From: Pocillopora verrucosa
Lineage: Eukaryota; Cnidaria; Anthozoa; Scleractinia; Pocilloporidae
NCBI RefSeq assembly: GCF_036669915.1
Contig: NC_089323.1
Location: forward strand, 20,449,804-20,513,803
Length of the DNA stretch: 64,000 nucleotides
Reading direction: 5' to 3'
Under the pieces are notes generated by a model. That model did not search any database. It worked only from the letters and a program-made list of their open reading frames with translations, and had not been told where the DNA came from. The stretch's first letter is position 1. Every line of letters begins with the position of its first letter. The translations under genes were made by a program, and so were the position numbers. This document shows, piece after piece, positions 1-64,000 of the stretch.

Positions 1-110
1 TTTGAGTTTCTTTGCTCTGAAGAGCTACCTCAGAAATTTCAGCAGAAATGTATAGAGAACACTATGGAGAATATGCATTCTGTTGTTAGGGTGTAAAGTA
101 CTAATCCATA
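1..110. mobile_element. 3' part of a MITE-like element at the window edge
   Basis: Contains AGAGAACACTATGGAGAATA and GTTGTTAGGGTGTAAAG, the end blocks of the second subfamily. Truncated by the window start; within the CWC27 transcription unit. Confidence 0.55.
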
Positions 111-3100
111 CTAATGAGAGGAATTCTGGTAACAATTTAATAAAATAACTATTATAATCTGACCTTTGAAACTGAAGCTACTGTTGATTCATCTTCTTCT
201 GCCTCTTCCCCGAATGACAATAAGCTAAAGTTTCTACAAGAAATCAAATTTGAAGTAAACAAAACCTGTGGTGACAAAATATCATATTTTGATGTTACCA
301 CATTACCTAAAAGCAATCTCTTTTTAATTAGTTCTAAATCTCTCTTACTGATTATCAAAGGCAATTATATGTAAGATGTAATACTAACTGATTCAAAAAC
401 TTGGGTTCAGTCTATTAGTTTGGTCTATGTTGAGGCATTTAACAAATACTACATGTAAATATATATTAACACATAAAAAGAACAAGAAGAGAAAAGCTGC
501 AGTGGCACCTACTTTGTTCCTTTGACTTTTTTCTTTTTTTCTTCCTCAGGTTTTGTTTTCACCTCCTCTTTTCTCTGCCTTGGAACTATGTCATCAAAAG
601 GATTATATAAAACCTGAAAATGAGGAATTTTTGTTTCACTATTGATAAGTAGTAATTACTGAATCTAAACCATTATTTCCTTCACTGATCCATTATTTGA
701 ACTTTTTTTCCCTTATATGATATTAGGATACCTCACTGACCCATGATAAATAATTTTAAGTAAGACTTCAAGGTCTATAGTATAGAAGATCAGTTAACTT
801 CATGAGAGGAAAAAATGATCACAGACTGTAACTATTACACCAATATTTAATTAACCTTTCACTCCGCAACACAATTCTTATAATATTAGTTCTGAGAATT
901 TGGCATTAGATCAACTAGTAATCCCCTAATTAATAACTTTCTTTATTGTATCGAAATTGTAAGGAGACATTCTGTCTTAGTCACTCTTAGGAATTCAAGG
1001 GTTTAAGGAAGTATAAATCAATCATTTCATCAAACCTCTGTTTTCTTTATCTTAGGAGGGAAAAGAGGTCTGTCATTACTGTCAACTTCACAATCTTCCA
1101 TCTTAATCATGTTGTAAATGGTGTCTCCAGCAACCTACAAACAGAGGTGACAAACTTTATCCAGATTTGTTACAGTAAAACATGAAAATTAAATATGGTT
1201 TTCCTTTCTGTTACACTGGCTTTTCATTGGCTTCATGCATTTTGATATTGCACTATGTGCTGATTCATCCTTGAGATTATTTTAGTTTGGTTTTGAGGGT
1301 GCTCAATCAAAAGAGCATTGCATGATAAACACATCCATCAGCAAGGATAGAGCTAGACTGCACTAGATACTATTTATACAAGTTATATACATAATTAGAT
1401 ACAAATTGAAAAATGGTGTAACCCTTGAAATCCAGAGGTCCTGGCTTTGAATGCTTCTCTAACTAATTGCAATATTTTTTTGGGTAGTCCCACCTGGAGT
1501 TTTCTGAGCAACTCTCAGTTTAGCATCCACTCTAGTCCTGAATTGCATTTTTTTTGTTTCACTTTGCTCAGTGTATTTGGCACAGGTGTGTTTTGCATTG
1601 TGTGTTTTTTCTATAGTCATCACCGGTAATTGCATCACCCCAACAAAAGACAATTTTTTAAAATTTATACCTTGCCAAATATGGTGTGTTTGCCATTCAA
1701 TTCATGTGTTGCTCCAAGAGTGAAAAAGAACTGACTTTGATTATCATTGGGCCCAGCATTAGCCATTGCAACCAGCCCTCTGCGCACAAAGCGAAGCCTT
1801 TGATGAAATTCATCCTACGAGAGCAAAGAGTACCTTAAAACAAGTCACTGAAAAATTTTAAATACAAGTTTAAACATTTTTAAAGTCATTATTCTGAAGC
1901 TCATTCTATTTACAAAAATGGATCCCATCAACCAAAATCAAGTTCAACAATTACCTTGAAAGGTCTTCCATAAATTGATTCTCCCCCTGAGACAAGAATA
2001 AAAAAAAATAAAAAAGAGGAGAAATGCAACCTTTTCACAGGTATCTGAGAAAACATGAAACACCACATTGAATAGAAAATTTATTTTAACCAAGTACAAG
2101 ACCATATTTATCAACTGGCCACAGCATATAACTTACCCATCCCTGTTCCTGTTGGGTCTCCTCCCTGCACACAGAAACCTACAGGAAAAACGTGAATGAG
2201 TTTGCTAACAGCTTGGATAAGTTTGCTGACAACTGAAATCAGTCCCAAACAACTTGGGTGAGTTCAGCAAGAACTTGGATAAGTTCATTGACAACTTTAG
2301 CAAGTTTGCTGATAACTACTGCAAGATCCCCAACAACTATGACAATGTCACTGACAACTTAGATGGGTTCATCAACAATTGTCAGACAAGCATGTAATAA
2401 CATGAAGCAAACTCCTTAATCTTTAATCTTTAATCACAGTTCATAACCTACATCGAACAAAGGTACAAAAATGGTTGACAGGACGGTAGTAGGGGGAAAC
2501 TAAATTCCCATGCTAAGACATACCCTCCCAAAAAAAAACAAAAAAAAACTATAACAAAAAAAAAACTGGTATTTGGGGTAATTACTGGGGAAATTAAAAC
2601 TATATTTTTTTGGTGTAACACATCATATTTTGTGGATGTCACTTAATCAATGTTTACCTTTGACAATTCTGTGGAAAATAGTGCCATCATAATATCCCTC
2701 CATACAGAGCTGAACAAAATTCCTGCAGGTTTTAGGAGCTTCTTTTGACCACAACTCAATCTCTATTTCTCCAGATGAAGTAATGAGAAGAACCTGTTGT
2801 GATGAAGTGAAAATAGCTGTAAATGGTATTTGTGAAAAGCTGTAATGGTTGCAAAAGAATTTTTTATGACTTTTATTTTAAAACCCTCTTAAACAACTTT
2901 AAAGAAAATTATTTCAAATGGTACAACAAACAAGAACTTGGAATAATTATTAAATGAAAATTATTTAAATCATAAGATGGTAATCTCAATTACTTTTCAC
3001 CACTTCACCAAAATTTTGAACAGCTGGAGATTGCAAGCAGGATATATCGTATTAATTTATCACAATTATTCATAAGCTTGAATGAATGGCAGCCAGTCGA

Positions 3101-3452
3101 GAGAACTGAAATTTTGATCAAGAGTGAGAGCGATGTAAATAACTGGCCCTGTTTCAGTATTTTTTCCCAAGTGTTGATTTCTTTCCGCTAAGTCACGCAA
3201 AAAATGACACAGCATGTCGATACACATTTCGTTACTCAAGCCAGCTGTTGCGAGACGACGATAACTCTAAAAGATCTACTACTTGGACAACTTGTTGTCT
3301 TGAAATGTTCAAATCTGCGCGCCATACTTTTACAACAACTGCCTCATTTCCGACAATTTTCTTATAATTCTGCCAGAAATTTTTCCCAGCCAAGTATGAC
3401 TATTTCTCACCTTTCCATTTGTTGGAGGCTCTTGGATATATATGTTGCTCAT
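1..3452 (-). CDS. CWC27: CWC27 spliceosome-associated cyclophilin, 5' part (partial)
   Basis: Nuclear cyclophilin-type peptidyl-prolyl isomerase-like protein of the activated spliceosome. Eight coding exons can be placed: 3411-3452 (start [14 protein letters not shown]), 2658-2793, 2137-2178, 1955-1986, 1671-1814, 1036-1134, 513-613 and 164-233, giving about 222 residues. All have GT-AG borders and compatible phases. Residues about 15-165 form the cyclophilin fold, with [16 protein letters not shown] and SQFFFTLG motifs. The tail begins [12 protein letters not shown], diagnostic of CWC27 rather than of other cyclophilins, and continues [14 protein letters not shown]. The 3' end, a charged tail in the family, lies beyond the left edge. 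Its start is 138 bases from the DBT start on the opposite strand, implying a shared promoter. Intron 3 holds a degenerate minisatellite. Whether it is catalytically active cannot be judged here. Confidence 0.95.
836..1015. mobile_element. Degenerate MITE in CWC27 intron
   Basis: Opens TTAACCTTTCACTCCGCAAC, contains TTCTGAGAATTTGGCATTAG and ends AGTCACTCTTAGGAATTCAA, matching the layout of 10532-10746 with more decay. Confidence 0.6.
2195..2385. repeat. Degenerate minisatellite in CWC27 intron
   Basis: About seven imperfect copies of a 20-30 base unit of the type ACTTGGATAAGTTTGCTGAC AAC, for example TTGGATAAGTTTGCTGACAA, TTGGATAAGTTCATTGACAA and TTTAGCAAGTTTGCTGATAA. Confidence 0.75.
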
Positions 3453-3590
3453 TTTTGTAAAATTTGAAATTTAGTTGCAGACAACTTCTTCCTTAAAACC
3501 TGTTTATGAAATCCTCTTCCAGAAACGAAACAAATCAGCGGATATGCCTCTGCAAGCAGGCGCATGTCTTGCTCCACGTGTTTATATTTC
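3453..3590. promoter_or_regulatory. Bidirectional promoter between CWC27 and DBT
   Basis: Only 138 bases separate the CWC27 start codon (minus strand) from the first DBT ATG (plus strand), so both 5' UTRs and core promoters must share or overlap this stretch. I see no convincing TATA box. The interval is inferred to be regulatory from the head-to-head geometry alone; transcription start sites are not visible. Confidence 0.6.
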
Positions 3591-6500
3591 ATGATGGCGT
3601 CCAAATTGTCTGTGTTACGAAACTTGGCCCTAAGGAGAAATCTTCGTATTTTTTGCCATCAGGTGAGTGCATCATTTATGTTAATTGAATTTCTATTATC
3701 ATTCCTTCTACAATAAATTTTTCTAAATCCAGAACCGACCAATTGTCAAAGGAAAACGCCCGATCTGTTCATGTGTGACGATTGGAAATTCAAATTTTAG
3801 CAAGGTTAGTTCAGTGATCTTCAACAAATTTCTGCAGATGATCTTACTTTTCTTGCCTCAATTTAAGGGATTACTCACATAATGATTTTTTAATTTACAG
3901 GAGTTTGGAAAACAACCGCGTGGTTTACGATTTCTACGAACAACGTCAGGTACGTGATGGGTACATCAAATTAGGTGTTAGTTATTCTATTTGTTGAATT
4001 TTTCAGAGATCTTGTGAAAGATTAGGACGATTCACACTGATTTACTGCCTCTCTGAAGTAATTGATGATCGTTATGAAGCGAACCTTCAATTGGAAAAGT
4101 ACACTGAATAATTTACGAAAACTTCCGATGATGGGCGTTATGGGGGTGTGTCAGGGGTGTGACAGATGTGATGGTATTGATTTTAAAAGTATTCTTTAAA
4201 TTAGCTACTAGTTTTTTTATGCCATTCAAACAATACAGTCTACCATTCAAATTGTTCTTTAGTAAAAAAAAAAAAAAAAATTTAATCAGGTGTGAATGGA
4301 GAAGTCCTTCCTTTTAAATTATCTGACATTGGGGAAGGAATTGCAGAGGTTACAATCAAAGAGTGGTAAGTTTTATATGATACCTATATCATTATCCCTT
4401 TCACTCCCAGTAGGGACCAAGACATACTTTCTCCTTACAATTAAATAAATATAACATCACACACACAAGTAATGAGAATGTAGAAGGATATCAATCAGTC
4501 AATTATCATTTAATAATGATATATATTAACTTAAATAATGCAGATATCAATATTATTTGACCTAATACTGAATTATCAGAACTAAAATTACAAGCAATGT
4601 ATAGCAGCCAGTGAGAAGAATCACAAATAAAAGAGATCTTGGAGATGAAAGAGTTAAAAGAAATTAATTTTGTCATTTTTCTATTAGGTATGTGAAGCCA
4701 GGTGATCATGTGAATCAGTTTGACAGTATTTGTGAAGTACAGAGTGACAAGGTTAGACTACATAACATTTATAATCATTTCTGGTGATTTTCCCTTAAAT
4801 TATCAAAAATAAAATCTAATCCTCTTCATCATTTGCAGGCATCAGTAACAATAACAAGCCGATTTGATGGTACAATCAGGAAACTGTATTATGATGTAGA
4901 TGATATTGCAAGAGTTGGACAACCCTTAGTGGACATAGAAGCAGAAGCTAATATTGAATCCAGTGAGTTTTTATTGCAAATCATATGCATTTTATCCTAA
5001 AATCTTATGATAATCTATAGCCAACTAAATGAAAAATGAATATTTTTTCAGTCAATTTTGAGAGTATTGATATTTGGGTAGGGAGAAGAAATAATCGTGC
5101 AGAGAACAATAATATAATGGACAATATATTTCCATACTAGTTAATAGGTGCATTCTTGTTGGCAAATTGGTGAGTCCAGATGAAAGTAAGTAACTGCTAG
5201 AGACTCTTTTTTTTTTTCAACTATTAATAACCATGGATTAGTAAAGTGCTTTCCATAAAGCTTTAGATTAAATCCTTATCTTAACTGTGATATTTGGTAT
5301 TTTAAGATGTTGATGCTGGTCCAAGCCCTGCTGAAGATGTCATGGCTGCCCAACAGAAGCCTAAACCAACGCATGCTATAGAACAACCACTTCCACCTCC
5401 ACCCCTCTCCCCTCAGTCTTCACCACCTCAGTCAAAAGCTTCACCAGCCCCTCCCCCTCAGATTACCACAAAGCAGACTAACAGTGATGGGAAAGTGTTA
5501 ACAACACCAGCTGTACGCAAAATGGCAATAGACTATAATGTAAGAAGAAGTAAATAGATTTCAAGTAGTCCTTAAAAAGTTTTGTCAACTTCTTTTTAAC
5601 ATACTTTTCCTCAGCTAGTTTTAAGAATTAACTGGGTAGTAAGTGAGGTGAGCACGTGCTTTTCAAGACCTGAATTGAAATTTTCGCAAAAAATTTTGTT
5701 TTCCAGATTGAACTGGGTGACATCCCAGGAACTGGTAGGGATGGCAGAATCCTTAAAGAAGATGTGTTGAATTACATTGAGAGAATGAAGGCTAAACCCA
5801 CTGAAGGTGAGTTTTTGGATAGAAGATTTATTTTTTTGGAACAAATTGTTTGTCTGAGCACTCTTTCCAATGTCTTCACAGCCCCTGCCCCCACAGTAGA
5901 GGTTGCTGCCCCAACCACCCCACCCTCAACTCAAATTGCAAGACCAGAGGTGGTGCTTGAAGACAGAACAGAAGCTATCAAAGGAATCAGGAGAGCAATG
6001 GCTAAGGCTATGACAGCATCACTTACAATTCCACATTTTGGATACAAGGATGAAGTAATTCTAAATGAGCTTGTGAGGTAACAAATGATTTTACTTGTCC
6101 AAGGTCTGTGTATATCTTCTTTCCTTTTCTGTTAAATTTCGAACTACCTGTCCCTTTACACTGTCAAATACATATGGAGGTAAGTGAGAAATATATTCGG
6201 CTATTGGTTCTCTTATTATATTTTTGTCCAGGGTAAGAAATCACAGTAAAGAATCATTTCAGGCCAGAGGGATGAAGTTATCCTTTATGCCAATGTTTAT
6301 GAAGGCAACTTCTATGGCTCTGCTCCACTTCCCAATACTAAACAGCTCAGTGGATCCTGCATGTGAGAATATCACTTTTAAGGTATTTAATAATTCCTCC
6401 TAAGAGTAAGAAATGATCTATGGTTGCCTGATAATTAAAATATCATAATTGAAAGTGTACATCATAAACAGTACCTCCAAGAACCTCAAACCATTTAATG

Positions 6501-8149
6501 TAATAATCCTAATTTAGCAGACTACTCAGGGCAGATCACATGCACTATTTTAACCCTCTAAATTCCCAGAAGTGATTGACATGTAACTTCTCCCTATAAT
6601 ATCCATAATTTATCTAGAAAACAGGAAATGAGAATACTTAAACTTATCAGGTAGAAGTTGCTATCTTGATCCAATACAAAATTCTCATAACTAATTTATG
6701 AGGAAATGTGTAGCAGCTAAAGGAGAGAATTCACAATCAGAGCTTGGGAGTCGAGGATTAACTGAAATCAAAGGGTGTAGACCATGCGATGATCGATCTT
6801 ATGATTAACATCTATTCAAAATACAATAATTCCCATAATAATTTTATTCCTCAACAATTTTTTCTCCAACATGTTAATGAATACTACATTTTGATCCCAT
6901 TTGTCAGGGTTCACACAACATTGGGGTTGCCATGGATACACAACAAGGCTTAGTGGTACCAAATGTGAAAAATGTACAGAACAAGTCAATATTTGATATC
7001 ACTGTAGAGCTTAACAGACTTCATCAGCTTGGACTGGCTGGTAAACTTACACCAGAAGACTTGATTGGAGGAACATTTACCCTCTCAAACATTGGATCAG
7101 TAAGCTTCATCTTTGAATAGTTACAAGTTCAATTTAATTTTAAATTAGTTATTTTCACATTGACTGTAATTTTTGAAGTGGCGAGCATTGAGGGCTTCTA
7201 AACACCAAAATTCTGCCAAGGTTTAGACCTGTTGGACAACACATCACAGTTGAGGTCATGATTGCAAAAATTTGCTTCAAGTGACATGGACAATTTTGCA
7301 CAAATTCAAACTGATTTAATTTGTGCAATGGTCACCCAAACCCAACACAGCAAATAGTTTGTTGTGAAGATCTGAGTCTGTGGCTCATCGCTTAGTGGAG
7401 CCAAGCCTTTGTAAGAAATTGAAATATGAACCTTTGCATCTTTGGTTACATGATCCAATTGTCTATGATGTCTTTGCCAGATTGGAGGAACATATGCAAA
7501 ACCAGTGATTATGCCTCCTGAGGTTGCCATTGGTGCTATTGGAAGAATACAGGTTAGCATACTCATTTAACTTTTTAAATTTTCAGGAGATAACAAGTCT
7601 GGGTTCAATATCATGGACATATTGTTACAAGGAGGTAGCTTGTCTGAAGGCTGTCTAAGCAACATCTGACCTCTCCCTTGCCTTTTTCAAGAAAAAGTAA
7701 TCATGATAATCAAAACAACTTATGTGCTCCAAAACAATGCTTTCATTAGGAAATGTATTGGAGAATAGTGTAAAGTAAAAGTAGAATATTCTCCACATCT
7801 GAAAAAGAGCTAGCTCAGGGTATGGAAATTTAGTAAGAGAATTCTGCATACTAGCTAAAGAGTTCTTTTATCCCTTAATGGTCAATGAACACCCTGCAAA
7901 TTGTCAGTGAAACACAAGTTAAGGACTCCTCTTTTTTCCCCTACTGTTTACTCACATGGTTATTTGTAACAATTTTTATAGGAAGTCCCCAAGTTTGATA
8001 AGGATGACAATATTTACAGAGCGTATATAGTCAATGTAAGCTGGTCAGCTGATCACAGAGTCATAGAAGGTGCTACAATGGCTAGGTTTTCAAACCTATG
8101 GAAATCTTATCTAGAAAACCCTGCTTCTATGATGATGGACTTAAGATAA
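3591..8149 (+). CDS. DBT: Lipoamide acyltransferase (E2) of branched-chain alpha-keto acid dehydrogenase, mitochondrial
   Basis: Core E2 subunit that moves the acyl group from the lipoyl arm to CoA in valine, leucine and isoleucine breakdown in the mitochondrial matrix. Thirteen exons: 3591-3662, 3733-3804, 3901-3949, 4290-4365, 4688-4751, 4839-4962, 5307-5539, 5707-5806, 5882-6077, 6232-6382, 6908-7099, 7481-7552, 7982-8149 (about 521 residues from the ATG at 3594; an adjacent in-frame ATG lies at 3591). The N terminus is basic and hydroxylated, fitting a mitochondrial presequence. The lipoyl domain has its lysine at about residue 110 (EVQSDKASVTI). A Pro/Ala-rich linker ([11 protein letters not shown]), a peripheral-subunit-binding domain (about 215-255, [16 protein letters not shown]) and the acyltransferase domain follow. 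The family HxxxDG motif reads DHRVIEG, with Glu at about 495 in place of Asp. Otherwise the gene looks intact. Confidence 0.96.
6550..6761. mobile_element. MITE of the TTAACCCTTTAACTCC family
   Basis: Begins TAACCCTCTAAATTCCCAGA, ends GGGAGTCGAGGATTA, and shares internal blocks with the element at 22761 (CTTCTCCCTATAATATCCAT; CAGGAAATGAGAATACT; ACTTATCAGGTAGAAGTT). Located in the DBT intron between exons 10 and 11. Confidence 0.85.
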
Positions 8150-9480
8150 TAATTCTCTTGTGCACCAATTAGCCTTATTAATTTGCCTGTAAGGATTGTC
8201 AAATTGTTGTAAGGGCTCAATACTACGTTTCATGCAAAAACAGTTTTACAGGTACATGCCTGTACAGTTATTACATGGAGAAAAATTAGATCAAGAAATT
8301 CCACAAGCAAAGCATTTCAAGACTAATATTGATAACAGGTTAAGGTTAGTGTTGCTTAGGAGATGCATAGGTGTGCAGTTGTACAGATACTGACATTGAT
8401 CCAATGAATAATACCTTCACCTTATGTGGCTTGTATATACTAGAAAGAGCTATTTTACCAATGGGTAATGTTTTACCCTTGATACAAAATAGGGTTCAAT
8501 AAGTGAAAAAATGCTAGTGTTATTTATTTTTAATTCTTGAAAAAAATACATTAACTTTACATTTAGTTGGGGTTTACAACACTGTAACTTGAAGCAACTA
8601 GGGAAAATAATAATACATAAGGCTATATTTTCATACAAGTTTCATATTTAACCTTTAAAAAGGATTTGTTCAGTCTAGGTCTGGTTTTCATCTTTCAAAT
8701 GATGTTCAGAAAATGAGCTTTGTGAGGATTATCTATCAAGATCATGGACTATCTTTGACAGTATCTTAATATTAAAACTTACTGTAAACTCAGTTACTTT
8801 CATATAAAACCATGGGTAAAAGCAATTAGGTATTCAAGTATTTTGTTATGTGTTTCATAATCTAATTATAAATCTCATGCGGCACTATTAACACTAAACT
8901 ACTAAAACAGCTGCCCAAGTATATAGTGTGTACAAAGTGCAGAATAAAATAGCAAGAACAAGCTCTTGGAGTTCTTACAATTTCTTTCTAAAAAGTTTTC
9001 ATAACAGAGTTAAATTAAAAATACAGTCATGTAAGAATTTGTTTCCTTCCAATATAATCAACCCCTACATTGTGAGAACATCTTCCCCCTAACTACACCA
9101 AACATCAGTGGTATAGTTCTTGTACTAATAAGCTGAACCTTTGAACAGACAGAGAAGAGAGTTGAATTACATAAAAACAAATTGTTGATGTTTTAAAAAA
9201 AAAAGTGTTACCTTGTCCTTGCAAAACCATGCATATGACTATGGTTTTGGTTTTACACTTTGACAGTTGAACAAGTGAAAAAGAACTTTTAACTCAAATT
9301 ATAGCAATATTGTTAATATTTGAATACCAGTAAAGAACTGAAGCACTTTCAAAACTTGTGATAATAGTTGATACAGAAGGCTTAAACATCCACCCTTGCT
9401 CATGGATCTTTCCCACATTTCAGTTTCAAGCATCATAATCTATTCACAAGAACATTAGGGTTGAATAGTCTTGAAGAGCA
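8150..9480. other. Convergent 3' regions of DBT and SREK1IP1
   Basis: AT-rich sequence between the DBT stop codon and the SREK1IP1 stop codon on the opposite strand. The genes converge, so this presumably holds both 3' UTRs. Short ORFs here show no recognisable homology or splice structure and I do not call them. No repeat structure was evident. Confidence 0.6.
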
Positions 9481-12130
<2,650 letters not shown>

Positions 12131-12390
12131 TTTAAATCCAATTAAGACTATTTGTGGTAGCTAGATGTGCATTTTACCTTTGAAAACCTGGTTAATCTTA
12201 TTCGCTCACGAACGAAGTTCAAATGTTTCAAAACGCCGCCATGTTGATTGAACGGCATACACTGGGGCTCAGTTGGACCAAGGTTCCTCACGACCAACTC
12301 GGATAAACATGGCGGTTTAGAGATCCTATTGTCTTTTTATGTTTACGCTGTATTTTGCCCCATCAAGTTGATTGGAAAACCTTTGATCCG
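12131..12390. promoter_or_regulatory. Bidirectional promoter between SREK1IP1 and HMGXB4
   Basis: The two start codons face away from each other across 260 bases. The interval contains two copies of the motif ACATGGCGG/CCGCCATGTT (near 12237-12246 and 12307-12316), which resembles YY1-type CCAT core sites common near animal start sites. The regulatory role is inferred from geometry and motif resemblance only. Confidence 0.55.
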
Positions 12391-15300
12391 ATGTCTCATC
12401 GAAAGGCAACTAAACGTAGAAGAGAATTAGCTGGAGATGATGACTTCTCCCCGTCTTTCTTCCCGCAAAAGAAGCGATCTAAATCGCAAGAACAAAATAC
12501 TCAAACGAACGAAAGGCTACAGGATAATCTGTCGATGGAAGAAACTGAAACTGGTGTTAGAAGGTCATCAAGGACTCCTAAACCAAAAGTATTTGACGAT
12601 GAAGAGACTGCAGTTATTAGTCGAAGTCCTGACGTAACTTTAAGTCCAAAACCAAGTGACTTTGAAATAACTCAATCAGTAGCCAGTCAGCCTTCCAATA
12701 AATCCAAATTAACTTCGCCCACAGACGACGCTCCGATCGCCAAGAAACCTAAAAAAATAAGTTCTTCAGCCACTTTTGACGAGGGCCATAAAAGAGAAAC
12801 GAGACGAAGCTATCAAAGTTATCTGAAAGAAATCGAAACAGATACGGAAGTTTTCAAGGATGCTATTGTTAAGGTGGTTGAGGATCGAACACCAAAGCTC
12901 ACTGAAAATATTCAGAAGGATAAAAAAGAAACAGGATCTTCAAAGACACGGATTAAGAAAGAAACACAAGCAGATTTTTCTCCAAAAGTCAGGACATCTT
13001 CTAGAACCCCAGTTCCTAAAAGGATCTTCTCTCTGCTTGAAGAGGGAGAGAAGGAGGAGAAGAAACCAGAGGTATCTGTGATCCCAGAGGATACAATTGA
13101 GCCAGTACATATACCATCAACGTCTCCTAAAATGAGGGTCTCCTCAAGGGCTCATCTACCAAAGAAGAACTTTTATTTATTGGAGAAGGATGATGTTAGG
13201 GAAACAAAACAAGATGTGATAGAGAATAGCAGAACAAGAACTCCAAAAGTTCAAGGTAGCAAGAAAAGTAAATCCAAAGAGGGAAGAAATGATCAGGAAC
13301 TGTTAAGGAACACACCAGAAAATTCCGATGAACCATCTCCAAAAATCAGAATTTCTTCACGAGGTCACATGCCTAAAAGAACTTTCTCACTTCTTGAAGG
13401 TGACAAGGATGACAAGAATATAGAAGAAAATAGAAATCAGTTGCCAAATACACTCAGGGATGACAATGGTATGTCACAGACTCTTACTGAGTTCCAAATT
13501 ACAACTGTAGACCTAAAGGAACCAAAGAGGCGAAGGAGTTCCAGCAATCAACAATTAAATAAACCAAAATCATCTCCTAAGGAAGAGGTAAACTTGTTTC
13601 CAGACCGTGAAAGTGAAGTGTCACTTAGCACAGCAGACAAATTAGATGTGTCTAAAGGCATCAGTGTGAGTATTCAAGAATCTGGTGAAGTGTATATGGG
13701 AAGAAAGAAGTCAGAATATTCTAAAGATGATCAGGATAGAGGAAAGATGAATAAACGAAAGGGTAAACCTGTGAAAAAGAAGATTATGCAATCAGAAGAA
13801 GTTCAGATGGCAACATTAACAGCATTCAAAGTGAGAGCTGAATCTGACCATTGTACTGGTGAAGAAACATCATCGACTCCAAAGCCAGCCAAACCTAAAA
13901 GCACACCTAAAGTTAAACAAGCTGATAAATCGTCAACAAAGAAAGGCAGTAGTGTTGGAAAAGGAGTCATGAAGGAGGATGGTGTAGAAAACAAACTAGG
14001 ATTTTCACAGAGTGATATTGTTACCAGTGATGATAATTCAGCAAGTGATTTAAATGCTGGTGCATCAAATGTGAAAAGAAAGGGAAAGATCATGAAAAGT
14101 AGTAAACAGAAGGCTAGCAAACACAAGGATACGGTGTCTGAGGAGCTAGAGAAAGTTCAAAGTAATCATGACAGTGAAGATAAAGGACATGAACATATCA
14201 TCCTAAAATTACAGCTTCCTCAATCAGAGGATGGAACAAAACATAAGAAACATCATCATCATCATCACCATCATCATAAGCACAAACAAGCATCTAGAAA
14301 TCACAAAGATGGATCACCAAAAACATCACATCACAAGAAACCTGCTGCTAAATTACATCCTGATGGCAGTCAAACAGTCCCAGCCTCAGAGAAAAACAAG
14401 AAAAAGATTTCAATCAAATTCAAAGGCCTTTCCAATAGTAATGTAGAAATGGTGAGCAATGCCTTAGAACAAAGCAGCAATACAGTGAATTTACCTGAGC
14501 AATCAAAGGAAGGCAATAAAAAGAAAAAGAAACAAAAATTTCCAAGTTCCCAGAATGAAAAGCATCTAGCATCACCATCACAAACTGAAAGTGAACATGT
14601 TAAGTTAGTCATAAAGAAAGAGAAGATTCCCACCAGTAGTAAGTCTGATGAAGTGAAGAAAAAGAAGAACACTAAACCAACAACACTGGCAGTAGACCAT
14701 CAGAAAAAGAAAGGCTCTTCTAAAACAGAGAGTAAGAAAGAAACATCAGCTTCAACTTCAGCCAAAAGAATCAAGTCACCACAGGTAGGTTCATCTCATT
14801 AAGCTTATCATGTATGCTACACATGTATGTGCATTTTATAATGTATACTATGTGTATCAATCAATATCTTTGTGGAGTGGTTTGAACCTAAGGAGGAGGG
14901 GTTACATTTGAGTATGTTGTCTGATCTTTTGGGTAGTCTTGTCGGTAGTGATGACTGATGTTTGACAACCTGAGTGGAAGTCATCATCTGACTCTGATGA
15001 TGACTTTAGTCACTAACAACAACAGTCCTTCTCAGGACCATCCTCAATCAGATAATCAGACTACATGGTCAAATCAGTATCATGATAAGAAGTCTTAAGT
15101 TTTATTGTAGAACTGGCTCTGCAAGCAAGCAAGATGGGCACATGCTGTTTGCTCGGGGTAACCTCCTTTTGTTATCTCTGAAAAAAGGATATTGACTTTG
15201 TTCTAGTATATATAAATGCAAAACTGTTCTATATCCAGCTCTTTTGATTTACAGTAACACTTTATGTTACTTTATGTTTTATGACTCAGAATGTTATATG

Positions 15301-17230
15301 TACTGTTATTTAATCATAAATTATCTTCATTTCTCTTTAGAAGCCCAAGGTAGTGACATCCTACCTGCTCTTCTGCAAGCAACAGCGGAAGCGAATTGCA
15401 GAGGAAAATCCTGGATTAGGTACAGTCATACTCTTTACAGCACCATATAGCTTTTTCAGAAGATTAGGGGTGTATAGTGATATCAAATTCCAGTGTAGAA
15501 GTTGTGTTTGCACATGTTTTGCACTTGAAGCCACTTCATATAAAATAAGTTTTATGGTTTTTGCACACTATTGAGAAGGACTTTCCACTTCCTGTTACTC
15601 AGAGTTCACAGAAATCAGCAAGAAAGTTGGCATTGCATGGAACAACCTCAAGGATGATGAGAAGGAGGTAAAAAATTTCAAGTTGTAGGTAATGTTGATT
15701 CTGTATTTCACATGACTGTGTGTATCATTATCCTCAGGAGATTAAATTAATAGATGCAAAGTGAAGTTCTCTTTTACACAATTCCAGAGAAAGTGAAAGG
15801 TGGCTTTGAAGTCAACATGGGTTGTGTCCTCGTGTACCAGTACACAAAGGAACGAAGCATTAACGAACTGCGTCACAACTCCATGTATGGATATGAAAAC
15901 AATAGGAATTCCCCCGTGTACTGGTACACCAGAACAGCCCCTCAACATGTACTAGTACAGTGCACCAGCCCAGGATCTTATATTACATGTAATTTCAGTC
16001 TTATATACTTTTTCTTTCAATGCCCATCTGCAATTCCTTGTAGTGTTGGCGGAAAAAGGCAGAAGAAGTCAAGAAATCTCTCGGACTCAACAGCCCAAAC
16101 CCTGTGTCTGTGCCCAAAGAAGGACAAGCTGAACCCATTGATTTGGCAGCCCATTTGCAGCTCTTGGGGGAGTCCTTGTGTACGGTTGGAGCCTGTCTAC
16201 GAGTACAGGTAACCAGAAATTGTTGTCCTGTCTTCTTACACCAGCAGGTAGTTGTGGACTTCTGTGAAAAAGTTGGGAAGAATAAAGATGAAACTATATA
16301 AATGAAACTTATAAAGATTGTATGCTTGTGATAACAATTAGGTATTATCTGTCTGTTAATTCCTTTTTTCCTTCCAAAGGACCCAGGTGAAGTTCATGGC
16401 AGCTTGTCTGTGCTATTAGACTCAGCCCTCTGTGCCATATCCCCTTTATTGTTCCTAACATCACAAATACCTGAAATGGATGGCTGCTCCAAAAAAACCC
16501 AGGTATTGTTAAAAGGATTATCAGGAGTTTTGAAATATTTCTCCCCACACATCTGTACACTAATTTTCATGGGGTTTTTTATGACCAGCTACAAATAAAC
16601 TGTGAGGTTGTTGGTTGAGAACATAAACTTTTTTAATCATAGGAATGAAATGGTTAACCTCAGCTTTTTTTTCATTCACACAACACTTGCAACATTGTCA
16701 ATCCTTTGACAATTTCACCTTACATTATTACCTTGAATCACACTTTAATATCACAAGAATAAAGGAAATGACCTCTAATTAAGAAGACCTTGATTATTAA
16801 ACAAATTCTCCTTGTCAGCACCTTAAGAAATGTATGGAGAACAGTACGGAGAATATTCATACTGATGTCAGGTTGTAAAGGGTCAATCTCAATAGTATGC
16901 AGGACTCTTGTCACATATAAAGTAAGATCCAGCTTACTGTTAAGTTCTCTGTAGTGCAATGGTAGATTAATGGGGCTGGAAATCTGAAGGTCTGGGGCTT
17001 AATTCCTCTTAGGAACTCAAATTTGCTTGTTCGTCCCCTGCTCGTGACAAAACAAAAACCTCTTTACTTGTCATTTTTTTTGCATCTTGCTCTGATCTTA
17101 TCATGAAAAAAAACTGGTAACCCTGCAAAAGTTAATGTTATTTGGAAATCAAAACTTAAATATTTTACTTTTATTTTAACAGACTGAGGTGCTGGACAAT
17201 CTTGCTTATGTAATGCCTGGACTGGGATGA
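12391..17230 (+). CDS. HMGXB4: HMG-box domain-containing protein 4
   Basis: Nuclear HMG-box protein, a regulator of Wnt signalling and transcription in vertebrates. Six exons: 12391-14784, 15341-15419, 15603-15667, 16044-16208, 16380-16502, 17183-17230 (about 957 residues). I start at the ATG at 12391 (MSHRKATKRRREL); an upstream frame opening at 12355 begins with TTG and is not used. Exon 1 is huge, Lys/Ser-rich and disordered. It has the family RRSYQSYLKE motif, a nine-histidine run (residues 621-629) and a four-times repeated SSRxxxPK motif. Exons 2-4 encode one HMG box (VVTSYLLFCKQQRKRIAEEN to ECWRKKAEEVKKSLG). Exons 4-6 encode the conserved C-terminal domain (EPIDLAAHLQLLGESL, SLSVLLDSALCAISPL, VLDNLAYVMPGLG stop). 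Confidence 0.95.
14251..14277 (+). repeat. CAT/CAC codon run encoding nine histidines in HMGXB4
   Basis: Eight CAT codons and one CAC codon in frame, flanked by further His and Lys codons, give a polyhistidine tract in the disordered part of HMGXB4. It is a trinucleotide microsatellite by origin; a length polymorphism would be expected. Confidence 0.9.
16690..16890. mobile_element. MITE-like element, second subfamily
   Basis: Ends in CTGATGTCAGGTTGTAAAGG and contains TCTCCTTGTCAGCACCTTAA and ATGTATGGAGAACAGTACGG, blocks shared with 29580-29789 and 25185-25350 in one or other orientation. In the last HMGXB4 intron. Confidence 0.7.
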
Positions 17231-18924
17231 AACAAAATCATCAAATATGCAGCATCATGTCAAGAACCATTGTAACAGTAGTAGATTGCACTGGAAGTGT
17301 GGGAGTATGGATTGAAATTGACACAGCTTAAATGCAAAGATGTGACCAGCAGCATTTTGCTTTCATTTTATATAAAAGTTATTTGTCAGCCATGGTTGGT
17401 TCACAGTGGGAGAAACTGGGCCAAAGGTCCTGATTTCAATACAAAAGGCTCAGTTTTTTCCAGTTATCTTTTTTAGTTTTGTTCTGCCCCTAGGACCATT
17501 TTGATTGCACAATTCTGTGAATTCATCCCACACAGCAAAAAAAAAAAATATATATATATATGATTAAGAGATCTTTAAATTTAAAGTTGAATATGACTGT
17601 TAGTGCAAGATCTTATGAGTAAATTTTCAGCTTGTTAGAAAACTTTCCATGATAGCCAAGTATTGCAGACAGTATATGACAATCTTTTGTAAATATAATT
17701 TTTATTGGTGCATTTGTTCAAAAAGCAACAACTCCCTATAAGATCAAAAGCTGCATGAAGATAGCACCTAATGAACATATTTTAAAACATATTTTAGTTG
17801 ATATTTTTCACTTCTTTACAGTCAATATGGAGTAAAATTTCCAGTTAGCTACTGACTTTGTTTAGCAAAGCAAAAAGTGTAGATGGGAGGACAAATTTAG
17901 GTTTCCACTTTCCCATAACTTACTTGTAGGATTCTAAGTTACTAAAGAAGTTTTTTTCTTCAACCCACTGACACACTGTCATGTAGTAATACTATACATT
18001 ATTAACTCATTACATATTTATCACACACAGTTGTACTTTGTTATTATATTTCTCTGCCAGGGAAGTAACCTTTTCTTGTTCCACTGCCTACTTGGTTATT
18101 AGTCCCACACAATTCTTGATATTGAATCACTATCCAATAGGAAAAATGTGCATTTCATTCAGATTTTCTTGATTCTGGCTTCAAATGTCCAGTGTGAAAT
18201 TTACTTTAATGAGTATCTGTGCCCAGAAACACAAGTAGAGGGCAAACTTTTCTGGGTTTTGAAGAAATTAATTCCTCTAAAGAAGTTAATAGCTCTCTTT
18301 TGACTGATACTATAACAGATTCTTAGAATTGATACGAAGAGAAATGCTTGACTTGACTCAAATTTTTTCTTTCAATTTCAGTTTCTTGAGAATGCTTTCT
18401 CACTAAAATTCACCAGTGTGCACCTTGAAAGGGATGCTTGTGGGTGAAATTGGGTTTGCAGAGGTAAATGTGCATAAGGCCTTCTTGCCGGGATTTTTGG
18501 CTATTTTTTCAACCATGACCAACTGGTTCCAATCACTCTATTGTATTTTGAAAGAGAGAGTACAGCACTTTCACCTCCCTGAAGGAATCACTGAAATATT
18601 CCTTTATCAGAACCCCATTTCCTGCTTCAATGCAGGGACTGAGTGAAATTTACGCAGTGGTATTTATTTTAAAAAGCTTAGACCAAAAAAAAACACCACT
18701 CAATGGAAATTACATTTTGGCACATTAAAGGGGAAGGGGAAATATTGTGATGAAAATACTGAGCTACAATCTACTTTTATGCTTGGCAAGACTCACAAAT
18801 CTCACACGATGCTTTCAAAAAAAAAAAATTGATTCCGAGCACAAGCCACTGAAAAAAGAGGATTACTACTGTGGTCTACACTTAAGAGTAATATTAATTA
18901 GAAAGTCTTATGAACGGTTGAATG

Positions 18925-18938
18925 TTTTGGCGCCAAAA
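18925..18938. promoter_or_regulatory. Palindromic E2F-like site
   Basis: The sequence TTTTGGCGCCAAAA is a perfect 14-base palindrome containing the textbook E2F/DP core TTTGGCGC in both orientations. It lies about 715 bases before the ZNF367 start codon. Function is inferred from motif identity. Confidence 0.6.
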
Positions 18939-19524
18939 GAAGTGAAGTGAGCCTTCTTTGTTCACGTCGTTTTAATTTGTTATGTTAATTTGAAATATAT
19001 CTTTCATCCGTCTGCTATCGTCTGATTGCGGTTAACTTAAATCACTCTTTAGCTATGCTTGAGATATTTTAAGCACATGGCATTAAACTTGTATCAAACG
19101 GATGAGTCTACAAGGGTTTGTTTTTCTTTTTTTCGGCGGCGTGCTGAAACAAGCTCCTCTCAGCTTCGAGCCTGTTCTTTCGGCACGCTTCTTCGTTGTT
19201 CCGGCGTCCTTATTTCTTTTTGAACGTCAAATTTCCCTTTGTTATATAAGAGAGAAAAACAAGCCACGTGTAGTAATTTGAACTTAAAAGGATCAGGCAA
19301 TGTTATGTAAATGCAGCGAAAAAAATTTTTGTTGCAAGAACCCAATGTTATGTAAATTAATATTGTCGTGACGTCACTAACAAGAAAAAACTTGCAAGAA
19401 GCTATAAGATAGAGAGAATTCTCAATATTTTTTTACCAAAAGGCAGTTTCACAATTTGATAGTCTTGTAGGAAAACTTTATGGTTTTCAAATTTTAAAAA
19501 ATTATCGGACAATAGCAAACGCAA

Positions 19525-19594
19525 TTTTGGCGGGCATTTTACAATTTATTCAGTCGTAATTGTCTTGATAAATACATTACCGAAGGCGGGAAAT
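19525..19594 (+). promoter_or_regulatory. Two E2F-like sites in the ZNF367 promoter
   Basis: TTTTGGCGGGC (19525-19535) and GGCGGGAAAT (19585-19594) each match the E2F consensus TTTSSCGC, in opposite orientations, 60-130 bases before the ZNF367 start. ZNF367 in mammals is a cell-cycle-linked gene, so E2F control is plausible. Binding is not shown. Confidence 0.6.
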
Positions 19595-19651
19595 TCATTC
19601 GATCAGTTTAAACCTCCGTAGTCACCCGAGCAGAGCAGCGCTGGTTTAAAA

Positions 19652-20569
19652 ATGGCCGACTTCCTGACGATTTCCCTTCAGAAAAGTGGAATATACTTCC
19701 CTCAACCAGGATCAAAGCTATTTTCAGTGAGTAAACAGATGATCAGGCCTGTTCCAAAGCTCGAAGATGTTTCTGAACAATTAAACTTGCCGCAGAAGCA
19801 AAGAACTTCAGTCATTGTCTGGTCACCTCCAACAACACCGACGAACGAAGTCACGCCGCCTTCTCCTCCACAAACTCCAACAACTCCAACTGGAACCATT
19901 CTAAGCTACTCTCCGACTTCACCGAATGTTATTCCACCAAGAGGCAGACCCAGAGCGGATGTAGTAAACATTCTGATGAAGGAAGGCCAGAATTCGTATT
20001 CTTCGATCCGATGCGATGTGTGCCATCGAGTTTTCCCGCGCGAAAAGTCTCTGCAAGCTCACAGGAGAACACACAGCGGCGAAAGGCCTTACGTTTGTGA
20101 TTTCCCGAACTGTGGGAAAGCTTTTGTCCAAAGTGGCCAATTGAAGACTCATCAAAGGCTACATACAGGCGAAAAACCGTTCGCTTGTTCCGCTCAAGGT
20201 TGTACCACTCGATTTACACATGCTAACCGCCATTGCAGCATTCATCCGTATGCAAGCCTGAAGCGTATCTTTACCGATATTCCGCTGAAAGAAATCTTGA
20301 AAAACGAGAATTCCGAGCCTAACGAATACAAAGCGGCTGTTTTACAATGGCTGGCTAACTACGAGCTTGATAAAGAGGAGCGAAATCCTGCAAAGGTTCA
20401 AGAGAAAGTCATGAAGCGGAAGGTAGAAAAGGAAATCGCTAGGCAGCAAGTTGTTGAAAGAAAGAAATCAAGAATTGAAGCAAGAAAGCGAATGGCTGAG
20501 GCAAAAGAAAGATGGTATGGAGCTATGGCTCTCGTAGAACTTGCTGATACTCAATTTAACTTTAATTAA
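19652..20569 (+). CDS. ZNF367: Zinc finger protein 367
   Basis: Intronless, 305 residues, starting at an ATG after a GC-richer leader (start MADFLTISLQKSGIYFPQPG). A Pro/Thr/Ser-rich segment lies at residues 58-98. It is followed by GRPRADVVNILMKEG, which matches the block before the fingers in vertebrate ZNF367. Then come C2H2 fingers at about 121-141 and 149-171 with classical linkers (HSGERPY, HTGEKPF) and a shorter third finger at about 179-198 (FTHANRHCSIHPYA), also characteristic of ZNF367. The C terminus is a Lys/Glu/Arg-rich probable coiled coil ending near MALVELADTQF. It is a DNA-binding transcription factor. A polyadenylation signal AATAAA lies at 20618-20623. Confidence 0.94.
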   Translation: MADFLTISLQKSGIYFPQPGSKLFSVSKQMIRPVPKLEDVSEQLNLPQKQRTSVIVWSPPTTPTNEVTPPSPPQTPTTPTGTILSYSPTSPNVIPPRGRPRADVVNILMKEGQNSYSSIRCDVCHRVFPREKSLQAHRRTHSGERPYVCDFPNCGKAFVQSGQLKTHQRLHTGEKPFACSAQGCTTRFTHANRHCSIHPYASLKRIFTDIPLKEILKNENSEPNEYKAAVLQWLANYELDKEERNPAKVQEKVMKRKVEKEIARQQVVERKKSRIEARKRMAEAKERWYGAMALVELADTQFNFN

Positions 20570-23500
20570 CCAGAAACAAATCCAATTTTCGAACTTTGGT
20601 GTCATTTCACTTGGTGAAATAAACAACATTTTGGCGCGCAAAGTTTAAATGGCTTTTATGTTATTGTATAGTGTTGCAATGTATCTGATCTAATCTGATC
20701 AATTTTTCTTTACTTTGTGAGTGAAACGTGTTCTAGTTAACTTAAAACGGATAGGTTTTACTTCAGAAGCATTGTAGCTATTTTTACAACTGACAACTCG
20801 TGGAAAAGTACTTTCAGTATGTAAATGAGTGGTAGTTATTCAATGGTAGTAACTGAAAGTTCATGATTTCAAGTGTTTACCGTGTGACTTGCGAAAAGAA
20901 TTAGCTGTACATAAGAAAAAGCATCGCACTTTTAGATGAGATTTACGTAAATATATTCGCTCTACATAGTTTGTAAAAATTTCCTAAAATTATCCACATC
21001 ATTCACGTTAGTCATTCATAGACACAAAATTTGAAAAATGAAAAACTGAGTTCCTTCATGCATTGATAAATAATTTTGGTTTTTTCAGTTGAATATGTTT
21101 TCTGTAACTTTACAAGGATACAGTTTTATAAAAACAGTGGAATAAGTCTAAAGTTAACAATCTGGGTCTTTTTTAAGTGACTTAACTTTATTCACAATAA
21201 AAAAGTTATAATAGACATACTGTGTTGTCTCTGTACAAGTAAATGATACAGCCATTTCATTTTTTTTTTCTTCCTGTAACCTGCTGATCATACTATATTT
21301 GGACATTTTCGTGATCACAATAATGTATTTCCTGTGTGAATTGTAATACAAGCACTAAGTGGCTTGATAGCTGTGACAGCCTGAACATAATTGCTCTGTC
21401 ACCCCAGGTTTTTGAGCCCCCTCTTCTGAAATTTCAGTGTCCAAATTTACAAATCTGTTTGAAAAGATGGACTACAACACCTAATATAAATTCATCTTAA
21501 ATTTGAAAGCAGCCTCAAAAAAATTCATACAGTAGATTTGAAAAGGTGACATTTCATTTTAATGCAAAATTATAGCCTCTAGCAGCCTTGAGTTCATTTT
21601 AAATCTAATAGTGAGAAGAAAATTGCTAGTTAAAAAACTCATTAAAACAAATATTGTCAAGGCCCAAGGTATGGCCAATTTGCTCCATTGAGTAATGCTG
21701 ATATTCCACCCAGATAGCTTCAGCAATAAATACCTAAGATTATAACAAGTACTCCATTGGACTGCACTCTAATTAAATCATACCAACCCTCTCCCCCACC
21801 CCCCTACCCCAAGTTATCACTGACAGTGACAAGATGGCTGGATGATAATAACTGTAAATTGCCAACAGAATTTCCAGGGAATAAAAGGTGACAGTAAAAT
21901 TACTTGAAAATTTCATTTCCGAGCTTCATGCTGCTTTTTTTATGGCTAAGCCACTTAATGTTCCAAAGCACACTTGACATCACTAGATAAGAACAAAAAC
22001 CTATCACATTTCCAAGAACACCACCATGTGAGATAAGTTTCATAAAAATTATAAAAGGAAAGAACAAGGTGAACATCCAGACACCTTTGCACACAATCTT
22101 GGTCAGATAAGGATTTACTGGGAGGCAAAATGATTACACCAAAAACAAAAATGGCCATGTTTTCTTTGCTTGAACCGTCAAAATGTATGGTGGCTGTGTT
22201 ATGTGCCTCTCATGAGTGTAAAAAATGCTAGAAAATTTATTTAAGTAGAAGTAGCTGCTGCCAGTAACAAAGCAAATGAGCCATACCCGTAATCAAGCAA
22301 TTTTTTTTTGGCAGTTGCAAACCTAGCGATCCTGATGAGCATGCCACACCTGCTCACAGTAACAGTCATACTCAACCGACTTAAGGTGTATCAGCTCCTT
22401 ACATGTGTCCAAAAGGTATTTTTACAGCACCCTATGACAACTAGATATAGTGCACTCTTGATCAAGTCTTCCTCAAAACATTTTCAAGTTAAAAAAAGTT
22501 GCACGTCTTCAAAGGAAGCAAAAAATATAACTTGCAAATGTGCTTGTTTAAATTTCATCATGTTTAGCACCAAAGATAGAGGCTCTGGTCCAAACTGTTG
22601 CTTTTGAGTTTGCACCCAAAATTTCTCCACTGTACTTTCACTGTATTTTAAAACTTGTCAATCAGATTGAAAAAATACAACAAAAACAATAACTTGGTTT
22701 CCTCATATAAGATTAATCCACAAGATAGGTTCACAACTCATTCATTAAAGCAGTAAGTAAGCCTTTAACTCCCAGAAGTGATTCACAAGTAACTTCTCCC
22801 TGTAATATCCATACATTATCCAGCAAACAGGAAATGAGAATACTCAAACTTATCAGGTAAAAGTTATCTTGATCAGACACCAAATTCTTGTACTAGTTTG
22901 CGAGGAAATGTGTGGCAACTACAGGAAAGAATTGACTATCAGATCTTGGAAGTTAGAAGGGTTAATTCAATATTTCTAAGTGAAAACAAATATGTACTCG
23001 CATTCTGATATTACATGATACTTAACATTAATAGAGATAGGAGATTGATAGTAGAGGAAAGCAAGTTGGATGAAAAATTGAGCAGAAAAAAAATTATTGT
23101 AAGCCATGATAGTAAAGAAATAGTTAGCAATTACCCACCAAAATGGATGTGAAACTTTACCAAGCCACAAAACAAAGTAATTATCCACAACTTTCGCCAA
23201 CACTGAGGTGAATAATGATTTTAGTATGTACCACACAAAAACCCAAGAATTAATTTATTTCTACCAATGTATAAAATGGTCAGACTTTAACTCTTGATGG
23301 ATGATTTTGCCTCTTCAGCTGCTGAGGTGAATAGTACTTGCTAATCACTTTCTAACTAGCCAATCAGCCCATGTGAAAAGCACTGTTCGCTTGTGAGGTA
23401 TATACTAAGAAAAGATATTGCTGCAATATTCTCTCAACATCATGAATAAACAAATTACTTTTTGTACCCTGAAAACTAAGTACAAAAATTTTTTTTCAAA

Positions 23501-23696
23501 ATGTATAATATAAGAACTGTGAAGTTTAATAGAAACCTACAGCACCAATCACTTGCTGATTCCACCCCCTAATTATATCTCATTTTATAGATTTCTCTTT
23601 CCCTTTCATTCATTTACATTTGCACAATATTTGTTTAAATTTGTGTTTGATTAAATCATTAAAATATTGGTTGATTTGGCACAGAGCCAGCTTCCA
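20570..23696. other. Intergenic region between ZNF367 and FCHO
   Basis: Holds the ZNF367 3' UTR, AT-rich sequence and one inverted-repeat element (listed separately). The next gene, FCHO, converges from the other strand, so its 3' UTR is expected just below 23697. Short ORFs are not supported by homology. Confidence 0.55.
22761..22966. mobile_element. MITE of the TTAACCCTTTAACTCC family
   Basis: Starts GCCTTTAACTCCCAGAAGTG and ends GGAAGTTAGAAGGGTTAAT, with internal identity to the 6550 element. Intergenic, between ZNF367 and FCHO. Confidence 0.85.
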
Positions 23697-26600
23697 CTAG
23701 CTCTCTGCTATGTATTTACCTGAAACAAGAAAACATAAAAGTTGTCAGCAAATTTGCTATCAATTAAGAAAGCAAGTTGTATCAAATGACAAACAATGAA
23801 ATTGGTGAACAATTAAAACAACTATTCAAAAACAAACCTCAAAACAAATCTACAACCTACCAGTTGTAAACCTCTTTTTAACAAGAGATAGTTTGTATTC
23901 TTGACATCTCAACTCAAAATTCAACTTAGAAATTGTAGCACCATTGCATGTAAACTGAACAGCAATTCGTGAAGGTGTACTTGGACCTTGTGTTAAATCA
24001 AACCTTGCTCTCAGTGTACCTAACAATAATAATAATAATAATAATAAAAGTCAAAATTAAAGTACCATATTTGCTCAACAAATTACTGCTGGCTTTATTA
24101 AGTTTGTTTTGTAACTCTGGTGTGGCACTTATTGACTTAGAACTGAAAAAATTGCAATTTACCTTTGAGAAGTTGAAATCAATATTGTGTAAAATATTAG
24201 AGTTAAACACAAGAAAAAACAATCAAAGCAAAATATAAGGCTGAATTGAGCCACTGGCTTGTACCAGCCCATTATTTTTTGGAAGAAATATAATTAGTTA
24301 AAATAGGATTTTTCATGATTGATCACCTTGAGTTTCTGATGTGTTGGAAACTTCTTGCAGTTTCCAAAATGCTCTTTGGTGTTCAGCAGACCTAAAATAA
24401 ATTCATTACTCAATCATCACGGGCATTCACTTACACTAACTATCTTCTAGTAAGTACAACAGACAATAACAAAATCTACCACATGAAACACTAAAATATA
24501 GACAAAAACTTTTGTTCAGACCCCAACACAATCTTCCTATATCATTGTCTCAGTGGACATAAAATCCTAACAAAGGACTCTTATCCTGATCCTAAGGGAG
24601 TCCTCAACTAGGTGTTCCCTTTCCTCTTATCCCCTCTCTCCCTGATCATTAAGACTGCATTTATGGAAAAAAAATTGTTTGCTTATCACTTACCAAGTAG
24701 CTGATGGTTTGGATTGCATGATGGTAACTCCACCATTCATAGGTACCACCACAGATAAGTTGCTAATTGAACAAGGAGCTGACATACAGGATGGATTATA
24801 GCGATAATCAACCCTTAGATCTGTTGCTTCCTCCTCACATTTCCAGTAACTACACAGCTGAAGGGGAGTTGTTGAAAAGCCATTTGTTCTGACCTAAAAA
24901 TTACACAAACACTTAGTAACAAGTTGAATCAAACAATAACCAACAGAGACTTGTGTACTTTACAAATGCAGAGCATTATCAGTGAAAGGATTTGCCAAAA
25001 TATCAGCTTCTTATCACATGCAATGAACTATTAATCAGAGATTCAGGGAATATTTCAACAAATTAATAACTTCAATGTTCTGTCCATAAAATAAAGAATC
25101 AATGCATTAAACCTCCAAATTTGGGATATAGAAGTCACACATCACTACTTATAAAACTAACTAATAGCGTCACAGTTTTGAAATTTAGCTATTTTCCATT
25201 TGGTCCCTAGGAAAGACTAGCATCCAATTTCTCCTCAAAATATCACCCATGCTCTTGATTGTAAAACACTTTCTCCTCAGCAGCACCTCAGAAAATTTCT
25301 AGAGAACAGCATGGAGAATATGCAAACTGATGTTAGAGTGTAAAGGGTTGATAGCGAAAAAAGTTCATCCCTACCTCATATTTGATAATTTCAATATTGT
25401 AATGGGTACTTGCTCCTTGTTCAGATTGTTTTTTGAGATGATCAGCCAGAGAAGCCATATTAAAATCATAAGTGACACCGTCACCACCACTTAGCTGTCC
25501 TTTGCTGAATACAAAACACAAATAATAATAAATTTTAGACAGTTCTTTCCTTTCAATTGGCTTTTTCAACACATATCTCAAGTCTATCAGATAATATAAT
25601 TTTTGCTTGGGGTTAATTTTTTTTTTTCCAACAAATGTATCCTTACCTTGCAAAGTTAGTTTCAGACATACCTATTAATCAAAGCCTTGTTTGGTAAGAT
25701 CTGCTCAAGACATGATGTTCCACGTATGAGGAAACTAAGCATTGGAGCATTTTCTACATCATAAATGAGCGGAAGTACACTGGCTGGAAATGATACGGTA
25801 ATATCACCTGTGACCTTCACCATACACCTGACAATACAAAAATTAAGAATTTTATAACAAAGCTTACAAAATTCATCCCTGGATATGATATTTAACCATC
25901 ATAATTGTTACACAAAAAAACACAAGTCAGCTTAGTTTGAAATCATTCTAGCCTGAATTTCATTTTAATCTAGGACCACTGCCCAATCATTGAGGCCCAT
26001 GGTGACAGTGAATGTGTCAAAAAAATCTAATGTCAAATCCAAAAGTATTGAAATGAGTGAGCGTGCATGCTCAAAACAGACCAGTTAAGAGGGTGTAACC
26101 AACATTGGACAAACAAAATTAAACCACAGACAAACTCCTTTGAAAATTTCCATCAGTTTCATTTGAATTGACAATCAAAAAGTTTCAGTCCATTTTTTTC
26201 ACTTAATTAACATTTCCTTGAAAGTGGAGCCTATAATTGGAAAAGCAGGTTGTTCATTTGGTGCCAGAGAAGTCAGAGAATTCCTGAGCTACAACAGAAT
26301 TCTATGGCTACATTTTGATGACCTGAACCCTTTTTAATTCAGAAATTAAGAATTTACATATAGTATCCTTTCTGTTAAGTTAATTTGTCCCCTTGCTACT
26401 ACATTGCTTATCAAAACCCATGAAACTGCATTTGACATAACATATAAACAATAAGAAAAGAAAATAAACAAATAAAGTTCTCACTTGCTCTGATCACTTC
26501 CTCTAAAGAATGCATTCACAGACTCAATAAATGCCACTGCAATAGGAAGACTATCATCCTTTTTACCTAGGACAGTACTAGCTGCCCCTTTGGCAAACAC

Positions 26601-29600
26601 CACACTCGACATGGTGGGGAGTCCTCCAACTGTTTTGGACCTCACTAGGGCAGGTACATTTTCTTGTGAGCTTCCAAGAGAAGATGATGTTGTAGCTCTG
26701 TTGAGTGCCTGTTGGCCAGTACTTGATGTTGAACCCATGTAACTTACAACAGGTTGTTTTGAAGGGCTATTAGGATTGCCATGTTCACCAGGGAGGGAAC
26801 TGTTTTGTGAATCAGAAGGTTCTGTGCTGCTAGTAGTTACTGGTGTAAAGTCAGCCAAGCAGCTAAACAGCTCAGCTGAATATGATGTTGTAGACGATGA
26901 TGATGTTGATGAAGGTGGCTTGTTTGTCTGACCAGGAGGAAACAACAATGAACCAGAAGACCGTGGCTAGAAAAAAAAGAAAAAGAAAAAAAAATTGCAA
27001 CAAAAAAGTTAAAAAAGGCCACTCTTAATCATATTTCTCCCACCAAACCCACAAAAACCTTTTTTTTTCATCAAATACCTACCTGTGGTCTTGGTCTTGG
27101 TACTGCACTACCAACAGATGCAGAACGAGGGAGTTCTGTTCCTGGAGGTGGCTTGAGGAGAAGCAAAGAATTACTGCTGTCACTTGCTGAATTAGATCCT
27201 GTTGGAAACATGATTCCTGTATCACTTGGACTTGTCTCTGACACTGTTGAGAAACATTTGATTTTAACTTGCTTTGTATATACATGCTCAAATTGCATGA
27301 ATGACCACAATTAGTCCTTTCCTAGACTTTTTAAATCAAACTTCATACCTCCAGCAACTGACGAGTCATTTTCTGCTACTTTGTTAACTGTACCTGCCCC
27401 CTTCTTGGCTGGTAAGGGAGGAGGAGGTTCAGAAGATTCTTCCTGAACTATGCTTCCCTTTTTGGCGGGCAGCAGGGGAGGAATATCACAATATTCTGCT
27501 TCTGTATTTTCACTGGAATCTACATTGGAAATGATCATTCAGTGAATTAGACTGGACAATATCCATCTCTGTTATGATAGTGGCATGCAGTTTAACTCCA
27601 CTCACAGTTTGAGTAAGTCATTTTCTTCCAACAACATTTTATAAGGATCTCAATGCAAATAAAGCAAGGTAAGCATCGCCAATGACTATAAAAGCTTCAA
27701 ACGTGAATGAGTTATTGGGTAACAACATCACTGTAAAAACTCATCATGTCAATCTATCAGATTTTTTTTTCGTAAAAATAATTCTTTTAATTTCCAACAA
27801 AGTTTTTAAGGATCTCAAAGGGAATAAGCGGTTAGATTTAAAAAAAAAAAACACTTGGCTTTCTAGACAAGATCTTTAGTAAAAAAAATTATTTTTTACA
27901 TCCAGCAAAGGTATAAGGATCTCTAGACGAATAAAGCAAGGTAAACATCACCAATGACCAAAAAAGCTTTAAACACAAACAAATTATTGTGTGACAACAA
28001 CACTGTAAAGTGTTGGTTGCCAATGACCCAAGCTTTTTTTGAGATCCACATAAACTTTGTTAGAAATAAAAAGAATCGTTTTTTTACAAAAGATCTTTTC
28101 TAGAAAGCCAAAATCTCTTTGAAAAATCTGACCAATTGACATGATGAGTCTTAAGAGTGTTGTTGTCACACAATAATTTGTTCATGTCTAAAGCTTTTAT
28201 AGTCATTGGCGATGTTTACCTTGCTTTATTTGCCATGAGATCCTTATAAACTTTGTTGGAAACAAAGAGAGTTGTTTTTTCACTAAAGACCTTTTCTAGA
28301 AAGCCAGGTTTTCTTAAAAAAATCTGACCGATTGACCTGATGAGTCAATAACTTGTTTGCGCCTGAAGCTTTTATAGTCATTGGCAATGTTTACCTTGCT
28401 TTATTTGCCATAAGATCCTTATAAACTTTGTTGGAAGAAAAACAATTTGTTCAAAGCCACCTTTTAAGTATACAACACAACATGTAAAACTTGTGAACAG
28501 TGATACCTAAGCTTGTAGATGACGGCAAAGCCCCAGCTAATGATCTTAAGTCTCCAGAACTTTGTGTGTTGGGTTCTGGGTCAATTATACTTGAAGTGCC
28601 ATTTTGGGAGAGTTGAAGTGAATTTCTTTGTGATCCAGATGTCATAGAATCACTACTAGCAAAATTTGTTTGACTAAAATCTATGTCAAGCAAATCATCA
28701 CTTGAACGTGACCTGTTGGAAAAGCAAGACATTGGATAAGTGTGCAAAATTTGATATGGTAAATAATACGGCATAATGATACAATGAACAACAAATTAAT
28801 GCGGCTTGGGAAAACCAATTAACAATAAAACATGGTGCCAAAAGTTAAGTTTGGTCATGTACATGGATATTTCAATAACCCTTTACTGTGGGGGAAGCTG
28901 TAGTAATTGCATACAAGGAAAGACATAATCTTCTCACGATTTAATATTTGAAGCATGGCTTGAAGACCTGGATCTGTTTTTCATGCCTTCACCTAGAGAC
29001 AAAAAACATGTTTGTAAGAAACCATGTCTCCAATGTTCAAAGCAAAAAATTTAACAACATATCATCAACTTACCTGATGAAGAACTTAAACTTTTACGCT
29101 GAAAGGAGAAACAAAAAGAAAAATAAACAATCATGTAGGTGTAAACTAATATAAATGTGCCTCATGGGAAAATACTTACGAAGAAAAATTTTGATGGGCT
29201 ATTGGGCAAGAATCTCATTTTATCAGGAAAAGCATTTTTGTTTTTCGACTTGAACAATAGATTTCCCATCAGAGGATTATGAAAAAAAGGAAAACTAACC
29301 ATTGTTGAAGGCGAAGAAAGACTAAGTGTTCCAGTAATTTTCTTTATTTCATCAACTGAAGCTGTCTGTGGAACCTTATCAGCCTCCACTGGGTTTATAA
29401 CAACTTGCAGTTTTCGAGGCTCATCTTGATGAAATAAAAAAATTATTTTAATAAGTTCAGCATAGGTTAGGGCAACCGTCATGAAACAAATAAAAAAATT
29501 AGCAATCATTGCTGAATATTACATCAAAAAGTGATTCTGATGGCTGAATATTCTCAGCTCAAGCCATGTTCTGACACACTTAACCCTTCACACCCTTACA

Positions 29601-32600
29601 TTGGTATTCATATTCTCCATTCCTATCTCTATACATTTCCTAAGGTGCTAACAAGGAGAATTTGCTTGACAATTAAGAGCTTCTTTAGTCGGGTGATTAT
29701 TTCTTTTATTCTTGTGACCTTAATAAATGATTCTGGGATGATAATGTAAGGAGAAATTAGATGCTGGTCACTCTCAGGGACAAAAGGTAGACTGGGAGAG
29801 GTCATGGTTACCTTGTTTTCTGATCAAAACATCAACAATTTCATATCTCTATGTACAGTAATAATAACAATAATCCACAAAGTTCTGAATCTGGTCTTGC
29901 AAGACTCAATGTGTATTGATTGGATGAAAAATATTTTCCTTGCTAGATAATCAGCTAAGGATTTTTCATTTCAGACAAGGATTTCAAAAGGCAGACCAAG
30001 GCACACTTGTGTTACTCCATTTAAGTAAAGGACTTACCATCGTCTGAATCTGAATCAGAAGATGAACTATTCCCCCCTGATTTGGTACCTAGGTCATTAT
30101 CAAGGAGAGATCAAATGCAAATATGGGAAAAAATCATATATTTGAATATAGTGAAATAGAAATTCACTAACAGCACACAGTAGTAATAGATGCTAACAAG
30201 TGTGGCTCTTGGTTTTTTATTGTTTTGATAGATATCAACTGCTCTTCATTCCATTATTTGTTGTTCCTTGGTATGAATTAAGAAGAAAAGAGGTCACAAA
30301 AAAAGTACATTTTATACACTGGCATGAAATACTTCAGATTCAAAATTTACATATGTATACAAATATTGTGCAATGATCATATCTTCCCATGAAAGTCTTT
30401 ACTTTCTTGAAGTCAATAATACAAGGATACTTTCTGAATCAGGAGGTCTTATTCTGTATCCCTCTTCATCTACTTCAAATGATGATGACTGTAAAAGGAA
30501 ATCAAAAAGAGATTATACATACAATTCACAATAATCCATGACTCTAACAATGAACTGCCCCACAGAAAGTTGTATCACTTGAAACTTGCAGAATTTTAAG
30601 TACCTCAGTTTTCAACAGTTCAACATATGTAATGACTTTGGTGATCTTTCTTCCAACAGTGGTGGAGTGTGATCATATCAAGGAAAAAAATGATTACATA
30701 TCATGAAGAGAGGCAAAAACTTACCACATCCCCTCCTTCACTTGAAGGTGAGTCACTGTTAAAAAAATAATAATAATAATTAGTGAAGAAGGCTGAAAAA
30801 ACATTCAGCAAGGTGTGCTTCAACAAGAAATTTTTCCAAGTCTTGTAATGGCACACTAACTTACACTGAACCATTTTGAGATTTCTCTTTCTTTGCCTTC
30901 TTTTTCTTTTTCTTCTTTTCCATTCTCTTCAGTGTTATCGGAAATCCTACAACACAAAAAAGTATCTATGTCACCCTCTCTCATTTTCCATTCTTTCTTG
31001 GCAGGACCTACAGTTTCTCATAGAAGTAACACACACACTTTTTTTTTTAAGTAGTACCTGATGGATGATGGTGTTTGGGTGCATTTAAGCTGGGTGAGTG
31101 ATTGTTTGTTATAGCACCTTCTGCTTGTCCAGTGTACTCTTCAAACGTTATAACACCTGCAAAAGAGGGCAACATCAAATTTTACAGATTACATGACTTG
31201 AAAAATAAGTCTTACTTAAAAATTACTTTTGTGTCCCATTCTTCCCAAACGGGACACAAAAGTAATTTTTGGTTACTAGGGTGTCTGTTTTTCAGAGTGA
31301 AATATAAGAGGGAAGTGTCAAAGAGACATTTCAATTTATTGTAAATTGAATTGCAATAAATCTATTATTCTGTTGATGATTTTTTTTCTGCTCACCACTT
31401 TTCAGCCTGACAAGGTACTGATATTGTAAGAAGAAATTCCAACTTTCTTTAGATTGAAAGGGTTAACAACCTAAGAATATGTAATCTACATGACGTAAGA
31501 GCAATAATGCATGTTAGAAGATTAAAGTCAGCTTATCATAATTTACACGAGTAAGATATTAAGGTAAGAAAGTACTGATATAAGAATTGAAATTTCAACT
31601 TCAAAGGCATCTACCTGGAATAGCTTTTCCTGTACCCTTGCTCCTCACAAACTGATCCAACAAATGATGTACTGTTAATGCCTTCACTTGCCCCAAGAAC
31701 TCCTTGTAGACCTAAGGTAACAAGAAAATGCAGTACATGTTTACTTGGTAGAAAAGTGCAATTTTACTCATGCAAGGGATGAAAGCAAGACACCTTTGTC
31801 TGTAAGGAGCAAAAATGATAAAAACATACCTCTTCTATGAAAACTTGCCCTGACTTCTGTGAGTCAATGTACTGTTCAAGGTAGGCAATTATTACCTTCA
31901 AATGTTCCTCGTCAAGCTTCTGGAATTTCTACAGAGTAAAACAGACCTAAACTTCTTCAAAATTCACTTTGAAGACATCACTATCTAATAAAGATGGCAG
32001 TACTGTTGAATCAGAAATTAGCAACCACAAAACCACCTTGTAAACTTGTTGATTCAAGAAAGCCAACATATTGGTGCATTGATACCAATGCATCTACAAG
32101 GGAGTTTGTCTTTTTCTCCATTTTCCATGCCATCACTTACATGATGCATTTTTTTCCCACTCTAGACCAATGGAAGCCTAGAAAACATAAGTGTTGCCTG
32201 TGGTTATGGGGGCTCATGGAATATTCTCAAAAGACTGCCTGAATTTGCAGAGAAAGTAAGTACTCAGCACTCCCTACATTAATGAAAGTGCCCCGGATTC
32301 AGGTGACAATTCATATTAATATAAAGGTGTTGAACCTCTACATGCTGGTAGGAGCTGAGATGTAAAATGAAACACCCAGCTGGCAGATGAAAGAGCTGAA
32401 GAGAATCACATGCTGACCATGATTGTAATAATAATAATGATAATAATAATAATAATAATAATGACAATGATCATAAATACAGTAATCATGTGAATTCATA
32501 CCTTGGAAGCATCAACCATCTTGTCATGAAAGTCATTTCTAATTATTTCCCTCTTTTCAACAAGAAGTTTATACTCTTCAGCTAAACAAAAATGCAGTGA

Positions 32601-35600
32601 ACAACAGACATGAGAAAGTTCCAACAAGTGTGGGGAAAAGGTTATAACACTTATCCACAAACCATATGAAATGACATTTATTAAAAATGACTGGTACCTA
32701 CACTCACAAAGTCATTAAAAAAATGCAATGTACTATCTACAGTTTAAAACAAGGGGTTCATTCAAATCCCTTTTGAGGCTCTCACAAGCAAGTGTGAATC
32801 CAACTTTTTTTATGTGTAGGCTTCACACACCAGCCATAAAGCATGTGAAAACACCCACTAAAAATTATCACTTTCTTTTCAATTGCATATGACATTTTCA
32901 AGATAAATAGGTGTGAAAAACATGCAAAGACTGTGTCTGGACTTTACTATCACAAGTACCTGGGTACACACACAAAGCTATGTAATATTTAGTTTCTATT
33001 TAGTCATAGAGGATGTTCCCCTGTTGTTTTACATCACATTTCATCAGAAAAGCCTGAATCTGACAAAAAAATGAGAGGAATAAATCAAGAGCTTTGCAGT
33101 ACCTGCTTTCTTCATTTTTGCTTCAGCCTGCAATTTTTGGAAACAAAATACAGATAATATTAGCAAAAGTCAGACTAAACTCTTTCAAAGTTTACTCTCC
33201 CATTTAGTGATTATACGTTTCCCTCTTGGCTGACTGTAAGAATTTTAAGTCATATCAAACAAAGTCTCCTGTGAGATATTTTCTTTTTCCTTATAACCTG
33301 TCTACTTCACAATGTACTAACATTGTAAAGACACTCAATCAGTTGATCACTCCTACAAGAAAAAGGGTTAAAGAAAAGACAAATTCAGGGTACAACTCCA
33401 AAAACTGAGAGGGCTACAATATACTGTACTTACAGTTTACACTAAGTATAGGACAACACTAATATTCCCCAAATTGATATTTAGCTATAATTATTCTCAT
33501 TAATTGTCTTCTTGATGTTAAATTACTACTGTAAGGGAAATTCTGTCCTAGTCACTCATGGGAGTTTAAGGGTTAACAAACCTTTTCAACATCCTTTGTA
33601 CCAGATCCATCTTTTCTCGATTTTTCAACTTCTTGACACCTGGCATAGTAAGCCTCCTTGGCCTGTGCACACAGAGGAAAAAAATATACGACTGAGTTAA
33701 TATAAATGTTCTAAATAAAGTCAAACAGTAGAACGATAAGCAGACAAATTTGAAGGACACACATTGTATCATCAATCTGTAAAATCTTGTATTCATGAAA
33801 AAAATTACGTTGTTAATGATCATTACCTTGACTAGATTGGCTGTCATTGTTTGTATGGTCTGTACAATCTCTGCTGTACTGCTAAACTCTTCCTTATACT
33901 GGAAAGGTAAAATTTTTAACAAAAAAGAAATTTTATTCATTTGTAAGGTTATCATTATTTTGAATGAGAAACCACAACATCACAACATCCTGACTCCAAA
34001 TCAAAGAAATATTCTTGCCAAAATCACTGAAGTTGAGGCCTACATTTAAATCTTAAGTTTCTAAGCAGCATCCTAACTGATTAGGAATATGTGTAGATAA
34101 AATACAAGCCCTCCCCATCACATGCAAGTGATGGAAACCATTTCCTGGAGGAACTCTTTAGCAGTGGACAGTTTAAACCCAGAAGTACAAGTTGACCATT
34201 GTAGTCTGATAGTAGGTGGGATTACTCCTGAATAGTATTGTTGTCTATGACAGTCACAGAGGTTTTAACAACCAGAATGTAAGTCCTCATGAATCAATAT
34301 CACATGAGAACTTGAGTTAAATCACTCTACTGCCATATGTCTTCTTGGTTGACACTGATACTGAAATCCAGTCAATTTAACATAACATCAGTCACTGCCA
34401 GCCACAAGTCCTTTTCAGGACTTCTCTCATTGGAAGTATCAACTTGATGATCAAATTAACTATTTTGTAAACACTTTCATTCATTCATTACAGGTTCCAA
34501 CCATTCACATAAATTTTATCATTAAATCTTCTTGTTGATCACATGCACATATAGTTTACACTCCAATAAATAAAAAATCAACCTGTTTGTGTCTTTCTTT
34601 TTGCTTGTCACCATAATCCTTGAGGTCTTTGATAAGATCTTGAAATCTTGTAACAACTTGTAAATGTGCATTTGCAAGCTTCTCGGTTGCAACCCGTAAG
34701 ACTCCCCAGAGAGGCTCAAAGGTGCTGAAAAATATAATATCACATTTGCAAATCAGAAAAAAGAGGACATTATTTCCATTGCTTTAATGGGATTTTGTTG
34801 CAGCAAGTTTACACATGCTGCAGCATTTTTTCCCTAAATCAGTAAAGAAAATGTGATTGAAACTTTCAATTAACAAAAAACCAAAGTTGCATAGTAATTC
34901 ACTATGTCTCTTAAAGTAATTTAAAACCTTTCTAAAACACTTTTATAGCAGTTACTAAAATTCTAGATTTAAGGAGTAACACTTCAGCATCATTTACAAT
35001 TCTTATCAAATATATCATAATATCTAACATTCTGACTGGTGATGCCCAGATAAACAGATACTTGGTAATCTTTCACACATTTCATAACTTCATTAGACTG
35101 AGAAATATTTTAAATATGATATTTGATATATTGTTTAAATTTTCACTTCCAGCAAAAGTTTGAAATTATTTTAAACAGACTTTCTTTTTATTAAGCTCTT
35201 TAAAAAGAAATGTTTATTTGGCTTTGTGTTACAGATTCTAGGCTTTTTATCCTAACAGCAGAAATAATTATGTTCCAGTTCAGAACTATTTTCAATAAAC
35301 ATATTATAAAATTGTATGAAATGTATTTTTTTTAAATGTTTTTTTGTTGAAACAAAAATGAAATGTTTGTTCCATTTTAGAGTTTTATTAGGACTAATTA
35401 AGGCAGAAAGCAGCTGTATATTAATTCCTGCCGGTTTGCAACCATTATAGCCATTTATTAACTGGATTGACTTCTGAACAGCAGAAAATACAATTATGTA
35501 AATTTCTTAAAATGTATTTTTCAAACATGTGGTCTGCTATTGAATAGAAAAAAATTACCCCGACTTTTCATTTCAATTTTGAACATTTTCACAAATACAT

Positions 35601-37765
35601 ATACAAGATGATTGGAAACTTATGCTTTTTTGCATGAATATTCTAAACTTAACTGGTGATAACTGTATTTCAAACTCTTCTGCAAAATCAGGAAAACCTA
35701 CATGTAGGTTCAAAAGCTACATCATTGCACATATAGATTGTCCTAGCTTCAATTTCCCCTTCTTAGAGAAAAACCCTTTAAACTTTCCCAACTTGAGAAA
35801 GAGTAGAAATTGGGCCACAGATTCCAATCTTGCTGTGAAAGGCCACCTTCTCTGACCTGACTAAGAGATGGCCATGATACAAAATTGCCTCAAATGGTGA
35901 AATTTTCTAAAATATACACCAGGGGTTTCCATGAGAGCTGGCAAAAACCAGCAAAATTCCTGTTCTATGTAATGCAAAATTGCCACCTATTTCCTCTGTA
36001 ATTAACAAAGCTGGAGTAAGGATCAAACTTCCATAAGCCACCTACTGTGCAGTTTTTGCCTTTTAGTTAAAAACCTTATTGAAACCTCGGCACTTAAGGT
36101 GAATGAGGTTTGAAACCAAAAATGGAAATTCTCCCTAGTAATATTCACTTTTTGAAATCTCTGATATTTTATTCCTCCACCAGAGGTCACCCAGAAGATG
36201 CTTGCTATATTATTGGTACTATACGTGTAATAGATACCCCAAGGTCATGTTTTGTTACAATGGAACACAACACTTGTAAAGTTATTATGATATGAAAGCC
36301 TCTCTGATAGCATTAGTTGTGACTTTCTGGGTTATATATTCACCAAACAGTTTCTTGCTGATTTACTGTAATCCCTACCATAGAACTACCATGTGAAGAT
36401 CTTTTTAAATACTGTTACACAAATCATATTTTAGGATAGGTTTCAACCAATACATTACTGATGACAGCCTAAGTTTGAATCTGTCTTATTTCAAAATCTA
36501 CAATTGTAAGTTTCTTATCTCACTCACTGTTTAGCAGAATATTTTCTTTGTGCCATACATGCTTCAACAATTGACATCACAAATTAAATTTATCTACATA
36601 AAACTTATTAACCGCATTTAAATATTTCTAAAGAGCTAAAAGGAAAGAAATCTCTTCCCTGTAATTGAATGTCCACAACAAAAAATAACAATATGTGTAC
36701 TTATGTCCTCAATGTGTGTTCTCAGACACAGACAAGGGAAAACAGTATTGAGAAATCTTCTAAAAAGGTTTTTTTTCCTACTAGATGTAGATAAAGCGAT
36801 AAAAAATATATTTTATTACAATCATCATTAGTTCACCCTGTAAGAATCTGAGAATTCACCTGGATTACTGCAACCGAGGTTTTGAAATTGGCCCGTTTCT
36901 ACCAAAGTTGATGTGCGAGCATACCACAAAGAAATAAACAACATTCAGAAAATAATAAAAAGCTAGTGGATTTGGTGTAAAGGGCGAAAGTCTCAGCTAA
37001 ACTGGTCAACTACGGTTTCCAAATACGGTATCTTGCTCAAAGTTGTTGATATAAACAGAATAAATTCGCACGGAGTATGACAGCCCATTGTGGTTATTTT
37101 AAAACACATTCAAATTTAATTTATAATTTTTGGTTTCTATTATGATACAATTTCTACAGTAAGGGAAGAAACAGCCACTTTTCCCCGCCTAAACTTCGCT
37201 AACCCTGTAGGACAACATTACGCACTCATGGACAAGCAAGAGCTTATATCGGCAAAAATTTCAAGCTCCCGTCCTCCGAAAGCACAACAATTTCAAACCA
37301 CAAAATTTTTTAATCCATTACGAACAACATTAACATGGACAGCTTCCTCTGACTTACCCTAGCTGTGTCACTTGAGTTGCAGATTTCGCTAATTTCAGGA
37401 GTGATTTAGCATAGACTTCCTCTACAGCAGATCTGAAAGTCGAAGGTAGAATTTGAAATTGCTCATAATCATACATTAAACACATCTCGACCACAAAGTT
37501 CTCACGAACAAAATTTTAGCCAAACATTGTGCCCACCTTTCGCGTAAAAATTCAACAAGCTTACAGCTTGCATTGTTTCCATATTTCATGTTATGATAGA
37601 GCACGTCGAATCCAGCATTTCTTTCCCCCTGAAAGCCGTGAAAATAAAGAAAGAAATTATTGTAGCATCACGCTCCGGATGTCAAGCAGCTACATCGACG
37701 ATGCGCTGGAAAACGCTAATTTCAAATGATAAACACACCCAAAAATGGTCCTCAAATAGCACCAT
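23697..37765 (-). CDS. FCHO2: FCHO-family F-BAR and mu-homology domain endocytic protein
   Basis: Early clathrin-coated-pit nucleator; it bends PI(4,5)P2 membrane and recruits AP-2, Eps15 and cargo. Twenty-nine exons give 1045 residues: 37739-37765, 37537-37628, 37358-37432, 34583-34724, 33827-33898, 33582-33662, 33103-33127, 32502-32581, 31830-31928, 31615-31711, 31058-31156, 30865-30946, 30725-30755, 30431-30488, 30038-30088, 29300-29424, 29180-29248, 29074-29098, 28938-28992, 28507-28712, 27349-27519, 27083-27243, 26485-26966, 25672-25827, 25375-25504, 24694-24893, 24327-24391, 23861-24019, 23697-23719. All phases close. F-BAR spans about 1-263 ([20 protein letters not shown]); then a polybasic block ([16 protein letters not shown]), a long Ser-rich linker with two [16 protein letters not shown] motifs, and the mu-homology domain about 782-1045. 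It could equally be called FCHO1/2. Confidence 0.95.
24021..24048. repeat. (AAT)n microsatellite
   Basis: About nine AAT/ATA repeats in the intron just upstream (in transcription) of FCHO exon 23861-24019, directly before the acceptor. Confidence 0.85.
25185..25350. mobile_element. MITE-like element, second subfamily
   Basis: Contains AGCATCCAATTTCTCCTC, TTTCTCCTCAGCAGCACCTC and AACAGCATGGAGAATATGCA, ending TGTTAGAGTGTAAAGGGTTG. Shares order and sequence with 16690-16890; in an FCHO intron. Confidence 0.7.
27620..28440. repeat. Large inverted repeat built of about 200-bp units
   Basis: The left half (about 27620-28005) is largely the reverse complement of the right half (about 28007-28440), centred on CAACACT-GTAA-AGTGTTG near 28006. 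Blocks such as AAGCAAGGTAAACATC and its complement GATGTTTACCTTGCTT recur two or more times on each side, so each arm itself contains about two diverged units. It lies inside the FCHO intron between exons 28507-28712 and 27349-27519. The transcript could fold into a long hairpin. Probably a nested mobile-element arrangement. Confidence 0.8.
29580..29789. mobile_element. MITE-like element, second subfamily
   Basis: Begins TTAACCCTTCACACCCTTAC, contains TACATTTCCTAAGGTGCTAA (the complement of a block in 16690-16890) and ends GCTGGTCACTCTCAGGG. In an FCHO intron. Confidence 0.7.
31218..31270. repeat. Perfect 20-bp hairpin in FCHO intron
   Basis: Arm 31218-31237 (ends TTTTGTGTCCC) is the exact reverse complement of 31251-31270, with a 13-base loop. 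It lies in the FCHO intron just upstream (in transcription) of exon 31058-31156. A small structured element or MITE tip; no precursor-like extension is evident. Confidence 0.75.
32424..32462. repeat. (AAT)n microsatellite
   Basis: Interrupted AAT repeats (with two GAT units) in an FCHO intron. Confidence 0.85.
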
Positions 37766-37843
37766 TTTCTATCTCAAGTCTAGAACCTGGTTGTCAATCC
37801 TTAAATATATCATTTAGGTTACTAGAAGGTATCCACCAACAAC

Positions 37844-37963
37844 ATGGCAGCTTCGCGAGCGGAAGAAGCCGTCAACAGGCATCTCCAGTTTTTTTGCAGT
37901 CACCATGGACGCGATGACCTGGGACGATCTGTGGGAGATTTGTCTCTGATTGTCTCTTACAGT
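37844..37963 (+). CDS. Possible first exon of an unidentified plus-strand gene
   Basis: An ATG opens a 40-codon frame (MAASRAEEAVNRHLQFF at the start) that ends at a plausible donor (AGT|GTAAGA). It sits 79 bases upstream of the FCHO start codon on the opposite strand, in a position expected for a divergent transcript. I do not recognise the product and found no following exon before the ApeC-CUB gene at 39570, which has its own signal peptide. In the duplicate copy the fourth codon is TAG. It may be chance coding potential in the FCHO 5' region. Confidence 0.25.
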
Positions 37964-38475
37964 GTAAGAGTTATTGAAAATTAGCAAATTTTACTCCACC
38001 ACTTCTTTCTCCAAAGTATCAATAAAGCTCTTTAAATTTAATTACTTAACATTTTCCACTGAAAGATGCCATTTAACCCCAAAGTGGCAGTATATATCAT
38101 TAAGCTAAAAGAACTCGTTCGCGTTGTTTCCTCCTGTTTCAAGGAATTTAAACTGTAATGAGCTGGTCTGAGTAATTATAAATTTTACACCATTGAATTA
38201 GGTAAAGAAATTGTGAAAGGTAGATTGATTGTTCATGGCTCTAAAATTGGTTATTTGTAAGATCAGTAAACTTGTGATATCACCGCTGAAAACCTCCTGG
38301 CCCTGATATAACAGACAATTCAAAACAAACAAACTAACAAACAAACTACATAGCCCGGTTCCCTCCTGAATGCGCCAAAACAACAACGATGGCGATAATG
38401 ACAACAAAAACTACAACTAAAAAGTGAGTCAAATTTTTGCTAAGAGAAACTTAAGATAAGAGATCTTTCTCTTAC

Positions 38476-38859
38476 CTGGACTGCATTAGACGAGAGTTTT
38501 CTCCGTTGTTTGATAGCACATTCAGTTTCTGTTGTCGGACTCTTTGGCGGCCTCGCAACCCGGGAAAAAAGATTGCTCAAAGATGCTAAGGAATTAATCA
38601 TTTCTGGGCTTCCTTTCTTTCTGTTGATTTTCTTGGTCAAATTCATAATTTTTAACTCATTTCTTGGGTTTTCATGTGAAACAATAGTGCTGCTGATCTT
38701 TGAAGGATCGTCAACGAGTGAAGTTTGGTTTGACTCTTCAGATGGTGAGAGTCTTTCTTCAACATCTTCGCTATCAGACAGGAGCTCTTCCTCTTCACAA
38801 GAAAGTATTTTCGCACTGTGGCCAGTGAACAAGGAGGCTAGTGAATCTCTACGTTTCAT
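38476..38859 (-). CDS. Unidentified 5' coding exon (128 codons)
   Basis: An ATG-initiated frame (MKRRDSLASLFTGHS) runs 128 codons to an in-phase donor (GTCCAG|GTAAGA). It is acidic and serine-rich in the middle (ELLSDSEDVEERLSPSEESN) and basic later (NLTKKINRKKGSPE; RPPKSPTTETECAIKQRRKL). I do not recognise the family. The next exon was not found. Because it ends in phase 0 upstream of FCHO exon 2, which also starts in phase 0, an alternative first exon of FCHO is formally possible, though that would replace the start of the F-BAR domain. A frameshifted copy lies at 63499-63881, and the protein-level similarity of the two copies supports past coding function. Confidence 0.5.
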
Positions 38860-39569
38860 CCTCTGGCCCCACAATAGCCATTTTAAAATTATCTTTCCAA
38901 CTCTCCTGTAGACTTTCTCAATTAATGTTTTTGAAAAAGTCACATCGTATACTTGATTTGTTTAACTGTTCAATATCGACACATTCTAGATGAAAAACGT
39001 TTTGAAGTTTTCTCTCGAAAATGAAAGCTGAAGTTTTGGAACATTTAGCTGTTCTTAATGCAGTCGTAGCTTGTTGTAGCTTGGATGTTTTGCTGACATT
39101 TTCATGCGTAAAATGAGTTTACTTTGAGTGAAACTGTACGAAAATTGTTAGAATCCCGGATGTCAGACCCCTTGACAAGGGACTGCGAGATGTGTTCAGC
39201 CGTATTTCACTTTATGGCCGTCATAGCTACAGCGTGGGTCGACTAGAATTGAGAGAGATGGACTAAAACTTTGATTCGATCATTATGAGATTTCGGCATT
39301 TTCTGGGAAATTTTCCGTTTTTTTTTTTTTCAACACATAAATATTAAAGTCAATGTACTTAATTGTGAAGGAATACGTTCACCGAGACTAAGAGGGCCTA
39401 AGGTCCAAAAATTTCCGTCGCATCTTCGTACTTCTTCGGAGAATTCCCGAGACTTAATCGTGCATACCAGTCGGACTCCGAAGGTTTTAAGTGTGTAGTT
39501 CCGCATTGGCTCGATTGTCTCACATGTTTCACTGCATAGCTCGACAGTGTTTCGAGCTGAATTCATAAC

Positions 39570-42500
39570 ATGGCAAGGACATTCCCCTACAATCTTCATT
39601 CAATACTTTTCCTTTGGATAGCTCTGGGTTACAGTGAGGGTGAGTTACCTAACTAACAACTGTGTAGATATTCACGTTGACGAAGGGCAAACGCTCGACT
39701 GAAACGTCGGCCTTAGAAAATACCTACGGTGGCCAATTTACATCATTAACTCAATTGACAAAACCAAATTATCTTGTTATACCCCAACTAACGCAACACT
39801 GCACATGAAAAATTTACCCCCACACTTTGGAAATTTACCCCCACTATTCGGCAGCTGTATATGTTTGTGTCTGGAGTAAGTTGAGTTTCGCACGTGTTCA
39901 CGTGACAATAATAATAATGGAAGATAGATGATCGTCTTTTCACGAGCGTAGGACGAAGAAAAAATCTGAATCTCCATGAGAAATGGAACCTCAGACCTTT
40001 GGATTCAGCGCTCCGATGCTCTACCGCAGACTCGCCACAGAGACTCTAGTTTGTATGACACACAGAGTTACAAGCATGACTCTATCGACATTGCTGATCC
40101 TGGCTGTACGCAAGACGCTTGCCACATGAAATTCCTAATAGACCTTGCTCACCGTAGAGTCTCTGTGGCTCAGTGGTAGGGCATCGGAGAGCGGAATCCG
40201 AAGGTCTGAGATTCGATTCGCCGGAATTCAAAAACACCTTTCTCTATTTCTCTAACGAGCTCAAAACTTACCATCTCTCTTATTTTATTTACAAATAATA
40301 ATAGAGTCTGTGAATGAATGAAAATCACTTATGTGAACTGCGGCTTAAGCAATGACCATAAAGCGATCTTCGCAGTAATCAATACTACTTAAGTAGTAGT
40401 GAAAATATGGCCTTAAAAAAATTCAGGCCTGTAGTAGCTCAATCTCAATGAAAATCCAGAAGAATCTTAAAAGGATAACTGAATAAATTCGCGTTGTAAT
40501 CTTTTTACCCGTTCAGTATTCAGTGGTAACTAAATTAGGCACTAGCTTTGTTTGTGGTTATTTGACATTTGGGATACATTTCCGGCCGAGGGCTGATATC
40601 ACTGTCTAATTAAGCGAAAAATTGATTATAGTAAAGTAATACTAGAGTTGTTAGGTCCAGAAAACAAAAATCAGCCAGGCGGGAAATTTCTGTTTCTTTG
40701 CGCTTTCGATTATGTCTGGAATTCGATGCGAGATTCCATGAAACCTTTGAGACAAGGAGCGACTTGTAGTTATATTGAAACAAAGAAGAACTTCGTCCGA
40801 CTTCAAGTGATATTGATATTTTATATTAATATCGAACTACAAATGATGTTTATTAAGTATTTCAAATTGAAGAAGAACAATGTTTTGAGCGGCGATCATG
40901 CGAAAGAGTTATTGTTTGCATCAGGTATCTAAAATTACTAGGCATGTACTTAAGTTTAAACCCAGATACGGCAAAAAGACATTATCGATCAAAACAAAAC
41001 CACTGAAGCCATCAAAGCTACCAAAACAAACAACTACAAGGATTGAAACGAGCGATGGGAAAAAGACAATTAACTTGTTACTATGCTTGCCTTCGTGCTG
41101 AATACAGTTAAACTCCAGAGTTCTATAAGGTAATATCTGTCCAACATACATTCACATTTCCTTCAATTATCAACAGCGGCATTAACATGGCCCACTGGGA
41201 CATATGGTCTACCGAGAGCAAAAGTTGGCTGTCCTGTGACAGCGAATTCCACGGTATGGGCCACAGGATGGCGATTTGAAGACACTGAGGACTACAAGTC
41301 AATCACCTCTAAATCGCCGAGTTTTCATCTTGATACAGAGGTTGGCATAGATGTTAACAGAACGTTCTGTATTAAGACAAAGGACATCATCTCTGAGGAG
41401 GCTGGCGAGTGGCCACAAGGTAAGTGATATACAATCAAACTGCAAAAAAGTAAAGACCAGTGAAGATGCAGACTTTGTGAGGCCACATCCTTCCCCCTAG
41501 AAAATCGTGCCACTCACCTCCTCTTCGTTTTCTCTATTAGTGTGGGGTTGGAGGGGAGGGAGGGTATGGCTTCTCGTAAGTTAGCAAAGATACTGTGTTT
41601 TCCAGAGAAGCCTTTGATACCACAGAAATACCAAACTAACAAAAAAATTGCAATTGAGAATAAGGTGTTTCCTTCTAAAGATGTTCTGGGATATCAGGCT
41701 GCCCAGGGGTTCGCTAGCACCTGCATGGGTAGGGTCACCATATTGCTGGTTCCCTTCGTTTGACCTCCTCCTCAAGGGATGAATGAAGAAAGTTGCTAAG
41801 GATACTTCCTTGAAAAAATACGAAATGAGAAGCAATAATCCTAGTTGCCTCTCGGCAAACAATCAGTGGCCTACAAAAAAACTATTGAATTTAACACTCC
41901 TTAAGGTTATGGACCATGAGACTCCGTGACCCTGTACCTTCTGTTTTCCAGTCTGCCTTTTAGTTCGTTGAAACATATACGAAAGCAAGCTTAAAATTCC
42001 TATAAGTTTGCAGAGATTGGAAGATATTTATTATGATTATTTCCTTAAGGCAGATATTGTATTTACAAGAAAGGTGATTGCCCCAGAGGACTGAAAGAAG
42101 GTTACGTATTTTGGGACGACGAAAACGATAAGAACATCAACGATCAAGGAGGGACACTTCCTGATGGCAAATACGACAAGGACACTTCTATATACTATTG
42201 TTGCAGCACCGACGGTGACAAATTGAAGCCCATCCCCCTCCCCCTAATCAGTCCGTTTTACCTTATGGCTTTCAACACGTCAGAGTGCCAGCGCGTGCAA
42301 GGCGCCATTGCCACAGAGGAGTACATTGCATTTGACTCTGAAGATCACAACAACCAAAATGCGCGTAATGGAAGCTATCCCTTCGGAGCAGGAGGGAGGA
42401 ATCACCGAGTCTATTATTGTTATTATGAAGGTAAGGGGTTAATGTCAGTATCTGTGCAACTACCCTCCCTTAACAACTGATGACAAGTTAGGGGTTGAAG

Positions 42501-45500
42501 TTGGGTTAAAGTTGGGTTAGGGGAGGGGTAGGTGCGAACTTGTTCACATCACGAAATTGAACCAAGATAAGTTTTGTAGCAAGAACATTAGCACGTTGTG
42601 TAGGCATATCGTAAAAGTAAACACTTTTCAAAATTATCCAATGTGAATTTAGCGTAAGTACGCAAGGTTAGCCTCAATTGCTTTCGTCACCACGATACTA
42701 GTTACTGCAGTATAACGTTGTTGACACGATACCGAGGGAGGAAGCGGAAAAGTTTAGGGACGCTGTCCTCGTAGTCTTCGCCAACGAGAATAATTTGATG
42801 AGAAAACTACCTTTAATTAAAGTTGGGCAGAGTAGGAGGGTATCTTTATTGGGTGAGGGTTAGTCGAGTTTTAAAATCGCAGAAAAAAAATGCAAACCCT
42901 TTAAAAAACTTGATAATAACTCCTGACCTAGCCCACTTTGTAATATGGGTGAGTAGGGATCATCATTTATAGGGAATGGGGATAATCCCAGGGGTTTTGT
43001 ATCCTCCATACGGGGCACGAGGGTCTGAGACAATAAGGAAGACATGCAAGTGGTGGTCACAGCTCCAATAATTTCATTTGTGTGTGTGTGTTCTTAGGTT
43101 GTCTCTATACATACAGCTTGGATAACGACGAGCAGATGCTATTCATCTCTCCAAAATTCTTTAACGATGGATTTCCGTCGGAGCAGAAGTGCACGTGGCG
43201 ATTTGTTGCCCGAGAGAAGGAGAGTAAGGTGCATATTACCTTTCTGGAGACACATATAAGAGAAGGCGACAGTATTTCTATTCGTAATGGCTGGAGCAGT
43301 GGATCAGTCGTGGGTAAAATAGATCCAATAAATCCCTTCGATCCCAATGGATATGCGTCACAGAACAATTTTCTTCTCGTGGAGTTTAATTCAAAGTCTT
43401 CCTTAACACCTGGGATCCATCATCCCAAAGGTTTCCGCGGAATATTCAAAATTATTTCAAATGAAGGTAAGAATCACTGCGAGAAGGTAACAATATTATT
43501 GCCTTAGAGGTCAATGAGTCTCTCAAGTGGCCTTTGGTTTGCACTACTACCTCAGTATGAGGCAAAATGACACCAAAGAATTTTAAATTGACACCTGGAA
43601 AATATCATTGTTGGCAACCATGTTCAGATATCAGATAACTATAATTATAATTACTACATAACTGATCAAGTCCTGATAACGAAAGATTTAGAAAAACATT
43701 TCATAATAAAAAAATAGCGAGATTAAAACATGACGTTTGGGCGACAACATGTCACCATCATCAACTGTAAATTATTATAAGTTCAGTGACGTTATCTAAA
43801 GAAAGGAAAGTGTAAAAAAAAAAGAATGCACATAATTAAATAAATAGTTTTCTCTGGAATTGAGTATTTCTGACTTTTCAGAGTCGGTCTCTTTTTCCTT
43901 ATTAAAAGCATCTCATAAATAAGGCACTCAAACTAAATAGCGAGATTAAAACATGACGTTTCAGCGAAAACATTTTACAACTGTAAATCAACTCGTTAAC
44001 TGTAAATTATTAATATATAGATTTAGCCAAGCCTAAAAGCGGAGCTCGCATTTTTTTTCCCGCACGTCTCAAGGGCACAACGCCTTGCCCCGGCCAGGAC
44101 TAGAACCCGTGTCGTCCGACTCGGAGCCCAGTGCACTGACCACTGGACTACTGAAAAAAGCCGTGCCCAGTTGATCAGGCATGTTAAAAGTAGGACCTTG
44201 TACGGTCGTACGGTCAGATTTTGTATAATTACGGGGCTACGCTCTGCGAGCTCCGCGAGCTCGCAGTTCAGCGACGTTATCGAAAGAAAAGTGAGAAACT
44301 AAATTAGAATAAAATGAGATTGAGTAGAACAAAAAAATGTATATAATTAAATAGACAGTTTTCTCTGGAATGGAGTCTTTTTGACTGTTCAGAGTCGGTC
44401 TCTTTTTCCTTCTTAAAAGCATCTCATAAATAAGGCACTCAAACTTTCTGCGGCATTTCTTTAGGATGGCAAATTGCTGGTGAAGATTAATCAACTGTAC
44501 CCAGTTATGTAGGTTTTTTATCTGTTTGAATGGTTGCAGTTCGACAGGGTCCTAAATGGCCAAATGGTACATACGGGCTCCCCCGCCCCAGGGCCGGCTG
44601 TCCTCCGAGGTCAGACGACATCTTCTGGGAGACTGGATGGAGGTTTCAGGACACTGAAGACAACCAACCTAATAACACAGTATCTGAGAGCTTCCACATG
44701 GATGCCACGGTCAATAAAGATGACATTAATAAAAGCTTTTGCATTGCTACGCAGGATAAGGGAGTACAATGGCCAAAAGGTGAGTATAGTTTATCTAAGC
44801 AGGGTTTAGCGGCGACCAGCGGAGTATACATCCAAACTAGAATTACAGTAATACGCTGACACTAGTCCACACCCAGGGATGCAGTCTCACTGCACTTAAT
44901 AGCCGTATTAATAAATATATCAAATTGCAAGGTATCGCGGCATTCTTCTGTGTCAAAAATAATGGCAGCACCTCACCATGGATTAGTGACGTGGTATTGT
45001 TTTAGATATATTTGATCCCATTGATCCGAGGAAGTTATTTTCTCGCAGGTCAGTATTGCATTTATAAAAAAGGAGCTTGCCCCAAAGGCCTCTCTGAGGG
45101 ATATATATTGTTTGATGACGAAGACCACAAAAACCAGAATAAGATGGGAGGGACACTTCCAGACGGAATATACAACAAAGATACGAATATATCGTATTGT
45201 TGTCGGACGGATGGTGACAAATTGGAGCCCGTCACCCTCCCTGTGAGCAATCCTTTTTACTTGCTGGCCTACAACACATCTGAGTGTCAGCAGGTTAATG
45301 GAGCTATCGCTACAAAGGAGTTTATACGCTATGACACCGAAGACGATGTTCATAACAGAGACCAGGTTAATGGTGCTTATCCTTGTGTGAAAGGAAAGAA
45401 TTTGACGATTACTTACTGTTATTATCAAGGTCTGTATTTACAAGGAGTGGTACGTAATGGTATATCAGTAATTACAGCAAATGAGCAGTCAAAAAGCAAG

Positions 45501-48034
45501 GCGGTATGAGGCAAATCAATCCCGTTCCCAGGCCCTTTCCTAATTTTGAAAGGAAAAGGTGAATATAATGGATAAAGCAATACCTTACCCTGAGAAGTCT
45601 GCCGCAGCCGTTTTAAAGAACCTTCAGAAATCATCGTGCCACCTCATAGCTCATAGCGAGCTCAAAATGCAGTCACACCAGAATTTAACGAGTGAAATAT
45701 TTGCGGGGTTCGCTTCATTTTCCTTCTCTCCTTATGGTCATAATTTTGGTTTAATCTTCCCTGCTCGAGAAAGTTTTCCATAGTATCAGTATCAGTAACT
45801 CTTTCAATCTACCACGTAGGGGGTTAGTCTTTGAAACTTCAACAGCACATCGTCAGGAGTTTCGTTTCAGGGTTCTGATCAGGCCTTCGTGTTTATTGTA
45901 GCGGCCATGGGGTTTATGAAAGTCCCTACTGCACTTCACCCCGACTGACCATCCTTTTCTGTGGGATTTTGCTCAAGGGCACGACAGGGACATTGAGCTG
46001 GTCTTCGTTCCCCGTGGTTAATGTCCTATGCTCCTTACCAGGAGCGAAGACGGCCTTATCAGGGAACAAGGGAAACATGCTGCGTGCGACTGCACTTCTT
46101 TCCTTGTGTAAACGCAAATCTTATGTCTGTTTCTCTTCTCAAACAGCCTGTCATTACACCATGAGCGAGACTCCTCAGGAGTTCATGTCCCCTTTTTACC
46201 GCAGTGGTGATGGCTACCCGAACTCACAGCTCTGCACCTGGCGATTCTTGATACAGGAGAAAAACCCTAAATCACAGCAGATCCTAATCAAGTTCCCAGA
46301 GTTCAATTTAAGAAAAGATGGGGACGGTGACGTGGTGAGGATTTACAGCGGCTGGGACGAGAAGACAAAACTTCTTGCAGAATTTAATGGTGATCACCCA
46401 CCCCCAACCAAGGGTGTGGCAACTGACTCCTCTGTGGTGTATGTGGTATTCAAATCTGACTCACAAGCCCGCTCCAAGGGCTTCAGAGGAGTTTTCTTGA
46501 TTCAGAGTAAGTAGTAAAGGCACGTTTGTAGCAAGCATCGTCTTTTAATAATTGGAGAGGTCGTAAATGAATTAAAAACCATCTGTCTTAAGGAAAGATG
46601 TTCTATGATATAAGTGAGATCTCTAACCATAACATGCTTTTGTTCTCATAGCATACAATGCTGCTTCTGTACCAACACGACCCATAACGATTCCAACACG
46701 GCCCATTCCAGTGAAAACAAATGAAACTTCAGGTAACAAATCCGTAGTCCAGGCCCCGTACTCCGGGCCCCGTAGTCCAGGCCAGCGTAATAACAATAGT
46801 CTTAGATTAATACCAATAAACCATAAAGGAATACGAATTCTTAGGGTCAGGTGAACCCAAAACAAAGAAAATAGTTTTACTTTAATGCACCCTATACTGT
46901 CTCCTTCACTTCATTGGACATTTACTTATCCACTTCTGTACAATTGGCGCTTCTCCATTTCCCAACTCCCCCAAATTTATCTTCATACCATGATTGACAC
47001 TTTGATCACAGACGTGATCAAGAGCCATCTTCTCCAAACGGTAAACGGTACATATGTATTGATAAATCATCCAACAAACTGGTACCAAGAATAGAATAGT
47101 ACATGCTTTCTTGATTCAACACCATATTCTCTTTACTTTTATACAAGGAAGTGTAAAGCAGTTACAGGAGAGAATTAATTTTTCAGATCTTGGACAGTTG
47201 AACAGCTACAGTAGATGCATCTGCCTGTTCACACAGTTGTGTGCAGAGTAAGAGAGAAGCTGCACTTATAGAAATCACAATATATTTTATTGAATAGTGT
47301 CTTTACTAAATGTTCAGTTAAAGAAAAGACGAACGAGACAGCTACAGTAACCACAGCAAGTGCCAGTTTAAACCTAACGACGACAAAATCCGAAGGTAAG
47401 TATCACTTTCGGTTTTGCGTTTAATCTTACTGAAATACGGGTGAGTGACATGCTAAATGTCGCAGAGTATCCTTGGTTAGCCTTATTTTTAGTATAGTTA
47501 AATAATTAATTATCGTTGGAGGTGAAATAGACCAGGAGCAGTCCCTCCTTTTCGGCGAAGTCTGGGAGTAAGACGTACTTTTTGAGCACTATACATGCAG
47601 GGTTAGTTATTCAAAACAAACATTTAAAAATAAGTAGTTCAGAGGGATACAAATGAAACCCGTCTTTTATCTCTCTCATGCACTGGAAAGATTTGATTTC
47701 TCATGGAATTTTTTTAACGTTCTGCATAGAATTTTAGCTTAGGATGCTATTATTCATACATGGATTTTATCTTGCCCGAAAAGGTTCGCAGAGCGCTCGT
47801 TCAGGAAAACACGGTGTTCCAACTGCTATTATAGTGCTCGTGGTAATTGCAATATTGATTGGCATGGCGGTCAGTATATACTGCATCAGACGAAAGAGAC
47901 TGAGGCAAAGAATAAAGAGGATGACAAATTCCGGGCTCCTGGCTCAAGGCAAAGACAGGGAAAGCTACCATTATAGTGATCTGGAGGAATACGAGTTTAC
48001 GGGGGAAACACCAGACTTATTTCCACCGTCTTAA
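39570..48034 (+). CDS. Type I membrane protein with two ApeC-CUB modules
   Basis: Ten exons, 817 residues: 39570-39639, 41177-41419, 42050-42430, 43098-43466, 44540-44779, 45049-45429, 46147-46506, 46652-46732, 47318-47395, 47784-48034. Signal peptide about 1-23 (SILFLWIALGYS). ApeC-1 about 24-231 and ApeC-2 about 355-561 show the apextrin C-terminal hallmarks: WPxGTYGLPR...GCP, WxTGWRFxDTED, YCIYKKGxCP, DDExxKN, SYCC/YYCC and YCYY. CUB-1 (about 232-354) and CUB-2 (about 562-681) have CTWRF, SIRNGW or RIYSGW, and KGFRG. A Thr/Pro-rich stalk (about 682-745), one transmembrane helix (about 746-769, IIVLVVIAILIGMAVSIY) and a basic-then-acidic tail with YSDL follow. Every internal intron is phase 1. 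ApeC binds bacterial glycans in studied invertebrates; a surface recognition or adhesion role is inferred. No MACPF domain is present. Confidence 0.92.
39975..40055 (-). repeat. tRNA-derived SINE fragment
   Basis: On the minus strand the segment reads TCTGTGGCGAGTCTGCGGTAGAGC (split here at 20: box A-like TGGCGAGTCTGCGGTAGAGC) followed by a box B-like GAGGTTCCATTTC, matching the neighbouring plus-strand copy at 40158-40235. It lies inverted relative to that copy, in intron 1 of the ApeC-CUB gene. Confidence 0.6.
40158..40235 (+). repeat. tRNA-derived SINE head
   Basis: Contains a pol III box A-like sequence TGGCTCAGTGGTAGGGCA and box B-like GAGATTCGATTC about 40 bases apart, the tRNA spacing. 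The region cannot fold as a normal tRNA and ends in non-tRNA sequence, so a SINE is favoured over a functional tRNA gene. Inside intron 1 of the ApeC-CUB gene. Confidence 0.65.
43850..44450 (+). repeat. Direct repeat pair in the intron between CUB-1 and ApeC-2
   Basis: About 43856-43940 and 44340-44442 share a block beginning GTTTTCTCTGGAAT and including AGAGTCGGTCTCTTTTTCC and AAAAGCATCTCATAAATAAG. Nearby, the phrase GAGATTAAAACATGACGTTT occurs at about 43711 and 43941. The repeats flank the SINE at 44065. This is a mobile-element or small-duplication remnant. Confidence 0.7.
44065..44160 (-). repeat. tRNA-derived SINE
   Basis: Reverse complement shows AGTAGTCCAGTGGTCAGTGC (box A-like) and GGTTCTAGTCC (box B-like; consensus GGTTCGANTCC). 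It lies in the intron between CUB-1 and ApeC-2 exons and differs from the 40158 family. A true tRNA is unlikely given the imperfect acceptor stem. Confidence 0.65.
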
Positions 48035-50523
48035 CTACCTCTGAACCAATATTGGTCTGAATTAAATTGTGCTTTTTGAATGGCAATTAGGTGGCTAAAA
48101 CATAGGTTTAAAGTAAAACTTCTTAGCTATAAAGCGAGATTAAACCCCTTTTTTAAGAAAATCAGCTGGGAATTTGTTCAAGCTGGAATTTGAACAAAGA
48201 AAAAACAAAGAACTATACGAACTAAACGAAATATATGGGAAAGAACAAAGTATAATACGAAAGAAAAAAAAACATTCAATTTTTCTCGTAATATGTAAGA
48301 TGGGTTTCCTCTCTAATTTTGTCGCTGTTTATTTCGTGTTAAAGCAATTGAGAATAAGGTGAAATACAATGATTACCAAACCTTGCACAAAAAAAACCTT
48401 TCTCGAATTTATAGTATTTAAATATTAGTAATATCATGAGGTGATGGGCTCCTGGAAATTCTCAAAATCGTAAGCAATTCCAGTTTTGGTCATTTAATGA
48501 TTCCTGGGTTTCTGTTTATTTTTCTTCCTATCTAATTAAATATTAACAGCCTTTTTCAACACGTTGTGGATCAGTGACTCTATTGGCTGAATGAACGTAC
48601 AAACAGATGACGTTAAAACGCCTTTCAAGACGTCAGCGACGTCACAACCGCCTTTGTTTCTCACGTGCGTGCCTATATCTGTCTCTATTCAAAACTTTTG
48701 ACGGCTTAAGTGCCTCAACGTTGCGTAAATAATAGTGTTAATGACCCCGAAATAAATTAAGGTTGCGAGGAAAAAAAGAAATTTTTTTGAGGACTTCTGT
48801 CGTTTCTTGAATCGAAAACTTATCACTTGTTCATTGCTCCAAGTCAAGTGAACATATTCTAACTTTTCACAGAATAAACTATGTAGGCGAAAACAGAGGA
48901 GGTTGTATCCATATTAATCCTAAATTTACCGTGTAAATAAAATTACCTAATAGGTGTGTAGGAGGGCAGAACTTGGGCTTTCACAAAAGGTTAATTTTTC
49001 TCAAAAGGGACCGTTGCGCTTCTTTACGGGAAGAGAGCTGGAAAAACAAAAGTGCCCCATATTCAACAGTGTTAATGAACATCGTGAGACAAAACAAACC
49101 CACAAAAGTGCACATGAATCGAGATCTATTGCCCGAGGTTCCTGAAATTGTCATTAAACGATACAACATTCATGTGGTTGACTGAAAAATCTCGTAACTG
49201 ACAATGGCTCAAAGCAATTCTAGATTTGAATTGGTTTTAGTAATCACTTCCTCGTATTTTGGCGATATCCTGATATCAAATAAAACTTTTTGGGATATTG
49301 TCGCAAGATATTGGAAATATCCGGGAGATATAAATATATTTTGATACAAATTTGCGTTTGCAAGCTTATTAATTTTTATGCCGATTAGCAAAAGGTCGGG
49401 ATTTTCCGACCTTGAGTTCCGGTCGGGTTCATTACGTTTGAGAAGAGAAAAAGTGTGCAAATTTTTTTTCCTTTCGCTAAGTGATGACTGTGTGTTGAGC
49501 AACATGCAGGTAAAGAATATATTATATTTCGAAGTTATTTTGGCTTTAAAAGGTTAACGGTAAGGATAATTTGAAATCAAAGCAAATTTCAGTCCTATGT
49601 AGATACATGTATATTTAGGCTTAAACTAGATTTACATATTTACGACTTCGTTTCAGAAGGTGGATCAAAACAACAAAATGGAACATTCCCCAATTTCAAA
49701 AGGAAAAGTCGTATCGCATTAAAATCGGGAAACTTCTGCGGCCAAATTTTTTTTGGAGCTTTGGCATACAACCTTGTGCGTAGTGCCCCGCGCGCAAATT
49801 ATTGTTTAGCAAACATCACTTTTCTCGCGAATCACACAACAGCCCGTGATGCGTGTTAACAGCCTAATGCGACGGCAAGAGGCTATCTATATTAACTGCT
49901 CTGCAAGCTCTGAAACAAAATGTTAATTTACGATTATTTATATCGTCGAAGAGTAAAATCTGTAGATTACAGCCTGGAAGGTACATTGGCAAAGATCGTG
50001 GAAGGTGTGTTGTAAATTTTCGCCCTGATTTCACCTGCAGATTAATCCACCAGGTGCAGGAAGCGAAAAAGGAGCGAAATATTAAAGACTCAGAGAAATT
50101 ACTGTGATCGATCTCTCTGATATCGAAACGACGAGAAGAAAAAAATCAAAGTCGTTTACGTTATTCAGAGCACGTAAAATAAGCGACACGCCCCCGATGT
50201 CTGAGTTGTGAAATATAAACATTCATGACCATTTAGCTTCTGAAGCCATATTTAGCATCTACGGTTTAGATCAATAATTAATCGTATTTGTTTGACATAA
50301 ATGACTCTCAGCCATTCAGCGGCCCAGAAAGAAAATGCGCGGCGCCTTGCTAAATTTACAAGGAATAAGAAAAGTGATACAAGATTATCTACACACGTTA
50401 GTCTGATCCAATCTGCCCTGGGAGGTTAGACTACAAACGCGCGCTAATCTCACCATTGCAGACGAACTTTTTCGTGTTATTTTGATGAAGAGTTTGCCAC
50501 TGAGAGCATAATACATTTACAGA
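48035..50523. other. Intergenic region downstream of the ApeC-CUB gene
   Basis: Starts with the ApeC-CUB 3' UTR. Near 48617-48651 there are three GACGT-type motifs (TGACGTTA, GACGTCAG, GACGTCAC) resembling CREB/ATF sites. ORFs at 48973-49185 and 49209-49505 have no recognised homology and are not called. The last part must hold the promoter of the ORF at 50524. Confidence 0.5.
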
Positions 50524-51762
50524 ATGATATTTACGCACATTTTCCGTTATTTGGATGACAGAGATGCTGAAGAGACGAGGAAAAACAACGGTGAAAATAT
50601 AAGACCGCCAGCCGCGGAGTACCGGTTTCATGTGTCCTCAACTGAGCATCGTGATGCGAAGTTTGAACAGATTTCTTGGAAAGCAACTCCAGGTCTAACT
50701 GTTGTTTCCGGAGCTCACCAAACAGGCGCAAGTTTAAGTAAAACATCATCCAGCGCTCCTCTGGCTCAAGGATTTTGTTCGTTGCGAGGGGAAACGCTTG
50801 GCGCAAAAACAACAAAGAAACAAGTTTTACCTCCAATTGGAAAATTACAAATTTCAGGGCTAGGTGGAAAAGAGTTTACACAAGATGAAAATTATTTCGC
50901 AAAACTGCCACCAATTGAACCACTGGATGACAAAACGCAAGCATTTCCGAAAAAATCGAGGGCATGTTCGGAAAAAGAGAGAGAGTCAATTTGGAATAAT
51001 ACCTCGATAAATACTCGACTGCCTCATAAAGATCAAATATGTTTGGGGACGAACAGCGCGGAGCGGTTCAACACGGTAGGGCAGGTTAAGGAGGAGAGTA
51101 ATCCCAGGATAGAAAATGTGACAACGACTAATCTGACTCCAGAATTATCGGCTGATAACTGGAATAAGAAACACGGACTTACAATGCAAACAGTTGATGA
51201 CATGACGTTGGTCAAAGCAGGCGCTAAAACTTCTTATTATCAAAATGCTAAAATGAAGCTGGACATTGAAACTGTTAAAGTCCGATCCTCGAAAACTGAT
51301 GCGATTAACGCCGATGAGACGAAGGAGTACAAAATTCGGCGAATTCAGACGCGACTAAAGAGTTTCTCGGACGGCGAAGAGTCACCTGAAAATGAGGGGT
51401 GTCAAAACCGGGATGAAAATAGGAAAACGAAGATGACAGAAGATTTATATAAAAACTTGGGTTTAATCGACCGTAACACTGGCTTTCTACGACACTCCAC
51501 GAAACGAAGAACGGGATCTGCAAAGTCCCGGTGGTACAGTACGCCTTGCGTACAAGCAGGGGAAGTTTCACGTTTGAAAGCTCACGGAGGCTCTATTTCT
51601 TCCGCGGTGCGTGGCGAAGGAAAGAGGAAACGTCCGATACAGTTACTTGCGTGCGTCAAAGGAAGACGAAACGCTATCTGCGAGGTAATTGAACAGAGCA
51701 TAGAGCCTGAATTCGGTTCGAGTTTATACGAAATGAGGAAAAGTTTAATTAGTATAACGTGA
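50524..51762 (+). CDS. Unrecognised intronless 412-residue protein
   Basis: A single uninterrupted ATG-to-stop frame of 413 codons in a region where frames of this length are otherwise absent, which is the main evidence that it is a gene. The start MIFTHIFRYLDDRDAEE is followed by low-complexity, basic, Ser/Thr/Lys-rich sequence with few hydrophobic stretches and no signal peptide or membrane helix. Candidate short motifs are KQVLPPIGKLQI and FAKLPPIEPL, two copies of a LPPI core (about residues 100-135), and a basic C-terminal third (LRHSTKRRTGSAKSRWYSTP). I do not recognise the family; it may be lineage-restricted. Transcription start and polyadenylation sites are not resolved. Confidence 0.65.
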   Translation: MIFTHIFRYLDDRDAEETRKNNGENIRPPAAEYRFHVSSTEHRDAKFEQISWKATPGLTVVSGAHQTGASLSKTSSSAPLAQGFCSLRGETLGAKTTKKQVLPPIGKLQISGLGGKEFTQDENYFAKLPPIEPLDDKTQAFPKKSRACSEKERESIWNNTSINTRLPHKDQICLGTNSAERFNTVGQVKEESNPRIENVTTTNLTPELSADNWNKKHGLTMQTVDDMTLVKAGAKTSYYQNAKMKLDIETVKVRSSKTDAINADETKEYKIRRIQTRLKSFSDGEESPENEGCQNRDENRKTKMTEDLYKNLGLIDRNTGFLRHSTKRRTGSAKSRWYSTPCVQAGEVSRLKAHGGSISSAVRGEGKRKRPIQLLACVKGRRNAICEVIEQSIEPEFGSSLYEMRKSLISIT

Positions 51763-54208
51763 AGACAGCTTGCAACCAAGACGAGATCAAACAGCGCCAA
51801 GTGACTAAGAGACAGGTGATTTTTTTTTTGCCACCCTCGAGTTTCCGCAAGATGTATTTCATAACGGCATCGTGCCGTGTGAATTCATTTCGCACCAAAA
51901 AAACACCGCCATTCCCTGGAAATGGCCTCTGCACAAAAGGGAAATTGCTCTTTATGGACGTTATGGCGTTCGTCAAAACATAAAGTTGATTTTATGAATA
52001 ATATTACTATAAATATATTTTTCGACGCCGGTTAAAGGACGATGGAACTTTACCAAGGGTTTCGACATAAAAATACTGTAAAAATAAACACATTCATTTG
52101 TATTTGCGGAGCCTAAAAAGGCTTTTGTGAATATTTAGCGATTTAAAAATAGGAATTAGCTAAGATGACAATCTATTGATAAAAGTGAATAACTAATTGG
52201 AATTTTAATTTAACTCGCAGAATAAATTGTTGTAACTTTTCGAGGTATCAATTAATTTAACTTAGACTACCGTGCTGTTAAGTATTTTCTCGTTGCCGCC
52301 AAATCGCAGATGATCTTGGAAATATTGTAGTCGGAAAAATAGATTTTGATAAAATTAACTTCGAAAAATTAGAAACGTGGCAAGCAACATGCTACAAACA
52401 ATTTCGATAAGTCGTTGGCAAGAGGCCGGAAGCCTTAGTATTAAAGGTGACTAAAATGTTTATCTTTTGCGCGCATCGTTAAAATACCCACGAAAATAAC
52501 TTCTTTTGTTCAAGATGAGCGAAATTATTCAAGTGTCGATGGAACATTTTCAAGGAAACATAAAAACCGCAGGTAGGCCGAAAGATCTGAATTTCGTGAC
52601 CGGCCAAGTGGGAGACCAAATAAGTAATTATGCTTACATTTATTCCAAAACTAAGGCAGGAGGCGGTCGATATGTTAAGGATACGAAAAAACCATAATAG
52701 CGCCTTTCTGAACAAATTTTCGTAATATTATGTCAAACTGGTAATCCATATGACTCGTATCTTTTCCTAGTACGCATGCGTGGAGTAGACACCCATTTTC
52801 AGCTGGTCAAATAATATCCAAATTACAAGTTATCTCGGGAGTTTAACCAACCTTTGGCGTCACAAAAGTAAAGGATGTTTGCTTGGTGGTTCTTTCATCT
52901 TTCCCGATTTAATATTTAAGATTTCTAATGAGGATAACAGTCGTAGTATTTTCCAATTAATTTGTAACTTGCCCATTATATAAAATAATGCGAAACACTG
53001 TGTACTTGGGCGGAAGTAAATATCGAGTGTAACGGTTTATATCTGAGACAGTGAGATAGGAATAGCAGGTCATAAGAGTTCACTTTCCCTCTATATGGTA
53101 AAATTTAAGACAAATGTAAATATTGCATATTGTGGAGCCTGAAAACAAAAATTAATTATAAATATCAAACAGTTTGGTAGGGCATCATATTCTGGGTATT
53201 GTGAGAAGTTTATGACAACAGCCAAACAATCCTAATAAAGAGTTTTTTTCGGTTAATAACTGAAGTGGATCTCTTTCACCCTTTGGATTGAACAAGAACT
53301 AAATTCTTCTTTGTGTATCAACACCTTGATGACCTGATAGGTAATGAGAACTGCTATTGAGATCTTGAGAATAAAAGACTCATGAAATCCTTTTCCAGAA
53401 GTCCACACCCTTAGAAAACAAGTTGGGTCTGACTGTAAAAAAAAGAATCTGGCAAAGTTTGCTTTTATAACAATAAAAAGAAGCAGCTGTGAGATTTGAA
53501 TGGCGCAACAAGATTTAAAGTCACTCAAGACAGTCAAGTGATAACGAAAACCCGGTTGGATTGGTGGGGGGTGGGGTTGGGAGGTCATTAAACACGTGCA
53601 TCATACATGAAAAGACATCGGGGCACTTGGAGTTCCTCACGTTTCGAACATTCCAGTAGATCGTGGGTAAAAATTCAATTATTTTTATTACCATTCATCA
53701 ATAATTAATTTTGGGCAATGACTCTGCAAACGTTCTTGTAATAAACAAAGCTAGCCTCCGTTTTACCTATGTTAATTTTAAACATATGTCAAGAAAAGCA
53801 GTGAGGAAATTTGTAGATCTATGATAGACAGGGACAATACAAGACGTACACGGTTCCCCTTCGTTAGTTCTAGAAAATAGCTTAACACACAGCCTGTTTG
53901 ATGCAGTATACAATTATCGTTAAAAGTTTTTAGCACCATGCAAAGTGATAGGAATTCGCTTATAAAAATCCTTCCCACCTCACCCCCCCCCCCCCCCGCC
54001 CGCACATGACAAAATTGCACATAAAAGAAGTTCATTACGAAGACTTCGCCTAAACTTTTATTTACAACATACTGATGATTTAAAAATAGCTTGTAAGCCT
54101 AAATACTACCCAGAAACAGGCTTGAAGACTCCCTGTCACAGCTGTTTGAAAGAACTTGGCCAAGATTTAAAAATAAATCTGCACGATTTCCGGTCGACTT
54201 AACGTCAT
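51763..54208. other. Intergenic region before NUP155
   Basis: AT-rich sequence holding the 3' end of the ORF at 50524 and the NUP155 3' flank. A 60-codon frame at 52515-52697 (start MSEIIQVSMEHFQG) is ATG-initiated but has no recognised homology. A poly-C run lies near 53985-53998. No other structure is seen. Confidence 0.5.
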
Positions 54209-55657
54209 TCAGTGCAAAAGACGCTTTAGACACTTCTGCAATCCTTGAAATTTGTCCAGCGTGTTTTGCACACTTGGGTCACGTGACAGACTAGACTGTA
54301 GTTCCACCAGATACGTGGCGCATGCGTCGTACAGTGCAATTGCTATTTTTCGTCTGAAAGTAAAAGTCAGAAAATGACACTTCAGGGTAAACTAAAATGT
54401 GGCAAAGGGACTGGGGAACATATATAAACCAGTACATGGAGGCAAATGGAAAGGTTGCCCTTACCTCTCATGAGGGGGAGAAATGGTGGGCGTGTTTACA
54501 AATTTCATAAACAAATGATATATAACTTCAAGGATGTGAAGAGGCTTGTCTTGCGTTCGCCAACACTGATCCTTCAAAACATAGACAAACGAAAACATAA
54601 CTAAAAGTTAACAATAATTTACCCTTTCAAATTTTTTTTCTCCTCATCCAATGCGCACCCTTCCCTCCCCTCCCTCATACCAAACTTCCAAATAACTAAC
54701 CCTTCCTTTTAATGAACGTGGGACAGGTAAAAAAAAAAGTACGAGTATGCCACGAGCTACAAGAAGCTGGATGGGCCATATTCTGGGATCATAATGTATA
54801 GCAGATTCCAAATACAGTCGCTGACAAATTCGTCCCAAGAAATCATCTCTAAGCTACAGTGTTTGTGATATTTTGACTTACCTTGGCTTTGAACAGTTTG
54901 TCATAAATGGCGTGTAACACGGGGAATGGAACACCCATCTCTAACATAGTCATAAACACCCAGGTTGGGTCCCAGACCAACTCGGCGCTCTTCTTTTCCA
55001 GCATAAGGATTATTGCCCCTGAAAGGCACAGAGCAACATTATTGAGTAAAAATTCGTGCGTGATTCAAGCCATGACGGTCATGCACAGCGGGCATGGCTA
55101 TGAACAGTCACGAATGGTCATGTACTGGCCGTAACGTAATGACTTACCCAATGGAAAGTACCGCTCAGAATGGACATAAACCTTTCCTAAGTAAGCAATC
55201 TTTTTACTGACAATTGCCATGCGATCACTAGGTGGATTCTGAAGTGAGTCACGGAGCTCTATTGAAGAAAATAAACGTAGAAGTGTTACAAGTCCTGCCA
55301 GACAGCATTTTCTGGGAAAATTCACCACTTTCTCGATAGCCATTTAGGTTTTGAGTACCCTGCTGTTTTCAAACAAGACATTGTAATACGTTTGAGAGCC
55401 TTGTCGTGCAACTTAGTAACTTAACACGAAAATCACTAACCGGCTTCTATGATGTCCCTCCAGAGCGTCTCAATCAAGGTTGGGTCGTAATGTCCAGCAC
55501 AGAGAACGATGGCGAGTTTACACTCAGACAGATCAAACTCATCAGCAAAATCTCCGTACAGCTGAGGATGATTATAGTCAAATTAGTCTTAACTCATCTG
55601 CAAAACTGCCATTCCACGAAAACACCGAAAAAATCACACAAGTAGCACTTCAGACTA

Positions 55658-56393
55658 CCGTATTTACTTGTGTATAAGTCGACCCCTCACTTTCAAGGTC
55701 AAAAATCAGATTTTTCATCATTTCTAGTCAAAGAAGTTAATCTCTTATTTCCGAGAATGTATTGAAAACACGGAGAATTCAAAAAAATTAAGAGCAAAAT
55801 GTAACCGTGTGCTGTAAAGTTTATTGGCACGATTTAGGCATATACGAGCACTTCGATTTACTGAAGCATTTTACCATATTTTGTGAATCACAGTGAAAAT
55901 GAAATCTTCTTGCATTTAAATAGCCTTTATTTTAATGCTGACTTTGAAGGGAGATTAATTAGACCGAAGGAGAACCGAAGAACTTCGAAGGATTGCGCGT
56001 AACATACAAGACCGCGCGAGCCAGGTCACCAAGCCACTGAAATCGTTCGATGAAAACGAAAGTTCAGCACCGTTAACAGCAGCGAAGCTGGAGGCAAAAA
56101 TGTCTGCTCCACAGTCCGAAGACACGATATAAATCAGCTCCAGTAGCTTTTTGTTAAGCCACTTAAAATTTATTATTTCAAACATTTTTGTTGAGGAAGA
56201 ATGTGCTAAAAAGTGACGAAACTCTTACACAACTAGAACTGGTTTTATAAACTCGGTCTACCTAACGGACTTCAGGCAAATTTTATGCTAATTTCTTGGA
56301 TTGCTCAAATCAGGTCTTTGTGTACAAGTCGAGGGGATTTTTTGGGCTGATCGTTTGGTCATAAAAGGTCGACTTATACACGAGTAAATACGG
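55658..56393. mobile_element. Non-autonomous DNA transposon with long terminal inverted repeats
   Basis: Left end CCGTATTTACTTGTGTATAA and right end TTATACACGAGTAAATACGG are near-perfect inverted repeats continuing into GTCGACC/GGTCGAC, flanked on both sides by TA. It is about 736 bases long and lies in the NUP155 intron between exons 56774-57023 and 55441-55561. No transposase frame is intact; a plus-strand 57-codon open stretch near 55961-56130 is not recognised. Superfamily is not assigned. Confidence 0.85.
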
Positions 56394-57372
56394 TAACAGC
56401 GAAAAGTGATGAATGTCTTTTACAACATGCTAGGGTATACGCCATTAAACAACAAAACTATTATCTAATGAGGGCAAGACCAAGTCGTAGGATACCATAA
56501 AGGGTGAAGAAATGAAAATCAGAGAGTGCAGAAGATCGAACGAGGGGGTCATATTACTTAAAATTACGAAAACATGCTTCATTGTAGAAGGAAATGAGAG
56601 TGTCGGTAAGGCGGGGAATCTGAACGAAAGGGAAATGAGAGGAAAAGAGGAAACAGCACACTTCCCAGTGATATGACAAAAAACAACAACCGCCTCTTTC
56701 TGGATAATGTATCGATATAGGAAGGGAAAGATTCATGTAAGTCACTTAGTGAAGGAAATTAAAAGGCCCTTACTTTGGTGACATCAAAGAGCTGAGAATT
56801 CAATCCAATCAAAGCTTGGTCTATCCGCCTGGATGGATTAGCAGAGTTAATTCTTACAAGAGCTTGATAGACTTGCATCTGGATGCGGGCAACTTCCAGC
56901 TTCTCTTGTAACCCGTGTAAGAATTCCCCGTCGCCACTCCCGGCGGTTCGTAAATTACAGCTCTTGGCGCTCATAATGGCACGAGCCAGGTATTCTAATC
57001 TTAACTCTAGTGTTACACCAGGACTGAAATATAACCAAAATAACACTGATGACTTTCAGGACAGTGAGAAGAGGAGGAGTGAGGGGAACTAAGTGTGTAA
57101 GATATGTTATTGTAGAGCGGTGCGGATTTAACCAAAATTTATTGCTGCTCTTGACAGAAGCACTGAAGATGCAAGTCACCAGAACGAGGCCTGAGACCTA
57201 CAACCTTGATCACAAAAGTTGAAAAGTGTTAATATCTATAACTTCTGCCCATTCCCGCCCACAGCAGTGTGGAACGAACAATTCCTGCATTTTTTCAATA
57301 AAACACGCTGAAAGGGGGGATAAAAAGGGAAGTGAAGAATGGGGCGGGGCAGAGGAGGGCGAAATATGTTGC

Positions 57373-57388
57373 TTAGGGTTAGGGTTAG
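57373..57388 (+). repeat. Short interstitial telomere-like tract
   Basis: TTAGGGTTAGGGTTAG, about 2.7 copies of the animal telomere hexamer, in a NUP155 intron. Too short to indicate a true telomere; it may mark a repaired break or be chance. Confidence 0.7.
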
Positions 57389-58508
57389 CTCAGAAAGTCA
57401 AAGTTTTAACGGCTGCGAGGTCCATTAGGGAAACCTTAACCCGAGTTCTAAAGGTATTGAAATTGAAATAATAATTACCTTTGTTTTTAAGAGAGTTTAG
57501 AAAGGATTCTTGCAGCAGCAGAGTAATTCTTTGTCTTTTCATAATGTTTCCACAACAAGTCCAACATCTTTAATTCATTTGGCTGATCCTGTGACGATGA
57601 TCGCCTCAGAAACACCTCCAAGTGCGGAGATTTGATCTTCATTTGAAGAATAAAGGAATAAGTCGATCAAAAAACAAAACAAATCAAAAATGGCAGAGAA
57701 AATATCAACCGAGAGTCAACACAAACACTAGACGGCTTCTGTTCTCCTTCACTGCTCTGTGATTGGTTTATAAACTCGCACCACCTATTGACACAATTAG
57801 ATACAAAACTAAACCGATTACGACTTGGTGTCCGACTTTTCCCGTGAAACAAATCGAGAATGGTTGAGGAATAAAGAAAATGCAAGGACTCTTGGAATGA
57901 TAAGAAGGTACAGGAAAATAGAACTTACCTCCAACAGCCTTTCAGTCAGTCCATTGTCAATCAACCATTGATACAAAACAACATGCCATAATTCATCCCC
58001 GTAAGACAATGAAGATGATAACACATCTTCCATCTAGGAAAAAGATTAAGTCTGGAAATCAAGCGCTGCCTACAAACCTGACAGAAATCAGACTTTTTTT
58101 TCATAAGAACTTACAAGCTTTTCAGCATCATGCGGTGTCAGAGCACTGGGGTCTGGGGCCGGAGGAGACCCTGGTCGTGAGGGTTGTCCGGGTGATTGAG
58201 AAGGAGTTGTTTTAATGACAAGAAGACGTTGGAGACAGTCCAGAATGCACTTGTAGCACTGTTGTATAGAAAAAGAAAGACTTGTCCAATATAATTGGTG
58301 AAAAACAAAGGGAATATTTATAAACAACAGTTACGTTTATGTCTGCAGTTTTGTTTTTACCAATGACGATCTGCGGTCCTGAGCGGAGAAGGAAGGGAAG
58401 AGTGGAGACTGTGTTCTACGCTTCAAACTGGTTCCTATTATTAGCTCTGCAAGACGAGCATTTCTCAACACGCGGGAGGATTTGAGACGAGTCGGAAAGA
58501 GGTTTGAG

Positions 58509-58541
58509 GGGGTCTGGCACTAATTATCAGTGCCAGACCCC
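58509..58541. repeat. Perfect 13-bp hairpin in NUP155 intron
   Basis: GGGGTCTGGCACT (58509-58521) and AGTGCCAGACCCC (58529-58541) are exact reverse complements with a 7-base loop AATTATC. GC-rich against AT-rich surroundings, near the putative NUP155 microexon. Function unknown. Confidence 0.75.
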
Positions 58542-59342
58542 TTGCAGATCTCCCGCCGCCTCGTGTTGCTCAAGGCCTCATACTCAGTTTCTCGCGGGCA
58601 AGAAACGTTCGTGCCTATTCGCAGGCTCACTTTTGTTCCCACGAAGTCATCAGACTCTCTCCAAGACTGATAAGGTGACTTCTTGTGAAACAGTTAAACA
58701 TCGCAGAGATAGACTAGGATAAAATACCTGGCAATAAACGCTTCCCGTCCTTGCATATCACCATGTCGCTCTCCATTCCTGTAGAAGTGTAAAGCCATTC
58801 CCTGGGGATCTCGTTTTAGCGCAGCATACAAAGATAACTCCATCATAGAATCTCACTTTAAAAACAAACAAAAAATAATTAATAAACATTTTAAGTTATC
58901 AAAATTGAACAGTGGCACTTCCAAGATGTGGTTTTTCGTCCACTGTTAAAAATCGAAATTGAGAGTGATGGTCTTTGTTAAGGGGTAAAAAGCGGAGAGA
59001 CTATTGAAAAAGTCTCACAGTGAGAACCAACAACAAACTCTACCCAGGTCTCAGTGGTGAGAGACGAGTGCTTACACTACTGTGCCACCCCTACCACCCT
59101 AAAAACAAATTGGCTGGCGGTAAATCAATTATTATCACTGAACGAGTTTGAAGATATTATATTACCTGATTCAAACAAAGAACAAATCAATTCCAGGTTG
59201 ATCTGATGGGTCACTTGTCGATAACGCTAGCAAAAAAAAAAAAAACAGAAGAATGAAAAAAAAATAACTTTAAAACCTGCCAGATGGTTTCATTACCTGG
59301 ATGTTTCAAAGATTGCCTGTTACATTCTATTTTGTTGCTTTA

Positions 59343-59450
59343 ATTAACCCTTTGACTCCTAAGAGTGACTAGCATCTAATTTCTCCTAACAATATAACCC
59401 CTGAATCATAAAGTAAGGTTGTGAGGATAAGAAAACTGATCACCAGCTAA
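59343..59450. mobile_element. Partial MITE between NUP155 exons
   Basis: TTAACCCTTTGACTCCTAAG followed by AGCATCTAATTTCTCCTAAC and an abrupt change to G-rich sequence (a run of nine or more G near 59500). It lies exactly in the interval where NUP155 coding sequence seems to be missing. Confidence 0.65.
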
Positions 59451-60241
59451 AGAAGGGAGGGGGGAGGACTGGTGCATGAGAAACAGCATTGCAGAGAAGG
59501 GGGGGGGGGCATCAAAAGGTTCTAGTCAACCTCATATTTGTCCAGGAAAATAATAATTATTAATACTTAAATAACTTCCTAATATGTTCCTCCTAAGCAA
59601 AGCAAAGTCTACATAAATTTTACTCAATTTGTTTGAACAAACACAATTGCCATGGTTACCTTCTGCCCCTTAGTTGCCAGGTCTCTAAACTTGACATGCT
59701 TTAAACGATCCCTTATTGTCTGAAATTAAAACACAACAATGACTTAACAAACACCACACTTGCCTAAATTACTAAGCTTGGAAACCATTTCCTAGAACTA
59801 TACCTCTCAGTCAGTACAAATGCTATGATTGGTTAATACATCAAGTTGTACTTCACTATACTGCCTGCTAAATTCAAAGGTTTGCTTGAATTGTAATGTT
59901 CTCCATCCATTTAAACCCACTAATATAAGAAATTAACTGTGTAATCAGTTTAATAACAAAAATAATCAAAGACAGAATGTCTTACAGTATCAAGATGAAG
60001 TATGACATCTTCTATGTTGTATTCATTAAGAACTTGCCACAGGCTGAGAGTCTCCACTGACCACTCTACAAGTGACTTGAAATTCATCAAAAAGTTTTTC
60101 TCTGGATTGATTTGTTTAATTAAACATGGTTAACTGATCAATCCATTCCCACTGAAAAACAAAAGCTGACAACAATGCAGCCTCATGTTCATGCTCAGCC
60201 TCGCGTTAGTGTAATTGTAATTGACGTAAAATGTTACAACA

Positions 60242-60610
60242 TCATACAGCTACAACATGTAAAATGTAAACAAAATGGCAGATGGGCAAAATATTGTGCT
60301 TTTGTTTTGGAAAGCATGGAGAGAAGAAAGCCAGCTTCTTCTTTGGTGTGGCATTTCCCATCTTGGTGCATCCATCTTTGCAGCTTCTATAAGCGCTTAT
60401 CAGAGTGTGAATTTGTGTCTTGCAGCTGCCATCCTCTCTGTCTTCATAGCCTGCAGCTGGAAGATATGCTGCAATTTCTAGCCATATAGGCTTTTTTTTT
60501 GTGCATGATTTTAGCTGGAGCTGGATATTCTCATCTCCCCACTTTTCAAGTAACAGGATGGTTTCTTTGTGCTCCCAAACCCTTCCAGGTGTTGTGGTTT
60601 CTGTCGCCAT
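60242..60610 (-). CDS. Myb/SANT-like DNA-binding domain ORF, transposon-related
   Basis: A 122-codon ATG-to-stop frame. Residues about 10-80 have the Myb/SANT-like pattern found in Harbinger-type transposon accessory proteins and trihelix-like factors: VWEHKETILLLEKWGDENI, then PIWLEIAAYLPAAGYEDRED, then KTQIHTLISAYRSCKDGCTK. The C terminus past this drifts into unrelated hydrophobic residues, suggesting truncation. It lies only about 140 bases upstream of the first visible NUP155 exon. Function not established; may be a decayed insertion. Confidence 0.6.
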   Translation of the reverse strand: MATETTTPGRVWEHKETILLLEKWGDENIQLQLKSCTKKKPIWLEIAAYLPAAGYEDREDGSCKTQIHTLISAYRSCKDGCTKMGNATPKKKLAFFSPCFPKQKHNILPICHFVYILHVVAV

Positions 60611-62411
60611 TTTGAATGTGTTTTATTACACACGATTGTTAACCTACCTTGCGAGGTAGTTTTGTTAAACACGGTTTTAGACATGTTTGGTCAAACAGGC
60701 CAGCAGTGTGAACAGCCAGTCTTCTTAAATCTGTTTATCAAAACAAATTTTAAACATGTTTAAGCTTTGGTGTGAATGGGGTATTAGCTTCATCCTGAAC
60801 ATACATCCCATTTTCATTTGTTTATGGTTTGACTATTTGTGGCAAAGAGTACAAAACAAAGCTGAGTTTCTAACTACTAACCCTGGTGGGTTTGTTGGAG
60901 AAATGGCTGCATACCACTCATTGTTACTCTTGTTACTCTCATTGTTACTCTAAAACAATTACGTAAATTCCTTAAAATGTATTTTTTAAAAATGTGGTCT
61001 GCTATTGAATGAAAAAACATTACCCTGACTTTTCATTTCAATTTGGAACATTTTCACACATACATATACATGATGATTGGAAACTTATGCTTTTTTGCAT
61101 GAATATTCTAAGCTTAACTGGTGATAACGGTATTTCAAACTCTTCTGCAAAATCAGGCAAACCTACATGTAGGTTCAAATCCTACATCATTGCGCATATA
61201 GATTGTTGTAGCTTCAATTTCCCCTTCTTGGAGAAAAACCTTTTAAACTTTCTCAACTGGAGAAATAGTAGAAATTGGGCCACAGATTCCAATCTTGCTG
61301 TGAAAGGCCACCTCCTCTGACACTTGTGAAGTTATTATGATATGAAAGCCTCTCTGATAGCATTAGTTGGGACTTTCTGGGTTATATATTTACCATACAG
61401 TTTCTTGCTGAGTTACTATAATCCCTACCATAGAACTACCATGTGAAGATGTTTTTAAGTACTGTTACACAAATCATATTTTAGGATAGGTTTCAACCAA
61501 CACAATGCTGATTACAGCCTACATTTCAATCTGTCTTATTTCAAAAATCTACAATTGTAAGTGTTTCTTATCTCACTCACTGTTTGGCAGAATATTTTCT
61601 TTGTGCCATACATGCTTCAACAATTGACATCACAACTTAAATTAATCAAAATAAAAGTTATTACCCACATTTAAATATTTCTAAAGAGCTAAAAGGAAAG
61701 AAATCTTTTCCCTATGATTGAATGTCCACAACAAAAAATTAACAATATGTGTACTTATGTCCTCATTGTGTGTTCTCAAACACAGACAAGGGAAAACAGT
61801 ACTGAGAGATCTTCTTAAAAGGTTTTTTTTTCAACTAGATGTAGATAAAGTGGTAAAAAATATATTTTATTTCAATCATCATTAGTTCACCCTGTAAGAA
61901 TCTGAGAATTCACCTGGATTACTGCAACCGAGGTTTTGAAATTGGCCCGTTTCTACCAAAGTTTATGTGCGAGCATACCACAAAGAAATAAACAACATTC
62001 AGAAAATAAAAAAAGCTAGTGGATTTGGTGTAAAGGGTGAAATTCTCAGCTAAACTGGTCAACTACGGTTTCCAAATACAGTATCTTGCTCAAAGTTGTT
62101 GATATAAACAGAATAAATTCGCACGGAGTATGACAGCCCATTGTGGTTATTTTGAAACACATCCAAATTTAATTTATAATTTTTGGTTTCTATTATGATA
62201 CAATTTCTACAGTAAGGGGAGAAACAGCCACTTTTCCCCGCCTAAACTTTGCTAACCCTGTAGGATAACATTACGCACTCATGGACAAGCAAGAGCTTAT
62301 ATCGGCAAAAAATTTCAAGCTTCCGTCCTCCGAAAGCACAACGATTTCAAACCACAAAATATTTTAATCCATTACGAACAACATTAACATGGACAGCTTC
62401 CTCTGGCTTAC

Positions 62412-62788
62412 CCTAGCTGTGTCACTTGAGTTGCAGATTTCGCTAATTTCAGGAGTGATTTAGCATAGACTTCCTCTACAGCAGATCTGAAAGTCGAAGG
62501 TAGAATTTGAAATTGCTCATAATCATACATTAAACACATCTCGACCACAAAGTTCTCACGAACAAAATTTTAGCCAAACATTGTGCCCAACTTTCGCGTA
62601 AAAATTCAACAAGCTTACAGCTTGCATTGTTTCCATATTTCATGTTAAGATAGAGCACGTCGAATCCAGAATTTTTTTCCCCATGCAAGCCGTAAAAATA
62701 AAGAAAGAAATTACTGTAGCATCACGCTCTGGATGTCAAGCAGCTACACCGACAGACACCCAGAAATGGTACTCAAATAGCACTTTTT
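62412..62788 (-). pseudogene. Decayed copy of FCHO exons 1-3
   Basis: Exon 3 copy (62412-62486) keeps its frame and both splice sites. The exon 2 copy (62591-62682) has lost its donor GT (now TT, from the change CCCAC to CCCAA on the plus strand) and its acceptor AG (now AT). The exon 1 copy near 62759-62788 has lost the initiator ATG (plus-strand CACCATTTT is now CACTTTTT). With no downstream FCHO exons nearby this copy cannot make FCHO. Confidence 0.85.
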
Positions 62789-63498
62789 CTATCTCAAGTC
62801 TAGAATCTGGTTGTCAATCCTTAGATATATCATTTAAGTTACGAGAAAGTATCCACCAAGATCATGGCAGCTTAGCGAGCGGAAGAAGCCGTCAATAAGT
62901 ATCTCCAGTTTTTTTGCAGTTATCATGGACGCGATGACCTGGGACGATCTGTGGGAGATTTGTCTCTGATCGTCTCTTACAGTGGAAGAGTTGTTGAAAA
63001 TTATCAAATTTTATTCCACCTCTTCTTTCTCCAAAGTATCAATAGAGCTCTTTAACTTTAATTCCCTAACATTTTCAACTGAAAGAGACCATTCAACCCC
63101 AAAGTGGCAGTATACATCATTAAGCTAAAATAAAATGGTTAGCGTTATGTTTCCTCCTGTTTCAAGGAATTTAAACTGTAATGAACTGGTCTGAGTAATT
63201 ATAAATTTTATGCCATTGAATTAGGTAAAGAAATTGTGAAAGGTAGATTGATGGTTCTTGGTTCTAAAATTGGTTATTTGTAAGATCAGTAAACTTGTGA
63301 TATCACCTCTGAAAACCTCCTGGCTATTATATAACAGACCATTCAAAACAAACAAACAAACAAACAAACTACATAGCCTGGTTCCCTCCTGACTGCGCCA
63401 AAACAACAACGATAGCGATAGTGACAACAAAAACTACAATTAAAAAATGAGTCAAAGTTTTGCTGAGAGAGACTTAAGATAAGAGGTCTTTCTCTTAC

Positions 63499-63881
63499 CT
63501 GGTCTGCATTAGAAGAGAGTTTTCTCCGTTGTTTGATAGCACATTCAGTTTCTGTTGTCGGACTCTTTGGCGGCCTCGCAACCCGGGCAAAAAGATTGCT
63601 CGAAGATGTTGATGAATTATTTATTTCTGGGCTTCCTTTTTTTCTGTTGATTTTCTTGGTTAAATTCATAATTTTACCTCATTTCCTGAGTTTTCATGAG
63701 ACACAACAATGCTGCAGATCTTTGAAGGATCGTCAACGAGTGAAGTTCGGTTTGACTCTTCAGATGGTGAGAGTCTTTCTTCAACATCTTCGCCATCAGA
63801 CAGAAGCTCTTGATCTTCACCAGAAAGTATTTTGGAACTGTGGCCGGTGAACAAGGAGGCTAGTGAATCTCTACTTTTCAT
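63499..63881 (-). pseudogene. Frameshifted copy of the unidentified exon at 38476-38859
   Basis: ATG at 63881 opens MKSRDSLASLFTGHSSKI, closely matching the other copy. A one-base deletion in an A-run near 63672 (GTAAAATTATG against GTTAAAAATTATG) shifts the frame and gives a stop after NEVKL. The downstream part, from MNLTKKINRKKGSPE to the donor at 63498, remains open in the other frame. Total length is one base shorter than the intact copy, matching the single deletion. Confidence 0.85.
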
Positions 63882-64000
63882 CTTCTGGTCCTACAATAGC
63901 CATTTTAAAATTATCTGTCGACTTTCTCAATCAGTGTTTTGAAAAAGTCACATCATATACTTGTTGTGTTTAACTGTTCAATATCGACACATTCTAGATG

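Follow-up and report, generated by a model that had tools for sequence, protein, structure and literature searches.

The locus described here raises the question of what a protein with two ApeC and two CUB domains does when it is anchored in a membrane. As far as the published accounts available to us go, functionally studied ApeC proteins are mainly secreted agglutinins. The window (the whole stretch of DNA analysed, 64,000 nucleotides of the Pocillopora verrucosa genome) had been read in an initial annotation as containing a gene for a membrane-anchored double ApeC-CUB receptor candidate. It also holds three other open frames on the + strand, namely an 831-codon frame at 12307-14802 that is Lys/Ser-rich with a histidine run and a 416-codon frame at 50512-51762, neither matching a Pfam family at E up to 0.01, and a 315-codon C2H2 zinc-finger frame at 19622-20569.

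Spliced reconstruction of the + strand from 39570 to 48034 joins ten exons into a single 817-residue frame, with GT-AG at every junction and nine introns that are all in phase 1. The exon coordinates and the product of the initial annotation proved correct on these grounds. The splice search was confined to narrow windows round boundaries read by hand and returned the best-scoring of 972 frame-compatible paths, so that the ten-exon path does not amount to an ab initio prediction. For exon 9, an acceptor at 47324, six bases on, is a close competitor and would give a product of 815 residues. Exons 2-9 are each phase 1-1 and hence skippable in frame; by eye, a leader is seen in exon 1 only and a membrane helix in exon 10 only. 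The exons are as follows.

39570..39639, + strand: exon 1, with the start codon and a leader resembling a signal peptide (aa 1-24), from the spliced frame; the leader of a second gene copy has 87% amino acid identity
41177..41419, + strand: exon 2, N-terminal part of ApeC 1 (Pfam ApeC 9.6e-19, profile 1-77 of 208; splice sites)
42050..42430, + strand: exon 3, C-terminal part of ApeC 1 (Pfam ApeC 4.9e-49, profile 79-208)
43098..43466, + strand: exon 4, CUB 1, diverged, with 2 cysteines (Pfam CUB 6.9e-6, 26.8 bits against a cut-off of 21.4)
44540..44779, + strand: exon 5, N-terminal part of ApeC 2 (Pfam ApeC 5.9e-22)
45049..45429, + strand: exon 6, C-terminal part of ApeC 2 (Pfam ApeC 3.5e-45, profile 79-208; 62% identity to exon 3)
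46147..46506, + strand: exon 7, CUB 2 (Pfam CUB 1.7e-15, 57.7 bits against a cut-off of 21.4; PDB neuropilin-2 CUB 1.4e-5)
46652..46732, + strand: exon 8, Thr/Pro-rich stalk (splice sites, frame; identical in the second copy but within a near-identical tract)
47318..47395, + strand: exon 9, Thr-rich stalk with N-glycosylation sequons (splice sites, frame; alternative acceptor 47324)
47784..48034, + strand: exon 10, encoding the membrane helix (aa 746-769), a basic stretch and the cytoplasmic tail up to the stop codon (frame; hydropathy in the second copy 3.22)

The encoded protein runs from the signal-like leader through ApeC, CUB, ApeC and CUB to a Thr-rich stalk, one membrane helix and a 48-residue tail. 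The domain order, helix and short tail that had been claimed were borne out by Pfam, by splicing and by the second copy. Over the whole protein, Pfam PF16977 (ApeC) matches two stretches (1.5e-146, 486 bits against a cut-off of 26.5) and PF00431 (CUB) another two (8.5e-21, 74.8 bits against 21.4); among single-exon matches, CUB 1 is weaker than CUB 2. Each ApeC is spread over two exons and each CUB occupies one, and exons 2-4 (243, 381 and 369 bases) and 5-7 (240, 381 and 360 bases) appear to represent a duplicated three-exon module, with 62% identity between the C-terminal ApeC exons and 38% between the CUBs. In a CUB tree of 16 rows, the four window-type CUBs separate from the other 12 with high support. 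An ApeC tree of 13 rows, in which the programme flagged long branches, does not resolve ApeC 1 and ApeC 2 as sisters.

Both CUBs have two cysteines in the alignment. A canonical CUB has two disulfide pairs and an acidic calcium site; of the acidic positions that we take to form this site, CUB 1 aligns with none and CUB 2 with two of three, and neither is a canonical four-cysteine calcium-binding CUB. Against PDB sequences at E up to 1, CUB 2 matches four neuropilin-2 entries; these are the only matches, ApeC having none. An AlphaFold2 model of ApeC 2 exon 6 aligned with exon 3 was not usable (mean pLDDT 33). Eight cysteine columns are invariant in five aligned ApeC domains (the two in the window and three of five in a cluster on contig C8), and three D-x-E-D/N motifs occur in ApeC 1 (DTED, DDEN, DSED) and in ApeC 2 (DTED, DDED, DTED). 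ACPs are defined by about 200 residues, eight conserved cysteines and three DxED-like motifs (PMC8361754). With its Pfam match, eight cysteines and three motifs, each of the two domains fits this definition. MACPF is absent among the 11 Pfam families listed at E up to 1 and, since none lies N-terminal to ApeC, the protein does not belong to the apextrin subfamily.

A second copy of the gene lies about 29 kb downstream on the same contig (G000:C12:20518830-20527646; 69027-77843 in the numbering of the window). It agrees with the first in the length of each of its ten exons and in its splice sites, and its 817-codon frame is open; the two copies differ at 62 of 817 residues. No indels separate exons 2-10 (0 in 2384 aligned bases), against 13 in 4234 bases of introns 2-9 (P = 6.6e-4). 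Introns 5-8 are likewise free of indels, which makes the comparison uninformative for exons 5-9, so that the test really covers exons 2-4 and 10 (no indel in 1244 aligned bases, whereas introns 2, 3 and 9 have 10 in 1672 bases; P = 5.9e-4). For exons 5-7 the support is Pfam; for exons 8 and 9 it is the splice sites and the frame. That the terminal exon at 47784-48034 is joined to the ApeC-CUB exons is supported by phase, by order and by its presence in both copies.

Divergence between the copies is uneven, and one tract stands out.

43977..47477, + strand: tract near-identical to the second copy (0.8% difference against 6.2% outside)

The score of this contrast was reached by 0 of 1000 permutations, and the tract covers ApeC 2, CUB 2 and the stalk; it is probably the product of gene conversion or unequal crossing-over. 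Homology continues into both flanks (upstream 38002-39362 with 88% identity; downstream to 49252 with 92%), which means that the duplicated unit exceeds the gene. The homologous upstream stretch, whose distance to the gene is about 4.5 kb greater for the second copy than for the first, also contains a 173-codon open frame on the − strand (38440-38961) that matches no Pfam family at E up to 0.01. An assembly artefact in which two alleles had been placed side by side was considered and appears unlikely, as the copies are 6.2% different outside the tract and about 12% different in the upstream stretch.

The dN/dS ratio between the copies is 0.71 for the gene, 0.81 for ApeC1-CUB1 (exons 2-4) and 0.64 for exons 5-9, where it is based on only 10 changes; no test shows a ratio below 1, and none was shown to lie above it. 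Positive selection had been suspected from the 85-88% amino acid identity in exons 2-4 and was set aside in view of the ratio of 0.81 there. Nor did any stretch tested show a significant excess of replacement over silent change, with every Fisher p at or above 0.34 (exons 1-7 and 10 singly; 8 and 9 pooled only). Differences are more frequent in exons 2-4 (67 of 993 bases) than in introns 2-3 (59 of 1285; p = 0.027). We do not claim diversifying selection from this, because p rises to 0.17 when exon 10 and intron 9 are added and because silent sites are raised too.

The hydrophobic leader of exon 1, a candidate signal peptide judged by inspection, recurs in the second copy. All 13 N-glycosylation sequons of the protein lie outside the tail. 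The helix at aa 746-769 is followed by the 48-residue tail, which starts RRKRLRQR, and the combination of one helix, basic residues and tail predicts a type I membrane layout, judged from hydrophobicity. Within the tail lies a candidate sorting motif.

47972..47983, + strand: YSDL, candidate YxxPhi sorting motif (tail aa 798-801), from the sequence; kept in the second copy

YSDL matches what we take to be the YxxPhi consensus. It is kept in the second copy, yet the tyrosine two residues earlier has changed (Y796F), and a comparison of two copies does not by itself demonstrate conservation. None of the nine changes in exon 10 falls in the last 20 of its 83 residues (p = 0.07, with a window chosen afterwards). 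The best Pfam match of the tail exon, SCIMP, scores 19.2 bits and so falls short of its cut-off of 27 bits. In the genome, the membrane-tail exon matches only the two gene copies, which implies that the remaining ApeC-CUB genes do not share it.

Such remaining genes exist. The 353 Mb assembly (52 contigs) contains 66 ApeC matches, and at least 13 of the 31 that reach the domain end have a CUB within 2 kb downstream on the same strand. The CUBs compared comprised 12 picked by eye from 150 scored of 608 candidates, plus four from the two gene copies, and because of this selection by eye 13 of 31 is a lower bound. Eight of the 13 lie on C12, including four in the two gene copies, and five on C8, where they make up all the one-exon ApeCs of a cluster. 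With a home-made CUB profile, a CUB was found in 13 of 20 loci taken round the best ApeC matches. A second cluster on C12 (G000:C12:20675085-20704239; 20.675-20.704 Mb) has repeated ApeC-CUB exons, with four CUB exons arranged as a repeated pair, two of them having the same amino acid sequence as the other two; it also has three candidate membrane-helix segments with phase-1 acceptors, one of which has a poor pyrimidine tract. In the C8 cluster (G000:C8:4882561-4930075), each of five one-exon ApeC domains is followed downstream by a six-cysteine CUB, and one of the five ApeC matches carries an in-frame stop. In the one gene followed there, a Ser/Thr-rich stretch and a hydrophobic helix come within about 0.9 kb after the CUB. 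The membrane helices of both clusters are candidates, not gene models. A locus on C4 (G000:C4:12976993-12978792) combines a PAN exon with ApeC and has no CUB; its stop three codons past the ApeC domain gives it the look of a secreted protein, and a single hydrophobic segment follows at a distance of about 3.7 kb. Similar ApeC matches occur on C4 at 12.936 and 13.014 Mb. Beyond the coral, none of 98 pattern matches in viral contigs and none of 128 in bacterial and archaeal genomes was confirmed as a relative; the latter search is insensitive to distant relatives, as it missed the distant bacterial ApeC-like domains reported in PMC8361754.

Comparison with known systems places the gene as a new combination, not a new kind, since CUB plus ApeC, double ApeC and membrane-bound ApeC proteins have each already been published (PMC8361754, PMC9585378, PMC12373286). 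It resembles amphioxus ACP5 (Branchiostoma floridae) in having CUB and ApeC in one protein behind a signal peptide, which in the coral is a signal-like leader (PMC8361754). ACP5 binds microbes, and its ApeC binds Lys-type peptidoglycan. As described there, ACP5 has one CUB by the signal peptide and one ApeC at the C-terminus, with no membrane helix mentioned, whereas the coral gene encodes two ApeC-CUB modules, a stalk, a membrane helix and a tail. Lancelet fucolectin-CTLD-CTLD-CUB-ApeC proteins are likewise multi-domain with a CUB adjoining ApeC, but their CUB precedes ApeC and they carry lectin domains; most genes of this clade are dispensable, and ApeC proteins are generally called secretory receptors in the same source (PMC12373286). 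Dual-ApeC proteins of mollusc group 6 and of other groups, Cnidaria included, share the two ApeC domains, but the main text of PMC9585378 mentions neither a CUB nor a transmembrane segment in them. Apextrins share ApeC with the coral protein; their published layout is signal peptide, MACPF and ApeC, with no membrane helix listed (PMC9585378), in contrast to a helix without MACPF here. The architecture had been called unusual, a description that stands in part: the literature on ApeC and apextrins yielded no description of ApeC-CUB-ApeC-CUB with a membrane helix, which Li et al. 2021 (Mol Phylogenet Evol 155:107009) or the 2014 PNAS paper may contain, but this genome has other ApeC-CUB genes, some with candidate helices, and both CUB plus ApeC and dual ApeC are in print.

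Based on this layout and on ApeC proteins of amphioxus and molluscs, from which the glycan-receptor function is inferred, we propose, at about an even chance, that the gene product is a type I receptor that recognises microbial glycans, in which paired ApeC domains provide avidity and uptake is the output. In this model, (i) the leader would be cleaved and the protein would reach the cell surface as a single-pass type I receptor; (ii) a Thr-rich, probably glycosylated stalk would lift the two lectin-like ApeC-CUB units off the membrane; (iii) the ApeC pair would bind peptidoglycan or related microbial glycans with higher avidity than a single ApeC, with the CUB domains acting as spacers or partner-binding modules; and (iv) bound particles would be taken up by a clathrin-type route or phagocytosis, or the ligand would be passed to a co-receptor. 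Uptake would be the simplest output, as the tail has YSDL and no recognised signalling domain. A surface pattern-recognition role fits the published peptidoglycan binding of ApeC; symbiont recognition, also suggested initially, has no support of its own. In amphioxus, Lys-type peptidoglycan is bound by the ApeC domains of ACP3 and ACP5, whereas LPS, LTA and zymosan A are not; both proteins attach to microbes and agglutinate them but do not kill them (PMC8361754). In molluscs, two ApeC proteins have been described as recognising peptidoglycan (PMC9585378), the title of a 2024 study of a sea cucumber ApeC protein names recognition and internalization of a Vibrio (reference in PMC12373286), and the transcripts of a stony coral immune cell type include ApeC proteins, termed secreted (PMC8162421). 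That the binding evidence stems from other phyla counts against the microbial-glycan reading, and ACPs are reported to have no orthologues between phyla (PMC8361754).

The same parts could serve an epithelial adhesion or apical-matrix protein for development, settlement or metamorphosis, which we regard as a rather doubtful but serious alternative. Apextrins were first described, according to the accounts available to us, as apical extracellular proteins of the larval ectoderm; Acropora apextrin is expressed in the ectoderm until metamorphosis (PMC1896004), and sea-urchin apextrin lies in the apical matrix with a proposed role in cell adhesion (PMC8361754). These apextrins are described as MACPF proteins, however, and no MACPF was found in the 817-residue protein. 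CUB domains are frequent in developmental proteins, and among solved structures (E up to 1) only neuropilin-2 is matched, on CUB 2. Tandem duplication with partial conversion, as seen here, is commoner in recognition families than among fixed adhesion molecules.

An agglutinin like the amphioxus ACPs, shed by cleavage in the stalk or alternatively secreted through a stop just inside intron 7, seems unlikely to us. Read-through from exon 7 does reach a stop after two codons, the phase 1-1 exons 2-9 permit in-frame skipping, and the PAN-ApeC gene on C4 is apparently secreted, but both gene copies retain an intact membrane exon. It is very improbable that there is no 817-residue product at all and that the exons are instead parts of a pseudogene or of at least two separate genes. 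This would suit a path chosen among many frame-compatible ones within hand-set windows and a ratio of 0.71 that no test places below 1, and a recent duplication would have copied adjoining genes together. Against it, both copies keep all ten exons with matching splice sites and have an open frame of 817 codons; indels are confined to introns 2, 3 and 9 when these are compared with exons 2-4 and 10; all introns share one phase; and the only leader and the only helix stand in the first and last exons.

If the protein is an ordinary adhesion molecule, the locus has little significance beyond genome annotation. As a further and speculative step, which we consider improbable, the tandem membrane-anchored ApeC-CUB genes might form an expanded family of uptake receptors in which the outer ApeC1-CUB1 diverges while conversion keeps ApeC2-CUB2 and the stalk near-uniform, so that a variable head on a constant platform would sort bacteria or algal symbionts. 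Should the microbial-glycan receptor itself prove true, a membrane-tethered bivalent ApeC-CUB protein would link glycan binding directly to the cell, and its two intact copies, with their unequal divergence, would offer a ready test of which module holds specificity.
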